Shown here: one piece after another, positions 1 to 64,000 of the stretch
How positions within the stretch are numbered: position 1 is the first letter of the stretch
Layout of the letters: the number at the start of each line of letters is the position of its first letter
Source: Diabrotica undecimpunctata
Lineage: Eukaryota > Arthropoda > Insecta > Coleoptera > Chrysomelidae
Assembly: GCF_040954645.1 (NCBI RefSeq)
Contig: NC_092806.1
Coordinates: 128,858,952-128,922,951 of the forward strand
Direction of reading: 5' to 3'
DNA: 64,000 nucleotides
Position numbers and translations under genes: made by a program
Notes under the pieces: generated by a model
Databases searched by the model: none
What the model was told of the DNA's origin: nothing
Seen by the model: the letters and a program-made list of their open reading frames with translations, nothing else

Positions 1-406
1 AACAAGTTGAGTACATAGTATCACCATATCCACTATTCACTGTCTATATTGCTCTTAAATCAAAAACTTACAGAAATCATATAAAGACATCTTACTACAT
101 AAACGAGATGCATTTGGATAAAAAAGCACAAATATATGATTATGGGAGACATGCAACAAACGATAAAATATTAGTAAGACGTAAATGTAAATGAATGTAC
201 TTTTTTTCAGAACTTAGAAGTTTTTTTCAAATAAAGAAATGCTGAAAGGTTGTGTTTGGATACAAAATGTTCTATTACTTCCGCTAAAACTATAAAAAAA
301 ATACAGTCCGAACTACTATTGAGTTGCAGCCAGTAGTTTATATTAAACATATAGAAATTAAATTCATTCATTTTTAATGAAGATCAATTTGTAATTTGGG
401 AAACAG
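1..406. other. A+T-rich DNA, nothing recognised
   Basis: No coding segment, RNA fold or repeat family was recognised up to the SINE target-site duplication at 407. Confidence 0.5.
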
Positions 407-418
407 TACATTAAGTAA

Positions 419-666
419 TAAGTAAAGTAAAGTTCATGTAACCTTCTGGCTAAGGTCTAGTGTTAGGGTTTTCAGGTCGCGCAAGCGCCCCTAACATGAC
501 TTAACGACTACTTTCGTAGCCGGGACCGACGGCATTACGTGCCCTCCGAAGCACGGTGGCAGCTCAGTTAAATTAGAAATTGAAAATTTTCTCGGTGCCG
601 GGATTTGAATCCGGGCCCTCCAGCTTGTTAATCCAGTAACATAACCACTGTGCTACGGCTGCCACG
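419..666 (-). mobile_element. tRNA-derived SINE, copy 1
   Basis: On the minus strand the element opens with a tRNA-like head (about 666 down to 590). It contains an A-box-like block and a B-box-like block (complement of GGATTTGAATCC at 601-612), followed by a tRNA-unrelated body and a short TTTAC-type tail near 419-435. A second copy of the same family lies at 38677-38910 on the plus strand and matches over head and body. A perfect 12-bp direct repeat, GTACATTAAGTA, sits at 407-418 and 667-678 and is the target-site duplication expected of LINE-mediated insertion. SINEs of this sort are transcribed by RNA polymerase III from the internal A and B boxes and encode no protein. The acceptor stem does not pair, so this is not a working tRNA. 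Confidence 0.85.
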
Positions 667-678
667 GTACATTAAGTA

Positions 679-1176
679 CATTACATTAACTACATTAAGT
701 AACAAGTACTTGATGTGCTAATAGTGTAGAACCAAAATTATTCGAATTGATTTTGGAGAATACTACCAATTTACATTATATTCGCAAAATTTGCGAAGAA
801 TAAGATTGTGATAAATATATTTTTCCCTCCTGAGTAAGAAATTGACATAAATTATCTTTTACAAATGTAATTTAATTCTTTTATTCTTAACAATCCATAT
901 TTCTTAATTGGATATATACTTAATGATTATTACTTTGTTATATGTAAATAACAATTATACATATTCTAACATATGTATGAACATTCCTATTACATTTAAA
1001 TACCATAATTGTTTCAGTAAAATTGTAAAATAAAGATAATAAAAAAAAAGGGGGCAACATTACTTTTCAACAAGCTTCTGGACGGAAATAAATAGTCCGC
1101 TCAATATAGAACTATTTAATAAGGATTTTTAGTTGTCATACTTCTCCGAAACGGTTTGACCGATTTTTATGAAATT

Positions 1177-1183
<7 letters not shown>
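679..1183. other. A+T-rich spacer
   Basis: No gene seen. A copy of a short motif common in insect repeats (cggtttgaccgatttttatg, 1152-1171) ends directly in the first (AT)n tract; I cannot assign it to a family. Confidence 0.4.
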
Positions 1184-1230
<47 letters not shown>

Positions 1231-1241
1231 GTTTATTTATA

Positions 1242-1313
<72 letters not shown>
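1184..1313. repeat. (AT)n microsatellite, two blocks
   Basis: Two almost pure AT dinucleotide runs, 1184-1227 and about 1251-1313, separated by a short TTTAT-rich bridge. Both runs are followed by a similar ATAG(AG)ACGTTT motif, suggesting one arose by slippage duplication of the other. Confidence 0.95.
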
Positions 1314-1317
<4 letters not shown>

Positions 1318-1319
1318 CG

Positions 1320-1409
1320 TTTTCCGAGTCCATGAGAGCAGCCCAAAATCGCAAGAGATGGAGAGAATTGACAGCCCGCATTGTAGGAAATCACGATCCT
1401 CAGCAATGA
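1320..1409 (+). pseudogene. LINE ORF2 C-terminal scrap
   Basis: An open stretch of 29 codons ending in TGA reads [16 protein letters not shown] and ends in DPQQ. This is the characteristic last segment of many insect endonuclease-RT LINE proteins, where a conserved RKRWR motif lies close to the C-terminus. Nothing upstream is coding, because the (AT)n tract begins immediately before it, so this is a 5'-truncated 3' end. It is sandwiched between two (AT)n tracts. Assignment rests on motif recognition only. Confidence 0.55.
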
Positions 1410-1421
1410 GGAAACGACAAG

Positions 1422-1425
<4 letters not shown>

Positions 1426-1477
<52 letters not shown>

Positions 1478-1482
1478 ATATA
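1426..1482. repeat. (AT)n microsatellite
   Basis: Almost uninterrupted AT dinucleotides following the LINE scrap at 1320-1409. Confidence 0.95.
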
Positions 1483-1743
1483 TTTGGTAGGTCTGAGAAT
1501 CGGTCGTAATCTACTTATTTCATACCCCTAAGTGATAAGAGTGGCCGACCCCAAATAATTTTTTATATGTTTTGGACAATTTTTATATTTCTATATTTTT
1601 TTATGTGCATATATATGGATAGTATATCTTTATCATGTACATTGAAAAATACATACAACTGTTAATGTTCACCCTTCTATCATTAACCCCTATTTTTTAA
1701 TGTCCATTTTAAACAAACGTCATTCTATTTTTTTATAACTTTA

Positions 1744-1744
<1 letters not shown>
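1483..1744. other. A+T-rich spacer
   Basis: No gene or known repeat recognised between two (AT)n tracts. Confidence 0.4.
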
Positions 1745-1800
<56 letters not shown>

Positions 1801-1812
1801 ATATATATAACA
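1745..1812. repeat. (AT)n microsatellite
   Basis: AT dinucleotide run with a single phase slip near 1789. Confidence 0.95.
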
Positions 1813-2094
1813 TATATAATTTTAAAATATTTGTAGAAGTCTAAAGAAAGTTTAAAAGGCGAGAAAATATAATAAAATTGCAAGGAAACTAGTAAAATCA
1901 ACAATTTTAATCACAACCAGTTACACATATTGACTTAACACTTTTATACATTAATTGGCGTCACTAAAACCGTGGCTATTTCACGTCTATCTACTTTTTT
2001 TACTTTTCACGCGAATGAGCGGAGTTTGAATCCCCGTCGGGGAGAAATTTTTTGTTTTAAAGTCCATTAACTTTTTATGGTGTAGTCTCTCTTA
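1813..2094. other. Spacer with a weak tRNA-like T-arm
   Basis: No gene. Around 2020-2045 a GAGTTTGAATCCCCGTC stretch could be a B box with a paired T-arm, as in a degraded SINE, but no matching A box or second copy was found, so it is not called as one. Confidence 0.3.
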
Positions 2095-2505
2095 CAGATT
2101 CATTCATTATATCTGCCCACGATTGACTAAAATTCGCTTTTCTGGGCTATGTTATACCGGTTTGTTTCTTTATGTCATAGTCCCATCTTAAATTTGGAAT
2201 TCTCCTTGGCCTCCTGACGCTTCTTGAATACAGTGTAATTCTCGTGGACCACCTATTGTCAGTTCTTCTCGCTAAATTTTTCGCCCACTGCTATTTTAAA
2301 GATTTAATTCTATGGATGACATCAATAACCTTGGTTTTCTGTCTGATCCATTCTATTCTTTGAGTGACTTTAAGTTTCTATATTATCCTTCTTTAGTGTC
2401 CAAGTTTCACAGCCGTATGTCATGATTGGTAGTATAAAATGATCGAATGCTTTTTTCTTCAGGTGCATTGGCATCTTCAATTTGAATATAACTGCATTTC
2501 TACCA
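2095..2505 (-). mobile_element. LINE 3' fragment (family C-like C-terminus)
   Basis: The minus strand encodes the post-RT C-terminal region of an endonuclease-RT LINE. It reads KKKAFDHFILPIMTYGCETW near 2465-2400, then RIEWIRQKT-like, RRTDNRWSTRI-like and a PRRIPNLRWDYDIKK-like segment toward 2150. Several frameshifts and stops separate the blocks, and no RT catalytic domain is present, so the copy is 5'-truncated and inactive. The order of motifs (cysteine-containing Y-G-C-E-T-W-T-L, then R-R-T-D-N-R-W, then R-P-R-R) matches the 3' part of family C elements elsewhere in the window. An (AT)n tract follows on the plus-strand right side. Confidence 0.75.
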
Positions 2506-2525
2506 AAAGAAGAAGAAGGAGTAAG

Positions 2526-2527
<2 letters not shown>

Positions 2528-2582
<55 letters not shown>
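2528..2582. repeat. (AT)n microsatellite
   Basis: AT dinucleotide run of about 55 bp, directly beside the LINE fragment at 2095-2505. Confidence 0.95.
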
Positions 2583-2584
<2 letters not shown>

Positions 2585-3228
2585 GCCGTTTGTTTATATT
2601 ACTAAAACTAGAGTAAATATGGGTAAAATTGTAAGAAAAATAGTAAAAACAATAATTTTATTTTTTTATTTTATCATACAAACATTTCGTACCTGTCAAA
2701 TGGAGGGAGGAGTAGAGAGTAAAGAAGATAGCTTAGGCTTAGACTGTAGAACATTAAAAGACCCGTGGTGTCTTCATTTAATTGTTTAGTCTGTTATTTA
2801 CTCTTTGTTTTTAGTTTATCATTAGGACATAGTTTTTATGTTGCTTTGTATATCTTTTTAAGAAAATTCCTGAACGCACCATGAATATTGAACAGTTATC
2901 GAATATGTTTTAAATTCCTTTTTTGACACTATGAAAGGTACTATCATTTTCATTTTGTGTAGTATGATTAGTAAAATAGTTTAATAGTTGTCGTAAATTT
3001 ACTTCTTTAATGCTTCGGAAGGGACAGGAAAATATTGAGGATCAGATCTCAAGATCAAGTAGCCCTATCGTCTTCATTTGAAATACTTGCAACTTTATTA
3101 GATGGCGGACGAGCTGCACATTCTGGACAGCGCAACGGCGAAGATTTTATGAGTGTGCAAATTGACTGTTTGAAACGAATGTACAATGGTCCATAAAAGC
3201 TCACTGGAGGCACTGGACAGAAATTTTA
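2583..3228. other. Unassigned DNA
   Basis: A 68-codon open frame at 2583-2789 has no recognisable domain and A+T-driven composition, so it is not called as a gene. Nothing else was recognised before the 18S-derived insert. Confidence 0.4.
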
Positions 3229-3244
3229 AAGATATTAGTGACAA

Positions 3245-3537
3245 ATAGGTAAAAGAAATAAGAATAAGACTTACTCACGATCTGTTTATTCTACCACCAA
3301 CATTGTGTGTACGCTGACAGTAAAAACCGCGTGAAGCAACAGCAGGAAACTCCACCAACGGGCCTTTGTGATGTCGAAATACGCCTAGTTAGCAGGCTAG
3401 AGTCTCGTTCGTTATCGGAATTAACCAGACAAATCGCTCCACCTACTAAGAACGGCCATGCACCACCACCCACCGAATCAAGAAAGAGCTCTTAATCTGT
3501 CAATCCTTCCGGTGTCCGGGTGAGGTTTCCCGTGTTG
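3245..3537 (-). pseudogene. Antisense arm of 18S rRNA fragment
   Basis: Read on the minus strand this is the stretch of eukaryotic 18S rRNA from the AACACGGGAAACCTCACC region onward, through GAGAGCTCTTTCTTGATTC and CTAGCCTGCTAACTAGGCG to the GTTTTTACTGTC region. A few bases differ from the sense arm, including a short deletion around 3518-3525. The inversion with respect to 3539-4020 makes a hairpin-forming inverted repeat with a spacer of about 184 bp. Confidence 0.9.
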
Positions 3538-3538
3538 G

Positions 3539-4020
3539 AACTAGTTCTAACCATAAACGATGCCAGCTAGCGATCCGCCGACGTTCCTTCGATGACTCGG
3601 CAGGCAGTGTCCAGGAAACCAAAGCTTTTGGCGTCCGGGGGAAGTATGGTTGCAAAGCTAAAACTTAAAGGAATTGACGGAAAGATACCACCAGGATTGA
3701 AGCCTGCTGCTTAATTTGAGTCAACACGCGAAACCTCACCAGGCCCGGACAACGGAAGGATTGACAGATTGAGAGCTCTTTCTTGATTCGGTGGGTGGTG
3801 GTGCATGGCTGTTCTTAGTTGGTTGAGCGGTTTGTCCAATTAATTTCAATAACGAACGATACTCTAGCCTGCTAACTAGGCGTATTTCGACATCACAAAG
3901 GCCCGTTGGTGGAGTTTCCTGCTGTTGCTGCACGCGGTTTTTACTGTCGGCGTACACACAATGTCGGTGGTAGAATAAATAGATTGTGAGTAAGTCTTGT
4001 TCTTATTTCTTTTACCTATT
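3539..4020 (+). rRNA. Partial 18S rRNA copy (pseudogene)
   Basis: The sense arm starts within the universally conserved CTAGTTCTAACCATAAACG block. It continues through GGGGGAAGTATGGTTGCAAA, AACTTAAAGGAATTGACGG, GCTTAATTTGAGTCAACACG, GGATTGACAGATTGAGAGC and GATTCGGTGGGTGGTGGTGC to an arthropod-type variable region near 3890-3960. This covers only the middle-to-late third of 18S, with no 5' or 3' end, no 28S and no spacer. Substitutions at normally invariant sites (for example AAAGATACC where GGGCACC is expected near 3682) show that it is not under selection. It is a dispersed rRNA pseudogene, not part of an rDNA array. Confidence 0.92.
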
Positions 4021-4065
4021 TGAAATGGACTCATACAGGCAACATATTCAAGATATTAGTGACAA

Positions 4066-5632
4066 TTAAAACATTTTTGATTGAATGATTCTATTGTCAG
4101 GTGATTTTTGACATAATCTTGTAATTATTCTTCGATAAACTGCTGCGGATGAACTAAAGTACTTCTACAATCGTGAAATTTGTGGCGGCACTTAAAGACA
4201 AATGACAAAATTTATATTCCATGCATATATTAAACAGAGTCGGAGCCAGCTTATTTCCCTGTTTTAGCTCTTTATTTATCTGGAAGTGGTCTGTTAATTG
4301 GTTTTGGACTCGTATTTGTGCTTGCGAAGAACGGAGATGTATAGGAAGAAGATAGGTTTCTTGGCTAAAAAGCAGTTGTAAATGGACTTAGATAGCAAAT
4401 GGGGGATACCAAAATATTTCATTTGGCAGAAAATCAAGACGCCTTCGTAACTTGAGAATCCACGGTTCGTATTGATTGTATTATGTCCCATACGCGGCAA
4501 GTTAACTTAATCGTCCCAAAAATATTTGAACAGATTAAAAAAAAATTCAAGTGACGTCACTGACAATTTTTTCATTTATTGATTTTATATACATAGATGA
4601 AAAAACACTTATCTTGCTGTTTAGTCTTAGAGGAAACATGCAACAGGTTTCAGATATTACCATAAAGATATATAGAAAAATGTTGCTTTATCACTTACAT
4701 ATTTGCATTTCTATTAGGCTGATTTTCAAATAATTATTTGTATTTGTATATTATGCTTGTCTGAGCACCGATTCAAGCAGTAATTCTAGTTCTAGGCCAA
4801 GAGCAAGTCGACCGTGTCTAAATGTTTTCATTATGGCCAAGATTAAGTGTGAAAATGTTGCAAATTAATTTTGTTACTACATAAACTAGATATAACGTAA
4901 AAATAAAAATGAAAGGAAATGCTGTTATTTATCAACATGTAGATAATTAATTAGTTTGTTGACGTCAGCTGGAAGAATTTTCTTTATTAATCATGTATAT
5001 TTCATAAGAATAGCTTTAAGCAGAAAAATAGTTTAATATGGAATGAAACTTTGATGTATTAGATTTTGGTATGTATTATATAGGTATTAAGCAATCGATA
5101 AAGCGAAATAAACAATTGAAATTCTGCCTTCGATGAGGCGAAAATAAACCAAAAATCCATTACTGTAAATGCCATATTATACGTTATTTTACTATTAAAT
5201 TAAAAACAGGTAAGGACCGTTAAATTATAAGAAAAAGTGTGACAATTTGATTGAAAAAGTATGGAAAATCCTTTAAAATGAGAGTTTGTAAAGATATTTT
5301 TGTTAATTTGTTGATTAATTATTGCTAAAATATTTTCAAAAGTCTTAATTAATAAAAAGGTTTGCTTAATAGTTACTGCAAAATTGAAATTGTTTATGCC
5401 ATAAACCATTTATCTACAAAGCTATTGTGCGTAAACTGTTTACTGGGTTTTCGTTAATTCTGAAAGCAGCGAATTGAAGAGCAATGCTTATATTATCAAA
5501 TTAATCATTTAACGATTAAAAAGTTTACGTTAAATATTGTAAAATAGGTCTTTAAAAGTACTGCGATTTTATACTGATAAACATAAATAACTTAGACGCA
5601 TCAACATGTAGGAAGTAATTTTTTTTATAAAC
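4066..5632. other. Unassigned A+T-rich DNA
   Basis: Short open frames here (4294-4500 minus, 4551-4733 plus, 5200-5409 minus) have no domain and look like chance. No repeat family was recognised. Confidence 0.45.
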
Positions 5633-5656
5633 GTTGGCATTTTTACACGAATCTAA

Positions 5657-7269
5657 AAAAAAACTAGAAAAACTATTTGAAGACCAAAGAGATAATACCT
5701 TTGAGCTAGAAGAAGAGGTAAATGATGGACCAAGAATATTACAGCAGGAGGTTTACTCCGCAATAACACAGTTAAAGAATGGCAAAGCGGCAGGCCCTGA
5801 TAATATACAAGCAGAACTACTCAAACTAATGAACAACGAATCAATAGCAATAATCGCAAAGATATTCAACAACATTACAACTCTTCAGAAATACCAACAG
5901 AATAGCTAAAATCTGAGTTTATTGCACTTCCAAAAAAACCAGGAGCCAAAAAATGCGAAGATTACCGTACTATAAGCCTCATGAATCATCTTCTAAAATT
6001 GTTCCTAAAGATAATTCATAAGAGAATCTACAAGCTGTGTGAAACTCTAATTTCCCCCAACCACTTTGGGTTTACAAATGCTGTTGGTACTAGAGAGGCT
6101 TTGTTCTTAGTACACGTCTTATACCAGAGATGCAGAGACGTCAACTGCGACATATACGCATATCTGGTTGATTACGAGAAAGCGTTTGATCGAGTACAGC
6201 ACGCCAAGATGATGCAAATACTAAAAGAAACAGGAATTAACAACCAAGATCTGAAAATAATTAGAAGTCTCTACTGGAATCAGACAGCAAATCTCAGAGT
6301 TGAAGGTCAACACACTGACTATGTGAAAATCATGCGTGGAGTGAGGCAAGGCTGTATTTTGTCTTTTCTAATTTTCAATCTGTACTCTGAAAGAATATTT
6401 ATCGAAGCTTTACACGAAACTAAAAAAGGTATTCTACTAAATGGTTACCGGCTAAACAACATCAGATATGCAGATGACACCATAGTATTTGCGGACAACT
6501 TAGAATACCTACAAGTTCTTATGAACAAAATCACGTATTACAATCAACATTATGGACTCAATTTAAACATTAAGAAGACAAATCTTATGATAATTAGCAA
6601 GAAAAGAATAACAGAAGGTCAACTCTACGTCAACCAATCCCCTGTAGAAAGAGTGACGCACTACAACTACCTCGGCACCATAATAAATGAAGAATAGACC
6701 AACAACCAGGAGATTAGAGCACGCATCGGGAAAGCTAGATCCACCTTCAATCGGATGGGGGCCTTCTTCAAGAGTCACAACCTCTCTCTTGATACAAAAG
6801 TAAGAATGCTGCGATGCTACGTCTTCTCTGTCCTTTTTTATGGTGTTGAATCGTTGACCTTAAACAAAGATATGTGCAGAAAACTGTAACCATTTGAGAT
6901 GTGGCTATATCGGAGAATGCTTAAGATCCCGTGGACTGACCAAGTCACAAATGAGGAGGTCCTCAGAAGAATGAATAAGAACCGAGAGGTACTGACCACC
7001 ATCAAATCTCGAAAGTTACAGTTCTTCGGACATATTATGCGAAATGAATCCAGATATGCTCTCCAGGTTGGCTTGAACATCCTGCAAGGAAAAATATTTG
7101 GAAAACAAGGTCCAGGAAGAAGAAGAACATCTTGGTTAAAGAACCTCAGAATCTGGTTCAATACAACATCTGTGCAGCTTTTCCGCGCTGCTGTAGATAA
7201 GATAAAGATTGCCATGATGATCGCCAACATTCGTAACGGATAGGCACATCAAGAAGAAGAAAAAAAAAT
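5657..7269 (+). mobile_element. LINE, family A, 5'-truncated
   Basis: Protein blocks run in the usual order for the 3' half of an endonuclease-RT LINE: the pre-RT linker (KLEKLFEDQ, NGKAAGPDNIQAELLKL), RT, then the C-terminal region and an AAGAAGAAG plus A-rich tail (7247-7269). The endonuclease domain is missing, so the copy is truncated at its 5' end near 5657. Both flanks carry a related stretch: GTTGGCA...ACACGAATCTAAAAAA at 5633-5660 and again at 7275-7321, the right one with about 20 extra bases. I read this as an eroded long target-site duplication. A 1-base frameshift near 5873-5880 and three in-frame stops disable it. Confidence 0.88.
5936..7243 (+). pseudogene. Reverse transcriptase and C-terminus of family A LINE
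   Basis: One reading frame carries almost all of the RT. In order: LPKKPGAKKCEDYRTISLM (RT0/1), VDYEKAFDRVQ (motif A, catalytic Asp), GVRQGC (motif B), YADDT at 6467-6478 (motif C with both catalytic Asp present), then NYLGTIINEE. In-frame stops fall at 6695-6697 and 6887-6889; otherwise the frame continues through FYGVES, YRRMLKIPWTDQVTNEEVLR, FFGHIMRNES and GRRRTSWLKNLRIW to the natural end at 7243. The protein would copy LINE RNA at a nicked target. The catalytic residues are intact but the two stops would split the product. Confidence 0.88.
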
Positions 7270-7539
7270 ACAATGTTGGCACTTTTTTTTAAGAATTTCT
7301 CAGGGACACGAATCTAAAAAACACAATATTCTGCGACCCTTAAAACTCGAGTTATCACTTTTTTTTAAATAATTCGTCAGGGCTTTGTTTATAAACATTA
7401 AGACGTTTAAAATGATTTATTTGAAAGACTAAAACTTCAAGTTTTGCCAAGTGACGAATGCTTTGGTGTCTTTGTAAATCCATCTAAATGGTATAAATCC
7501 TAGTATTCCGTTAACGATGAAAACCAATTCCAAGGTTTT

Positions 7540-8225
7540 CATTACTCTGCTTATCAAAAACCATACCAATTGTTACTTGCATGCCAACTCTCATCATCCA
7601 CCTTCACAAATTATTTCAGTAATTAATGCGCTTGTTTCTATATTATTACGCCTTTACGATGATGCAAGTGGACCGGCTAAATCTAAATTTAAATAAGCAA
7701 TCATCCAAAACGGTTTCCTCGAAAATCACAGCATTAGGAGCATCTACAGACATGAATCTCCCACTCAATCTCAACTCAAAGACTCAGACTCTCATCATAC
7801 GAAAACTTTTCTTCTTTACATCAAAGGTGTCACTGACAAAATCGACAAAATTCTTAAATTAAGAGTGATAAAGACAATATTTACCCCTCAACAATAACTT
7901 TCGTCTCTTGTTCGATCAATTAAAGACAACATTCCAAATGAACAACACGAAGTTTATGAAATTCCTTGGGCAGACAGCCCCCGATCTTATATGGGCCAAA
8001 CAAATCTTAGAATCCAAATTAGAACTTATGAACATTCCATTTCTGTTTCCGATTCCGCAAATACGATTTAATTTGAGCTTTAGGTCTATACCATCTTCAT
8101 ACAGGCCACAAAATTGATTTTGAAAACTCCAGAACCATAACCCCCATCCTTATCCCCATAGAAATTGAAAAAAGGCCAAATTGTCTCAAAAACAGAGATG
8201 ACGACATCCGGTTACCTTCGACATG
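7540..8225 (+). pseudogene. PLE RT end, linker and GIY-YIG nuclease
   Basis: Blocks seen, in order. (1) NHTNCYLHANSHHPPSQ, which corresponds to the PLE motif after the RT palm that normally reads RKPTHTxRYLHxxSHHP. (2) INALVSILLRLYDDAS and IIQNGF, the conserved helix before the linker. (3) LLYIKGVTDKIDKILK. (4) SLVRSIKD followed by EVYEIP and SYMGQTNLRIQIRTYEH near 7948-8035, the GIY-YIG core with the second Y-x-G retained and the first G-V-Y changed. (5) LYHLHTGHKIDFENSRTI and EIEKRPNCLKNRDDD, the end of the domain. Stops interrupt at about 7693, 7896 and 8069, with a frameshift near 8075. The family assignment rests on the order of these motifs. Confidence 0.8.
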
Positions 8226-8251
8226 AATACCTCTCTTAAAGAAAATATTGT

Positions 8252-8446
8252 TTGCTTCACCCTCCAATCAAAATCCTGCCGCCAGAAATGTTCACGTCAA
8301 CCCCCGCGTCAATCCCTGTCAATCCTGACGCCAACCCACACGCCAACCTTCACCCAAACGTCACTATCGACGGTATAAATGAACCGTCCGCTGTTCCCAG
8401 TAGCAGTAGTAATAATGTAGTAGTTTCTGGAGGCTTGAGAGACTGA
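8252..8446 (+). pseudogene. PLE C-terminal low-complexity tail
   Basis: A 64-codon open frame rich in N, P, S and V follows the GIY-YIG remnant. It ends in a serine/asparagine run. Its position between the nuclease domain and the PLE terminus suggests it is the variable C-terminal tail of the same protein. No independent function is evident. Confidence 0.35.
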
Positions 8447-8712
8447 GGCGTCGCAGCGAAAAAGAAGACATCAAAGAGGATGTCGAAAGCTAGGCGCAGT
8501 GGTAATCGACGTGGTTCAACCCGGAAGCCTATTCATCACTCTCAAAATATTCATTTGGAAAACAATGACCGCCAAACAACTATTGGTTATAATAACAACA
8601 TATTATTTTAAAATCTTTTTTGAAAACGATTTCCTGAGTGGAAATCAAAATGTCAATTAACAGTTATAAAATGTAATTTTCATTACAATAAATTGTGGCT
8701 TATTCTCATATA

Positions 8713-10190
8713 AACAAGTTTATATGAGATAATATATAATAAGATATAAATCATTTAGCTTTGGCATGTCACAAAAAAAACAGTGCCAGAACCCTTTTAA
8801 ACCATTTATTTGGTTTAGATTTTTATATTCAATAATTGGTTTTCTACCTTTAAGAACTTAACAAACCCTTCTTTTCTCTTCATATAGGTTGCGTTTTCTT
8901 TTCTCGTATGCTGAGTCTAATTTGGATGTTAAACCATGGCTTTGATATTTTTTTATATTAAGTTTAATTTTTTTGACTCCTATTTCGTTTGCAGGTGCAT
9001 TTTGTTACATTGTGTGTAACCTTCTTTGCCCATATGTCGTTTACATTTTCTTCCCTTATTACTGGGTTTGTCACAAGCTTTTCTTGAAAACTTTTTTTAT
9101 GACCCGATCTTTTATGGATTATATGTTTAGTTTTTCATAGTCCTAAGTGCATAATAATTTTATTTGTGTAGAGATTTATAATCGGGCATTGTCTAACTTT
9201 TTGTTACACTCTGTATAATAAAAGCTTTTTCATATATCAGATAACCCCATTAACTTTTGTAGCATTTCTTTTATCCGCTTGTACATTTTCACCATTTTTT
9301 TTATTCATCGCTTATAACCAAACTTGTGATGGTATGAGTTAGGAAAACATATTTGCGTGTAATGCAAAGTATTACACTTAAGTCGGTTCAAGGCTTTCGT
9401 CTCTTAATATTGCCAAGTTGAATTAATAAGGAAGTGAGTTATAAAGTCGAGGATCCTTAGAAATTACTTGCAATTTTATTAGAAAAGGAAAAGGATAAAT
9501 TTAATAAGGAACATCAAGTCAATTGGGGTTTTAGCAAATAAAAAGTATGAAATTTAATGATTGACGTCAAGATTTTGCATGCAATGTTAAAAATATCTCG
9601 AAAAAAATATAATAGCAAATTTTTATGAAAACTACTTAATGAGGGCTTAATTTTTTTACAAACATTAAAATCATTGAAAAGCTTTATTTAACTTTATTGA
9701 AATTTATTAATTCTTTCGTTCTTATTTTTCGAATTTTCTTTGTAAACATTTTAACCTAATAATTATAATGACTACTTTTATTTTATCGTTTGCTTAGAAA
9801 CACCCTAAAAAGTGTTCAGTTAAAGCCGTTACCTTGAAGATACTAATATTATCGCCATTACAATTCCGTTGATACCTTGACGGTAAATGTTCCAATAATT
9901 ATTGCTCATCATTTTCCATTTAAACAATAATTATAGTTTTTACTCAGTCACGTATATAATAAAGGTATAGCGCACTCCTTAATAAACAAAGTTTGACGAA
10001 GAGAACTGTGAGGATAAAAATTGCTTTACGGGATATTTTTATTTATCTGGTTAACGCTTTTAATATGGTTACTAAGGAATCTAATATCATTCATATTATC
10101 TGCAGAGTTCGGTTAAGCTGAGCCGTGGAAGGATGAAAACCAACAGGGCTAAATTCACATATTTTGAAATCTAATCATTAAAGCTCGGAT
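8713..10190. other. Unassigned DNA with a possible LINE linker scrap
   Basis: On the minus strand about 8870-9060 reads SKPWFN-like and SIREKK, reminiscent of the endonuclease-to-RT linker of insect LINEs, but it is too short and broken to call firmly. The remainder is A+T-rich with nothing recognised. Confidence 0.3.
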
Positions 10191-12306
10191 TATAGGCAAA
10201 ATGCATTTTTTGCCTATTTTGCCTATTATAATTGTTTTTTGCATTTTTTGCCTTTTTTCGTAAATTCCGCCTATTTGTTCCTTTTTTTAAATTTCATGGT
10301 ACTACCCGTGATATTATTCTATTACTAAACCATTCTATAATAAAATTTTGGGTCAATAATAAAATATCAATGGTTTGTTTATATAACAGATTTCTAGGAA
10401 AATGTACCTGATCGAGACTTGAGGGTTAACTATTTGGAAATCCCTAAGCTTTATTAGTTTATTATCAGTTGTACAGTCGGTGACTGTATAAGAGTTTAGT
10501 CATAAATTGCTATATCCTAGTTTAGTTTTGTTGCGTATACCGAAAAGCAAAAAACACGTTTTAAAACGTTTTAGACATTTGCGTGAAAAGATGACATCTA
10601 AATTAAGGCTATGGATCGCACCTTATTCGGAACTTTCTCTAGGAGATGGAGCATTTTGTAAACCATGCGGCAAATCGGTAAATTTTATTTATTTTATTTT
10701 CTCTTTTTTTCTCGTTCCACAACATAACTAAATTCTAAAGGTTTTAGACTTCTAATTATTTTTTTTAAATTCTCAGATTTCAAGTAGAAAAAAGTGCTTT
10801 ATTGACCAGCATTGTGCGACCCCACTTCATAAACGTAATATGGAAAAATTAAATTCCTCTAAGTTAGCCCAAATATCCCTGCGGGATAGTTTAAGCAGTT
10901 CAAAAAAAAAAGGAGGAAGTTTTAAATGCTTTTTCGAAAAATATCTTAATAAATCCTTACCGGACGAGAGTACATTGAGAAAACATACTGTGGAAAAATG
11001 TTATGTGGAATGTATTTCAAAAATTAAGCGGGAGTTAGAGGGCAATTTTTTGTATATTATCGTGGATGAAACGACAGATGTATGCGGCAGGTATATAGCT
11101 AATTTAATGATTGGAATTTTGAACGAAAACTATGCGAGAAAACCTTATTTAGTTGCCGTTAAAGAATTGGAAAAAACAAACAATTTAACAATAAGTCGAT
11201 TTATACAAGATAGTTTAACAAACCTCTTTTTACCCAACGCTATACCAGTGAATAAAATAGTTTTAATGCTTTTAGATGCTGCTGCATATATGTTAAAAGC
11301 TTCTGTTAATTTAAAGATTTTTTATCCTAATTTAATTCATTGCACTTGTGTAGCCCATGGGGTAAATAGAATTTCTGAAGAAATAAGAAATCTGTTTCCG
11401 TTGGTAAATAATTTTATAAATTTTATGAAAAAAGTTTTTGTAAAGGCTCCGTTGAGGGTGCAAATATATAAAGAAAGACTTCCCGGTGTCCCTTTGCCAC
11501 CTAAACCAGTAATTACGAGGCGGGGAATCTGGCTCGAAGCAGTTTTTTTTTACTTTAAACACTGCAATGAAATAGAATTAGTTATGTCAGAATTTGATGA
11601 TAATATTTCCGAAGCCATTCGAGAAGCAAAAAAAAATATTAAAAAATCCCAAATTGAAACAGGAACTCGCTTATATCAATGACAATTATAAATTAATATT
11701 TACCACAATTACCATATTAGAAAAACCTGTGATGAAAAAGAGATAAATTTATGTGAGTCAGTAAAATTAATAGATAATTTAAAGACGAAAATTAAATCGG
11801 CACCTGGAAGTAATGGTCAATTAATTTAAAAAAAAAATGAAATATGTTTTCGACAAGAATGAAGATTTTTCGTTTTTATCTATTGTTGCTAAAGTTTTGA
11901 ATGGGACATTTTCCGAGGAATTTCAAATTATGCCAGATTTATTATCCGCTCTGAAATATGCTCCAATTACATCTGTCGATGTCGAACGTTCGTTTTCAAT
12001 GTACAAATTAATTTTAAGTGATCGAAGACATAGTTTTAAGACAGAAAATATTGAAAAACATTTAGTTGTTTCTATTAATGATAAAATTTTAAGTGGTTAC
12101 AATGTTTAATTATTAATTTACAGTTATTTAGTTACTAGTTTATTTATACTAATGTTATGATTATGATGTGTAAATATACCTGCCTTAAGTTAATATTACG
12201 TTAATTCACTTTGTACAATAAATAATAAGTTATATTCCTTTATTGCCTATATTTTGCCTAAATGTTAATATTCCTGCCTTTTTTAATAAAAATCTTTGCC
12301 TATATA
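10191..12306 (+). mobile_element. hAT-family DNA transposon, degraded
   Basis: The element is bounded by short inverted ends: TATAGGCAAA at 10191-10200 and TTTGCCTATA at 12295-12304. Both ends carry several copies of a TTTTGCCT or TTGCCTA word (10206-10252 and 12242-12300), likely subterminal transposase-binding repeats. Between them lies a broken hAT transposase with a BED zinc finger. I could not identify an 8-bp target duplication, so the exact outer bases are uncertain. The transposase would cut and paste the element; here frameshifts and an in-frame stop show that it is dead. Confidence 0.8.
10591..12109 (+). pseudogene. hAT transposase with BED finger and one intron
   Basis: Exon 1 (ATG at 10591, or at 10507 in the same frame) reads WIAPYSELSLGDGAFCKPCG. 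A GT-AG intron is inferred at 10678-10776 (donor GTAAAT, acceptor TTCTCAG). Splicing joins the frame to ISSRKKCFIDQHCATPLHK, which completes a C-x2-C...H-x5-H BED zinc finger. Exon 2 runs on to a stop at 11682 and contains IIVDETTDV (first catalytic Asp) and LLDAAAYM followed by HCTCVAHGVN (second acidic position and the hAT C/H motif). A frameshift near 11660 and another near 11725-11740, then a stop at 11827, lead to the C-terminal dimerisation domain at 11837-12109 (SVDVERSFSMYKLILSDRR). The third catalytic acidic residue could not be placed. Confidence 0.85.
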
Positions 12307-13457
12307 GGCGCCTTTTTCTTCAATTTTTGTTGTTATTAATTTTCTTCTTGTTATTAATATGGGGTTGCATCTATTCCATCTTATGATTCCTTCTTATCAT
12401 AAGTATATGTTATGCATATTTAGGTTATTATTCAATTTTTATAGGCATTTCTGTACGTATTTTACCATATGGTAATATCTTGTACTTTATTTAGTATATT
12501 TAAGGGAAATTGACTGCCATTTCAGTAAAAAATTATTTATTTTACTTATTTATTTTGACGTTTTGATTTCCAATTCTAAAATTTTCGACTTGTGCTAGGT
12601 TAGGTACTTATACTTTCTAAATTTTTCTAAAACTTTTCTAAATTTTCAAAATTTAATGACTGATAATCATGGGTATACAAAAAAGTGGCATACTAGGTAG
12701 TACCTACTGTAGATTAGCGTGAAGCTTCATACTAATTTTCGGTATTTTTAAAATTTAAATAATAATTTTAAAATTTAATAGAGTAATTTTATTATTTAGT
12801 TATTATTTATATTTTAAACAATTGGTTTGCTAGTAGCGCCACCTACTAATGTATCAACAAAGCGTACGTTATTTGCTTCTGACAGACCCGCCAAAGGCTA
12901 AATATTAGATTGTTATAAACCAAATAGAGAAAACAAACCCAAGAGAGAAAATAAAGGAAAGAAAGAGTGCAGTTCGTAGCTCTACCAAGATAGACTAGCA
13001 CAAAACACTGTGTAGGCCCCAACAAAGAATATCACCACGATATCCTACTAAAATAAATCAATAAAAAACATAAAAAAGGCCTCGGCCAACAAAAAAAATT
13101 AAAAAAAACAAAAAAGCCATCCAAAAACATTAATATAATCCAAAAACTGGGCACATAGGGCCCAAACTCTTGAGCACCAAGTCTCCGAACTAGACGTCGA
13201 AATTTCAGTTCTGCGGATAAGTTACATAAGGATCACAGGAGTAAAGCGCGTCACGCTGTCTCGAATTTAAAATCGATTAGGGAACCATGTTGGAGTTCTA
13301 TCACACTCTAACGTATTGTTACACTCTAACGTAATTCTAAGGGATGAACATGTCTCATAGGCTAGGTTTAATTAAATCTCTTGCTTGCTTGCTTAAATTA
13401 TTATTAAAATATAAATAAATATCAATAGATAGGAAATTTAGTCATTATATAAAATAA
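12307..13457. other. Unassigned A+T-rich DNA
   Basis: No gene or repeat family recognised. A short local repeat of a CACTCTAACGTA word occurs at 13304-13331. Confidence 0.4.
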
Positions 13458-14109
13458 ATAAGATGTTTAAAAATTTCATGACGCTACTCGGAACGCCGTT
13501 TTGTTGCGCTTTTTTTGCGACGCTCACCTCATCAGTTTACTATAGAGAAAAAGTAATATAATACCAGTATACAAACTAAGCTTCAAAAATTTCAATTTTT
13601 AAATTTTTTTTTTCTATTTTGAAGGTTTTATGTACAATGTAAGGGGTTGAAAAACATTGAATAAGAAAAGGCTTGTTTTCCCCTCTATTTTTGTATTTTG
13701 GCTATTTTGCGGCAAGAGTACTAAATTAAAACACTTTTAACCAGTCGTATCTTATAGAAAATTTAGTTATCGCAATTTTTTTCAGTATAACTTTGCTCCA
13801 AAATGAATCGTTTTAAAGTTTTAAGCAAGAAAAGTAGAAAAAATTAAATAAAATTGAATAATAAAATTAATTTTATTATTAATTAATTAATCTAAAAAAT
13901 TTTTATTACACTAAAATAATTCTTAATAATAATTTATCAAGCTGTTTGTTTTGCAAGTTTTAGAAGACACAGTGGTAAAAATTTAAATTCGGTTTCGCCA
14001 GGTAAAAATCGTTTGATTTCTCTTTTTGGTTTTAGATGGCATAGTTACGTCCGTAAATAGTTATTTTGATAAATATTGGTTTAGGACGGGAAAGATTTTT
14101 GTTTTGATT

Positions 14110-14181
14110 CAGAGCAGTCCCTACCGCTCTGAGGAGACCTAAAGAGGTCGAAATACGTATAAGCGACTTGCCGCTGCCCTG
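14110..14181 (+). ncRNA. Type I hammerhead ribozyme, copy 1
   Basis: All core elements are present. CUGAGGA (14129-14135) matches CUGANGA. Stem II is GACC/GGUC (14136-14139 with 14146-14149) with loop UAAAGA. GAAA lies at 14150-14153. Stem III is the gapless palindrome AUAC/GUAU (14153-14160), and the cleavage triplet is AUA with scission predicted after 14161. Stem I has a proximal helix CGCU/AGCG (14125-14128 with 14162-14165). After an internal loop it has a distal helix CAGaGCAG/CUGCcCUG (14110-14117 with 14174-14181) with one mismatch. The very short stem III is typical of retroelement hammerheads that cleave as dimers. Activity is predicted, not shown. Confidence 0.85.
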
Positions 14182-14497
14182 TATTGAAAAGAAAATCTAA
14201 TACCGTCACTATGTTTTATTACTTTACTCCGTTTGGAGTACCAGAAACTGAATTCACTACGAATTTTGACCATGATGAACGGAAGGTGGAATGCAATTTT
14301 TAGATTCCCTTGCCGAGTAATTTATCAAGCTGTTTGCTTTGCAAGTTTTAGAAGGCACAGTGGTAAAAATTTAAATTCGGTTTCGCCAGGTAGAAATCGT
14401 TTGATTTCTCTTTTTGTTTTCATATGGTGTAGTTACGTTCGTAAATAGTTATTTTGATAACTACTGGTTTAGAACGGGAAAGATTTTTGTTTTGATT

Positions 14498-14571
14498 CAG
14501 AGCAGTCCCTACACAGCTCTGAGGAGACCCAAAGAGGTCGAAATACGTATAAGCGGCTTGCCGCTGCCCTG
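14498..14571 (+). ncRNA. Type I hammerhead ribozyme, copy 2
   Basis: The design is the same as in copy 1. CUGAGGA is at 14519-14525, stem II GACC/GGUC at 14526-14529 with 14536-14539 (loop CAAAGA), GAAA at 14540-14543 and palindromic stem III AUAC/GUAU at 14543-14550. Cleavage is predicted after A14551. Stem I has a 3-bp proximal helix (14516-14518 with 14552-14554) and the distal 8-position helix 14498-14505 with 14564-14571. The differences from copy 1 fall in loops or at the weak fourth pair of stem I, so the fold is preserved. Confidence 0.85.
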
Positions 14572-15154
14572 TATTGAAACAAAAAGCTAATACCGTCATT
14601 ATATTTTATTACTTTACTCCGTTTGGAGTACCAGAAACTGAATTCACTACGAATTTTGACCATGATGAACGGCAGGTAGAATGCAATTTTTAGATTCTCT
14701 TGCCGACTAATTTATCAAGCTGTTTGCTTTGCAAGTTTTAGAAGGTACAGTGGTAAAAATTTGAATTCGGTTTCGCCAGGTAGAAATCGTTTGATTTCTC
14801 TTTTTGTTTAAATTTAATTAGTATATAAACTATATAAGATGTTTAAAAATAATAATTGTATTTATATAAAATTATTTTAAAACGAGAAGTGTCATAAAAA
14901 TTTTAACAGATGATTTAATATTGCTATTAATTAGATGACATTTATGACTTTTAAATTTTGACAATCGTTACGAATCGAATCTTTTATTTTCAGATATTCT
15001 ATTTATTTTTTACTTCTTATTTAATGTCTGTATTTTGTTAGTTATTTTTCATGTAGTTTTTAATTTAAATCTGCTAAGCATAAATATATGATTAGTAGAA
15101 ACGAATTGATGGAGAGTAGTGAATAGATGAATAGTGCTATTTCGTGACACTACC

Positions 15155-15250
15155 TGTGACGACGTCCCATGGCGCTAGTTCCGTTACGCTCGCCTCAGCA
15201 TTTTACTATAGAGAAAAAACTAATTCAACGCCAGTATAGAAGCTTCGCTT
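15155..15250 (+). repeat. PLE-associated 5' block shared with 13490-13580
   Basis: TTTACTATAGAGAAAAA and the following CCAGTATA recur in the same order as in the left part of the hammerhead element, each preceded by a CTCRCCTCA word. The block precedes PLE coding fragments here, which links the two elements. Confidence 0.5.
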
Positions 15251-15387
15251 CAAGAAAAGCATACAACCATAGAAGACAAATAAATAGAAATTACAATAAT
15301 ATTAGACTGTGTCTATCCATCTCTTTCTTGATTCTCCTGATTCTAGTCCCACTTTTTCTTATCTATGATATTCTTAAGGTCTTTCTT

Positions 15388-15600
15388 TTATTTGTCACCA
15401 GCAACACGATGCCAACTGCAATGAAGTTTGTATACACCACTGTGTAAGTGCTTTTTGTTTTGGCTCTTGCTGTTTTTAATACATTTGTCTAAGTTGTTGT
15501 TTGTTATAAAGGCTGGCGTTATTCCTTTCTTTTTTATGTGTTTGGCTATTTTTGTAGTTATTTTGCCTGTATATGCACTTGAGCAGAAGGTACTGGGTTT
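15388..15600 (-). pseudogene. PLE fragment: linker and start of GIY-YIG, inverted
   Basis: On the minus strand the frame reads TTKIAKHIKKKGITPAFITN, then KNSKSQNKKHLHSGVYKLHC. This is the PLE linker leading into the start of the GIY-YIG domain (G-V-Y then cysteine). It stops just after the first Y motif, at about 15390. An 88-bp stretch of it (15425-15512) is an inverted repeat of 15641-15728, which belongs to the plus-strand PLE piece next door. Two PLE copies, or one copy with a 5' inversion, meet here. Confidence 0.7.
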
Positions 15601-15633
15601 TTTCTCTGGTGGTGTAAATACTAATTTCTTTCT

Positions 15634-15960
15634 TGAATTGGCTTTTAGAACAAACAACAACTTAGGCAAATATATTAAAAACAACAAGACCCAAAATAAA
15701 AAGCACTTACGCAGTGATGTATACAAACTTAAATGCGGCAGCTGTCAAAAACTTACATTGGTCAAACTGGTAGAACATTTAACAAACGTATAGCAGAACA
15801 TAAAAATTGCTTTCAAGAATAGGAAAACAGATTCTATATACGCACTTCACCTTCTAGATCATAATCATTCTTTTAATGACGAATTTAAATTCTTCACAAC
15901 CAAAATAAAGGCCTTACAATAAAAACACTCTGCCAAATCAGCTGTAGTGATAAAATATTA
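15634..15960 (+). pseudogene. PLE fragment: GIY-YIG endonuclease
   Basis: The plus frame reads LAFRTNNNLGKYIKNNKTQN, then SDVYKLKCGSC. After a 1-base frameshift near 15745 it reads TYIGQTGRTFNKRIAEHKNC (15752-15811). A second shift near 15815 leads to KTDSIYALHLLDHNHSFNDE. V-Y-K-L, the Y-I-G motif, the conserved R of G-R-T-F-N-K-R-I, the E-H pair and the H-L-L-x-H-x-H segment are all hallmarks of the PLE GIY-YIG nuclease. There is no RT domain. The downstream A+T-rich DNA to about 16050 may be PLE 3' sequence, but it lacks the terminus seen at 8606-8712. Confidence 0.78.
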
Positions 15961-16849
15961 TAATAAATTTTGTGGAAGTTTTGAAAACAATATTTTCAGT
16001 GTTTTAAATGTTTTTCCTTTTGCTTTTTATAAACATTTCTATAAAAACAGTACGCCACTGGCAAAGATGGTAAAATCTACACTCGACTGGATTTTTATTT
16101 GAGGTTGGGCACTTCAAATTACATATTTAGAAACCCACTGAGCGATTCTTTAATTTAAAAAATCTGAAAAAATCGACGAACATACATTTTATTGCCCAAA
16201 AACCTTCTGATTTTTTTCAGATTTTTTGGATAATAATTGAGCTCAGGGAAAATAATTGAACTTTTCAAAAACATTTTAGGTCATGTAGGCAAATTTTGGC
16301 AAGCTTCTAAATAATTTTTCTTGGTGTATTTTTCAATGTTTTTAAAGGGCAGAATTAAATTTTTTATTTTCTCTAACTACTAATTAATAAATTTTTCTAA
16401 AAAGAAATTTTTCTAAAACCTTACATTTTTAGAAAAATCTTAATAAATCAAAACACCCTATATTTACGTATAGGGAACCCCAATAAAAGTATTATTTATT
16501 TTTTAAGGACAATTCAAAAATGTCATCAAATATAGCGTGTTCTATCAGAAAAATACCTTTGATATACCATCCTTTTGTGGAGCACCCTATATAATTCACA
16601 TTATTTTTATCTGTAATGTTAATGGTCCTGTATATTTCTATAAAGAAAACACTTTAGATATATGTTTAAATATTTGAGCTAAAATTTCTACATTATACGT
16701 AATATGTTCTTTTTTTCTACTATTCTTGACTATTATATATACTTTTGTCAAATTTTAATCTGAATAACATTCACAAGGACAGTCACTTTTTGGGTTAACA
16801 ATAACGAGTTTTATTAAACCATCAAATAGAATATATTTTTTGCCGGTGC
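15961..16849. other. Unassigned A+T-rich DNA
   Basis: Nothing recognised apart from A+T-rich sequence with short local inverted stretches (for example around 16390-16440). Confidence 0.4.
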
Positions 16850-18370
16850 TAAATATAATACAAAACATGTAAGTTGGGGCTCTCGACTATCTCCTTTAGG
16901 TAGAGGTAAAATCATTTTCCAAGTGATGCAGGAACTACAGCTCAACCAATTATTCAGTTACTATTATTAATAAAATAATTCTGCTGAACAAATTAAATTA
17001 GCAGATAATCTTGCTGTTAATTCAGTGCTTTCATTAAAGTATATACCAATGCCCACATTAACTTGTTCATCTTTGGATCCATCTGTAAAAATTAGTTTAT
17101 ATTCAGACCAGTTATCTAGGTACCATGACAACACTTGGCTTGGTTATTTATTTTTTTTTCTAGATTGATAGTTTCATTAACCAAACTAGAAATCTCAGAA
17201 TTAAGTCGAAAGGAGTGACAAGGAAATAAGGAGTTATGTGCCACCTCATGAATCTCATGTAGAATATTCGGGAAGACAGTCAGTATTGGTGAAAAGTATT
17301 TTCTTCCCTAAAAACTAAAGTAATTTTGAAAGACTTTATAACATTGCTCAATTTAGAAATATATTGGGTTGTCATATGCTACTACCTTTATTATAAATTT
17401 AGATGCCAGCCAAATACTTTAAGATCTAACAGTGTTTCTCCGAACTCCGACAAAATAATATGAAATGGAGAAGTCCTCATAAATCCAACTACTACTCGGA
17501 GAGCTCTATATTGAACTTTATCTAGTTTTGCAAGTAAGAAACGGGCACAACCTCTAAGAAAAATCGATCAATAACCAAGGTGTGTTTTAATATAGGCCTT
17601 ATATAAGATGAGAAAAGTGGCGAGTAGCGAGATGTGCTTTCCACTCCGTTAGACACAGGCATCGAATAATATTGACTCCGCTGGAAGCCCTCAACGTCAT
17701 CTTTTTAATTTGGCTTTTCCAAGAAAGGAAACTATCTAAAATAACTCCTAGATGGGAACTACATGTTTTCAATCTAGTAGCGTGTTATTTACTAAAATTT
17801 GTATGTTCGGAGTGTTATTCCTATTTCTATCAAACAAAAATGGCTTGACTTTTGCTAGATGACAAACACATTCCCATGTACAAACACATTCAGCCAGCTG
17901 TAGCCAGAACAATAGAGAGCAACATCATCTGCATATTGAAATATTAGGACATCTTTAGGCACACAAAATGAGATTGTCTTAACGAAAATATTAAATAATA
18001 CTGGACTCAAAGGAGAACCTTGAAGTAGATCAACATTACCCGTTCTTGGTCCCAACAGATTAAAGGAGATATGATCACAGACAAACATCGAACGATTTGT
18101 CAATATTTGTTTAATTAACTCAATAAGTAACCATGGCAAATTAAGATCTCCCAAAACATCCAAAACATCTAATAATTGGGTAATCGATATTTTATCATCA
18201 GCCGCCGCTGGCTTCCTTTTTGAAATATTCATTGAAATTTTATTGACTAGATGGATAATGTTTTTAAACATCCCTCTACCTTTACAAAAACCCGTAGTAT
18301 CGAAGGGTGATAGGATCAGATAATGTTCTACATACCAATCTAACCTTATTTTTATCATGTTATCTTTTAA
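16850..18370 (-). mobile_element. RNase H-bearing LINE fragment (family F)
   Basis: Minus-strand order is RT (18358-17855), connector (about 17850-17380) and RNase H (about 17112-16970). The 5' part (ORF1, endonuclease, RT N-terminus) is absent. The connector reads KLDKVQYRALRVVVGFMRTS and FHIILSEFGETLLDLK, and the RNase H region begins DNWSEYKLIFTDGSKDEQ with the first acidic residue of the active site in T-D-G-S-K. RNase H is found in the I, R1, LOA and related LINE groups and not in the RTE-like families around it, so this is a different lineage. It has multiple stops and frameshifts. Confidence 0.75.
17855..18358 (-). pseudogene. Reverse transcriptase of RNase H LINE
   Basis: The longest open frame here encodes 167 residues. 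TGFCKGRGMFKNIIHLVNKI lies near residue 23, QGSPLSPVLFNIFVK (motif B) near residue 113 and FQYADDVALYCSG (motif C, both Asp present, YADD at 17924-17935) near residue 140. Motif A is not recognisable, and the segment between about residues 48 and 75 seems compressed. The frame opens only after the RT fingers, so the true start is lost. Confidence 0.8.
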
Positions 18371-19055
18371 AGTTTACTGACACATGATGGATATAACAAT
18401 TGGTCTTCAACCTAAATGACAAAAATATAAGCCTAAAAAATTGGAAATGTTAAACCATATTTGTCACGTCATTTAGCATGGTAACTAGGCTATTACAGTG
18501 CCGTACATTTATGTGATTTCATGGTCTATTTTAAATACGATTTTACTCGGATTATCATGATGAAAAGAGTGTTCAAAATAAAAAACATTACCTAGTTTGT
18601 ACAATTTAAAATATTTTTAAAATGTTCTACCTATGATTTTTGTATTAAACTTTTCTCGCTGTCTCGATACGAAGATACCAAAATTTGTGGTAGAATTTGA
18701 TCACCTTCTATATGCAAAATAGGTGTGCAATTCAATAATGTTTATTTTTTGAATCTTCTAACTTCTGACAGAATATTTTTGTTCAATCATTATTCGTTAA
18801 AAATCAGTTGATTGTATCAATCTTGTATATATTTAAGATTTTTCCATGTTAATTAAATTTAATGAAATATTTTTTTGTTGCAGGTGAGTTTTGTCATCGA
18901 TTCTACTATATTGGTAAGAGTAATTTAGTGAATTACACAAAGATATTTAGAAAATAAATAAAAAGTAATCAATATTTTTGAAGTTAGCTTCTTACATCAT
19001 TACAAAATACATTCGAAATTATTTTTGTATATCTGTATTTCTTCTCTCCTTCAAG
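18371..19055. other. Unassigned A+T-rich DNA
   Basis: No gene or known repeat recognised. Confidence 0.4.
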
Positions 19056-19245
19056 TCATCCTGCAAGGAAAAATATTTGGAAAACGAGGTGCAGGAAGAA
19101 GAAGAACATCTTGGTTAAATAACCTCAGAATTTGGTTTAATACAACATCTGTGTAGCTTTTCCGCACTGCTGCAGATAAGATAAAGATTGCCATGATGAT
19201 CGCCAACATTCGTAACGGATAGGCACATCAAGAAGAAGAAGAATT
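19056..19245 (+). mobile_element. LINE, family A, 3' end only
   Basis: Nearly identical to 7076-7260: it begins inside the CATCCTGCAAGGAAAAATA stretch and ends with CATCAAGAAGAAG. It encodes the last residues of the family A protein (GRRRTSWLNNLRIWFNTTSV, then a stop where the other copy has Q). At about 190 bp it is a strongly 5'-truncated insertion. The closeness to the 5.6-7.3 kb copy suggests both come from a fairly recent burst of one subfamily. Confidence 0.9.
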
Positions 19246-19394
19246 CTGCTGACATTTTGTACAGTTTGTTTTATTGACCAGTGACCTTTGCAGTCGAATT
19301 CCTTTTCAAAATTTATTTATGCCATATAGATATGTCTATCTGGATATACATATAGATATTCGTTTATGTCGAAGTAATCTTCAGTTTATAAATC

Positions 19395-19660
19395 TCTGGC
19401 GGTCATTGGATCGTCGACATCTCTTCAGGATCATCTTAATCAATCTCGTTTTTCTAGCGGACTAAGTTAATTTTTCTATCTTCTTGGCCATCCCAAGCAT
19501 TCACTAAGTATATATATACTAGTTTAGCCTTTTGGCTTCAATTGTGTCTATTGTGACTGGGTCAATCGCTATTTTTCTCCGAATATCCTCGTTTCTCACG
19601 CTATTAACTCTAGTGAGCCGGCAACATCTTAAATAGTTCATTTCCATGGCTATAGCGAAA
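19395..19660 (-). mobile_element. LINE C-terminal fragment
   Basis: The minus strand reads AMEMNYLRCCRLTRVNSVRN and continues EDIRRKIAIDPVTIDTIEAK. This is the post-RT region of a common insect LINE type in which R-N-E-D-I-R-R-K is followed by I-E-A-K-R-L. Downstream blocks are degraded. It differs from families A-C. The RT is absent. Confidence 0.65.
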
Positions 19661-20514
19661 TTATGATACTTAGCTCTACATCCGCATCTGCTCCGCTGAA
19701 GTCATGTCCCTGTACGGTTATTTCATCGTCGTCATCGTATTTTTACGACTCTTTCCCTAATCACGTTATTTTTAGTCGTGTCGCTTCTAGTCTTACCCAG
19801 TAACTAACGAGTTTTGGAACATGTTTAGATAGGTATTTTCGTTGAAATTCTTATTCTAGTCAAAGTCTAATTTAAAAACGTTCTTATCATTATGACACTC
19901 ATCCTGTGGGCGAATATCAAAGCGACAAACAACGTTGATAAAATTTATAGTCAACATTTTGCTTATTCTACTAAAACATGTTTTTCCTATGTTACCTGTC
20001 GGCTGCGGATCATAAGGTCTACCTTGATTAAAACATTTCAATATACTAAATTTTAATACCTTGAGAAGACTATTTTATTTTCAATTATCAAAGAGATAGG
20101 GAAATAAAACTGGCTTACGGAAAAATTTTATGCAGCTAGTATTACAACTGAACATGAATCATTCAACATTTGAGTTTTTGTACTTTTAGCATTTGTGGCA
20201 CGAAAAGTACTACTTGAGGATACATAGATTTTTTTATTTGCGGATTCTGTTACCATGGGCAGCATGTCTTACTGAAACATCCAAGCTAAGTATTGGAGTT
20301 TTTAGTCTCGAAAACAATTTTAATGGTTGCAGATCTCATACAGTGTGACTATAGTGACAGCCACATAAACTTAAATAATTCATAACAGTCTTCTGCCGAT
20401 ATTTCTGATTTAGATGATGAAGAACTATAAGAGAACAAAGAACCTTTATGTTGTAACGTACATAAAAATTTATATACCAATAATGCCTGGATCCAGTAGA
20501 ATTATCTTTATTTC
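19661..20514. other. Unassigned DNA
   Basis: No gene recognised; 19661-19800 may hold further decayed sequence from the adjacent LINE fragment. Confidence 0.35.
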
Positions 20515-21824
20515 TATCTATCTATACAGCCCTTGCTGTCCAATTTTGGACATAGGCCTCCTCTTCCTTCTTCCACGTCACTCTATTGTAGGCAGTTTGT
20601 ATCCACTTCGGGCCTGCGTGTTTCTTCAAGTCATCTGACCATCTCATTTGTGGCCTTCCTCTCTTTCGTTTGTAACTATACGGTCTCCAGTGTATAATCA
20701 TCTTATTCCATCTGTCTGTCGTCTTTCTGTCTTATGGTATGTCCAGCGAACTTCCACTTAAGTTTTGCTATCTGCGTTAATACATCGGTCACTTTTGCTT
20801 TGTTGCGGATCCAAGAATTTCTTTTCTTGTCTGATAGCCTGATGTTCAGCATTTGCCTTTTCATGGCTCTTTGGTTCATTGCTATTTTTTCCATGTTTTC
20901 CTTTGTAAACGTCCAAGTTTGAGAACCGTTGCTGAGAATAGGAAGTATACATTGGTTGAAGACTTGTTTTTAAATATTGGGGGTATTTTCTATTTTAGTA
21001 TATAGGAAAGTTTTCCGAAGGATACCCAAGCCAACTGTATCCTTCCCTTTATTTCTCCAGTCTGATTTTCTTTATTTAATTTAATTAGTTGTCCCAAATA
21101 TACATATTCTTTTACTTGTTCTATAGTTGTTTGTGCAATTGTAATTATTAATTCTTTTGGTTGGTTGGTCGTTTTATTATAATTTATTTGTAGACCTATT
21201 TTTGTTGATTCGCTATTTCATTCATCCATGATATTTTGTAATTCTGCCCTTTTATCTGTTATTAATACAATGTCGTCTGCATATCTCAAGTGATTTAAGT
21301 ATTGGCCATTTATGTTAATACCCCGTTTTTTCCATTGTAATTTCCTCATAACGTCTTCCAAAGCTTGATTGAATAGTTTGGGTGATATCGTGTCACCCTG
21401 TCTTACTCCTCGCCGTATCTTAATGGGCTCCGTTTGTTTAACTATTTTGATGGATGTTCTTGCTTGATCATATATATTGGAAATTAAGTCCGTATATCTA
21501 TAGTCTATTCTCCCATTTGGTAAAGACTTCTTTACTGCCCAATGTTCCACCTTATCGAATGCTTTTCAATTAATATTTTTATCGTAAGCAGATGGTCGCT
21601 TGTACTGAATCCTTTTCTAAAACCGGCTTGCTCTCTTGACTGGTAATTATCTAACTTAGTTGTTAATCTGTTTGTTAGTAGTTTAGTTAACAGTTTGTAC
21701 ATTACATTCAGTAGCGTTATGGGCCTATAGTTTTTCAGATCTTTTCTATCGCCTTTCTTAAATAGTAATAGTGTTATTGCCTCGTTCCATGTGGTGGGTA
21801 TTTGTTTTGTGTTCAATAGTTTTA
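20515..21824 (-). mobile_element. LINE, family C, interrupted at its 5' side
   Basis: Minus-strand blocks are: RT from IPTTWNEAITLLLFKKGDRK (about 21810) to YADDIVLITDK (YADD at 21272-21283), then VYLGQLIKLNKENQTGEIK, KWKFAGHTIRQKDDRQ, WRPYSYKRKRGRPQMRW near 20640 and YVQNWTARAV at the end. The 3' tail is a short ATCT repeat at 20513-20526. The left boundary is therefore natural, while the right side is cut by a Harbinger element at 21825. Family C copies also occur at 32541-32732 and 59180-61511. Confidence 0.85.
21218..21824 (-). pseudogene. Reverse transcriptase of family C LINE
   Basis: Two overlapping open frames carry the RT. The first (21993-21532) becomes LINE only from about 21824 and reads KNYRPITLLNVMYKLLTKLL, REQAGFRKGFSTSDHLLTIK and ends near IEKHSI. 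The second (21550-21218) continues WAVKKSLPNGRIDYRYTDLI, GVRQGDTISPKLFNQALEDV (motif B) and YADDIVLITDKRAELQNIMD (motif C). Motif A (normally F-I-D-F-x-K-A-F-D) falls at the frame junction near 21545-21565 and has lost its usual sequence, so the catalytic site is damaged. The peptide upstream of residue 55 of the first frame comes from the inserted Harbinger element and should not be read as part of the protein. Confidence 0.82.
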
Positions 21825-22195
21825 GGGCCGGTTTCACCAACAACAAATAAATCACTGAATAGTTAATCGTCGAATAAAATTTATTAGTAAAATAAATTTT
21901 ATATGTTTCAATAACTATTTGTAATCCACAGTTAGTTATTCGTCGAATAAGTTCTAAGTGTAATGATTTTCCACAGACTGTACTCGTTGACACCTCTCTT
22001 GGCCTCCACCTCTTAGGTGCTTGGCCAAGCGCATCGCACTATTTTTCACTGTAATCATATAAATAACCTATAATATTTAATATTGGTTGATTAATTTGTC
22101 AAAATAATAATAATTGTCAATGTCAATACATAATTTATATAAAAAAAATCTGTTTGTTGTGGTTGTAAATTATTGTGAATCTGAAACTTGTGAAA

Positions 22196-22243
22196 ATGGA
22201 CAAAAAACGCGAGAGGGGCAAAAATTATTTAGAGAAAGAAATG
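22196..22243 (+). pseudogene. Start of Harbinger Myb/SANT-like protein
   Basis: ATG at 22196 opens MDKKRERGKNYLEKE, resembling the first residues of the Harbinger Myb-like partner protein (K-R-E-R-x-K-N-(F/Y)). After about 15 codons the match ends where the opposite-strand transposase sequence begins. The open frame continues to 22396, but only as antisense of the transposase. Confidence 0.5.
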
Positions 22244-22248
22244 GAGAA

Positions 22249-22425
22249 CTTTGATAATCTAAACATAGTTTTAAAGTCCACATCATCAAATTCAGCAAAA
22301 GGGTTTCTTCTTTGCAGCTGCAAGCGTGGTCTTCTCCTTCGCTGCTCATTTCCGTCACCAGAGGATGATGATGATGAAGATAATAATCTAAAATAAATAT
22401 TTATGTATACAAAATTCAAATTGTG
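22249..22425 (-). pseudogene. N-terminus of Harbinger transposase
   Basis: The minus strand reads GDGNEQRRRRPRLQLQRRNP, then FAEFDDVDFKTMFRLSK. The N-P-F-x-E-(F/Y)-D-D-x-x-F...F-R-L-S-K signature is the usual start of insect Harbinger transposases. Everything after F-R-L-S-K, including the DDE catalytic core, is missing because of the internal deletion at about 22244-22248. Confidence 0.65.
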
Positions 22426-22700
22426 TGATATAATTACGTTTACCTGCAATACATTGTTGGTAATTTCAAGTTAAACTAATGAATTTTCTGTATTATTGAT
22501 ATTTAAAGTGAGGTTAGCTGTCAACTTATTCGAAGAATAAATATTTATTTGGCCGATATTGGACTAATAACTTATTTGGAGTTTATTCATAGAATAAGTC
22601 TTATTTGACGTTGGTGAAACGCAGATATGTCAGTTTTATTGGTCGAATAACTTTATTCATTGAATAGACTGCTATTTGTCGTTGGTGAAACCGGCCCTTA

Positions 22701-22870
22701 GTTATTTACTATATTTACTAATATCTTTATTTACTATATTTAATTAGAATCAACCACAAATTTATTGGAAAATACATTTATTTGATGTTTCGACTTCCGA
22801 AGATTTCCATTTCCATTTCCAAAATGTCAAGAACGATTTCCAAAGTGAAAATTTGGAAAATATAGGTACT
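22701..22870 (-). repeat. PLE terminus, minus orientation
   Basis: The sequence includes ATGTTTCGACTTCCGAAG, then ACGATTTCC with an AATCAACCACAAATTT-like block on its outer side. This is the same order, inverted, as the PLE 3' terminus at 8606-8712. It is diverged, with a small local duplication of TTCCATTTCC. It forms the right flank of the Harbinger insertion. Confidence 0.5.
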
Positions 22871-22889
22871 TTCAAATAGTAGATGATGC

Positions 22890-23845
22890 TTATTGACAGC
22901 TACAAAAAAAGCATGTAACCGTGTTAGAAGTGGCCGCCTATACTGTAATGAGTTTTCCAGTTTCGGAACATAATCTTTTTATGAGTGACGTGTAAAAAGC
23001 TCCGAAAACGATCCGAAATACGGCATTGTGGTGTGCATATAGAGGCTTTAGAGAAATTTTGGTTGCAGAGGCATAAACAATTGAAACGTAATTGACTTTA
23101 AATATGATAAGGGTTTTATACAGAAGGAGCAGTATAGAGAACTCAGATCCCTAGAAGAGATTTAATATGGTTTTAAGCAATTTCCAGGAGAGCTTTTGAT
23201 CCAACCACAAACCGAGGAATTTTACGGAGTTTTTAAAGGGAATGACGTTGTTGTGAAGATAAAGGACTGATGCAGAAAATCCGAATCCTGTACCAGCTAT
23301 TTATTTATCAAACTGGGTTAACAATGTCTGTACTCTTCTGCACATAGTTTTTTTGTGCTCCTATAATGTACACCACTAAATCGTCTGCATAGAAGCGAGC
23401 TTTGAGAGGTTTAGGTAATTTATTTAATATCTTGTTTATAGCAACTAGAAATCGAGTAGAACTAAGCACTAAGCCTTGTGGGGTACCGTTTTATGCAGTA
23501 TAAAAATCTGAATAAACGTTGTTAACTCTTACTTAGAAAGAAAAATCTTTAAAGAAATTTTCGATATAGGCTAATCATTGTCCTTGAGTATTGGATAAAA
23601 TCGTGCAATTTTTTAAAGATATATCTCCGACACGTATTGAAGGCTCTCTTTAGATCGAAGAAAATAGCTATACACATTTGATTCATTGTTAATGCTACAA
23701 TACATAATTTGTAGTCTACAATATGTTCAATTGTTGACCGATTACGTCTGAAGCCATTCTGCTCTGGTAAGAAAGGTTTAGAGTTTTCCAGTGTCCACAT
23801 AAGCCGGACGTTGACTATTTTCTCCATTAATTTAGCCATGTCACA
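22890..23845 (-). mobile_element. Jockey-like LINE fragment
   Basis: Minus-strand RT blocks are: LMEKIVNVRLMWTLE, then PEQNGFRRNRSTIEHIVDY, FFDLKRAFNTCRRY (motif A), VNNVYSDFYTA followed by GTPQGLVLSSTRFLVAINKI (motif B) and ARFYADDLVVYI (motif C, 23380-23391). The pattern L-E-K-I-V-N-x-R-L-M-W...Q-N-G-F-R-x-x-R-S-T with motif B as G-x-P-Q-G is that of Jockey/CR1-type elements and differs from families A-D. The 5' part is missing and the right edge abuts a plus-strand family A LINE. The downstream protein (23300-22890) is heavily broken. Confidence 0.8.
23549..23839 (-). pseudogene. Jockey-like RT, palm N-terminal part
   Basis: A 96-residue open frame holds the RT fingers and motif A (F-F-D-L-K-R-A-F-N, catalytic Asp present). 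The usual A-Y-D-T is altered to A-F-N-T. It ends at a stop soon after motif A; the rest of the RT continues in fragments to about 23340. Confidence 0.8.
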
Positions 23846-23879
23846 TGTTAGAAAGATGGACCTGTATGATTCTTGGTCA

Positions 23880-25320
23880 AGTCAAGGCTTTTTACTTTTC
23901 ACCACTACACAAAATATTTAACTTAATTTATGAAACTGGCTGCTATCCTCAACAGTGGTTACGCTCTACCTTTATTCCCCTGCCCAAGAAAGTCAATGCA
24001 AAAAGATGTGAGGATCACAGACTTATTAGCCTGATGAGTCACACTCTAAAGATATTCTTAAAAATACTACATCAAAGATTATACAAAAAATGTGAATGGG
24101 ACATCAGTGACTCCCAGTTCGGGTTTAGGCAAGGTTTAAAGGTTTAAAAAAAGCAATAGTAGCAACACAGGTGCTGGTTCAAAATTGTTACGATCAGAAG
24201 AAGGATGTGTTCCTATGCTTTTTAGATTACCAAAAAGCGTTTGATAGTGTCCAACACCACAAGTTAATGCAGATCCTCAAGAAAGTTAATATAGACCAAA
24301 AAGACATAAGATGCATTGAAAACTTGTACTGGCATCAAACGGCACAGTTAAAAATAGACAATTCTATATCCAAACCCATACATATAAGAAGGGGCGTTCG
24401 ACAGGGATGTGTGCTTTCCCCTCTTTTATTTAACATTTATTCGGAAGCCATATTTCAAGAGTCTTTGGAGGATGCAAAGATAGGAATCAAAGTGAATGGA
24501 GTATTGATCAACAACATACGATATGCTGATGATGGTGTCTTAATTTGTGACAACATAGTCGATCTTCAACAACTTGTCACTATAATCGGAGAATACAGTA
24601 ATCGAATGGGATTAGAGATTAATACCAAAAAAACCAAATTTATGATCATCTCCAGAAACTTGGATGCACTTGAAAACTCCACCATAACACTGAATACTAA
24701 GTCCATTGAAAGAGTGAGTAAATTTAAATACCTGGGATCGTGGCTTTTTGCAGACTGGGCATCGGACAGGGAAGTAAAATGTCGCATTGAGCAAGCTCGA
24801 CAAGCTTTCGTAAAATTCAAGAAGGTACTGACTTGTTCAGAATTCGATCTTTAACTGAGACTAAGGTTTACTAAGTGCTACGTGTGGTCAGTGCTGCTAT
24901 ATGGCGTAGAGGGCTGGACACTCAAAACGAGGGATATAAACAGATTAGAAGCTTTCGAAATGTGGCTCTATCGCCGTATCCTAAAAATACCATGGACAGC
25001 GAAAATCACAAATATAGATGTCCTTAAAAGAATAAACCAAGAACGCCAACTTTTCGAAACCATCAAGAAAAGGAAAACGGCGTATCTAGGACACATCATG
25101 CGAAATGAAAAATACCAGTTCCTCCAACTTATAATCGAGGGTAAAATTGAAGGCAAGAGAGGAATGGGACGCAAGAAAATGTCCTGGCTCCGAAACATAA
25201 GGCAATGCACAGGGATTAACGACATACAATCTCTGATACATATTGCAAGAAATAGAGAATTAATGGAAAATGTGATCGCTAACATTCATTAGTGGATTTG
25301 CATCTGAAGAAGAAGAAGAA
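23880..25320 (+). mobile_element. LINE, family A, well preserved 3' half
   Basis: The copy runs from the pre-RT segment (HKIFNLIYETGCYPQQWLRS near 23900) to an AAGAAGAAGAAGAAG tail at 25303-25323. It lacks the endonuclease. Only one frameshift (about 24143-24170) and one in-frame stop (24852-24854) interrupt about 460 codons, making it one of the least decayed LINE copies in the window. It lies head-to-head against the minus-strand Jockey-like fragment, so one element has landed in or next to the other. Confidence 0.88.
24171..25292 (+). pseudogene. RT and C-terminus of family A LINE
   Basis: A single frame carries FLDYQKAFDSVQ (motif A), GVRQGCVLSPLLFN (motif B), YADDGVLI at 24522-24545 (motif C, both Asp present), KFKYLGSWLF and, after the stop at 24852, LLYGVEGWTLKTRDI, YRRILKIPWTAKITNIDVLK, YLGHIMRNEKYQF and GRKKMSWLRNIRQ to the end. 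RT fingers (RLISLMSHTLKIFLKILHQR, SQFGFRQG) lie upstream in another frame (23845-24147). The residue after YADD is G, where the other copies have T. Confidence 0.88.
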
Positions 25321-25321
25321 G

Positions 25322-25690
25322 AAGTAGGAGCTTTTTGGTTGTAGCTGTTTCCGCTCTAATCTCCATCGCATGGGTCATTACTGATATTACGTAGGTCTTA
25401 TATTATATCCTCACTTTAATTCCTATGCTTATGTGTTTATTCCTCCAGATAGTGTCACATTGGTATCCTGATATCATTGCTAATTCTACTAGCTGCTTCT
25501 GCTACTGGCAATGCTGAATTCTAGATATTTGAAGTTCATACCTTGCTCTACACTTATAGTATATAACTTTGTCTTCTCAACAGATATAACATTATTAAAT
25601 TTTCTGCAATGTTTTGGAACCTGTATAGTAATCGTTGTGGGTTACCTTTATCCTCTGATATAAGCACTATGTCATCAGCGTAGTTCAAAG
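25322..25690 (-). mobile_element. LINE RT fragment, family B-like
   Basis: The minus strand reads LNYADDIVLISEDKGNPQRL (YADD at 25671-25682), then VEKTK, VEQGMNFKYLEF and MTHAMEIRAETATTK near 25360. These are RT motif C and the region after it, as in family B (M-T-Y-A-A-E-T-R-A-D-T). RT motifs A and B are absent. The copy is 5'-truncated and frameshifted. Confidence 0.65.
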
Positions 25691-26984
25691 TTCAAAGCGT
25701 AAAGTCTAATTGGAGTGACTATTGTAAGAAATATGTAGAAAACACCTGCAAAAATGTTAATGAGTAAAGTACTAGCCAAAAAGTAGTAGAAAATGCAAGT
25801 AGATGCTTAGTCAAAGAGGTAAAACAAGTTACGATAGATATACTAAAAAAATACAATTTTCTAAATTTATGTACGAAACAAAAAATTACATGTAATCCGA
25901 AATAAACTGTAACAATAAAAAAAGGCTGAAAATCTTTTATAAGTCGAAAGGTTCAGTACAAATTTTCTAATTAAGAAAAACAAAACTTACGAGCAAAATC
26001 AACAAAACTAATTATATTTGCTATGAATAGCTACCAGTTTACCAAAAAAAATTCCACTGCAAGAAACGAATGCTGTTTATTTTACGAAAACGATTGGTGT
26101 ATATGTGACGTACATAGTATGGAACTTTTAAAAATGATTCAAGACAAGGAATTAAGGTTAAGTTAACGTTAAACATTTTACATCGATCTTGACCAATAAA
26201 TTTAACGGTTAAAACAAAAAATACCGCTTCCCATGGCAAAATAAATTTTCATAACTTATTCTGGTCGTAAATTCCTTGAACTTTTAATATGTGAGTAAAA
26301 AGCCAAGGCTTCATTTTCCATAAACTATTTTAAATAAGCAGACAGTAATGTTAATGTTGCTTCGCCAAAATAAATTTTAAGTGCCTCAAGGCATCGGTTG
26401 ATGGCCGATATAAATCGGTGTGATATTTTGTGATTACAATAAGTATTAAGAGGTGTGTAAATCTATGAATTTGTTAAAGTGGTGTAGTTAGTCTAACGGT
26501 CACGATGTATCAAAAGATTAAGGACTTAAATTAATAATTTGCGACCAGAGCATTTTATTTGACAGATTGAAATATGCCGTACAATATAAGATATGTGTTA
26601 TAATATAACATATATCTAAAGTCAAATTGATTAATACATTAAAGAGGTTGTTATATTTTGTACTTAATCACGAAACCGTAAGAAGGGTAAAGAAAGTTAA
26701 ACTTTTGAAATAAGTGTAAGGTTTATTTATTAGTTTTCCATTCCTCAGAGAGCCTCGAGGCTCGAGACGTTATCATGATAAAGGTTTTCTACATGTTCTG
26801 TCGTGGCCGCTAAATCTGTAAGCCAATTGAAAGCTAAGGACGCTCCAACTTCGGGTATCTAGCGATACCCAAGTTTTACGAGTCTTCCTTTTACATGCCT
26901 CTGTCGGAAGTAATCAGTGATTTCCTAGTAGGAAGTAATAGTTTCTCGTGGCAAGAATTGACCAGGAAAATACTGTAAATAAAA
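25691..26984. other. Unassigned A+T-rich DNA
   Basis: No gene or known repeat recognised. Minor open frames (for example 26039-26239 minus) have no domain. Confidence 0.4.
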
Positions 26985-27644
26985 ACTAGTAAAAGTAGTT
27001 AAAGTTAGAAGATTGGAAATCATCAAGGCTATCCTGACCTTATTTACAGCTGACCTAAAGAGTTCATTAGTGGTACAGCCAAACCACTGTCTCAAATTAC
27101 GCAACCATAATATTCTTCTACGGCCTGGATTCCGTTTTCCTTCTATTTTTCCTTTCATTGTATTTTGAAGTAATGCGTATTTATGTTCTCTCATCAGGTG
27201 ACCCAAATATTTGAGTTTTCTTCGTTTGATCGTTGACAAAATTTCTGGGTCTTTTCTTATCCTTCGCATTACTTCAAAGTTTGTGACTCTTTCAACCCAA
27301 ATTATCTTCAGCATTCGACGGTAGCACCAAATCTCGAAACTTTCAATATTTTTTATGTTGTTCTGTTTGAGAGTCCAGGTCTCTACACCGTATAATAGCG
27401 TGGTAAATACGTAGCCCCTTAGCATTCTTAATCGTAGAGGGATGCTTATATCTCTGTTGCAGAAGAATTTCCTCATCTTTATGAAGGTGGCCCTGGCAAT
27501 TTCGATACGTCTTTTTATTTCATTGGTTTGGTCTTCAGTTTCGTTTATTGAAGTCCCCAAGTATTTGTAACTTGATACTTTTTCAATTTGAATGACGTTT
27601 ATACTAATATGTGCTGGTCGTGTCATGTTCTTACTGAAGACCAC
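26925..27644 (-). pseudogene. C-terminal region of family A-like LINE
   Basis: A 239-codon open frame, of which the first 215 or so residues are LINE. It reads SSYKYLGTSINETEDQTNEI, RMLRGYVFTTLLYGVETWTL, YRRMLKIIWVERVTNFEVMR, YLGHLMREHKYALLQ, GRRRILWLRNLRQWFG and FRSAVNKVRIALMISNL. This is the post-RT domain of RTE-like insect elements, whose function is not defined. The frame runs about 25 codons beyond the natural end into flanking DNA. Confidence 0.85.
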
Positions 27645-28857
27645 ATACTTGGTTTTTTTTTATATTGATAGGTACTTATGCCATAATTGTTGCAGGAAAT
27701 ATTTATATTTGTAAGTAATCGTTGTAATTCTCCTACTGTTCTTGCAACTAGTACAGTGTCGTCTGCGTATCGAATATTATTTACAACCTCTCCATTGATT
27801 ACGATTTCTTCGTTTGCGTGCAAAAGGGTTTTCTGGCAGATGCTTTCACTATAAACATTAAATAGCAGCGGTGACAAAATGCATCCCTGTCGTACTCCTC
27901 TACGTATTTCTATTGCTTGTGATATCTCATTTTTTCTATTTTGATGTTAGCTTTCTGATTCCAATATAGATTGAGAATTATTCACAGATCTTTATTATCT
28001 ATGTCCTTTCTTTCAAGAATGCCTCTTAGCTTATCATCCCGTACTCTGTCAAACACTTTTTCAAAATCGATAAAACATGCATGTATTTCCTGATTAACGT
28101 CTAGGCATCTTTGTGTAAGAACATTCAAACCGAAGAGAGCTTCTCGAGTAACTAGTCCCTTTCTGAACCCCATCTGTGTATCACTAATATCTGAATCCAA
28201 TTTTTAATAAACTCGGTTGTGGATGACTTTTAGAAATATCTTTATTAGATGGCTCATTAAAGATATTGTTCGATGTTATGAACATTCTTTTACATTGGAT
28301 TTCTTTGGCAGTGTAACGAATGTAGACAACAGCCACTCTTGAGGTATAATACCAGTTTTGTATATTGTGTTAAATAAGTGCAATATTATACCTATTGAGT
28401 CATCATTCGAGAGCTTTAGCAATTCAGTAGGAACCTCATCAGGTCCATTTGCCTTTCCAGTTTTGGAATTTCTAAGTGCCAATTCTACTTCACATTTTAG
28501 GATTTCAGGTCCCGTTTCACCATTTACCTAAACAATGTTATTTCTGTTGTCCTCAAACAATTCTCTTATGTATTCACTCCATCTATTAATTTTCTCTGTT
28601 AAATCTATAATAATCTTTCGTTCTTTGTTCTTAAGCAAACTTATTTAATGTCTTCTTTCAGTTAGTGTATTTTTTTTTTACTTTTTTATGTACATTGAAT
28701 GTGTCATATTTTCTTTCAATGTTTTCCATTTCTAGACATTGTTCTTCAATCCATAATTCTTTGGCCTTCTTTATTCTTTGCTTTATGCTCTTATCAACCT
28801 CTCTGTATTTTTGTGCATTATTCTTCATTCTTAGCGTAGACTGCTGCAGTCTATATT
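26985..28857 (-). mobile_element. LINE, family A-like, minus strand
   Basis: Coding blocks on the minus strand run from the endonuclease-RT linker (AKELWIEEQCLEMENIERKY, 28770-28700) through pre-RT (NSKTGKANGPDEVPTELLKL, 28480-28420), RT and C-terminus to about 26990. At least four frameshifts or stops separate them. The endonuclease is missing. The 5' side meets a plus-strand family A 3' end at 28857, giving a head-to-head junction of two copies. Confidence 0.87.
27623..28200 (-). pseudogene. RT core of family A-like LINE
   Basis: Open frame 28200-27982 holds MGFRKGLVTREALFGLNVLT and CFIDFEKVFDRVRDDK (motif A). Open frame 27877-27623 starts at MSPLLFNVYSESI (end of motif B; the preceding GVRQGC is readable in another frame near 27890) and holds VNNIRYADDTVLVA (motif C at 27758-27769). 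Both catalytic regions are present, but the 105 bp between them are frameshifted. Confidence 0.83.
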
Positions 28858-29035
28858 GCAAGGTAAAGTTAAAGGTAAGCGGGACCCGGTAGAAGGAGAT
28901 TATCATGGCTGCGGAATTTAAGATTATGGTTTAAGAAAACCTCAACGGAGCTGTTTCGAGCCGCAGCGAGCAAGGTCATGATTGCCAATATAATTTCCAA
29001 CATCCGAAACGGATAGGAACCAGAAGAAGAAGATA
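28857..29035 (+). mobile_element. LINE, family A, 3' end only
   Basis: It encodes GKVKGKRDPGRRRLSWLRN-like, WFKKTSTELFRAAASKVMIA and NIISNIRNG in two frames, followed by an AGAAGAAGA tail at 29020-29030. At about 175 bp it is an extreme 5' truncation. It abuts the 5' edge of the minus-strand LINE at 26985-28857. Confidence 0.82.
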
Positions 29036-30014
29036 ATGGAGTATAATCTGGTGTGCCATACCGCTTTCCCCAAGTATATGTTAACAAGGAGGCATTTATT
29101 TAGAGTAGAAAGATATCGCTACCTTGGAAGAAGACCGTCATATATCAAAATGTGACAATTTTCAAAAATGACCATATAAAAAATCGATGAATTTTAAAAA
29201 TATCATAAAACTTGAACAATAACTGCGATCAGGCTAATACAATTTTTGAGTTGCAACGTTCTTTATAAAAAAAGTATGTTCGGTTTATGAAAATAATTCA
29301 CTTCTTTATTTAAATTATTATACGTGTTTTTTTACAAATATAGGTTTGTCACATAAACATAAGAACAAAGTCGCCATAGTGTAAAAACTAAAAAATACTG
29401 TCATTTTGTAATAAATTATAGTTAAAAAATTCGTTTTTAACTTTTCATAATACACTCTCTTCATTGTTTTTGTCAGAAGACAACTTTTACATGAGTCTAC
29501 CCCTAAATTCTTAAGATATTTTTATAATCTGAAATAATTCCAACTGGATTTATTTTTTTAATAACGTCATAAGTTCTATCATATATAAGTCATAAGAAAT
29601 AATTTGTAGATAGTTAGGTTCAAAAAAGCAAAAGTATTGATAATTTTTTAAAATACTAATATAACTCAAAATAATACTCCAAATTATTTTAAACATAACC
29701 TCAACTTTTTTACAATACTGACATTAATCAAAATAATGTATTATTCTTCACAGAAAGTATTGTATTGTATTGTATTATCTTATTGCGTATGGTGCAAAAT
29801 GTTGTACCAACTTTTCTTATTTATCTTATTAAAAATAACAACACTCCTACCATCTGACGCCCATAGTCATAAAACAACTTTATGACGTTATTACACAAAA
29901 AATATAATCATCATTCTGGCATCAATACTCCTAGTGGAGTTATTGCCGCTCTCTTTAATTGCGCTTTTCCGTTTTATTTGTCGCGGGGAATCAGTCCGCA
30001 TTAACATTTTGGTT
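29036..30014. other. Unassigned A+T-rich DNA
   Basis: No gene recognised. A short (TATTG)n run lies at 29758-29776. Confidence 0.4.
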
Positions 30015-30200
30015 TTACAATTGGTTGTATGACTTGGCGTCTTGTACAATATTTCTCCATTCTTTCCTGTTTTTGCTCATAGGTTTCCAATCTCGAACTC
30101 CCATCTTCTTAAGGTTTGCAATTATCTGGTTCTCACATCTCGTCTTCGGTCTTCCTCGTGGGCTGCCTAATACTGGTCTGTATTTGGTAATTTTCTTAAC

Positions 30201-30637
30201 AACTGCTTCTGGATTTCTTCTTTCAAGATGTTCCATCCATCTAAGTATCTTTACGTTGATAAATCTGACGATGTCTTCTACTTTCAAAAGTTCTCTTACT
30301 TCGTAGTTAATTTTTTTTCTAAATTCATTATTACCTAAGTTTAGTGGGCCTACTATTCTCCAAATGATGTTTCTCTCTACGATCCTCAATCTTTCCTCAT
30401 CTTTCTGTATGTTCATAACTGCTTCTGGATTTCTTCTTTATAGATTTCCCATTAATTTAAGTCTCTGTGCCTTAATAAATCTGACGATGTCTTCCCCTTT
30501 CAAAAGTTCTCTTACTTCGTAGTTAATCAGTTTTCTAAATTAATTATTGTCTAAGTTTAGTGGGCCTGCTATTTTCCGAATATTTCTCTTCTCAATCAAG
30601 ATCATCAATCTTTCCTCATCTTTCTGTGTCATGCACA
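30201..30637. repeat. Direct tandem duplication, unit about 216-220 bp
   Basis: Unit 1 at 30201-30416 and unit 2 at 30417-30637 both start AACTGCTTCTGGATTTCTTC and end in a CTTTCTGT...CAT block. Both encode, on the minus strand, the same LINE segment (KDEERL...INYEVRELLK-EDIVRFI...RRNPEA). The duplication arose inside the LINE C-terminal region and the units have since diverged. Confidence 0.9.
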
Positions 30638-30948
30638 TTAATTACTTCAGTATCATATGTGAAAACTGGTCTAATTGCTGCTTATCTTTGAGGAAGTTGT
30701 TGGATTTCTAGTAAGTTCTATTTCCTGCCAGAATTCTTTCATTGATTACTACGTTTTTTTCATTAGTTCTATTAACGGGGACACCAAGATATTTAAAGTG
30801 TTTTAGCTTTTCAAACTCATATATTTTCCAATAGTTAACCCTGTCACATTAACTTATTTTCTTGAGTATATCAGATATTTTGTTTTATTTTGATTTATTA
30901 CCAAACCTGTCTTGGATGCTTCCTTGCACAATTTTGCAAATTCTTCCT

Positions 30949-31344
30949 TTAACTGTTTAGGTTTCTGTTTCTAATCAGTGCAATGTCATCAGCATACGCC
31001 ACAAGTTGTGACGTCGATGTTATAATTGTACCTTTCATTTCAGTAGCACTTATTGTTACTTCTATAGCAACGTTAAATAGTGATGTTGATAGAGAGTAGC
31101 CCTGTTGTACTCCAGTTGCTATTTCTATATTTTTGGAGATGCCGTCATTTGTTATTATTGCTACAGTTGATCCCTCCATTGTCATTTTCGTAAGCTTTAT
31201 GAAGTTTATTGGGATATCTAGGTTTTTTATGTCTTTTATTAGGTCGGCTTTTATTAGGCTGTCAAATGCTCGATTGAAATCTATGAAAAGGTTGTGTAAG
31301 TCGATATCATGTTCGTAACACTTCTCAATTGACTGTGTAATCAT
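30949..31344 (-). pseudogene. RT core of family D LINE
   Basis: A 131-residue open frame with LFIDFNRAFDSLIKADLI (motif A, catalytic Asp in F-I-D-F), GVQQGYSLSTSLFNVAIEV (motif B; the usual G-L-R-Q-G-D and L-S-P are altered) and LVAYADDIALIRNR (motif C at 30985-30996). Upstream RT fingers are readable in fragments to 31540. The catalytic Asp residues remain, but motif B changes argue against activity. Confidence 0.82.
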
Positions 31345-31535
31345 GTGTATTGCGTCTATTATTGATCTTCCCCCTCTAAATACCTGCTGGTATTCTCCTA
31401 TTTTAGTTTCAATGTATTTTGAAAGTCTTCGTCTCTATAATGATGTCAATATTTTGTAGCAGCTGTTTAACAATGTTAGTCCTTTATAGTTGTTACATTG
31501 TGGGGTGTTTCCTTTCTTTAAAATAAGAAACATAT

Positions 31536-32069
31536 TCACCCTGTTTTCCATTCTTCGGGCATTTTTTCTTCTTCCCAAATCCTTAGTATAAGGTCGTATA
31601 TTTTTCGTTGCAATTCTTCTCTGCTTTGTTTTATTAGCTTGTTTGAGATTTCGTCTGGGCTTTCTTTTGCTTTAGATTTATTATCACACGTAAAAATCCT
31701 CATATTTCGGATTTTTGATTTTGTTTGTATCATTAAGGTATGTTCCTTCGTAAACTCGTGAGTGCTTTCGCTAGCCTTAAATAACTCTTCGTATTGTTTC
31801 TTCCATATTTTCACATTGATCATAACTGTTGGTTTTTTCTTGTCTTGGAATTTTATATATTTATATAGCTTTACATTATTCTTGCTATTTATTTCCAACT
31901 CTTCTATAAGTTCATCAATCCATCTCTTTTTTTCTATTTGTATAGCATTTGTCTGAGTCTTCTTTCTTGTTCTATACTCTTCCCAGTCTTCTGCTCTAGC
32001 TGTCTTTAGCCATTTCTTGCGTGTAAGGTTTTTTTCCCTGGTTGTTGTTTCTCTGTCTTTGTTATACAA
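31536..32069 (-). pseudogene. Linker and RT N-terminus of family D LINE
   Basis: A 177-residue open frame, strongly basic and charged over residues 1-90 (ARAEDWEEYRTRKKTQTNAI). It ends with KESPDEISNKLIKQ and RIWEEEKMPEEWKTG, which correspond to the G-x-D-x-I-x-x-E-L and P-x-x-W pre-RT blocks of the other families. The G of the usual G-P-D motif is lost. It lies between endonuclease and RT as expected. Confidence 0.75.
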
Positions 32070-32079
32070 TTTTTTTTCT

Positions 32080-32996
32080 TTTTATTTCTTTATATCCTAT
32101 TACTTTTTCTGCTGCTATCGAAATGTGACCTTTTATTTCTCTCCACGTTTCTTCTATACTGTTAGGGTTTGAGACTTTTAAATTTACTTTCAACTTTTTA
32201 TGATAATTTTTGTGTATTACTTTGTATCTTTAATTCTTTTGATTTCCATATTTCCTATTACCAGAAAGTGGTCAGAATCTGCAATTGCACCCCGATTTGA
32301 CCTTACATCTTGAATTGTTCTTTGCCACTTTTTTAAAATCAAAGTATTATCTATTTAATAACCCTCAGTTGATCCTGGTATTAGCCATGTTACCTTATGC
32401 TCTTTTTTGTGTCTGAAGTGTGTGCTCATTATAAATGTGTCTGTTGCTGCGGCTAGGATAAAAAAATTGTGTGGAGAGTTTCCTTTCCAGCTACGTCTTT
32501 ATTTATGTCTTCCTTTCCTTTCATTGTGTTGAAATCGCCTCTATCTAATTAGCCTTCTTCGGTCCATCTTTGGACATAGGCCTCCCCAATCCTTTTCCAT
32601 TCTTCTCTGTCTGTCGCTACAGTCATTCACCTAGAGCCCACGTGTTTCTTGATATCATCTGCCATCTCATTTGGGGCCTTCCTCTGCTTCGTTTATATTT
32701 CCACGGTCTCCAACTTATAAGAATTTTGTTCCATCGCCTAGTAAAATTAATATGTCATTCTTGGGTATATTTTCGTATATCTCTTCGAGTTTCTCGTAAA
32801 ATTCGTTTTTGTCTTCTTCTTTGGCATTTTCAGTCGGAGCGTATACATTAATGAATGTTAAATTAGATTGCTTGTTCTTTATTCTGACATAAGATATTCC
32901 TCTACATATAGCTTTAAAATCTATCACCTTGTCCCTTAGTTTACTGCTAATTAGGAAAGCTATACCATTATGACCCTGTTTGGTATCTCGGGTCAT
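32080..32996 (-). pseudogene. APE-type endonuclease of family D LINE, split by insertion
   Basis: The first block (32996-32740) reads GHNGIAFLISSKLRDKVIDF, SYVRIKNKQSNLTFINVYAP and KNDILILLGD. The protein then breaks at the nested LINE (32541-32732) and resumes GDFNTMKGKEDINKDVAGKE, a histidine-rich HFRHKKEHKVTW and, near 32330-32270, KWQRTIQDVRSNRGAIADSD with H-F-L-V. G-D-F-N and S-D-H are catalytic signatures of the apurinic-like nuclease that nicks target DNA; both are present. The N-terminal asparagine/glutamate part is missing. Confidence 0.82.
32541..32732 (-). mobile_element. LINE, family C, 3' end nested in family D endonuclease
   Basis: The minus strand encodes the last part of the family C protein: NKILISWRPWKYKRSRGRPQ then MRWQMISRNTW and RPMSKDGPKKA-like, closely paralleling 20515-20710. 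The 3' tail CTATCT touches the left boundary. A 7-bp target duplication ATCGCCT flanks it at 32534-32540 and 32733-32739. Removing it restores the G-D-F-N motif of the host endonuclease. It therefore inserted after the family D element. Confidence 0.9.
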
Positions 32997-33008
32997 AATG
33001 GTATAGCT
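32958..33008. repeat. Perfect 19-bp foldback, 13-bp spacer
   Basis: AGCTATACCATTATGACCC at 32958-32976 is repeated in inverted form at 32990-33008. It sits at the edge of the endonuclease remnant and duplicates part of its coding sequence in antisense, so it looks like a local inversion-duplication rather than a functional terminator. Confidence 0.85.
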
Positions 33009-33502
33009 TATTAGTATCTTTTGTTCCTTTTTACCACTTGCTGTATTCTTAATTAGTTTTTTGAAGTATTGGTTATCTTTGTTATTTTCGCAAGTTTATC
33101 TTCTGTATTGGGGCTTCCTAGGTAGGATCTTTGACTGACTTCTAGCTTTATCTTTGTTTTCCTGTGCTTTACTGTGTTCTCCAATTGTGTTTCTCATTGT
33201 GCACATTTCTTTTGTCGTTTCGCTTATATCATAGCTTTGAAGTTGGTCGAGCGAATATCTTTCTCCGTTTATCCACAGTGCATTCTACCTTCATTGTACC
33301 TGATATTCATCTTGTCTTGAGTTTTTTCTTTCAGAGATTACTTTCTTTGGGAAGTCTTTGCATATATATTTTTGTTTCTGAAGATATTTGGACTCTTTTA
33401 GTATATCTGTTTTCTTATTTTCACTTGTATGTTTTTTATTTTTTGGCCATCTTGCTTGCTATTCTTTTTATTATATCAGTTATTTCTTATTCCGGGTCTA
33501 TC

Positions 33503-33856
33503 TTAATTCTTAGTTTTTGCATTAATATTAGGATTTTGCTTTAAAGGTCTTATATAATCTTCTCCTTGTTCTTCCTTAATTCCGTGTATTACTAGGTTTT
33601 CCTTTTTAATGCTTCTTTCTAGCATTTCTCTTCTTTCCATTTGGATTTTCATTTTTTCTTTCATTATCTTGTTTTCCATTTTCAGCTGTTCATGAATTGA
33701 AGATACTTCTCTTAGGTATGACTTTATATTATCCAACTTTTCTTCGACTCGTTTGTTGTGGTCCTCCATTGTTTGCAGTTTCTCTAGGATTGTATCTAAT
33801 ATCGTGTTCGTCATCGTAGCCTTCGGTGACAGTGGAAGAGAGTACACCCTCCTCAA
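33503..33856 (-). pseudogene. LINE ORF1, coiled-coil protein
   Basis: A 117-residue open frame with a long charged heptad-rich segment (about residues 15-85; E, K, L and M at regular spacing) followed by RSIKKENLVIHGIKEEQGED. The N-L-V-I-H-G-I block is the junction between coiled coil and RNA-binding region in many LINE ORF1 proteins. The sequence continues in broken frames to about 33110 (FRNKNICKDFPKKVISERK). ORF1 proteins package the element RNA. Start at MRR is assumed; MTN, 14 codons later, is an alternative. Confidence 0.75.
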
Positions 33857-33900
33857 CGGATCAAAGGCTCCTCTCTATCCGTCTCCAGTAGAACAAAAAT

Positions 33901-34194
33901 GCGGACAGAAATATTTCCGCCGAAATACTTACTTTTTCTATACATTTTATACAATCCGGCAACACTGTCGGAATATCTGTTGGTCTATGGCTTGTATTAT
34001 ATTAAGTTCTGTGACTTTTTAAATTAAATATTCACTACACCCATTTAATTTAGTCGAATATCCACTTACAAATACGCACATATTTACTTTTCAGCACTAC
34101 GTTGCCAAGTCACAAAAAAATATAGAATATTTAAAATCTTCATTAACATCGTTCATTTTTCACTTTTTTTTGAGATATGACAATTTTCTTTTAT
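33901..34194. other. Unassigned DNA
   Basis: May contain the 5' untranslated region of the family D LINE. Nothing else recognised. Confidence 0.3.
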
Positions 34195-34400
34195 CGTAGC
34201 GATATGTGTTTCAAAGGTTTGTGATCTTTCTCATGTATTGGTACTCTGCAGATAACTTTATTCTTTGTCTCAACAGTCATACGAGATAATCCATGATTTT
34301 TCCACGGATTCATAAAATTTACTTCTTAGTAGAGTGTTATAAGCTGATTTAAAATTAAAGAAAAGATGGAGAGTTTCGGCGTTAAGTTCATTATTAAACT
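34195..34400 (-). pseudogene. LINE RT motif A fragment
   Basis: The minus strand reads LNAETLHLFFNFKSAYNTLL, then RSKFYESVEK. This corresponds to the RT segment F-V-D-F-K-S-A-Y-D-T of insect LINEs, with the catalytic Asp changed to Asn. It is followed by a degraded segment to F-E-T, about where motif B would begin. Motif C is absent. Confidence 0.55.
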
Positions 34401-35159
34401 ATATTTAAAAAGATCATGTGATCTTGAGACCAAATTGTGACAAATTAAACAATCCATAAATTACATATTCTTATATAATTCACAAGAAAAATGTTCAATA
34501 CTATTGTAAAGGTATATAAATATGATAATTACCAAAAATTGTTAATAAAAACTTTTAGAACAATCTGTAATTATGTTGTATTAGACGATGATTATGCGTT
34601 AAAGTCATTTTTTTTTTCTAAAATAGTAATTAAGGAATATTTTTTTAGTGTATTTCTTATAGTTGGTCATATTTTAGAAGCATCAAGTTTCCGCCTATTT
34701 CGCAATTTATTATGTTAAAATTATGTTTATGACGGATAACCAAATTAATAATACATAAAATTATCATAAATTAACACTAATTTATAAGAAATCTTTTGTG
34801 CTATTTTCCCATGACCGTAATATTGGATAAATGGTGCTTGGGTACTTAAACGCGAACAAAAGGAAGATACTAAGACGCCGTGTGCGGCTCTAAACTTCAC
34901 TCTAAAAAAGTTAAATCAGCTTTCAGGTCCATTGAGACTTATTTCCGACAACAATTTAGTCTACAGCAGCGGTTCCAAATCTAGGGTATGCGTACCACGG
35001 CAGGAAACGCTAACATGCGTGTAATCTGTCTCAATAAAACTTAGTAATGTAGTCATGAGTAGGTAACAAACATTTTAACTTCGGACAAAAGTAATTGGAG
35101 ATCTCTAAATATGGATGATTTTATTTATAAGTATGACAGAACAATATCTACATACAGTA
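34401..35159. other. Unassigned DNA with a possible hAT end
   Basis: CAGCGGTTCCAAATCTAGGG at 34966-34985, continuing into TATGCGTACCAC, resembles the terminal sequence of some hAT elements. No partner end or target duplication was found. The rest is A+T-rich and unrecognised. Confidence 0.3.
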
Positions 35160-35874
35160 TATTAAGGCGTGAGACGTTCGACGAAATGGTAGTAGGTAAT
35201 GCCATAAAACTTAATCAAGAAAATAAATGGATAACAGAAGACATCTTGAAATTGATGGAACAACGTCAACTTATAAAATCCAAATAAAATTAGACAAAGA
35301 AAAATGGATGAGAGAAAGGTGCGACTAAATGGAGGATGTGATATCTATGCACGACTTATTTAATTTGCACAAAAAATAAAAAAAAAATAAGCGACATATT
35401 TAAAAAACCAGTTCCCTCTGTACTAGTTAACAATAACATTAAAATTATTGTAAATGAGGATACAATAAGAAGAGAATGGCAACTTTATATATTAAAGTTG
35501 TTTGAAGATCATAGAAATAATATTACCGAATCCTATGAAATTTGTACTCACGGCCCAGAAATTATGAAATAAGAGGGAAAACTGGCTTTAAAAAATGCTA
35601 AAATTAGGAAATCTTGTGGTCCAGATGATACACCAATTGAGTTGCTGAAGCTAATAGATAAAAATACTAGTAAAACTTTTTAATGCAATATATAACACTG
35701 GAGTGATTCCAGCAGACTGGCTTAAGTCCATCTTTGTCACAATACCTAAAAAATACAATGCTAGAAAATGCTCAAAATATCGATTATTAGCTTAATGAGC
35801 CACACTCTTAAGATTTTCCTAAGAATACACCACAACAGAATCAGACGCAAATGCGAAGAAGATCTCGAAGATAC
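35160..35874 (+). mobile_element. LINE, family A-like, left part of a split copy
   Basis: Broken frames encode NQENKWITEDILKLMEQR-like linker, EWQLYILKLFEDHRNN (about 35475-35520), SCGPDDTPIELLKLI (pre-RT), GVIPADWLKSIFVTIPKKYN and MSHTLKIFLRIHHNRIRRK (RT fingers) up to CEEDLED near 35868. The coding sequence then breaks off at unrelated DNA and resumes at 37226, so an insert has split the LINE. At least five stops and frameshifts. Confidence 0.75.
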
Positions 35875-37225
35875 GTTTGCGAACGGCCATTCGTGTTTTG
35901 GTTGGAGAGCTGATTTGGTTGAGTTGTGGATAATGATTCCTTAGATTAATCTAATCTAAAAAGATAGGACGCCGTTTAAAAAATCCTTTTGCTGGTTAGA
36001 AAGAAAGGTTTTTCTCTTCTAAAAAATTTCAAGGGTGAATATCTTTTCAAAAGAAATAGTTTTAAACTTCTGGTTTACAGAGAAACATTATATATTTATT
36101 TTTATTTCACATAAACAGTTATTACAAATAAAAATATCTAAATTTATCAAAAAACCTTACATTGAATTGGATCTTCTAACAAAACAGAATTAATACTATG
36201 TTTATCAACAAATGTTACGTTGAACTTTCTAATAAAACTATGGTTATGTACCAAATAGCGGAAAATATGTACCAACTGTCATATGTCAAAACAAAACTAC
36301 TCAACTTATCTGAAATATTAATCAATTATCAAAGGGGAATTTAATTTAAAAGAAACTAAAATATGACAATTAGCTGATACACAAAACTTATATTCATTTA
36401 TAAATTTTTTAAATTGACATGGGAGCAAATCTTATTGTATTAATGATGAATGTTTATATAGAAAAATTTTACAAAATTACTTTTCTTCACTGCTAATTAA
36501 AGTTTGTTACCTTACATTTGAATACAGAAACACTGTCCCACATAAACTTCAAACCATCTTGATCCGACCCATGGAAGACACAGAATGGAAGCCGACAAAC
36601 ACCAAAACTGGGCCTCAGGTTATGCTGGATGATAACAATATGTATTCTTTAAAGTCGGTTGCCTATTTTCATTAAAACCATCTTGGCTTACTTAGCCCTA
36701 ATGGACGCTATTATCAAATCCATCAACACGGAATACAGCAACAAACCGGTGATTATCTCACTTTACAAAGACTTCCATGTAGCATTTTGAACTTAAATCA
36801 CCTTCTTTTAAGCAAAACTCATGAAATTAAGCGAAAATTTGCTGGTTTTCAAAACTCTCTACGAGAACGGTATTTTCCCGTTCAGATCGTTAGTTGCTCT
36901 CCTCTTTACTTTCGACCTCGACTACCCACTAACCTTTCATTGTAAAACATGTATCTCCCGTAAGAGTTTTTTACTCGCAGTCGATCCGGATTTTTCCCTT
37001 TGTGGAAACTTATTTATCAGGTCAAAGTCAACAATTACGCAGTTAATATTTTCCCCATATGACTTCTCAAATACACATGGGTAAACAAACTTCAGGTGAC
37101 TGTGACGTATTAGCTAGTGGTTTTTAAGTCAACAAACTTCAGATCACTGTTACGTATCAGCCAGGGGTGTATTAAATAAATTCTTACATTTTTATATATT
37201 TAAATATTCGATACTTAACGGAAAA
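35875..37225. mobile_element. Unidentified 1.35-kb insert within a LINE
   Basis: The segment separates the RT fingers of a LINE (ending 35874) from its later RT segment (from 37226). Its left edge, 35875-35942 (GTTTGCGAAC...GTGTTTTGGTT...GTGGATAATGATTCCTT), is shared with 47540-47599, so the family is present at least twice. A short direct duplication around CAAACTTCAG (37087-37125 and 37134-37170) lies near its right end. No protein domain and no inverted ends were recognised; an 87-codon open frame at 36821-37084 has no known motif. Confidence 0.5.
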
Positions 37226-37350
37226 AGATCATGCTAGAAAATTAATGTAGATACTAAAAAATGTATGAATAGGCGACAAAGATATTTGTGTCATTAAAAA
37301 TCTGTACTGGAATCAAACTGCTATTGTAAAAATTGAGACAACTACATCCA
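37226..37350 (+). mobile_element. LINE, family A-like, right part of the split copy
   Basis: The frame reads DHARKLM, a stop, ILKNV, a stop, then IGDKDICVIKNLYWNQTAIV and KIETTTSK. This corresponds to the RT segment between motifs A and B (compare L-Y-W-N-Q-T-A at 6270-6290). It continues the LINE interrupted at 35874 and ends without motif B or C. Confidence 0.65.
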
Positions 37351-38676
37351 AGAATAACCATGAGCAAAACATGGTTTTCTTAAACCTCTGTTAGGTGTCT
37401 ATGCAAAGTGAACTTCCGATTCTTGATAAATCATTCCGAAAGCGTCAAAAGATATACCCTTACATGTCATAAGTAATCCTTCACCAAATGAAAGTCGCTT
37501 GACTAACTTTCTCGCATGGATATCGTCACATTCTAAAAAATCTGAACCCGTTGCAATCGCGAATCATCGGAAAACAATATACGATTCCAATTTACTAGTG
37601 TCCTAGTGTTTTCGTGCAAAATTAGTATCCTTGTTCATAAGGATAGCGGCGGTGCAATAGTTCTAATTCTAAAAATTATTCAGCAATATGAAGTCGTCTC
37701 CTAACTGTCCACTCACTTATTTTTTCATTTTGGATTTCGGAGGTAAACTGCCGTAACTGTTTAAGCACTAGAAACATCTAGAAATAAGAAACGGACATTT
37801 CTATGCTTATTGCAATTCACTTACAGCGACCATGATACACAAGCAATTTGTAGTCGATAGAAAAAAATAAAAAATAACTTCAAATAAGATTGTGACCGTA
37901 ATTTCTGCTTGTCAGTGTAGTTATTATCAATTTTACCTAATTTATTTAATTTGTAAACTATGCATAATCTAAAAAGCTTTAAAAGTATTAAACATAAATT
38001 CACCAAGAGCTAAACTTAATTTTTCTTTGTATAATACAAAAAACTCGATGTTGAGCATATATTGCAGTAGCATGTACTCAACATTGTATAGACTCTTATA
38101 TAAGGGACATATTATAAGTATAATACAAATATTGGGAGCCGCTGGTCAGAGGTACCACTTTTTAAACTGAACCAAAGCTCTACGTCATTGATACCGTAAA
38201 ATTCAAGTTTGTTACCCTCAGCGACGAAGAGAACCGGTACGAGATTTTGAATTTCTACTACGTGAAGGCATCTACTCGCATTTTAAAGGATCAGGTGATT
38301 TCAAAAATATTCAGGGCGATTAGGCCTACCACTTTTTAAACAAATGTTTAATGTCTGAAACCAATCATGACAGTGACTTAAAATGAGATTTACAAAATAA
38401 CAAAAATAATTTTTAATACTAGGTATTTATGTTATATTAACAATTATAAGATAATAAATTATAAAAATTAATAGGGAAGGGAAAAAAACACATAGTGGTT
38501 GGCTGTATGCCATAGTTAAACAACTTATAATTAAGTAAAAATGTCTGGTGTAAAATGGTAAATATTTATTAAAAAATTTAAATCATCCAAAAAGGATTTC
38601 AGAACGTTTTCAGTCACATCGGGATATCATCAGTGAAAAAGGCTAAAGTGTAGTTAAGACTAGTCACATAACAAGA
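37351..38676. other. Unassigned A+T-rich DNA
   Basis: No gene or known repeat recognised. A short inverted pair (GTTGAGCATATA and a TGTACTCAACAT block) lies at 38051-38086. Confidence 0.4.
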
Positions 38677-38910
38677 TGGCAGCCGTAGCTCAGTGGCTAT
38701 GTTACCGGTTTAACAAACTGGAGGGTCCGGGTTCGTATCCCGGCACCGACAAAATTTTTAATTTCTAATTCAACTGAGCTGCCAAAGTGCTTCGGAGGGT
38801 ACGTAAAGCCGTCGGTCCCGGCTAGGAAAGTAGTCGTTAACTCATATTAGGGGCGCTTGCGCCACCTGAAAACCTACACTAGACCTTAGCCAGAAGGTTA
38901 CACGAACTTT
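38677..38910 (+). mobile_element. tRNA-derived SINE, copy 2
   Basis: The head (38678-38750) contains an A box TAGCTCAGTGG (38686-38696), an anticodon-arm-like stem CCGGT/ACTGG with loop TTAACAA, and a B box GGTTCGTATCC (38730-38740). The body to about 38910 matches copy 1 (419-666, opposite strand) through GGTCCCGGCTA and the CTAGACCTTAGCCAGAAGG block. The two copies differ at many positions, so the family is not recent. The anticodon position reads AAC, suggesting but not proving a tRNA-Val-like ancestor. No clear target duplication is visible here. Confidence 0.87.
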
Positions 38911-39105
38911 AAAATATTAAATTTTAAAAATATTCTGACACTCGTCAGAAGTCAATGTTAAAGGATTTTATTTTTAAGGGAACTGGCAGATCCCTGCTCG
39001 AAAAAAGGTACGTTGTCCAAACGATGGAAACCAGCCAACTTCAGCCAAACGCAGAGTTGGCTTTTCAGGATGAAATTGTCCAGGGAAAATACTTTTGAAA
39101 CTATA

Positions 39106-39617
39106 CAGGGTGAGTCATGAGGAATTTTACATACTTCTACCATATGTAGAGTCCCTCAGGGAGCATATCATGTGGCCACTAAAAAATGTCAACTCCTCTT
39201 CTTTATTAATTAACAGGGTGATTTGTGTAATTGACCATTTATTTCATTTTACTGTAGTGTTTATACGGCTTATTTGATTTTTTTAATTTTTGCATGATAC
39301 AGTTCACTACTATCAAGCATTCGACTGGTATTAGCTAAACTAAAAAATTCCAGGACTGGCTTTGGAAAAATTAATTTAGGGATTCGTATTCAATATTACA
39401 CCCTGTATATATTTTTTTTTTAAAATACAATAAGTGATTTTCAAACTGCATAAATAGCCAATGAAAACGACATATGCGACAATGTTGTCGCATTTTTATT
39501 AAATTTTTAGTGAACGATCAAATCTTACCAAAAATAGAACAACCATAATGAAGTATCAAATTATAAGGTAATTAATTTAAACAAATGTTATAAATTTCAA
39601 ATATTTTAATTGAAATG
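39106..39617 (+). repeat. Left terminal inverted repeat of the mariner-like element
   Basis: Pairs with 40771-41279. It contains CAGGGTG at 39106 and 39214 and CACCCTG at 39399-39405, plus a small internal palindrome around GCGACAATGTTGTCGC (39477-39492). Confidence 0.9.
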
Positions 39618-39826
39618 ATAAACTGAGTCACTGCACAACAAAAAACAGTAACTCCAATAACGAAGAACAATTTAAAAAAAAACTAAAAATATGTACATAG
39701 TTATGATAAACCCATAAATTAGAACTGGAAAAGATACAATAATGGTAACAAAATAAAAATAATTCAAAATAGATTTTCGAAATGGAACCCTGCAGCCTGT
39801 ACACATTTTTGTTGCCGAATTGTTAA

Positions 39827-40326
39827 TTAACGTATTGAATTACGGATACTCTGGGGATCGTTTCTAATAGTATTACAACAATGTATAATTCTATCAATTA
39901 ATTGTTGTCGGTTATTAATATTCACTGCGTAAACTAGTTGCTTCAATCGTCCCCAAATATGGTAATCAACGGGATTGAAATCAGGGGATCTTGAAGGCCA
40001 CGAAATAGGACCTGCACGTCCTATCCACCTGTTGCCATAAACATTATTGAGATGTTGTCTCACTGCCAGTAAAAAGTGATGGGGGTGCCCCATCATGCTG
40101 AAAATACATCCCTCGGATAGCAACGTTCGCGTTGGCAAGCAAATTCGGCAAAATATTTTGTAGAAAGTTCAAATAGACCTGCCCTGCCAAATGTTGGATG
40201 ACTGGGAGTTCGACGATTAGGAAATCCCATGCGATATTCTCTACTAGCAGCCCTACCATTCCCATTACAGAATCCATAAACAAATATTATGTCTGCATAT
40301 TCTGTAGTCGAAAACTGATGTGGCAT
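39827..40326 (-). pseudogene. Mariner-like transposase, internally deleted
   Basis: The start at 40326 (MPHQFSTTEYADIIFVYGFC) holds the N-terminal helix-turn-helix region, then NGRAASREYRMGFPNRRTP. Within about 15 codons this is joined to the late catalytic core: VYLNFLQNILPNLLANANVA and MYFQHDGAP (H-D-G-A-P, second catalytic Asp). After a frameshift come RQHLNNVYGNRWIGRAGPIS, WPSRSPDFNPVDYHIWGRLK (S-P-D-F-N-P, third catalytic residue region) and the C-terminus. About half of the usual roughly 340 residues, including the first catalytic Asp, is missing. The element is non-autonomous. Confidence 0.82.
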
Positions 40327-40770
40327 TTTAAACGAAAGTAACAAAAGCTCTACCAAAACTAACACAATGTACTTAACGTAGATATGGCAGAAGAAATATG
40401 TATTCTTGTACACATAAATAACAATTGATAATGACAATAATGACAATGGGTATAAAATATCAAGAAACGTCAAACGGTCAACGCCAACCTTCATTTTAAA
40501 CTTTTTTAGATTTATTTTTATTTAGTACAGTTGATGCAATGTATTATTATTTGACATAAAATTTTAATCATTTACAATCAACAAAAACTAACACATACAA
40601 GAGGTTTGACTTTTTATTCAATTTAATTTATTATTTATCGAAAATAATGCCCCAATACGATCTATGAGTAAAAATTTAAAATTGAAAAACAATTGATTCT
40701 ATCGTAGAGATAATACAAAGTGACAGTAAAGATGTTAATTTTTTACGTATTAGATTATGTTGTAGGAACT

Positions 40771-41279
40771 CATTTTAATTAAAATGTTTGAAATTTATAA
40801 CATTTGTTTAAATTAATACCTTATAATTTGATACTTCATTATGGTTGTTCTATTTTTGGTAAGATTTGATCGTTCACTAAAAATTTAATAAAAGTGCGAC
40901 AACATTGTCGCATATGTCGTTTTCATTGGCTATTTATGTAGTTTGAAAATCACTTATAGCATTTTAAAAAAAATTTATACAGGGTGTAATATTTAATACG
41001 AATCCCTAAATTAATTTTTCCAAAGCCAGTCCTGGAATTTTTTAGTTTAGCTAATACCAGTCGAATGCTTGATAGTAGTGTACTGTATCATGCAAAAATT
41101 AAAAAAATCAAATGAGCCGTATAAACACTACAGTAAAATGAAATAAATGGTTAATTACACAAATCACCCTGTTAATTAATAAAGAAAAGGAGTTGACATT
41201 TTTTAGTGGCCACATGATATGCTCCCTGAGGGACTCTACATATGGTAGAAATATGTAAAGTTCCTCATGACTCACCCTG
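40771..41279 (-). repeat. Right terminal inverted repeat of the mariner-like element
   Basis: Inverted copy of 39106-39617. Differences are scattered single bases and short A-tract length changes. Confidence 0.9.
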
Positions 41280-41281
41280 TA

Positions 41282-41819
41282 TAGTATACTATAGAGTAAG
41301 TATCGAGTCTTACATTTACTCTAGTCTACATGTGTACGAATTAAACTATAATCGATCTAACCTCTACACCTCTTCAGGACTATGCATGAATCATTCCATT
41401 AAATTCTATGTTAATTTTGTCGTATACTCAAGAAAGAGCTAGTAAAAAAAGAAAAATCATAGAAGCTACTCGTATTATATCCAATGAATCCAATTGCATT
41501 GCAAATTTCTCGGCAGATTGCATTAGGATCTGGTTACCAATCTTAAAAAAAATCAATGAACAATATCACTATTAGTGAATCAATAACATATCGAGGATAT
41601 ATCATTTATGTTTTAAAACATATACATATCAAATTGAGATAATGTTAATATTGAGAGCAAACTAAAGGTGAGACCAATACTTAGTATTACAATATAGTAC
41701 CATGAGTTTTTTTCTTGGTCTTTGCTTATGACTTGCAATGGAATTACTAATGTGAGAATTTTACTGTTATAATTGGGCACAATTATAACATTTGCCATTT
41801 GCTGACGTGAAAATAAAAT
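41282..41819. other. Unassigned A+T-rich DNA
   Basis: No gene or known repeat recognised. Confidence 0.4.
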
Positions 41820-43891
41820 TAAAAAGAATTGAACTCAGAAACCAACAACCAAAAATTAATGTAAGAATGCTAGAAATAAAAACGAAGAAATAAAAAACGA
41901 ATTAAAAAATAATGTGAATTTTAATATGCAAAAAACACTAACTGACAACAAACGAATTATGGACGTAAATAAAAAGTGGTATGATATAAAAAAACACATT
42001 ACTGAAACCAACTCAAGAAAGTTTGATACAATATAGGTCAGAGGCTAAAAAACAGTGGATGATAGAAGAAATACTATTACAGATGGAAGAAAGAAGGAAA
42101 TATAAAGGAAAAGATCTACAGAAGTATAAAGAAATACAACGAATAATTAAGGAAAAAATCAAAACAGCTAAAGAAATCTATTTGATGAAACAATGTAAAG
42201 AGATAGAAGAACTAGAAACAAAATATGATATGAGAAATATGTACAAAAAAATAAGAGAAATGACTGAAATGGGTCGAAATAGATAGCAAGGACACATAAA
42301 AGACAAAAAAGGAGTACTTCTAATAGATTTACCAGATAAATTAAGACGATGGGAGGAGTACGTTAGAGAACTTTTCCAAGATGAAAGAGATGAAATGCAG
42401 AAAATACAAGAATTAAATCCTTTAAAGAGACAGAAGATCACGAAGATAGATGAAATCAAATATGCTATCAAAAACTCTAAAGACAATAAGGCAGCTGGAT
42501 GAGATGAAATACCAGTAGAACTGTAAAAACTAGTGGAAGAGAATAACTTGGAAGTATTGACAGATTTATTCAACACGGTGTACGATACGGGAATAATACC
42601 ACAAGAGTGGCTTAAGTCAGCATTTATAAACATCCCTAAAAAACAAGCAGCAAAAGAGTGCTCTTATTATCGAACACTGAGCCTTATGAGTCATACTTTA
42701 AAAGTTCTGCTGAAAGTAATACTTAAGAAAGTATATGAAAGGCTAGAGGAGGATATTAGCGAGACGCAGTTCGGGTTCCGAAATGGAATGGGTACTCGAG
42801 AAGGACTATTTGCCATCAAAATATTGATTCAGCAATGTCGGGATGTAAACGTTGATCTACACTTTGCTTTGTTGACTACGAAAAAGCTTTCGATAAAGTA
42901 AGACATGAAAAACTAATATTAATACTTATGAACAAGCACATTGACAGTGAAATTATAAATATAGTGCAAACATTATATTGGAACCAAAGTGCCACAGTTC
43001 AAATTGATGGGTAACACTCAGAAGAAATGAAGATCTGTAGAGGAGTTAGACAGGGATGTGTTTTATCGCCACTTTTGTTGAACTTATATTCTGAAGAAAT
43101 TTTCCAAAACACGCTCAATAATGTCAAAGCGGGAGTTAGCGTTAACGGAAAACTAATTAACAACTTACGATATGCAGACGACACTGTGATTATAGCAATG
43201 AGTATAGAAGATCTACAACATCTTATCGAAAGCTTAAGTATGAATAGTGCTGAGATGGGAATTACTATAAACGCTAAAAATACGAAGTGCATGCTAATTA
43301 CAAAAAGACTACAAAATATACATCACCTATTGACAATCAATGGTAACGTGATAGAACAAGTAGAAAAATATCAGTATTTGGGAACTTTGATCAATGAAAC
43401 CAATGATCATATTGCAGAAATAGACACGCGAATAGAGATTGCCATATCAGCATTTATACGAATGAAGCCACTCCCAACGTTCAATAATCTAAATTTGGAG
43501 ATCAGACTACGTACCATTCGCTGTTTTATATTTTCAATATTATTATATATGGAGCTGAGACTTGGACATTAAAAAAATGCAATTTAAAAATAATCGAGGC
43601 TTTCGAACTCTGGTTATACCGCAGAGAAATCACCACTATACAAACCAGAAAATTGGAATACCTAGTCCACGTGATGAGGGGACCAAAATATGAGATTTTG
43701 ACACTCATAATACAGGGAAAGATTCAAGGAAGAAGATCTGTTGGCCGAAGGCAGAACTCATGGTTGAAGAACCTACGTGATTGGTATCAATGCAGATCGA
43801 TTGATTTGTTTAGGGCAGCAAGTTCAAAAATAAAAATAGCCATTATGATTGCCAACCTCCGTAAGGAGGCGGCACTCTAAGAAGAAGAAGT
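41820..43891 (+). mobile_element. LINE, family A
   Basis: Protein blocks start in the endonuclease-RT linker (RSEAKKQWMIEEILLQMEER, LQKYKEIQRIIKEKIKTAKE), run through pre-RT, RT and C-terminus, and end in an AAGAAGAAG tail at 43880-43889. The endonuclease is absent. There are stops in the pre-RT region (two near 42501-42527), a frameshift in RT motif A near 42880, and a deletion of about 30 residues in the C-terminal domain, where YRR is joined directly to EITTIQTRKLEYLVHVM near 43625. The copy is inactive. Confidence 0.88.
42533..43572 (+). pseudogene. RT of family A LINE (41.8 kb copy)
   Basis: Open frame 42533-42901 carries GIIPQEWLKSAFINIPKKQA, LSLMSHTLKVLLKVILKKVY and TQFGFRNGMGTREGLFAIKI. 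Motif A (the usual D-Y-E-K-A-F-D-K) is present but shifted out of frame near 42875-42905. Open frame 43027-43572 carries GVRQGCVLSPLLLN (motif B), NNLRYADDTVIIA (motif C at 43171-43182), KYQYLGTLINETND and the start of the C-terminal domain. All catalytic blocks are recognisable, in two frames. Confidence 0.87.
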
Positions 43892-44204
43892 TCTTTAAAG
43901 ATGAATCAGTTGTTATCATGTTTCTGACGGGTGTTCTCAAGACAATATCATTTTAAACTCATCTACTTTAAAATGTCGATGGTTAAAAACGTAGATATAG
44001 TATTTCCAAATATCTTAGTTGTTGAGAAAAACGTTTTAAAGTTTTTGCGTTACTTTTTGTTTGATACTGGTAATATATTGATATATTATAATGTTTGTGT
44101 TATTATGTGTATGTTATTATAAAGTTCGGTTATCATTATTAATTTAATGTAGATAATTGTCAAAATATTATGTGTTATTGGGTTAAAAATGTATTTTTTG
44201 AAAA
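43892..44204. other. Unassigned A+T-rich DNA
   Basis: No gene recognised. Confidence 0.4.
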
Positions 44205-44743
44205 TTTGTATGGACGTACAACATAAGGGTCCTTACTGCTTGGACATACAACATGTGCAACCTAGATAATTAAAATATTGAATTTGTATCAGTTCTCTTT
44301 ATTTTATGCTTTATTTGTTAAAATAAAGTACTGGGTAGAACACAAAAGCAATATATTTTATTCATAATCGTCTTCTGCATCTTCAGGGGTCCGCCAAGGT
44401 ACAAGATCCTTTGTTTTTTTTTTATCTAGGAAAACTTTCCAAATACGTTTTATAAATTGCTGATATGATCTCCTTATTTTGTAAACACAATAAGTCTTTC
44501 TTTTTTTCCTCAGATATGAATAGTCTTTTTTGATATTTGGATTTTAGGTTGACATCTGTCCATATAACTTATGTAACTTGTTTAGTATGACTTTTGTTTT
44601 GTATGTCATCAACTCTAAAAAATTTTCATTTGTCAATGAATAATTATGTTTAATCACAAATGGCCTTGTTTTTTCGAATCGAAACCACTTAACCGGAAAC
44701 CATTTTATTGGATCATTTAACGCATTAGTTTTTTTATTTTGCA

Positions 44744-45250
44744 TTATAAGTGATGCAAGATTCTGCAGGTCATAAAAATCTGCAGTTTATGTACTTCGTG
44801 AGGTTTTGGTTTGTGTCTTGCCATGCTCAAAAAGTTTCCATTCTTCTGTCGTGTCGATTCCATAAACTTTAGGTCGATCGTTTTAAGATTGTCAATTTTT
44901 GCAACAGCGTATAGTATTGCACCACAAACAAACTGGTTGTAGTTTGGCCCACCACATGTGTCTGAGAAAGTGGCTACATGTTCAACGGTTTCTGGCAAAC
45001 TATACAGATATTTTAAAAGGCATGTGCCTATCTCTGAGACACCTTTGGAACCCTTGGTTATATCCCATACATAGCAGTGACCACTTTGATCAAATGAATT
45101 ATAAATGGTAAAATTAAAAACTGAAAGTTTTTGTTTGTAATAAATCTGAGAATCTGCAGAAAATGGCACTGTCAAAATTACTTCTAAGTCGAGCGTAATC
45201 GCTCTATAATTGACTCCTTTTATTGTTCTGAAGCTATTTTCTTGTGGCAT
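44744..45250 (-). pseudogene. DUF7869 core, longest open frame
   Basis: A 168-residue open frame. The first ten or so residues come from the inserted DNA. Residues 14 to about 130 match the conserved core, with Y-K-Q-K-L...F-T-I-Y, C-Y-V-W-D, G-T-C-L-L-K-Y-L and S-D-T-C-G-G-P-N. The region after K-F-M-E-S, where relatives usually have a conserved histidine-containing stretch, is replaced by unrelated sequence, suggesting a frameshift or deletion. Confidence 0.65.
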
Positions 45251-45448
45251 TTTAAATTAATTTATATTTAAATGGGAATAAGCCACAATTAAAGGTTAAA
45301 ATACGTTTATTGACGTTTCATTTTCCACTTCGGAAATCGTTCTCAAAATACAAACATTGTATTTTGAGAACGATTTCCGAAGTGGAAATTGAAACGTCAA
45401 TAAACGTATTTTAACCTTTAATTGTGGCTTATTTCCATTTAAATATAA
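45223..45448. mobile_element. PLE-terminus insert in the DUF7869 gene
   Basis: A 14-bp direct repeat ATTGACTCCTTTTA at 45209-45222 and 45449-45462 flanks a 226-bp insert. Joining across the repeat restores the DUF7869 reading (K-G-V-N-Y-R-A). The insert contains a 93-bp near-perfect inverted repeat made of PLE terminal sequence, with no coding. It is most simply a PLE-derived insertion reduced to its ends. Confidence 0.75.
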
Positions 45449-45450
45449 AT
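45260..45450. repeat. 93-bp inverted repeat, 5-bp loop
   Basis: Arms 45260-45352 and 45358-45450 around AACAT. Each arm has the order AAATRTAAATTT-like, AATTGTGGCTTATT, AACCTTTAATT, ACGTCAATAAACG, GGAAATYGAAACG and TTTTGAGAACGATTTCC as read on its own strand. The same blocks occur at the PLE end 8606-8712, and in part at 22701-22870 and 46428-46540. A transcript would form a very long hairpin. Confidence 0.9.
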
Positions 45451-46050
45451 TGACTCCTTTTACTTTAATAGCTTTCGTCTTGTCTGATTTTTTTATTGTG
45501 ATAGCCTCTTCTTCCCTTTATTTATGGAGTTTCCAATTATTTTTCAAAGAAGATTTGTCTGAGGCATTATAATAAATATTGCACGTAGAGCATTGATCCT
45601 TTTTGGGAATGTGGAAGTATAGATCATACTACTTAAAAATTTATCTATAAACGTTGATGGAAACCGGTGTTATTTTTTCCTTAGGGCAGTACTCGTCTTT
45701 GTACAATCTGTACATAATGAAAAGGTTTAAGTCAGAAGCCAAATAAAGTTTCTTTGTATGGCGACGACTATAATGCGATTAAATTTTAGGAAAACTGTCT
45801 ATATGAATTGTCACGTGATTTTTAGCTGCGTATCGGGTGTAATATTCTTTTCGTCCATTGTAACCTACGTAAGCCCTTCCTGGACCACGGTTTTTACCTG
45901 AAAGCTAATACTAAAACTTGCACAAAAACATTTGAGACACTTTCTGTGTGTCCCCACTGGTGTCACATAATGTGAAAATACGCTATGTTGTTCTTCATGC
46001 AAAATACTCTGACGTTCAGAAGGAATTTTTGTTGAACATTTCAATCTACA

Positions 46051-46427
46051 TTTAAGAGCATAAATATTGTATGTCCAGACAAATATTATTTACAGCCATA
46101 ATAAGTTTGATTGAGTGAGCACTAATATTGTATGTACAAAATACACTAAGTTTGTGCAATTCTTACGCACATAATATGTCTGTGCTAGTACATGTGCTGT
46201 GCATTTAGTACAAATGGGAAATACTATATTTAGGCAAGGCAGTTTAACATATTTACAATAATTCTGGACTTACAATAATTATACAGAACATTCAGATGAC
46301 CCTGCTAAATATTCTTATGATGTTATCTTAAAATTAGCAAGAAGTGGACATACAATGTTTGTGCGTTAAACCATCGATGACTATTAGTCTGAATTGTCAG
46401 TATGAATGAGGCAGATAAAAATTCACG
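46051..46427. other. Spacer with TTGTATGTCC-type motifs
   Basis: Holds three of five copies of a GGACATACAA-like word (46068-46078, 46129-46138 and 46345-46356); two more lie at 44211 and 44241. See findings. Confidence 0.5.
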
Positions 46428-46540
46428 AAATAATTTATTTAATCTGTTTTTTTCCGACGTGGAAATCGAAATATCAAAAAAAGGTATTTTAAAATTAAAT
46501 TGTGATTAATTTTCAATAAAAATAGTAAATAACTTTAAAA
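46428..46540 (+). repeat. PLE terminus, diverged copy
   Basis: CCGACGTGGAAATCGAAATA, then GGTATTTTAAAATTAAATTG and TGATTAATTTTCAATAAAAA parallel the right arm of the palindrome at 45358-45450 and the PLE end at 8606-8712. No PLE coding sequence is adjacent, so it is a solo terminus. Confidence 0.55.
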
Positions 46541-47539
46541 TACTACAAGAAAATACTTTCAGAACCTATATTAACGAAATACTATTAACAACATTTTAAA
46601 CGATTATAAAAAACACATAAAAAATATTTTCATAAAAGGGAAATTTACGAAAACCCGAGACTAAAAATTTTATTTTATATTACTAAGAAGAATCGTAAAA
46701 ATAACATTATTAAATGGGACTTCACAAAACAATAAAGTGTTCTAAATTTATCTTTGAAAAATTATGTAAGTAAATTTTCATAATAACTATGTACTTAACT
46801 AGATAAATAATATAAAAAAAAATTAAAAAAATCATAAAACGTTACTATTACTTAAATATTATTTTTGCCACATTACCTATAAAACAAAATCAATCAAATT
46901 TACCATTGAAAAAGAAAACAACAATTCACTTCACTGGATTCACAACACTCACTGTGTTAATCACAAAAGAAGATACAAGATATGCAACCAAAATTTGACG
47001 GAAAACCAACCCACATCAACATATTTAAATTACCACTCAAACTAGAACGTAAACATCAAAAGAAATGTCACAAGATTAAAGAAAGGAAACAACAAAACAC
47101 CGCAAGCCAGAGATTGGTGGATTTTGGTGGGAGTTTGTTGTAAAACTTTACGGTGCGTTACAGGGTTACCCTACGATGTTTCGATGGAATATAGAAAGCC
47201 TGAAGATATCTTTCGTGATCCGGCAGAACTTAATCTGGCATGGTATAGCACTCACATCCGTAAATCACAATATTTCTCGCAAGTGATTAAATGAGCGGAC
47301 GAATGCTGCTGTTGCTGCTCGAGGAGTGCATTGAAGTCTTTCTGAATTTCTTGCAGTCAGCCTGCTGTGGTGCTTGGTCACTTGAATATAGGATCATGCA
47401 AGTTTTCACCACTTCTTGTAAGGTTTTCATTTGATCTGTCGCCTCCACTTGTAAAAATTTATAATTTGCTCATTGGGGGTTGAAAGGCGGGACTGAATAA
47501 TTACTGGACTTGATTTTAGGGTCAGTAAACAAAATGAAA
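46541..47539. other. Unassigned DNA
   Basis: No gene firmly recognised. A minus-strand stretch near 47460-47250 (VEATDQMKTLQEVVKTCMIL) is protein-like but matches nothing I can name. Confidence 0.35.
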
Positions 47540-47599
47540 TGTTTGCGAACCGCTACTGGTGTTTTGGTTTATAGAGCTGAGTCGTGGATAAGGATTCCT
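47540..47599. repeat. Repeat shared with 35875-35942
   Basis: GTTTGCGAAC...GTGTTTTGGTT...GTGGATAAGGATTCCTT repeats the left edge of the insert at 35875. It lies just before a LINE start at about 47660. Confidence 0.6.
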
Positions 47600-47659
47600 T
47601 TTTTGGAAGGAATGGGAGGACTAACTACAAAAAAGAAATTAAAAAAATACTTACAGGTG

Positions 47660-48735
47660 ACCTGTTCAGGTTTTAGGTCGGAAAGAAAGATCATGCACCG
47701 GCGCTATATTTATAATGAGGGAAGTGCAAGAGAAATCATGGATTTAAATTTTTGCAATCTTAAGAAGGCATTTGATCAAGTCAAATTACAGGACGTTTTC
47801 CACTTATTTTACGCAAGAGAGATCTTTAGGCTATCGATAGCTATCGAAATTATCTACCAAAATATCACAATAAAAGTAAAAGTATAAGAAGAACTGACTG
47901 ACGCTATTGAAGCTGTCAATGGAATAAGACGGGGAGATTCTCTGAGACCTCTATTGTTCAACCTGATTATGAATGAAATAATAAAGAAAGTAAGAACTAA
48001 AAAAACGACATTGGAGAAAAACAACTTAAATAATCTGCTATGCAGACGACGCAATACTACTTTCTTAAAGTGAAGATGATTTACAACGTATGCTGTACCA
48101 ATTTAATATAACCTCCAGAAAATTGAACATGTTAATTTCTCAAAAAAGACAAAATGCGTGGTTATGACAGCACATTTACTAAAAGATAAATTGGAGCTGG
48201 AAGGTCAGATAATAGAACAAGTGATGGAATTTAAATATCTAGGCATCAAGTAAAAGATCAAGTGAATAGAGCAAACAGAACCACAGGTAGCCTGAATGAA
48301 ACAATATGGATAAATAAAAATATTGGGAAAGAAATGAAAGGCAGAATTTACAAAACAGTCATCAGACCAATAATGACATACGCGGCAGAAACACGACCTG
48401 ACGCAGACAGGACAAAAGGGATGTAAGAAACAGCAGAGATGAAAATACTTAGAAAAATTGATGGTAAATCACTATGTGACAGAGCTAGAAGTACATATTT
48501 TATATACGACGTAGATGCAAGGTGGAGAACATCAAGGACTGGGTAAAAAATACAAAAGTAGAATGCAACTATCCTGTAAGCTGAATGGCAACAAATAATG
48601 TTGTAAAGAAGGCAAGAGACGCAGGCGCAGACGGTTCCCCTGTAGGAAGACCATGAATGAAACGACAACTTACTGGAGGCACATTGAAAAATAGACAGAG
48701 TCATATCTACATAAAAAGAAGAAGAGAAGCAGAAG
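47660..48735 (+). mobile_element. LINE, family B
   Basis: RT blocks in broken frames are: FNLKKAFDQV-like (motif A near 47755; it reads NFCNLKKAFDQVKLQD), IEAVNGIRRGDSLRPLLFN (motif B near 47910), ICYADDAILL (48035-48062, YADD at 48039-48050) and EFKYLGIK. These are followed by the C-terminal region (NRANRTTGSLNETIWINKNI, RIYKTVIRPIMTYAAETRPD, ETAEMKILRKIDGKSLCDRA) and an AAGAAGAAGAG tail at 48716-48727. The endonuclease and RT fingers are absent or destroyed. Motif A has lost its first catalytic Asp (N-L-K-K in place of D-L-K-K). Multiple frameshifts. Confidence 0.83.
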
Positions 48736-50839
48736 ACATCGTAAAAAGGTCATTGTTTATTATATTATTATAAATATTATATTTATAGCTACCAATACAA
48801 CATTTATTCCACGACTTGATGAAGAAATAATCTCATATCGTCGACAGAGAAGTTGGACATAAGATCATTCGAATTTATACATCGAATTTATAAATCGATT
48901 CTATTTACCATGATACGATTTTATCCATGATACTGGTGATTTTTGACTATTCCATGGACATATTTTACCTATTTTTCTTCTTTTATGAGGAAACACTGAC
49001 TTTTTCGCAATTCGACGGATTTCAGTGGTTGCTGCACAATTGACATATACCATTTCTTTCACCAATCTCTCGTCTGACTAAAAAGAGAAGAAGATTGTGT
49101 AAATTTTAGGCCAATCTCAGATTCTCCGTTTAAGTGTAACAGTTTTTGTTTACATCGGGTCGAACATTTTTGTCGCTTTTTTCTTTTTACCATTGCCTTT
49201 AGCTTTTTTTTATGCATCATTGTCGTTGTATCGTTGTATTGCAGTATTTTGTCCATATTGCAAATAGACTCAGTAATTGTCTATCATGAGTTTTGTTTAA
49301 CTTATTTTATATCGTTTTTTTTTTTATAAAAATAAAACAATTATCTGAAAACATCACTAGTTATTTTTATAATGATAGTAATAAACCATCATTATATTTA
49401 TCCACATCTATAAAAAAAAATAATAAAACTAGAATGATCATTTTTTATTATGTTTTTGTTGAAACTAGTGTCCATTATATAAATCAAACATACACCAAAT
49501 CTAAAATAAAATCAATATTCCGATCTAATCGACATCGGAAAATTAAGTGTTACTCCTTTATTATGTAACCGGTAGAATGTATCATCATGTTATTTACCAG
49601 TTGGATGAGCATAACGCAGGAACTTTGTAGCACATGAATAAACATGACCTTGACAGTGAAATAAGAAAGATATGAAACTCGTTTTAAAGTTACTTTACAT
49701 TGTAAATAGAAGTAGTAGAGTAGCTGTTGTAGTAACTTTACTATAATTATATACGATGCTATTTATCAAAGATAATATTTAATTTGGATAGTTTTGTCGA
49801 TGATTTAGCAATTTAGCTAAATTTGAACAAAAAGTGTTGGTTTTAAAGATAGATATTTTATTTATAAAATATTTGTTATGTGCTTTTATATAACAGTGAA
49901 GATCATTTCAGAATCTAAGGGGGAACGAAATTACTAAGCAGTAAGCAGTTGTTCACACAACACAAAAGACAAAAGCTACTGAAGGGTTATGATAAAGAAA
50001 ACCTCCTTTTGATAGCTTCTAAAAAGAGTATACCCTACACTACAAATACCTATCCATTTTTTTAATGAATAAATTTTTCAAAATAAATTTCACCTAAACA
50101 TACTTTGTTTCTTCATTTATTTCAGCAACAAGGACTTGAAGTCACTTGTGGGTGTGGACCTTTGGTGCAACACCTTTTTCTAAATCAATGAAACATGAGC
50201 AAAATACGAACAAAAGTATTTAGATAACGTGATCAAATTTGATTTGATCAAATTTTTAGTTAAGAAATGCTTATCCAATAATTTCCCCAAAATTGCTTTG
50301 AAAATTAAAAAGTGTTCATCGTTTTTATTCCGCCATTATGATAAGGAAAGAAGCTCTTCTATGACCCAAATAATTCATCTAAAGTTTCCTCAAACAGTGT
50401 CTGTTCTTTTTATAGAAAGATTTATTATTTATTGGATAATTTTGTGGCAAAAGCAAAATACGATGCCAATTTATACCAAAAAAATTATGATGCCAATTTT
50501 ACGATTCTATGGCAAATGGACTCCTTTCCGATGCAATTACACAAACACATCAGACCGACCTTAGTCCGCTATGATAATTAACTGTATGAAATAATTCGGT
50601 TCACACTCACGAAGTTTACAGCTTGGCATGTAGTGCAGATTTTCTTAAAAAGTTTCTTATAGGTAATTTAAATCTAAGATGCTGAATCTGGATATAATGT
50701 CCAATACCACAATGATAACATCGACCCAATGTATCGTACTCTCATTATTTCGGGCCATATAGTTCTACATTTTTGTTGCTATATTTTTTTGGAGTTTTAG
50801 AGATATCAACAATAGAAATCGGGTGTCTTACGTTTGAAC
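48736..50839. other. Unassigned DNA
   Basis: No gene recognised. A basic open frame at 49059-49256 (minus, RKKRQKCSTRCKQKLLHLNG) has no known domain. At 50126-50190 an open stretch follows a good splice-acceptor-like TTTATTTCAG, but no partner exon was found. Confidence 0.35.
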
Positions 50840-51175
50840 TCTTCTTCTTTTTCTCCTTTTTTTATATAGACATTACTCTGTCAGTTTTTCAATGTGACTC
50901 CAATAACTTTTCGTTTCATCATTTTCGTGGTCTTCCTACTGATCGTCTTTCTATTCGGGATTCGTCTTTTGCCGTCTTTACTTACTCTATTTGTTGTCAT
51001 TCGGCTTATATAATCATTCCGTTTTACTTATTATGTTTATTTTATATCGTTTTTATCCCATTTGGTATCCTTTTTTAGTTATCACTTTTTTTATTATTTC
51101 ATCCATAATCAAGTTAAACAATAGAGGACTCAGGAAATATCCCTGTCTTATCTCATTGCCAGCTTCAATAATACA
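50840..51175 (-). mobile_element. LINE, family B, internally deleted 3' fragment
   Basis: The minus strand reads IEAGNEIRQGYFLSPLLFNL, then MDEIIKKVITKKGYQMG (RT motif B and following, 51175-51065). It then jumps directly to the last C-terminal segment (YKPNDNK, EDHENDETKSYWSHIEKLTE) and a GAAGAAG tail at 50841-50846. Motif C and most of the post-RT domain are missing, so about 600 bp were deleted after or during insertion. Confidence 0.75.
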
Positions 51176-51199
51176 ACATAATAATTAACAGTTAACTAT

Positions 51200-51545
51200 A
51201 TTGCTGAATTAATGTCTACCTAATCAAGTGCTCAAAACGTCCTCCGTTGTCAATTTAACAATATCCTTACCCAATTGTAGAATGAGTCTATTACAATTCT
51301 CCACGTTTGTCTAGAAGTTAATATGGATTCATCGATAATCCTTTGCCTTAACTCTGCAACATTTGCTGGTTTGGTTTCATACATTCGGCTTTTCAAGTAG
51401 CCTCAATTAAATAATCTATAGGATTCAAATCGGGTGAACTAGGAGACCATTCAATACAACCTAATCTATCAATTCATTGTCCGGGAAATGCCAGATCTAA
51501 CTAACGCCGAACATTTATAAAAAATGAACTAAAGCTCCGTCTTGA
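51200..51545 (-). pseudogene. Mariner-like transposase C-terminal fragment
   Basis: The minus strand reads QDGALVHF (near 51530), IEWSPSSPDLNPIDYL (near 51440), GYLKSRMYETKPANVAELRQ (51400-51340) and RIIDESILTSRQTWRIVIDS (51340-51280). D-G-A-x-x-H-F and S-P-D-L-N-P-I-D are the late DDE blocks of mariner-group transposases. The sequence differs from the 39-41 kb element. Stops and a frameshift near 51410 disable it, and no terminal repeats were found. Confidence 0.72.
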
Positions 51546-51689
51546 TATAACCATATAATATTAAGATGGCTACAAACTTGATTTCCAGGTTGGGTACAAT
51601 TTCATTTCATAATTATCTCTTGTTAAATTTCTGTTTAGAAAGGAAGGTTGTTTCCGAAGTAATACCAGGAATAAAACAAAGGTTTAATG

Positions 51690-53935
51690 AAAGAGTTATC
51701 AATGAAAACGGAAAGAGAATGTGGAATTCTGCACATCAAACTAACTAAGAATAACCAACACATTTTTTGATCATAAAATTCAACACAAATACACGTTTGA
51801 AAATACAAGAGGACATAGATCAATGATATATTATGTGGTCACAAACAGAAATATTCACCATAAACAGGTAGTGGATGTGAGAAGTTTGACGTCACCCAAT
51901 GTGGGAAGCGATTACTATTTGGTACTTGGTAAAATTAGATTCAGTGAAAGATGGAAAGATAACTTAAACAAACCAAATCAGAGGAAATAATAAAAATAGA
52001 AAATTTAAGAGATGACTCCATAAAATCATTACATCAAAAAGGCTAGAAACAGAAATTACAAATGGAGAATATCGAAAATGAAAGCAATGTAGAGACTAGC
52101 TGGAGAAAACAAGAAAAATATTCTGGATGCTGCCCGAGAAGCACTTGGAACTAAAATAATAAACAAAAAGTGGTCAACGAAAACACCATGGTTTACACTA
52201 GAGGTTAAACAAAAATGTCACCAAAAAAAGAAAGATTTCCTAAAATATAAGTCAGAAAAAACGAATGAATCATATGAAGAATATAAAAGAATAAGAACTG
52301 AAACTCATCAAATGGTAAGAAAAACAAAAACAGACTACTGGGAAAGATTCACAAAAGGACTAGAGATGGATTTCTATGGACAATAGAAACAAGTATGGCG
52401 CTGCATAAGACAACAAAGAAGCGAAATGAAAGAACTAGTTGAAATAGAAGACATACAAGAGGATACATGGATGGACTTCCTGACAGAAATGTTTAAAAAA
52501 CAAAACGAAGAACCTTTACCAGAAACGCCAAATATAATAACTGAGGAAAAGACCGAAATCTCCCAAAACGATGTGAAAGAAGGAATAAACAAATTAAATC
52601 TTAAAATATGGAGGTAATCATCTTGTACAACAACTGCAACTTCTTATTAATAAAATAATCACCATGACAGAATACCAGATGAATGGAGGAGAGCGATCAT
52701 GGTGATGTTCTTCAAAAAAGGAGATAAGAAAGACCCCAATAATTATTGAGCAATAAATCTATTAAATACAACACTCAAATTGACAACAAGAATAATAGCG
52801 ACAAAAATAAACGAACGAATATCTCTGCAAGAAGAACAGCAAGGATTTCGGACAGGAAGATCATGCACGGATGCAGTTTTTGTAATAAGACAAATAAAAG
52901 AAAAGTCGCTGGAATACAACAAACCAGCATATATGTGTCTGATAGATTGAAGAAAGCGTTTGATAGAGTGAGAATTCGGGGCGCGATACATTTATTATAT
53001 AAAAAGGGAATATCACTGGATTTAGTAAAAACCATTGAGAATATATATAAAGATAACATAGCTATGGTAAGATGTAAAGGAAAACTATCAAATATGAAAC
53101 TGGCATTAGACAAGGAGATTCGCTGAGCCCATTAATATTTAATCTGATAATGGATGAAATCATAAAGAAAGTTAAAAAAGAAGAGGATATATAATGGGAG
53201 AAAAGGAAATAAGGATAATATGCTACGCCGACGACGCCATAATAACAGCCGAAAATCAAGATGACCTACAAAGATTAATTAAAGAATTCGAAGATACGGC
53301 GCTCATATACAACATGGAGATCTCAACAGAGAAAACTACAGCGATAGTGACATCAGCGGAACCGAGAAGATGGAGAAGACGGAACCAAGTGATGGAAACT
53401 GAATACTTGGGAATAAAACTGTCAAGCTACGGAAATGTGGAAGAAGAAGTACAAAAACAAGTGAATATGGCAAACAGAGCAGCAGGATGTCTCAACAACA
53501 CAATCTCGAGAAACAAATACCTCACAACGGAAACGAAAACCAGGATATATAAATCAACAAAAAGACCGATAATGACGTACACAGCGGAAACAAGAGCAGA
53601 TACGGCAAAAACACAAAGACTACTGGAAACAACAGAAATGAAAGTCTTACGAAAAATAACAAACCAAACTCTAAGAGACAGAGTAAAAAGTGAGGAAATA
53701 CGAGCGAGATGTGGTATAGAGGAAATAAACGCGTGGACCAAAAGAAGAAAAGTGGAATGGAATCAACACATCGAAGAATGACAGAAAATAGAATAGTACG
53801 AATAGCAAGAGACAAATCGCCAAATGGAAGATCATTGGACGACCGAGAAAAAGATGGTCATACAACGTCAATTGAGGCTAAAAACCAAAGTAAAACAGGC
53901 ATTTTGCCTATTTATAAAGTAGGAAGAAGAAATTT
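51690..53935 (+). mobile_element. LINE, family B, with endonuclease end
   Basis: It opens inside the endonuclease (about 51690: NENGKR, NTFFDHKIQHKYTFENTRGH in broken frames, GSDYYLVLGKIRF near 51910). It continues with the linker (KTPWFTLEVKQKC-like near 52190, DYWERFTKGLEMD near 52335) and RT, then ends with the C-terminus and a GGAAGAAGAAATT tail near 53920. The S-D-H of the endonuclease is changed to S-D-Y, removing the catalytic His. The RT half is far better preserved than the 5' half. Confidence 0.85.
52746..53781 (+). pseudogene. RT and C-terminus of family B LINE (52.7 kb copy)
   Basis: Fingers and motif A are split over frames: LQEEQQGFRTGRSCTDAVFV (near 52830), YMCLIDxKKAFDRVRI (52930-52980, one stop inside) and GAIHLLYKKGISLDLVKTIE. 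Motif B is GIRQGDSLSPLIFN near 53110. Open frame 53194-53781 carries IRIICYADDAIITAENQDDL (motif C, YADD at 53224-53235), METEYLGIKLSSYG, VNMANRAAGCLNNTISRNKY, RPIMTYTAETRADTAKTQRL, TEMKVLRKITNQTLRDRVKS and WNQHIEE. This 195-codon stretch is uninterrupted. Confidence 0.86.
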
Positions 53936-55025
53936 CTGTTTATAAAAAACGAACAAATGAACCGAGTACCCTCTACACTCGACCATTTAGTTTTTGTGGT
54001 CTTTGGGTATGATTTCATGTATCCCGTGTAGATTTCCTCACTCCAATACCTTAAATTTTATCAAATTACATTCCCACACAGTATAAATATTGCTTCGTCG
54101 AATAAACATATTATTGTTAACGAAGTTCTCGTCAGTTACTTTAAATTTAATATTAAACCTCATGAAGTCACCAATTTCGTCCACTTTGTTCGTTTTCATC
54201 ATAAAACTTTCCGTTTTTGTGTGAAATTTTTAATTTAATCTTACAGCTAATCCGTAAAAATCTTTCTGGGGCACTGCATTTCACATTAATAGGTTAATAT
54301 ACGTATACACATATGGGTACCTCATTACTTCCAATAGTTTTAGTTAGAGTTTTAATTGTGATCAATATCATTCAACAAGGTTAGTGTAACGGATCTGTGA
54401 AATGCTTGCTCTAGTTAACTGTTTTATGAATATAACCAAAAATTTTTATCTCCCATCCTTGCCTAACCTGTTCTCTAATGATTTTGACTAAATCTTCCGG
54501 TTTTCATGTTTTTAAAAAGATAATATAACCTCTTATCAATGCCACATTATCAAATTACTTTTTTACCAAACATCCGCTATTAAACACTTTTTTTTGTAAT
54601 AAAACAAAATTCACCAATTGATACAATACGTCCAACTCTACATGAGGTAGTCCCAGAAATACTCGACTCAACAAACTAAAGACAAAAAATTTAACAAAAT
54701 CTATCAGCTGTATACACTTTTTTAAACAATCTTTAATAAGTTTTGTGATAAGAACTGTATTTTTCCTCAAAATGGCGTTGAACTGCCAACATCACTTCTT
54801 CGTGGTTGGAAGATCTTTTGATCACTGTGTCATTTATTTAAGTGTTCAAACAGAAAATAATCCGAGTGGGCTAACTCTAGCGAAGACAGTGGATGAGTGC
54901 AATTCAAACTTCAATTTATGAATTTTAGCTACAGTAATAACAAATAAGCTTCTTAGCCAAATGCAGCCATTTTTGCTTGATTAGTGCTAAAACGTTGCAC
55001 TGAGTTCGCATATTACTCGCCGTTG

Positions 55026-55028
<3 letters not shown>
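53936..55028. other. Unassigned A+T-rich DNA
   Basis: No gene or known repeat recognised. Confidence 0.4.
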
Positions 55029-55101
<73 letters not shown>

Positions 55102-55119
55102 AATATATATATATATATC
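55029..55119. repeat. (AT)n microsatellite
   Basis: About 90 bp of AT dinucleotides with one ACAA interruption near 55100. Confidence 0.95.
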
Positions 55120-56169
55120 TACGGCATTAAGTGAACTCCGCCCATGTTAAAATTCAGGTTCAATTGAGCTCCGTGGTCAAGTGGATACCGATATACGGAG
55201 CTCACTTGACAATTCCGTAATATTGGTTCAGTCGATTCATCAACATGTAGAGTTTAATAATTTATAAAAAATTTTTGGAGCCCGTAAATACCCCTGTATC
55301 ATAAATGTATATCGCTTAGTTCACGTGTATATATTATAGGGGTCGTTCAGATCTTCTTCATTGTATATTTGAACCATACGTTTATCGGTTTAAGTAAGCT
55401 CTGAGAGTTTGGCAACTGTGCGATTATACCGTATGTTTTCAACATATACCCTGAACGGTTTATATGGGCTCCTTATTTTTATCTACTGTTTGTAGACAGT
55501 GGAATGTCATACGCATTACACTGTGTAACAGAGGATATTATATTACCTGGTATAACTAAGTACTAAAATGTAACTGGTTCTTTAAAAAACAGGTATGTAG
55601 ATACAAAAGGATTTGGGCTTATTATTGAATGGAATGTTCGCTTGCATCGAAAATTTTATTTTTTCTGTATTTTTAAAGATGTTGTTTTTTTATTTAATAT
55701 AATTTTATTAGTTCAATTAGTTCAAGAAATTTCGTAATATATTTTGTTTACGTGAGTATGTCTTTGTACATTTTATGTAAGCATCTGAATAATAAAAACT
55801 ACTTTTATTTTATCCAATCTTCTGCGATATATTGTATAAAGCTTTTTTAATATTTTAGTTCTGGTCTTATTTGTGTACTACATATGATATCTTGATAGAA
55901 GGTTATCTCAAAATAAATATGGTTAAGTGCTACAATAGATATTTTTGTGTTAAAATTAATAGAAAGAATGGTTAATTTGTCTAACAAGGTATATTCGGCA
56001 GCAGAAGCATATAGTACAAGCGTCTATGTTTTAAGGGCGGAAGGACGTGCGCCTCATTTTTAGCTGACAAGCTTGCGAAGAATATTATTTCTGGTCCTTA
56101 ATTTACCTTTTAGTTTTAAACAATAATCTGTGACTGACCCGGTGTAATACAAACTATTTTCAAGGAATT
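55120..56169. other. Unassigned DNA with interleaved inverted repeats
   Basis: At 55166-55210 two inverted repeats (GAGCTCCGT and GTCAAGTG with their complements) are interleaved in pseudoknot order. No coding sequence recognised. Confidence 0.4.
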
Positions 56170-57735
56170 TATAGGAAGTCTACAGTTCAATGATTTTATG
56201 ACAAGATTGGATGTTCAGTTTTGTGAAAACGTCTATGTCGAGGAAATTGAAGGAGCACCCACGAGTTTTTCAGGGGTTTTGAAAAAATATAATAGAAGTC
56301 CTAGTATCTACCGGTATGGATCGTTTGTTTGTGTAAATGTTATACAGTGTAGGTGCCTTTATGCTACCCCAAGCGAGACCGTTCTTCATCTGCTATTCTT
56401 AACATTGAGTGATACAAAAAATATTCTCTTGTGTAGGCATACGCAAATAATATAAGTGAGTTTGTTATCTAAGGGGATATCGTATAGTTTTTCGAGAAAT
56501 ATTTTGTAATTTAAGGTGTCGTAAGCGGCATTTGGATTGAAAAATACCACCCCTGATACCCGATATTTTTCGTACCCATCTTTGATGTGTTGGGTAAGAT
56601 TTAGCATTTGTAATGTACCTGATCTTCCCTATCTATAGCCACTTTTGTCTTTTAATTTGAGCTTTTCTTCAAATATCGGTGAAATCATATTAACGATCTT
56701 GTGCAAAAGTATTTTAAATAGCTGACAAAATAAAGATATTGGCCGATAGTTTTTGTGGTCGTTGGAGTTTTTGCCAGGTTTAAGCAAGGTAACAACTTTG
56801 GCTTGTCTCTAGATTTTGGGTGTTTCCATAATTTGAATACAGTTGTTCATCATCCGGATAAGCCATTGTGGTGTTTTTGGTCCAGATTTCGTAATAAGCT
56901 TTGTGCTCAGATCCTCAATGTCGGTAGTTGTATTATTTTTCATTAAATATGTAGATGGTGGATCCAAGCTCAACATCGTTGAAAGTTTCTCTGAAAGCTG
57001 ACTGGTTTTGTCCTTTCTTACTTTGAGTTATTCTTTGCTTTTTTTCCGACAGAGATAGCATGTCTATATCTATAATGTGGTTTTCAGCGATAAGCTTTAT
57101 TCCAAATACCCTACGTTAGGCCCTATATGTGTTTCCTGCACTAGAAATAAGTCAGATTCGTGTTTAGCGCATATGTCTGATCAGTTTAAGTAAAGTAAAA
57201 TTTCTTGATCTCTAGATATACCCTTAACAGTTATAAACATTATGTTATTAGAATAGTTGGTCCTAAAAAGGACCAATTTGACAAAATCATATTAAAGGGG
57301 TGACTGAAGAATTAGCCGATTAATTATTTAATCATTACCCTGGGTATACCCGATTGTGGTGGTTTTCTTAGTACTTAAATTTTCGTAAAGGCTCGTTCTT
57401 TGAACCCCATAAGTAATGCCTAATATTTTACTTTTTATTGAAAATTTAAATTTTACATGCCGTGTATTACTTTTTGACGATATTTCGAATCAGATTTGTA
57501 TAGTAATAATTTAAGGTATTAAAGAGCCTGTTTGTGGAAAATAAATAAGTTTGTGATATCGTTCTCAACTCATATATAGATAATAAAAAAATAAAAACAG
57601 TTAAAATAGGTGTAAAAAATTTCAACTTCATACATCGGCGCCATTGTTCAGGTGATGGGTTTATCACAGATATCAAAGGTTACATTTTAATTCAAGGTTC
57701 TATTTGCGTGTTTTCAATATTAAAAGAGTAGGAAA
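56170..57735 (-). mobile_element. Jockey-like LINE with internal deletion, copy 1
   Basis: The minus strand reads, 5' to 3': an untranslated or ORF1-derived lead (57735-57250) and a start of endonuclease (SDICAKHESDLFLVQETHIG near 57190-57130). It then passes directly to an RT lead-in (FNDVELGSTIYIF, ITKSGPKTPQWLIRM), TLLKPGKNSNDHKNYRPISL and RT. The middle and end of the endonuclease are missing. A second copy at 62885-64000 has the same junctions. Motif C is not recognisable. The K-P-G-K-x-x-x-x...Y-R-P-I-S-L block assigns it to the Jockey/CR1-type LINEs. Confidence 0.75.
56386..56607 (-). pseudogene. Jockey-like RT motif A region
   Basis: A 73-residue open frame: LNLTQHIKDGYEKYRVSGVV, FFNPNAAYDTLNYKIFLEKL (motif A, the usual F-V-D-L-S-A-A-Y-D-T with Asp changed to Asn at the first catalytic position) and HKRIFFVSLNVKNSR. 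Motif B follows in another frame as NGLAWGSIKAPTLYNIYTN (56380-56320), where P-Q-G-S-V-L-A-P has been degraded. Confidence 0.78.
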
Positions 57736-57994
57736 AGACACGTTTATGCTTTTTTTTTAAATCTATTCTATTTTCTTTCTAGAGTTCCGTCTTTTTTGAA
57801 CGACCTGTGGTCTTTTTTCAATTGGACACTTGTCCAAGGCTATGACAAATACTTTGTCCTCTGCTATTCTAAATTAATATGACTGATTCATTATTTTCTC
57901 TAAACATTCTGTCCTCTGCTATTCTACATTAATATGACTGATTCATTTTCTCTTTCTTGCAGCTATTTTAATGTTTATCCTGTGTATCTTTTTC
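57736..57994. other. Unassigned spacer
   Basis: Contains a direct repeat of a TGTCCTCTGCTATTCTA...ATTAATATGACTGATTCATT block (57856-57895 and 57910-57947). Confidence 0.5.
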
Positions 57995-58985
57995 TACTTC
58001 TTCTTCTTCTTCTTCTTCTTTTTATATAGCCATGACTCTGTCTGTTTTTCAATGTGCCTCCAGTAAGTTGCCGTTCCATGGTTTTCGTGGTCTTCCTACT
58101 GATCGTCTTCCTATTGGGTAACCGTCTCTTGCCGTGTCTACTACTCTATTTGTTGTCATTTGGCTTATATGATCGTTCCATTCTACTCCTCTATTTCTTA
58201 ACCAGTTCTTGATGTTCTTCACCTTGCATCTACATCGTATATCTGTACTTCTAGCTCTGTCCCATAGTGTCTTACCATCAATTTTTCTAAGTGTTTATAT
58301 CTCTGTTGTTTCTAACATCCTTTTTGTCCTGTTTATGTCAGGTCCTGTTTCTGCTGCGTTTGTCATTATTGTAAATTTTGTAAATTCTGCCTTTGGTTTC
58401 TTTCCCGATATTTTTATTTCTTCATATTGTTTCATTTAGGCAGCCTGCGGCTCTGTTTGCTCTATTCAGTGGATCTTCCACTTAAGTTTCGAGCTTTCCG
58501 TAGCTAGATAATGTGATACCTAGATATTTAAACTTCATCACTTGTTCTATTATCTGACCTTCCAGCTCCAATTAACATATTAGTAAACTTGCTGTTGTAA
58601 CCATGCATTTTGTCTCTTTTGAGGAAATTAACATGTTAAATTTTCTGGCGGTTATATGAAATTGGTGTAGCATACGTTGTAAATCATCTTTACTTTGAAA
58701 GAATAGTACTGCGTCGTCTGCATAGCAGATTATTTTAATTTGTTTTTCTCCTATTTGGTATCCTCTTTTATTTCTTACTTTTTATTATTTCATCCATAAT
58801 CCGGTTGAACAATAGAGGACTCAGGAAATCTCCCTGTCTTATCCCATTACCAGCTTCAATAGGGTCGGTTAGTTCTTCTTCTACTTTTACTTTTATTGTG
58901 TTGTTTTGGTATATTTTATATTTTCGATTGTTTTGATTATTCAATGAAATTGACATTAATTTGATAGTTTCCATTTTATTAGTAC
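57995..58985 (-). mobile_element. LINE, family B, minus strand
   Basis: The minus strand from 58985 reads YQNNTIKVKVEEELTDPIEA, then GNGIRQGDFLSPLLFNRIMD (motif B), IKIICYADDAVLFFQSKDDL (motif C at 58713-58724), LELEGQIIEQVMKFKYLGIT and NRANRAAGCLNETI. A decayed C-terminus and a long (GAA)n tail follow at 57999-58020 (CTT repeats on the plus strand). It is 5'-truncated just before motif B. It is closely related to the plus-strand copy at 47660-48735. Confidence 0.83.
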
Positions 58986-59179
58986 TGATGGTATATAACT
59001 AGCATCTGTTGGTACTATATATCAATTTGAACATGTGGAAGTAAGAGCACTCTCTTGTTAGTAATTTCAGTGTAAATTATGACGAAACCAGAAATAACCC
59101 ATAATATTATCCCACACCTCAAAGGTCTGCCTCGCTGTATCTGGGAGACGCAATAATTCGCTTTTGATAGATATAAACA
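58986..59179. other. Junction between two LINEs
   Basis: Short spacer; open frames here are antisense or chance. Confidence 0.3.
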
Positions 59180-59415
59180 AAAACCCACTAAGACGAACAC
59201 AACATAAATCAAAAAAATCCGTCAACCTGTCAATAGGGACATACAATATTAGATCGATGTCTACGGATGAATAAGTACATGAACTGAAAGAAGAATTAAC
59301 AACCATAAAATGAGATATCATAGGCCTATCAGAAACTCGACGAAAAGAAGAAACCCGAATACAGCCTATGTCATACTTAAAATAAGAAGAACATTAATTA
59401 AAATTATCTAGGTAT

Positions 59416-59874
59416 ATGCCCCCACGACAGCTTATGATGACGGAAGATATCGAACTATTTTATGAAGATATATTAAAGACTATGGAAGAACATAAAAATC
59501 GTCTTATACTAGTAATTGGAGATTTCAATGCCAAACTGGGTAGAAAACTAAACAATGAAGAAACTAAAATAGGAGATTTCGGCTATGGTCAGAGAAATGA
59601 TAGAGGTGCTACTTTGATGAACTACCTAGAAGAAAAGCATCTATACGCAATGAACTCCTTTTACAAAAAGAAGCCCCAACGAAAGTGGACATGGGTCAGC
59701 CCTAATGGATCCACAAAAAATGAGATCGACTACATACTGTCCACGGAACGATATATCATTAAAGATGTAACAGTTCTTAACAGATTCACAACAGGTAGCG
59801 ATCACTGGATGGTCAGAGCAAAAATTAGTGTTGACGATAACTATGAAATGAAAAGAAAAATAATTAAAAACTAG
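59416..59874 (+). pseudogene. APE-type endonuclease of family C LINE
   Basis: A 152-residue open frame. DIELFYEDILKTMEEHKNRL and VIGDFNAKLG (catalytic G-D-F-N) lie near residue 36, NDRGATLMNYLEEKHLYAMN near residue 62, and KWTWVSPNGSTKNEIDYILS (N-E-I-D-Y) near residue 97. TGSDHWMVRAKI with the catalytic S-D-H lies near residue 132. All late catalytic motifs are intact. The upstream part with the N-terminal catalytic residues is in other frames at 59218-59390. The enzyme would nick target DNA to prime reverse transcription. Confidence 0.87.
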
Positions 59875-60209
59875 GATCTAGTAGATAGAAACAAACTAGG
59901 GCAATATAAAGAGATATACAAAGACCTATTAAAAGAACAACTTACTTAAAAATTAGACAGTGATGACAAAGATATAGATGAAATAGACAACATACTTACA
60001 GCAACGATGATTACATCAGGAAAAGAAATAGCAAAAAAGGATCTAAAAAAGAACAATTATATATCAACAGAAACAAAGAAGCTTATGGATAAAAGAAGGA
60101 AGCTATAGAATATGTAGAAATCAATAAAACAATAAGCAGAATAATAAGAAAAAATAAGAGAAAAGAACAAGAAATAAAAATAGAAAAAGTAATACAAAAC
60201 AACAAAAAT

Positions 60210-60791
60210 ATGAAATGCTTAAGACCGAAATTAGGTAAGTGTGAAATAAACAAAAAAAAAGATGAAAACGGACTAGAAACAAACGTTAAAGATGACATTA
60301 TAAATATTAATCACCATTTCTACTCAGAACTATATAAAACAAAAAAGGAACCACCAGAAACAATTAAAAACCAACTTAAGGCTAAAGTAAAAAATGTCAA
60401 CTCAGAGCTACAGCCAGAAATAAGCAAATCAGAAATAAAGAAGGCATTGAAAGAAATGAAAAACAACAAATCGCCAGTAAAAGATGGAATAACTGCAGAT
60501 ATGCTGAAATATGGTGGAAAAGTGGTAATTAACAATCTACATTCCGTTTTTAACAAGATATTAAAAGAAAAAAGAATCCCAAACAACTGGAAGGAATCCG
60601 TAACCATTATCCTACACAAGAAAGGGGATAAAGCAGATATAAAAAACTACCGTCCTATAACACTCCTCAATGTAATGTATAAACTCCTAACAAAAATTTT
60701 AACCAATAGATTGACGACAAAATTCGATGGATACCAGTCAAAAGAACAAGCTGGTTTAGGAAGGGATTCAGCACAAGTGACCATTTACTAA
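60210..60791 (+). pseudogene. Linker and RT fingers of family C LINE
   Basis: A 193-residue open frame: charged linker, FYSELYKTKKEPPETIKNQL, SEIKKALKEMKNNKSPVKDG (pre-RT), NKILKEKRIPNNWKESVTII, HKKGDKADIKNYRPITLLNV and MYKLLTKILTNRLTTKFD. It ends shortly after KEQAG with a frameshift in the usual F-R-K-G-F-S-T-S-D-H segment. The sequence is very close to the minus-strand copy at 21824-21600. Confidence 0.85.
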
Positions 60792-60839
60792 GTATGAAAA
60801 TACTTATAGAACGAGCAAATGAATAATGAAAAATGAATA

Positions 60840-61511
60840 AGAAAATGAATTGACCACAGATATACGGAACTAATAGCCAATATATATAAGGAAGCCAAAA
60901 CAACAATTAAAGTATATGAATAAACAAAATCAATACAAATAAATAGAGGCGTGAGACAGGGTGACACAATATCACCGAAACTTTTCAATCAGGCTCTGGA
61001 AGATATTTTTAAAAGATCAGAATGGGAAGAAAAAGGTATAAAAATTTATGGACAACGCTTGAACCATCTAATATACGCTGATGACATCGCATTGATAACA
61101 GATAAATGAGAATAATTATTTGAAATGATGAAAGAACTGGACGTAGAAGCTGGAAAGATAGGCCTTAATATGAATTACAGCAAGACCAAAATTATAACAA
61201 ATACAGATGAAAACATCACAATGAGGATCGGACAAGATGAAGTAGAACAAGTTCAGGATTATATATATCTGGGTCAAACTATAAAACGTAACAAAGAAAA
61301 CCAAACAGCAGAGATAAAAAGACGAGTTAGACTGGCATGGGCGGCATTTGGCAAACTAAGCTACATTCTTAAAAACAAAAGATATCCACAGCATCTTAAG
61401 ACCAAAGTATACAATCAATGCGTACTCCCTGTTCTAACTTATGGTTCCCAAACGTGGACATTTACAAAAGTAAACATGGACATAACCATAAAAACCCAAA
61501 TAAATCGTTGA
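60840..61511 (+). pseudogene. RT palm and post-RT of family C LINE
   Basis: Broken frames give IDHRYTELIANIYKEAKTTI, INRGVRQGDTISPKLFNQAL (motif B near 60950) and YADDIALITDK (motif C at 61074-61085). Then open frame 61125-61511 gives KIGLNMNYSKTKIITNTDEN, DYIYLGQTIKRNKENQTAEI, RVRLAWAAFGKLSYILKNKR and CVLPVLTYGSQTWTFTK. Motif A is not visible, because the segment around 60815-60840 is deleted or scrambled. Confidence 0.82.
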
Positions 61512-62884
61512 TCAATTATTCACTATTAGGCAGTTAATGAGAAATGTTGGGAATACAAAAAAAAACATTAAACTAGTTATTTATAGATTTTAAACAAACA
61601 CTGATATAATCATAAGAATAAAACTATGAAATACCATGGCAGAACTAGGCTTACCTAATAAACTAATTTAACAAGGAGTAATCTACAAGTAAAGTATCTT
61701 ACTGTCGACTTATTTTCAAATGTACTGCAAAGAGCTCTAAAAAATGTAAACGAATTATTAACAGCTGTTTTGAAAACTAAATATTATGAGACGAATTGGG
61801 GATATTATATTACACAAACTAAACCGCTTGCCTACAAAAAATATTAGGAAAATATGATACGACGGAAAAGACTAATGACTTTACAGTTAATTGCCACATA
61901 AGTATCAATGTAACTATAGCTCACCAAATGGGTTCAATTACATTGCAATTTTTAAATTTTTCGTGATAAAATGAAGTGATTCATTGTTGTTTTGAAAAGG
62001 TAAGTTGTTTTTTATTTTTGTATTACTATCATCTGATATTGTAATATCAACAACATTTTTCATAATATATTCTGAAATGCGCTTTCTATGACTGATAACG
62101 AACAGAAGTTTTTTTAACTTCTCGTTAATATAATTATGTAGGAATTTAGATTTTTATCTTGTTCTTACTATAGTGCTAAAGCACAAATGTAGTTATAGTC
62201 TACCGTATTTTTTCATAGTGGTCATAGTTTTTGATTGTAGTATAGCTTATGTGTTTATAATAACTAGCACATAGAAAATAATAAAATTTTGTACCCTGTG
62301 CTTTATGTTTATTATCCTTTATTGTATTGGAACATCTAGAAGTATAGTAACACATTTTAATTGTTGAACAAAAGAGAAAATAAAAACACTTTTTGTGGTG
62401 TGCCACTTAACCATACACAAAATCGTACACAAATAGTCAAATGGTAGTAAAAGTTTCCGATATAGGCCGCCAGACGGCAAAGGCATCGCCGCGCTCGATG
62501 TCTATACTATGAAATGTTTTTCAGATAGTCTTCTGATCAGATTTTTTCAAAACATTAAATTACATCTTTTTGTCTTTCTTTATTTAGGCTAACCGCTACT
62601 GTTTTTTTTTCTTCAGCGTTTCTTCTTAAATTACATTAATGTTATATTTACAATTCTTTCTGGAACGAGCTATAATTTTTCTCAAATAACCATTTTGTGT
62701 GGTTTAGTCACCTTACGGTTTAGCGTGCTTTGGCTCTTTAAAGTCCCTTTTAATATTAATATCGTTTGAGAAATTTTTCCCAGATGACTAAATAAATTTC
62801 TTTAACATACAAGAGAGAGGACGTAGAGTAGGGCATAACGTAACTTAGATGTTGAATGAAAACTGCAAATTGCTGCTTAGATTG
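61512..62884. other. Unassigned A+T-rich DNA
   Basis: No gene or known repeat recognised. Confidence 0.4.
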
Positions 62885-64000
62885 ACAAATACCACTCCTC
62901 ATACCTAATATCTTTTGTACCCATCTTTGCTGTGTTGGGCAAGATTTAGTATTGGTGACGTACATGATCTTTCCTGTCTATAGCAACTTTTGTCTTTTAA
63001 TTTGAGTTTTTCTTCTGTTTTACCTCTTGAGAAGTATTTTCTAAAGCTGACAAAATAAATATATTGACCGATAGCTTTTGTGGTCGTTGGAGTTTTTGCC
63101 AGGTTTAAGCAAGGCAACAACTTTGTCTTTGCTTTGTTTATCTGAAGACTTTGGATATCAGTAACTGTTGTATTTTTGGTCCAAATTTTATAATAAGCTT
63201 TGTGCTCAGATCTTCAGTCAGTGCCGTACTATTCTTCATTATATACGTAGATAGTGGATCCAAGCTCAACATCGTTAAAAGGTTCCTTCAGCTGACTGGT
63301 TTTGTCCTCTCTCATTTTAAGTTTTTCTTTGCTTCTTTGCCGGCAGAGATAGCACTTTTACATTTATTATGTGATTTTCAGCGATCAGCTTAATACCAAA
63401 TACACTATTTTTTGCCTTCTATGTATTTTCTGCACTAGAAATGCGTCACATTTGTGCTAAGCGCATATGTCTGATAAGGTTAAGTAAAGTAAAGTGTGTT
63501 TATCTTTAGATATGCCCTTAATATTTATAGACATTATTAGAATAATTGATCCTAAAAAGGACCGATTTGACACAAATCATATTGACCGGGTGATTCTGAT
63601 TAGCCGATTAATTAATTATTCATTACCCAGGGTACAACTGATTACGGTGGTCTTATTTGTACTCAAATTTTCGTAAAGGCTTTTCTTTTGAACCCCATAA
63701 GAAATGGCTAATTAACTTTTCATTAAAAATAATTTTACACACTGTTACTTTTCGACGATATTTCGAATCAGATTTGTATAGTAATAAGTATAGTTAATAT
63801 GAAGTCTCTTTGTGAAAAGTAAATGAGTTTGTAATATCGGTCACAACTCATATATGAATGATAAGGACATAAACGGTTAAAATAAGTGCACAGAATTTTA
63901 ACTAAATATATCGGCGCCATTGTTTAGGAGATGGATTTATCCCAGAGATTAAAGGTTAAATGTATATTCCAGGTTCTATCTACGTATTTTCATTACTAAA
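62885..64000 (-). mobile_element. Jockey-like LINE with internal deletion, copy 2 (runs off the window)
   Basis: Aligned by eye with 56570-57735 in the same orientation. Shared blocks include the RT lead LNLAKTPTTTKAIGQYIYFV (in one frame), EEKLKLKDKSCYRQERS and LNLAQHSKDGYKRY. They also include the TCCAAGCTCAACATCGTTRA block (63258) and the ATATTTCGAATCAGATTTGT block (63758). It carries extra small deletions relative to copy 1 and ends at the window edge. Confidence 0.75.

Follow-up and report, generated by a model that had tools for sequence, protein, structure and literature searches.

Organization of the locus

The window (the whole 64-kb stretch of DNA that we analyzed) is AT-rich, with a GC content of 32%, and contains a small, noncoding, probably mobile element built of 390-base head-to-tail units that carry self-cutting RNA motifs. 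TRF placed a tandem array at positions 13930-14809 (period 390, 2.3 copies, 94% matches), and a repeat search of the window returned unit spacings of 388 and 390, in agreement with the 388- to 390-bp tandem units of the initial annotation. No second array was found elsewhere within the 64-kb window. The features discussed below are as follows.

13434-13474, no strand assigned: left copy of the direct repeat, a putative target-site duplication (TSD); perfect over 13458-13474, 36/41 overall
13475-13929, plus strand: 5' leader, inside the direct repeats; 455 bp, no ORF of at least 120 amino acids
13930-14317, plus strand: unit 1 of the array; 388 bp (TRF, repeat search, and unit alignment)
14093-14196, plus strand: hammerhead 1; long interrupted stem I, core CUGAGGA at 14129-14135, then stem II
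14150 onward, plus strand: 3' part of hammerhead 1; GAAA from 14150, palindrome AUACGUAU at 14153-14160, predicted cleavage after 14161
14162-14551, plus strand: RNA that would be expected from double cleavage; 390 nt, from the predicted cleavage coordinates
14318-14707, plus strand: unit 2 of the array; 390 bp (TRF, repeat search, and unit alignment)
14481-14588, plus strand: hammerhead 2; core at 14519-14525, GAAA from 14540, predicted cleavage after 14551
14708-14809, plus strand: partial unit 3, with which the array ends at its 3' side; 102 bp, lacking a hammerhead
14810-14850, no strand assigned: right copy of the direct repeat, directly next to the array end; no mismatch over 14834-14850
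15415-15645, minus strand: possible C-terminal Penelope-like fragment, outside the insert; inverted relative to the next, no match above cut-off
15650-15819, plus strand: possible Penelope-like fragment, outside the insert; enters a GIY-YIG motif in another frame

The unit is 390 bp long with a GC content of 37%. Units 1 and 2 differ in 26 of 390 aligned columns, two of which are gaps; the third unit is a stub that ends before the motif. The insert (13475-14809) contains no stop-to-stop ORF at the cut-off of 120 amino acids and was therefore counted as noncoding.

Direct repeats and leader

The insert is bracketed by a direct repeat (ATAAGATGTTTAAAAAT) whose copies are identical at 17 of 17 positions; the 17-bp flanking repeat of the initial annotation thus stands, and it extends to 36 of 41 positions. 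When sequences were shuffled at the composition of the flanks, none of 2,000 reached 17 (the longest was 15) and none of 2,000 reached 36/41. A second control used real window pairs at the same spacing, with start points at 12000-16000 excluded beforehand (2,806 of 3,000 kept): seven of the 2,806 shared at least 17 nt, which puts the chance of such a repeat at about 0.25%, a figure that leaves the abutment on the array end uncounted.

The leader fills the space from the left repeat to the array, so the insert appears to consist of leader plus array. The earlier description of a direct-repeat-flanked insert is accordingly right about the flanks but not about an insert made of the array alone, since the 455-bp leader shares it. 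The leader does not match the unit at E 0.05. Its first ∼115 bp are part of a repeat that recurs at 15139-15256 (73% over 118 bp), and this alignment starts at 13473, at most 2 bases from where the left direct repeat ends; this gives the left boundary some independent support, although an alignment edge is inexact. The repeat, with copies at 13473-13589 and 15139-15256, is unclassified and contains TTTACTATAGAGAAAAA. A search for relatives with the leader pattern gave 16 loci, of which only three aligned with the leader repeat at E 1e-3, over 19 to 25 bases; we set these aside as chance.

Divergence is higher in the extended direct repeat (5/41) than between the units (26/390), though not clearly so. 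These values are compatible with one old insertion, and the units may already have differed beforehand.

Hammerhead motifs

With both strands scanned, a type I hammerhead descriptor had two matches in the 64 kb, at 14129 and 14519 on the plus strand; of the 41 CUGANGA boxes in the window, only these two belong to descriptor matches. The descriptor, which was composed after the motif had been seen, though from general hammerhead rules, had no match in 60 Markov-1 random 64-kb sequences that kept the nearest-neighbor composition. Rfam model RF00163 (Hammerhead_1) scored the first motif at 28.9 bits (E = 1.3e-4) and the second at 24.6 bits (E = 3.2e-3) when 1.5 kb was searched against 4,227 families; over the whole window the E-values were 0.0054 and 0.14, and per family about 1e-6 and 3e-5. 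The default-threshold Rfam scan reported no hammerhead because both scores fall below the gathering score of 34. The covariance-model check proposed with the initial annotation was thus divided: below the gathering cut-off at both sites, yet significant by E-value. Judged by E-value and descriptor, both motifs look real, and the two complete type I hammerheads first described are recovered, one in each full unit. Descriptor and folding also point to the same predicted cleavage sites as before, after 14161 and 14551, 390 nt apart.

Some details of the motif needed revision. Stem II, described as 4 bp, can reach 5 bp in unit 1. The proposed 4-bp stem III without a loop is unable to close in cis; there, two base pairs capped by an ACGU tetraloop make up helix III, which reaches 8 bp only between the two hammerheads. 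Loops on helix I and helix II are present in the predicted fold. Proximal stem I is 4 bp long in unit 1 and 3 bp in unit 2. Within 14117-14182, three substitutions separate the units: one makes the proximal stem I of unit 2 weaker, and the other two lie at the edge of loop II and in the internal loop of stem I, a loop with two additional bases in unit 2. The core and helix III are identical in both units, which is no evidence of selection because overall identity is 93%; two units are too few to reveal selection on the motif.

The hammerhead pattern and the unit pattern each had no match in a viral contig collection. The hammerhead pattern matched one locus in a genome contig collection, on a Chlamydiae MAG (L001), where no Rfam hammerhead was found at E up to 1 and proximal stem I pairs at two of three positions by eye; we set it aside.

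Predicted folding of one and two units

For the 44-nt flanks 5' of the core and 3' of the cut, predicted stem I energies were −28.8 (unit 1 with unit 1), −33.3 (1 with 2), −26.5 (2 with 1), and −28.0 kcal/mol (2 with 2); shuffled flanks averaged −13.9 to −15.6 kcal/mol, and 1, 0, 0, and 0 of 500 were as stable, respectively. The two combinations used in a dimer are the strongest and the weakest of the four. Summed, they give −59.8 kcal/mol, compared with −56.8 kcal/mol for the two cis combinations, so stem I alone barely decides between dimer and cis forms.

Constrained folding of 14090-14595 gave −117.8 kcal/mol for two cis hammerheads and −134.2 kcal/mol for a double hammerhead, a computed advantage of 16 kcal/mol for the dimeric form; the "two cis" constraint comprised helix III and proximal stem I, leaving distal stem I free, and it paired across units. 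These fold energies lend support to the idea of dimeric cleavage raised in the initial annotation. The unconstrained minimum is −138.9 kcal/mol, 4.7 below the dimer.

What the initial annotation did not foresee is that the lowest-energy fold masks the catalytic core: a hairpin, CAGAGC...GCUCUG, overlaps part of CUGA in both units, and this fold beats the cis hammerhead by 7.2 and 10.4 kcal/mol in the two units. The same hairpin is predicted to form as soon as transcription has passed the core, and it persists in the predicted circular 390-mer. The models leave out hammerhead tertiary contacts, which would favor the active form. As a circle, the 390-mer folds only slightly more stably than shuffles do (z −1.8; 4 of 100 equally good), and we dropped its stability as support because there is no strong excess structure.

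A possible Penelope-like neighbor

About 0.6 to 1 kb downstream of the insert lies a possible GIY-YIG fragment of a Penelope-like element (PLE), in two head-to-head halves (15415-15819) that are 88.5% alike over 96 bp. Both halves translate to TNNNL...KKHL.S.VYKL.C, and the plus half adds KTYIGQTGR in another frame; this order of motifs is, we presume, like that of the C terminus of Penelope-like proteins. Against Pfam, the KTYIGQTGR frame reached GIY-YIG with E = 0.0026 and 18.5 bits, below the cut-off of 22.6. The best Pfam model for the frame at 15650-15790 was a zinc ribbon (E = 0.0022, below cut-off). For the minus half there were only two unrelated sub-threshold models (E 0.08). Protein searches with each PLE-like piece returned no candidate. 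The PLE label of this region rests mainly on the order of the motifs. Its sequence suggests that a PLE may once have inserted downstream, which is no proof of a PLE moving the array; the nearby fragment makes PLE involvement plausible and proves nothing.

Other features of the window

The ORF list for the window comprises 29 ORFs, and six of the seven that were scanned with Pfam matched reverse transcriptase. A DUF659 protein encoded at 10756-11679 had 160 matches; among the 120 listed, 20 carry an organism name, and by our own count and taxonomy 12 of these 20 are beetles, and the best five matches (Abscondita, Photinus, and Brassicogethes) are among them. The other named relatives among the matches listed come from ant, wasp, cockroach, termite, moth, springtail, and tick. 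From the relatives of this single, transposon-like protein, we take the host to be an insect, probably a beetle.

Several further repeats and RNA-like matches are scattered over the window. Eukaryotic 18S rRNA fragments occur in inverted arrangement at 3242-4146 (minus strand 3248-3546 and plus strand 3709-4146, arms 92 to 94% alike), with a third fragment below cut-off on the plus strand at 3552-3632; this region is probably an rDNA-derived inverted pseudogene. The segment at 39100-41285 has terminal inverted repeats of ∼519 bp (97% identity) around a spacer of ∼1.15 kb and is probably a young fold-back element or DNA transposon. A repeat of ∼237 bp is present in two copies, inverted and 90% identical, at 428-664 and 38677-38911; Rfam gives a weak tRNA match that overlaps the latter copy (24.1 bits, E = 1.3, below cut-off), and the repeat is possibly a tRNA-derived SINE. 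ARAGORN found no tRNA genes in the window. A near-perfect palindrome at 45259-45451 (95-nt arms, 98% complementary, 3 nt between them), with which sub-threshold Rfam miRNA and roX matches coincide, is probably a MITE. Finally, a weak histone 3' stem-loop match on the minus strand at 57235-57279 (26.6 bits, E = 0.0027, below the gathering score) is likely due to chance because it overlaps the end of the repeat copy at 56996-57243.

Relation to metazoan retrozymes

We interpret the locus as a metazoan non-LTR retrozyme, present as a decayed copy in the genome of an insect that is probably a beetle, and give this reading a probability of roughly 0.7. Elements of this known kind are presumed to move as RNA circles. 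Metazoan non-LTR retrozymes are described, in the available text of Cervera & de la Pena 2020 (PMC7229834), as giving RNAs of ∼170 to 400 nt, with a GC content below 50%, from dimers upward. According to the same text, they share with our array the type I hammerhead, tandem units of 150 to 450 bp, low GC, and at least dimeric organization; the 390-bp unit, at 37% GC, lies near the upper end of their range (PMC7229834). Their TSDs, when present, exceed 4 bp (PMC7229834, in part), which the direct repeat, a putative TSD with 17 perfect base pairs, matches. The helix III of two pairs plus tetraloop resembles that of the axolotl HHR_Amex2 as it appears in the available portion of PMC7229834, where axolotl retrozymes are said to cleave poorly as monomers and HHR_Amex2 far better in dimeric constructs. 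Unit size, GC content, type I motif, tandem layout, and flanking duplication, together with the weak helix III, match the published class; the retrozyme-like label of the initial annotation is well supported by the anatomy of the sequence.

The locus departs from the class in its leader and its core-hiding fold. A 455-bp leader sharing the insertion is not among the features described for metazoan retrozymes in the available text of PMC7229834. The same portion states that the hammerhead is predicted to stay accessible in most animal circles and to be hidden in some mussel circles and in those of plants; unlike most animal circles, our predicted fold masks the core (PMC7229834). Also counting against the retrozyme reading are the Rfam scores below gathering, the 3-bp proximal stem I of unit 2, a circular fold close to that of shuffles, and the divergence of the direct repeat relative to that of the units.

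Plant LTR retrozymes resemble the locus, as far as the available part of PMC7229834 describes them, in their tandem hammerheads, circular RNA intermediates, and a hammerhead hidden in the predicted circle, but they differ in having type III hammerheads, a size of 600 to 800 nt, GC above 55%, and a 4-bp TSD; the array has neither a type III motif, nor a 4-bp TSD, nor GC above 55%. Among the papers listed for insect and beetle hammerhead repeats in the open-access literature (subscription papers lay outside this scope), we found the cave-cricket satellite discussed below and general retrozyme papers, and no beetle retrozyme. We assign the locus to the metazoan retrozyme class because it shows the sequence features tested (type I motif, tandem unit size and GC content, lack of a long ORF, and a direct repeat above 4 bp), whereas for PLE, plant retrozyme, and satellite a tested feature of the definition is missing here.

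The most serious rival, although an unlikely one, holds that the units are pseudo-LTRs (pLTRs) of a PLE and the insert a PLE fragment or derivative, not a separate retrozyme. PLE pLTRs bear tandem type I hammerheads (PMC7761336, in part), and what is available of PMC3846280 describes PLEs as forming partial tandems and inverted pieces, inserting with TSDs, and being able to capture unrelated DNA between pLTRs; one studied PLE uses AT-rich sites (PMC11167929, in part). Compared with the available parts of these three sources (PMC7761336, PMC11167929, PMC3846280), the locus is alike in type I motif, tandem layout, AT-rich target, and possible capture of other DNA, and it differs in an insert with no detected PLE coding sequence and a helix III that is not absent. 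The PLE-like fragment downstream would fit this rival, but it sits outside the direct repeats. No ORF of at least 120 amino acids, such as a reverse transcriptase with GIY-YIG would occupy, lies within the insert, and the unit has no match at E 0.05 to the PLE-side sequence at 15400-16100; for these two reasons, we demoted PLE pLTR from an identity to a rival. PLE hammerheads are, moreover, described in the available text of PMC7761336 as minimal, without helix III or loop contacts, whereas the motifs here have residues of helix III and a stem I that is interrupted.

It is considerably less probable that the array is a hammerhead satellite relic produced by unequal exchange, with an accidental direct repeat. 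The model is pDo500 of Dolichopoda cave crickets, an insect satellite DNA with a hammerhead in each ∼500-bp repeat, for which single and double hammerhead forms have been proposed (PMC2837043, in part), and seven real window pairs likewise share at least 17 nt. pDo500, however, makes up ∼5% of one genome as a satellite (PMC2837043, in part), in contrast to a short insert with a direct repeat and another unit size; a satellite would be a long tandem array, and here there are only 2.3 units, the direct repeat adjoins the array end, and the repeats also enclose an unrelated leader. Chance resemblance, or a motif never functional in its family, is very improbable: it could draw on the sub-threshold Rfam scores and the preferred core-hiding fold, but none of the 60 random sequences matched the descriptor, and both units have a long stem I and a complete core.

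Proposed origin and implications

Counted from the cleavage site, the first base of the array is unit position 159 and the last is 258. Both ends lie away from the cleavage site, as expected if a circle or multimer was copied rather than a cleaved linear monomer, whose copy would have both its ends at the cut. We propose that in a read-through transcript of the plus strand two type I hammerheads would lie at a distance of 390 nt from each other; double cleavage would release a 390-nt RNA, which a host ligase of the RtcB type may close into a circle. The reverse transcriptase of another element, presumably a PLE or LINE, would then copy the circle or a multimer, starting at position 258 and running about 2.26 turns, into an AT-rich target. 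A template switch to another RNA, the source of the leader, may have occurred before the 5' junction was sealed, leaving the direct repeat behind; alternatively, the leader could be DNA captured with the element, as described for rotifer Penelope pLTRs in the available text of PMC3846280.

The predicted folds allow a tentative and rather doubtful elaboration of the retrozyme reading, namely, that this is a gated, chimeric retrozyme. A single nascent unit would fold into the core-hiding hairpin, which takes up the same strand as distal stem I, and only when two tandem units pair through the 8-bp palindromic helix III would the hammerhead come close in energy; multimers would then be the main source of cleavage, and a circle, once released, would switch itself off and so persist. 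If this is true, the leader would show that retrozyme cDNA can acquire foreign sequence by template switching and then insert it. The choice between dimer and off folds offers a testable explanation for how a circle escapes recutting. As an insect, probably beetle, example with both insertion ends visible, the locus is useful for the study of retrozyme integration: the geometry of the array (2.26 turns) and the leader inside the repeats look like what remains after a circular or multimeric template has been reverse transcribed.
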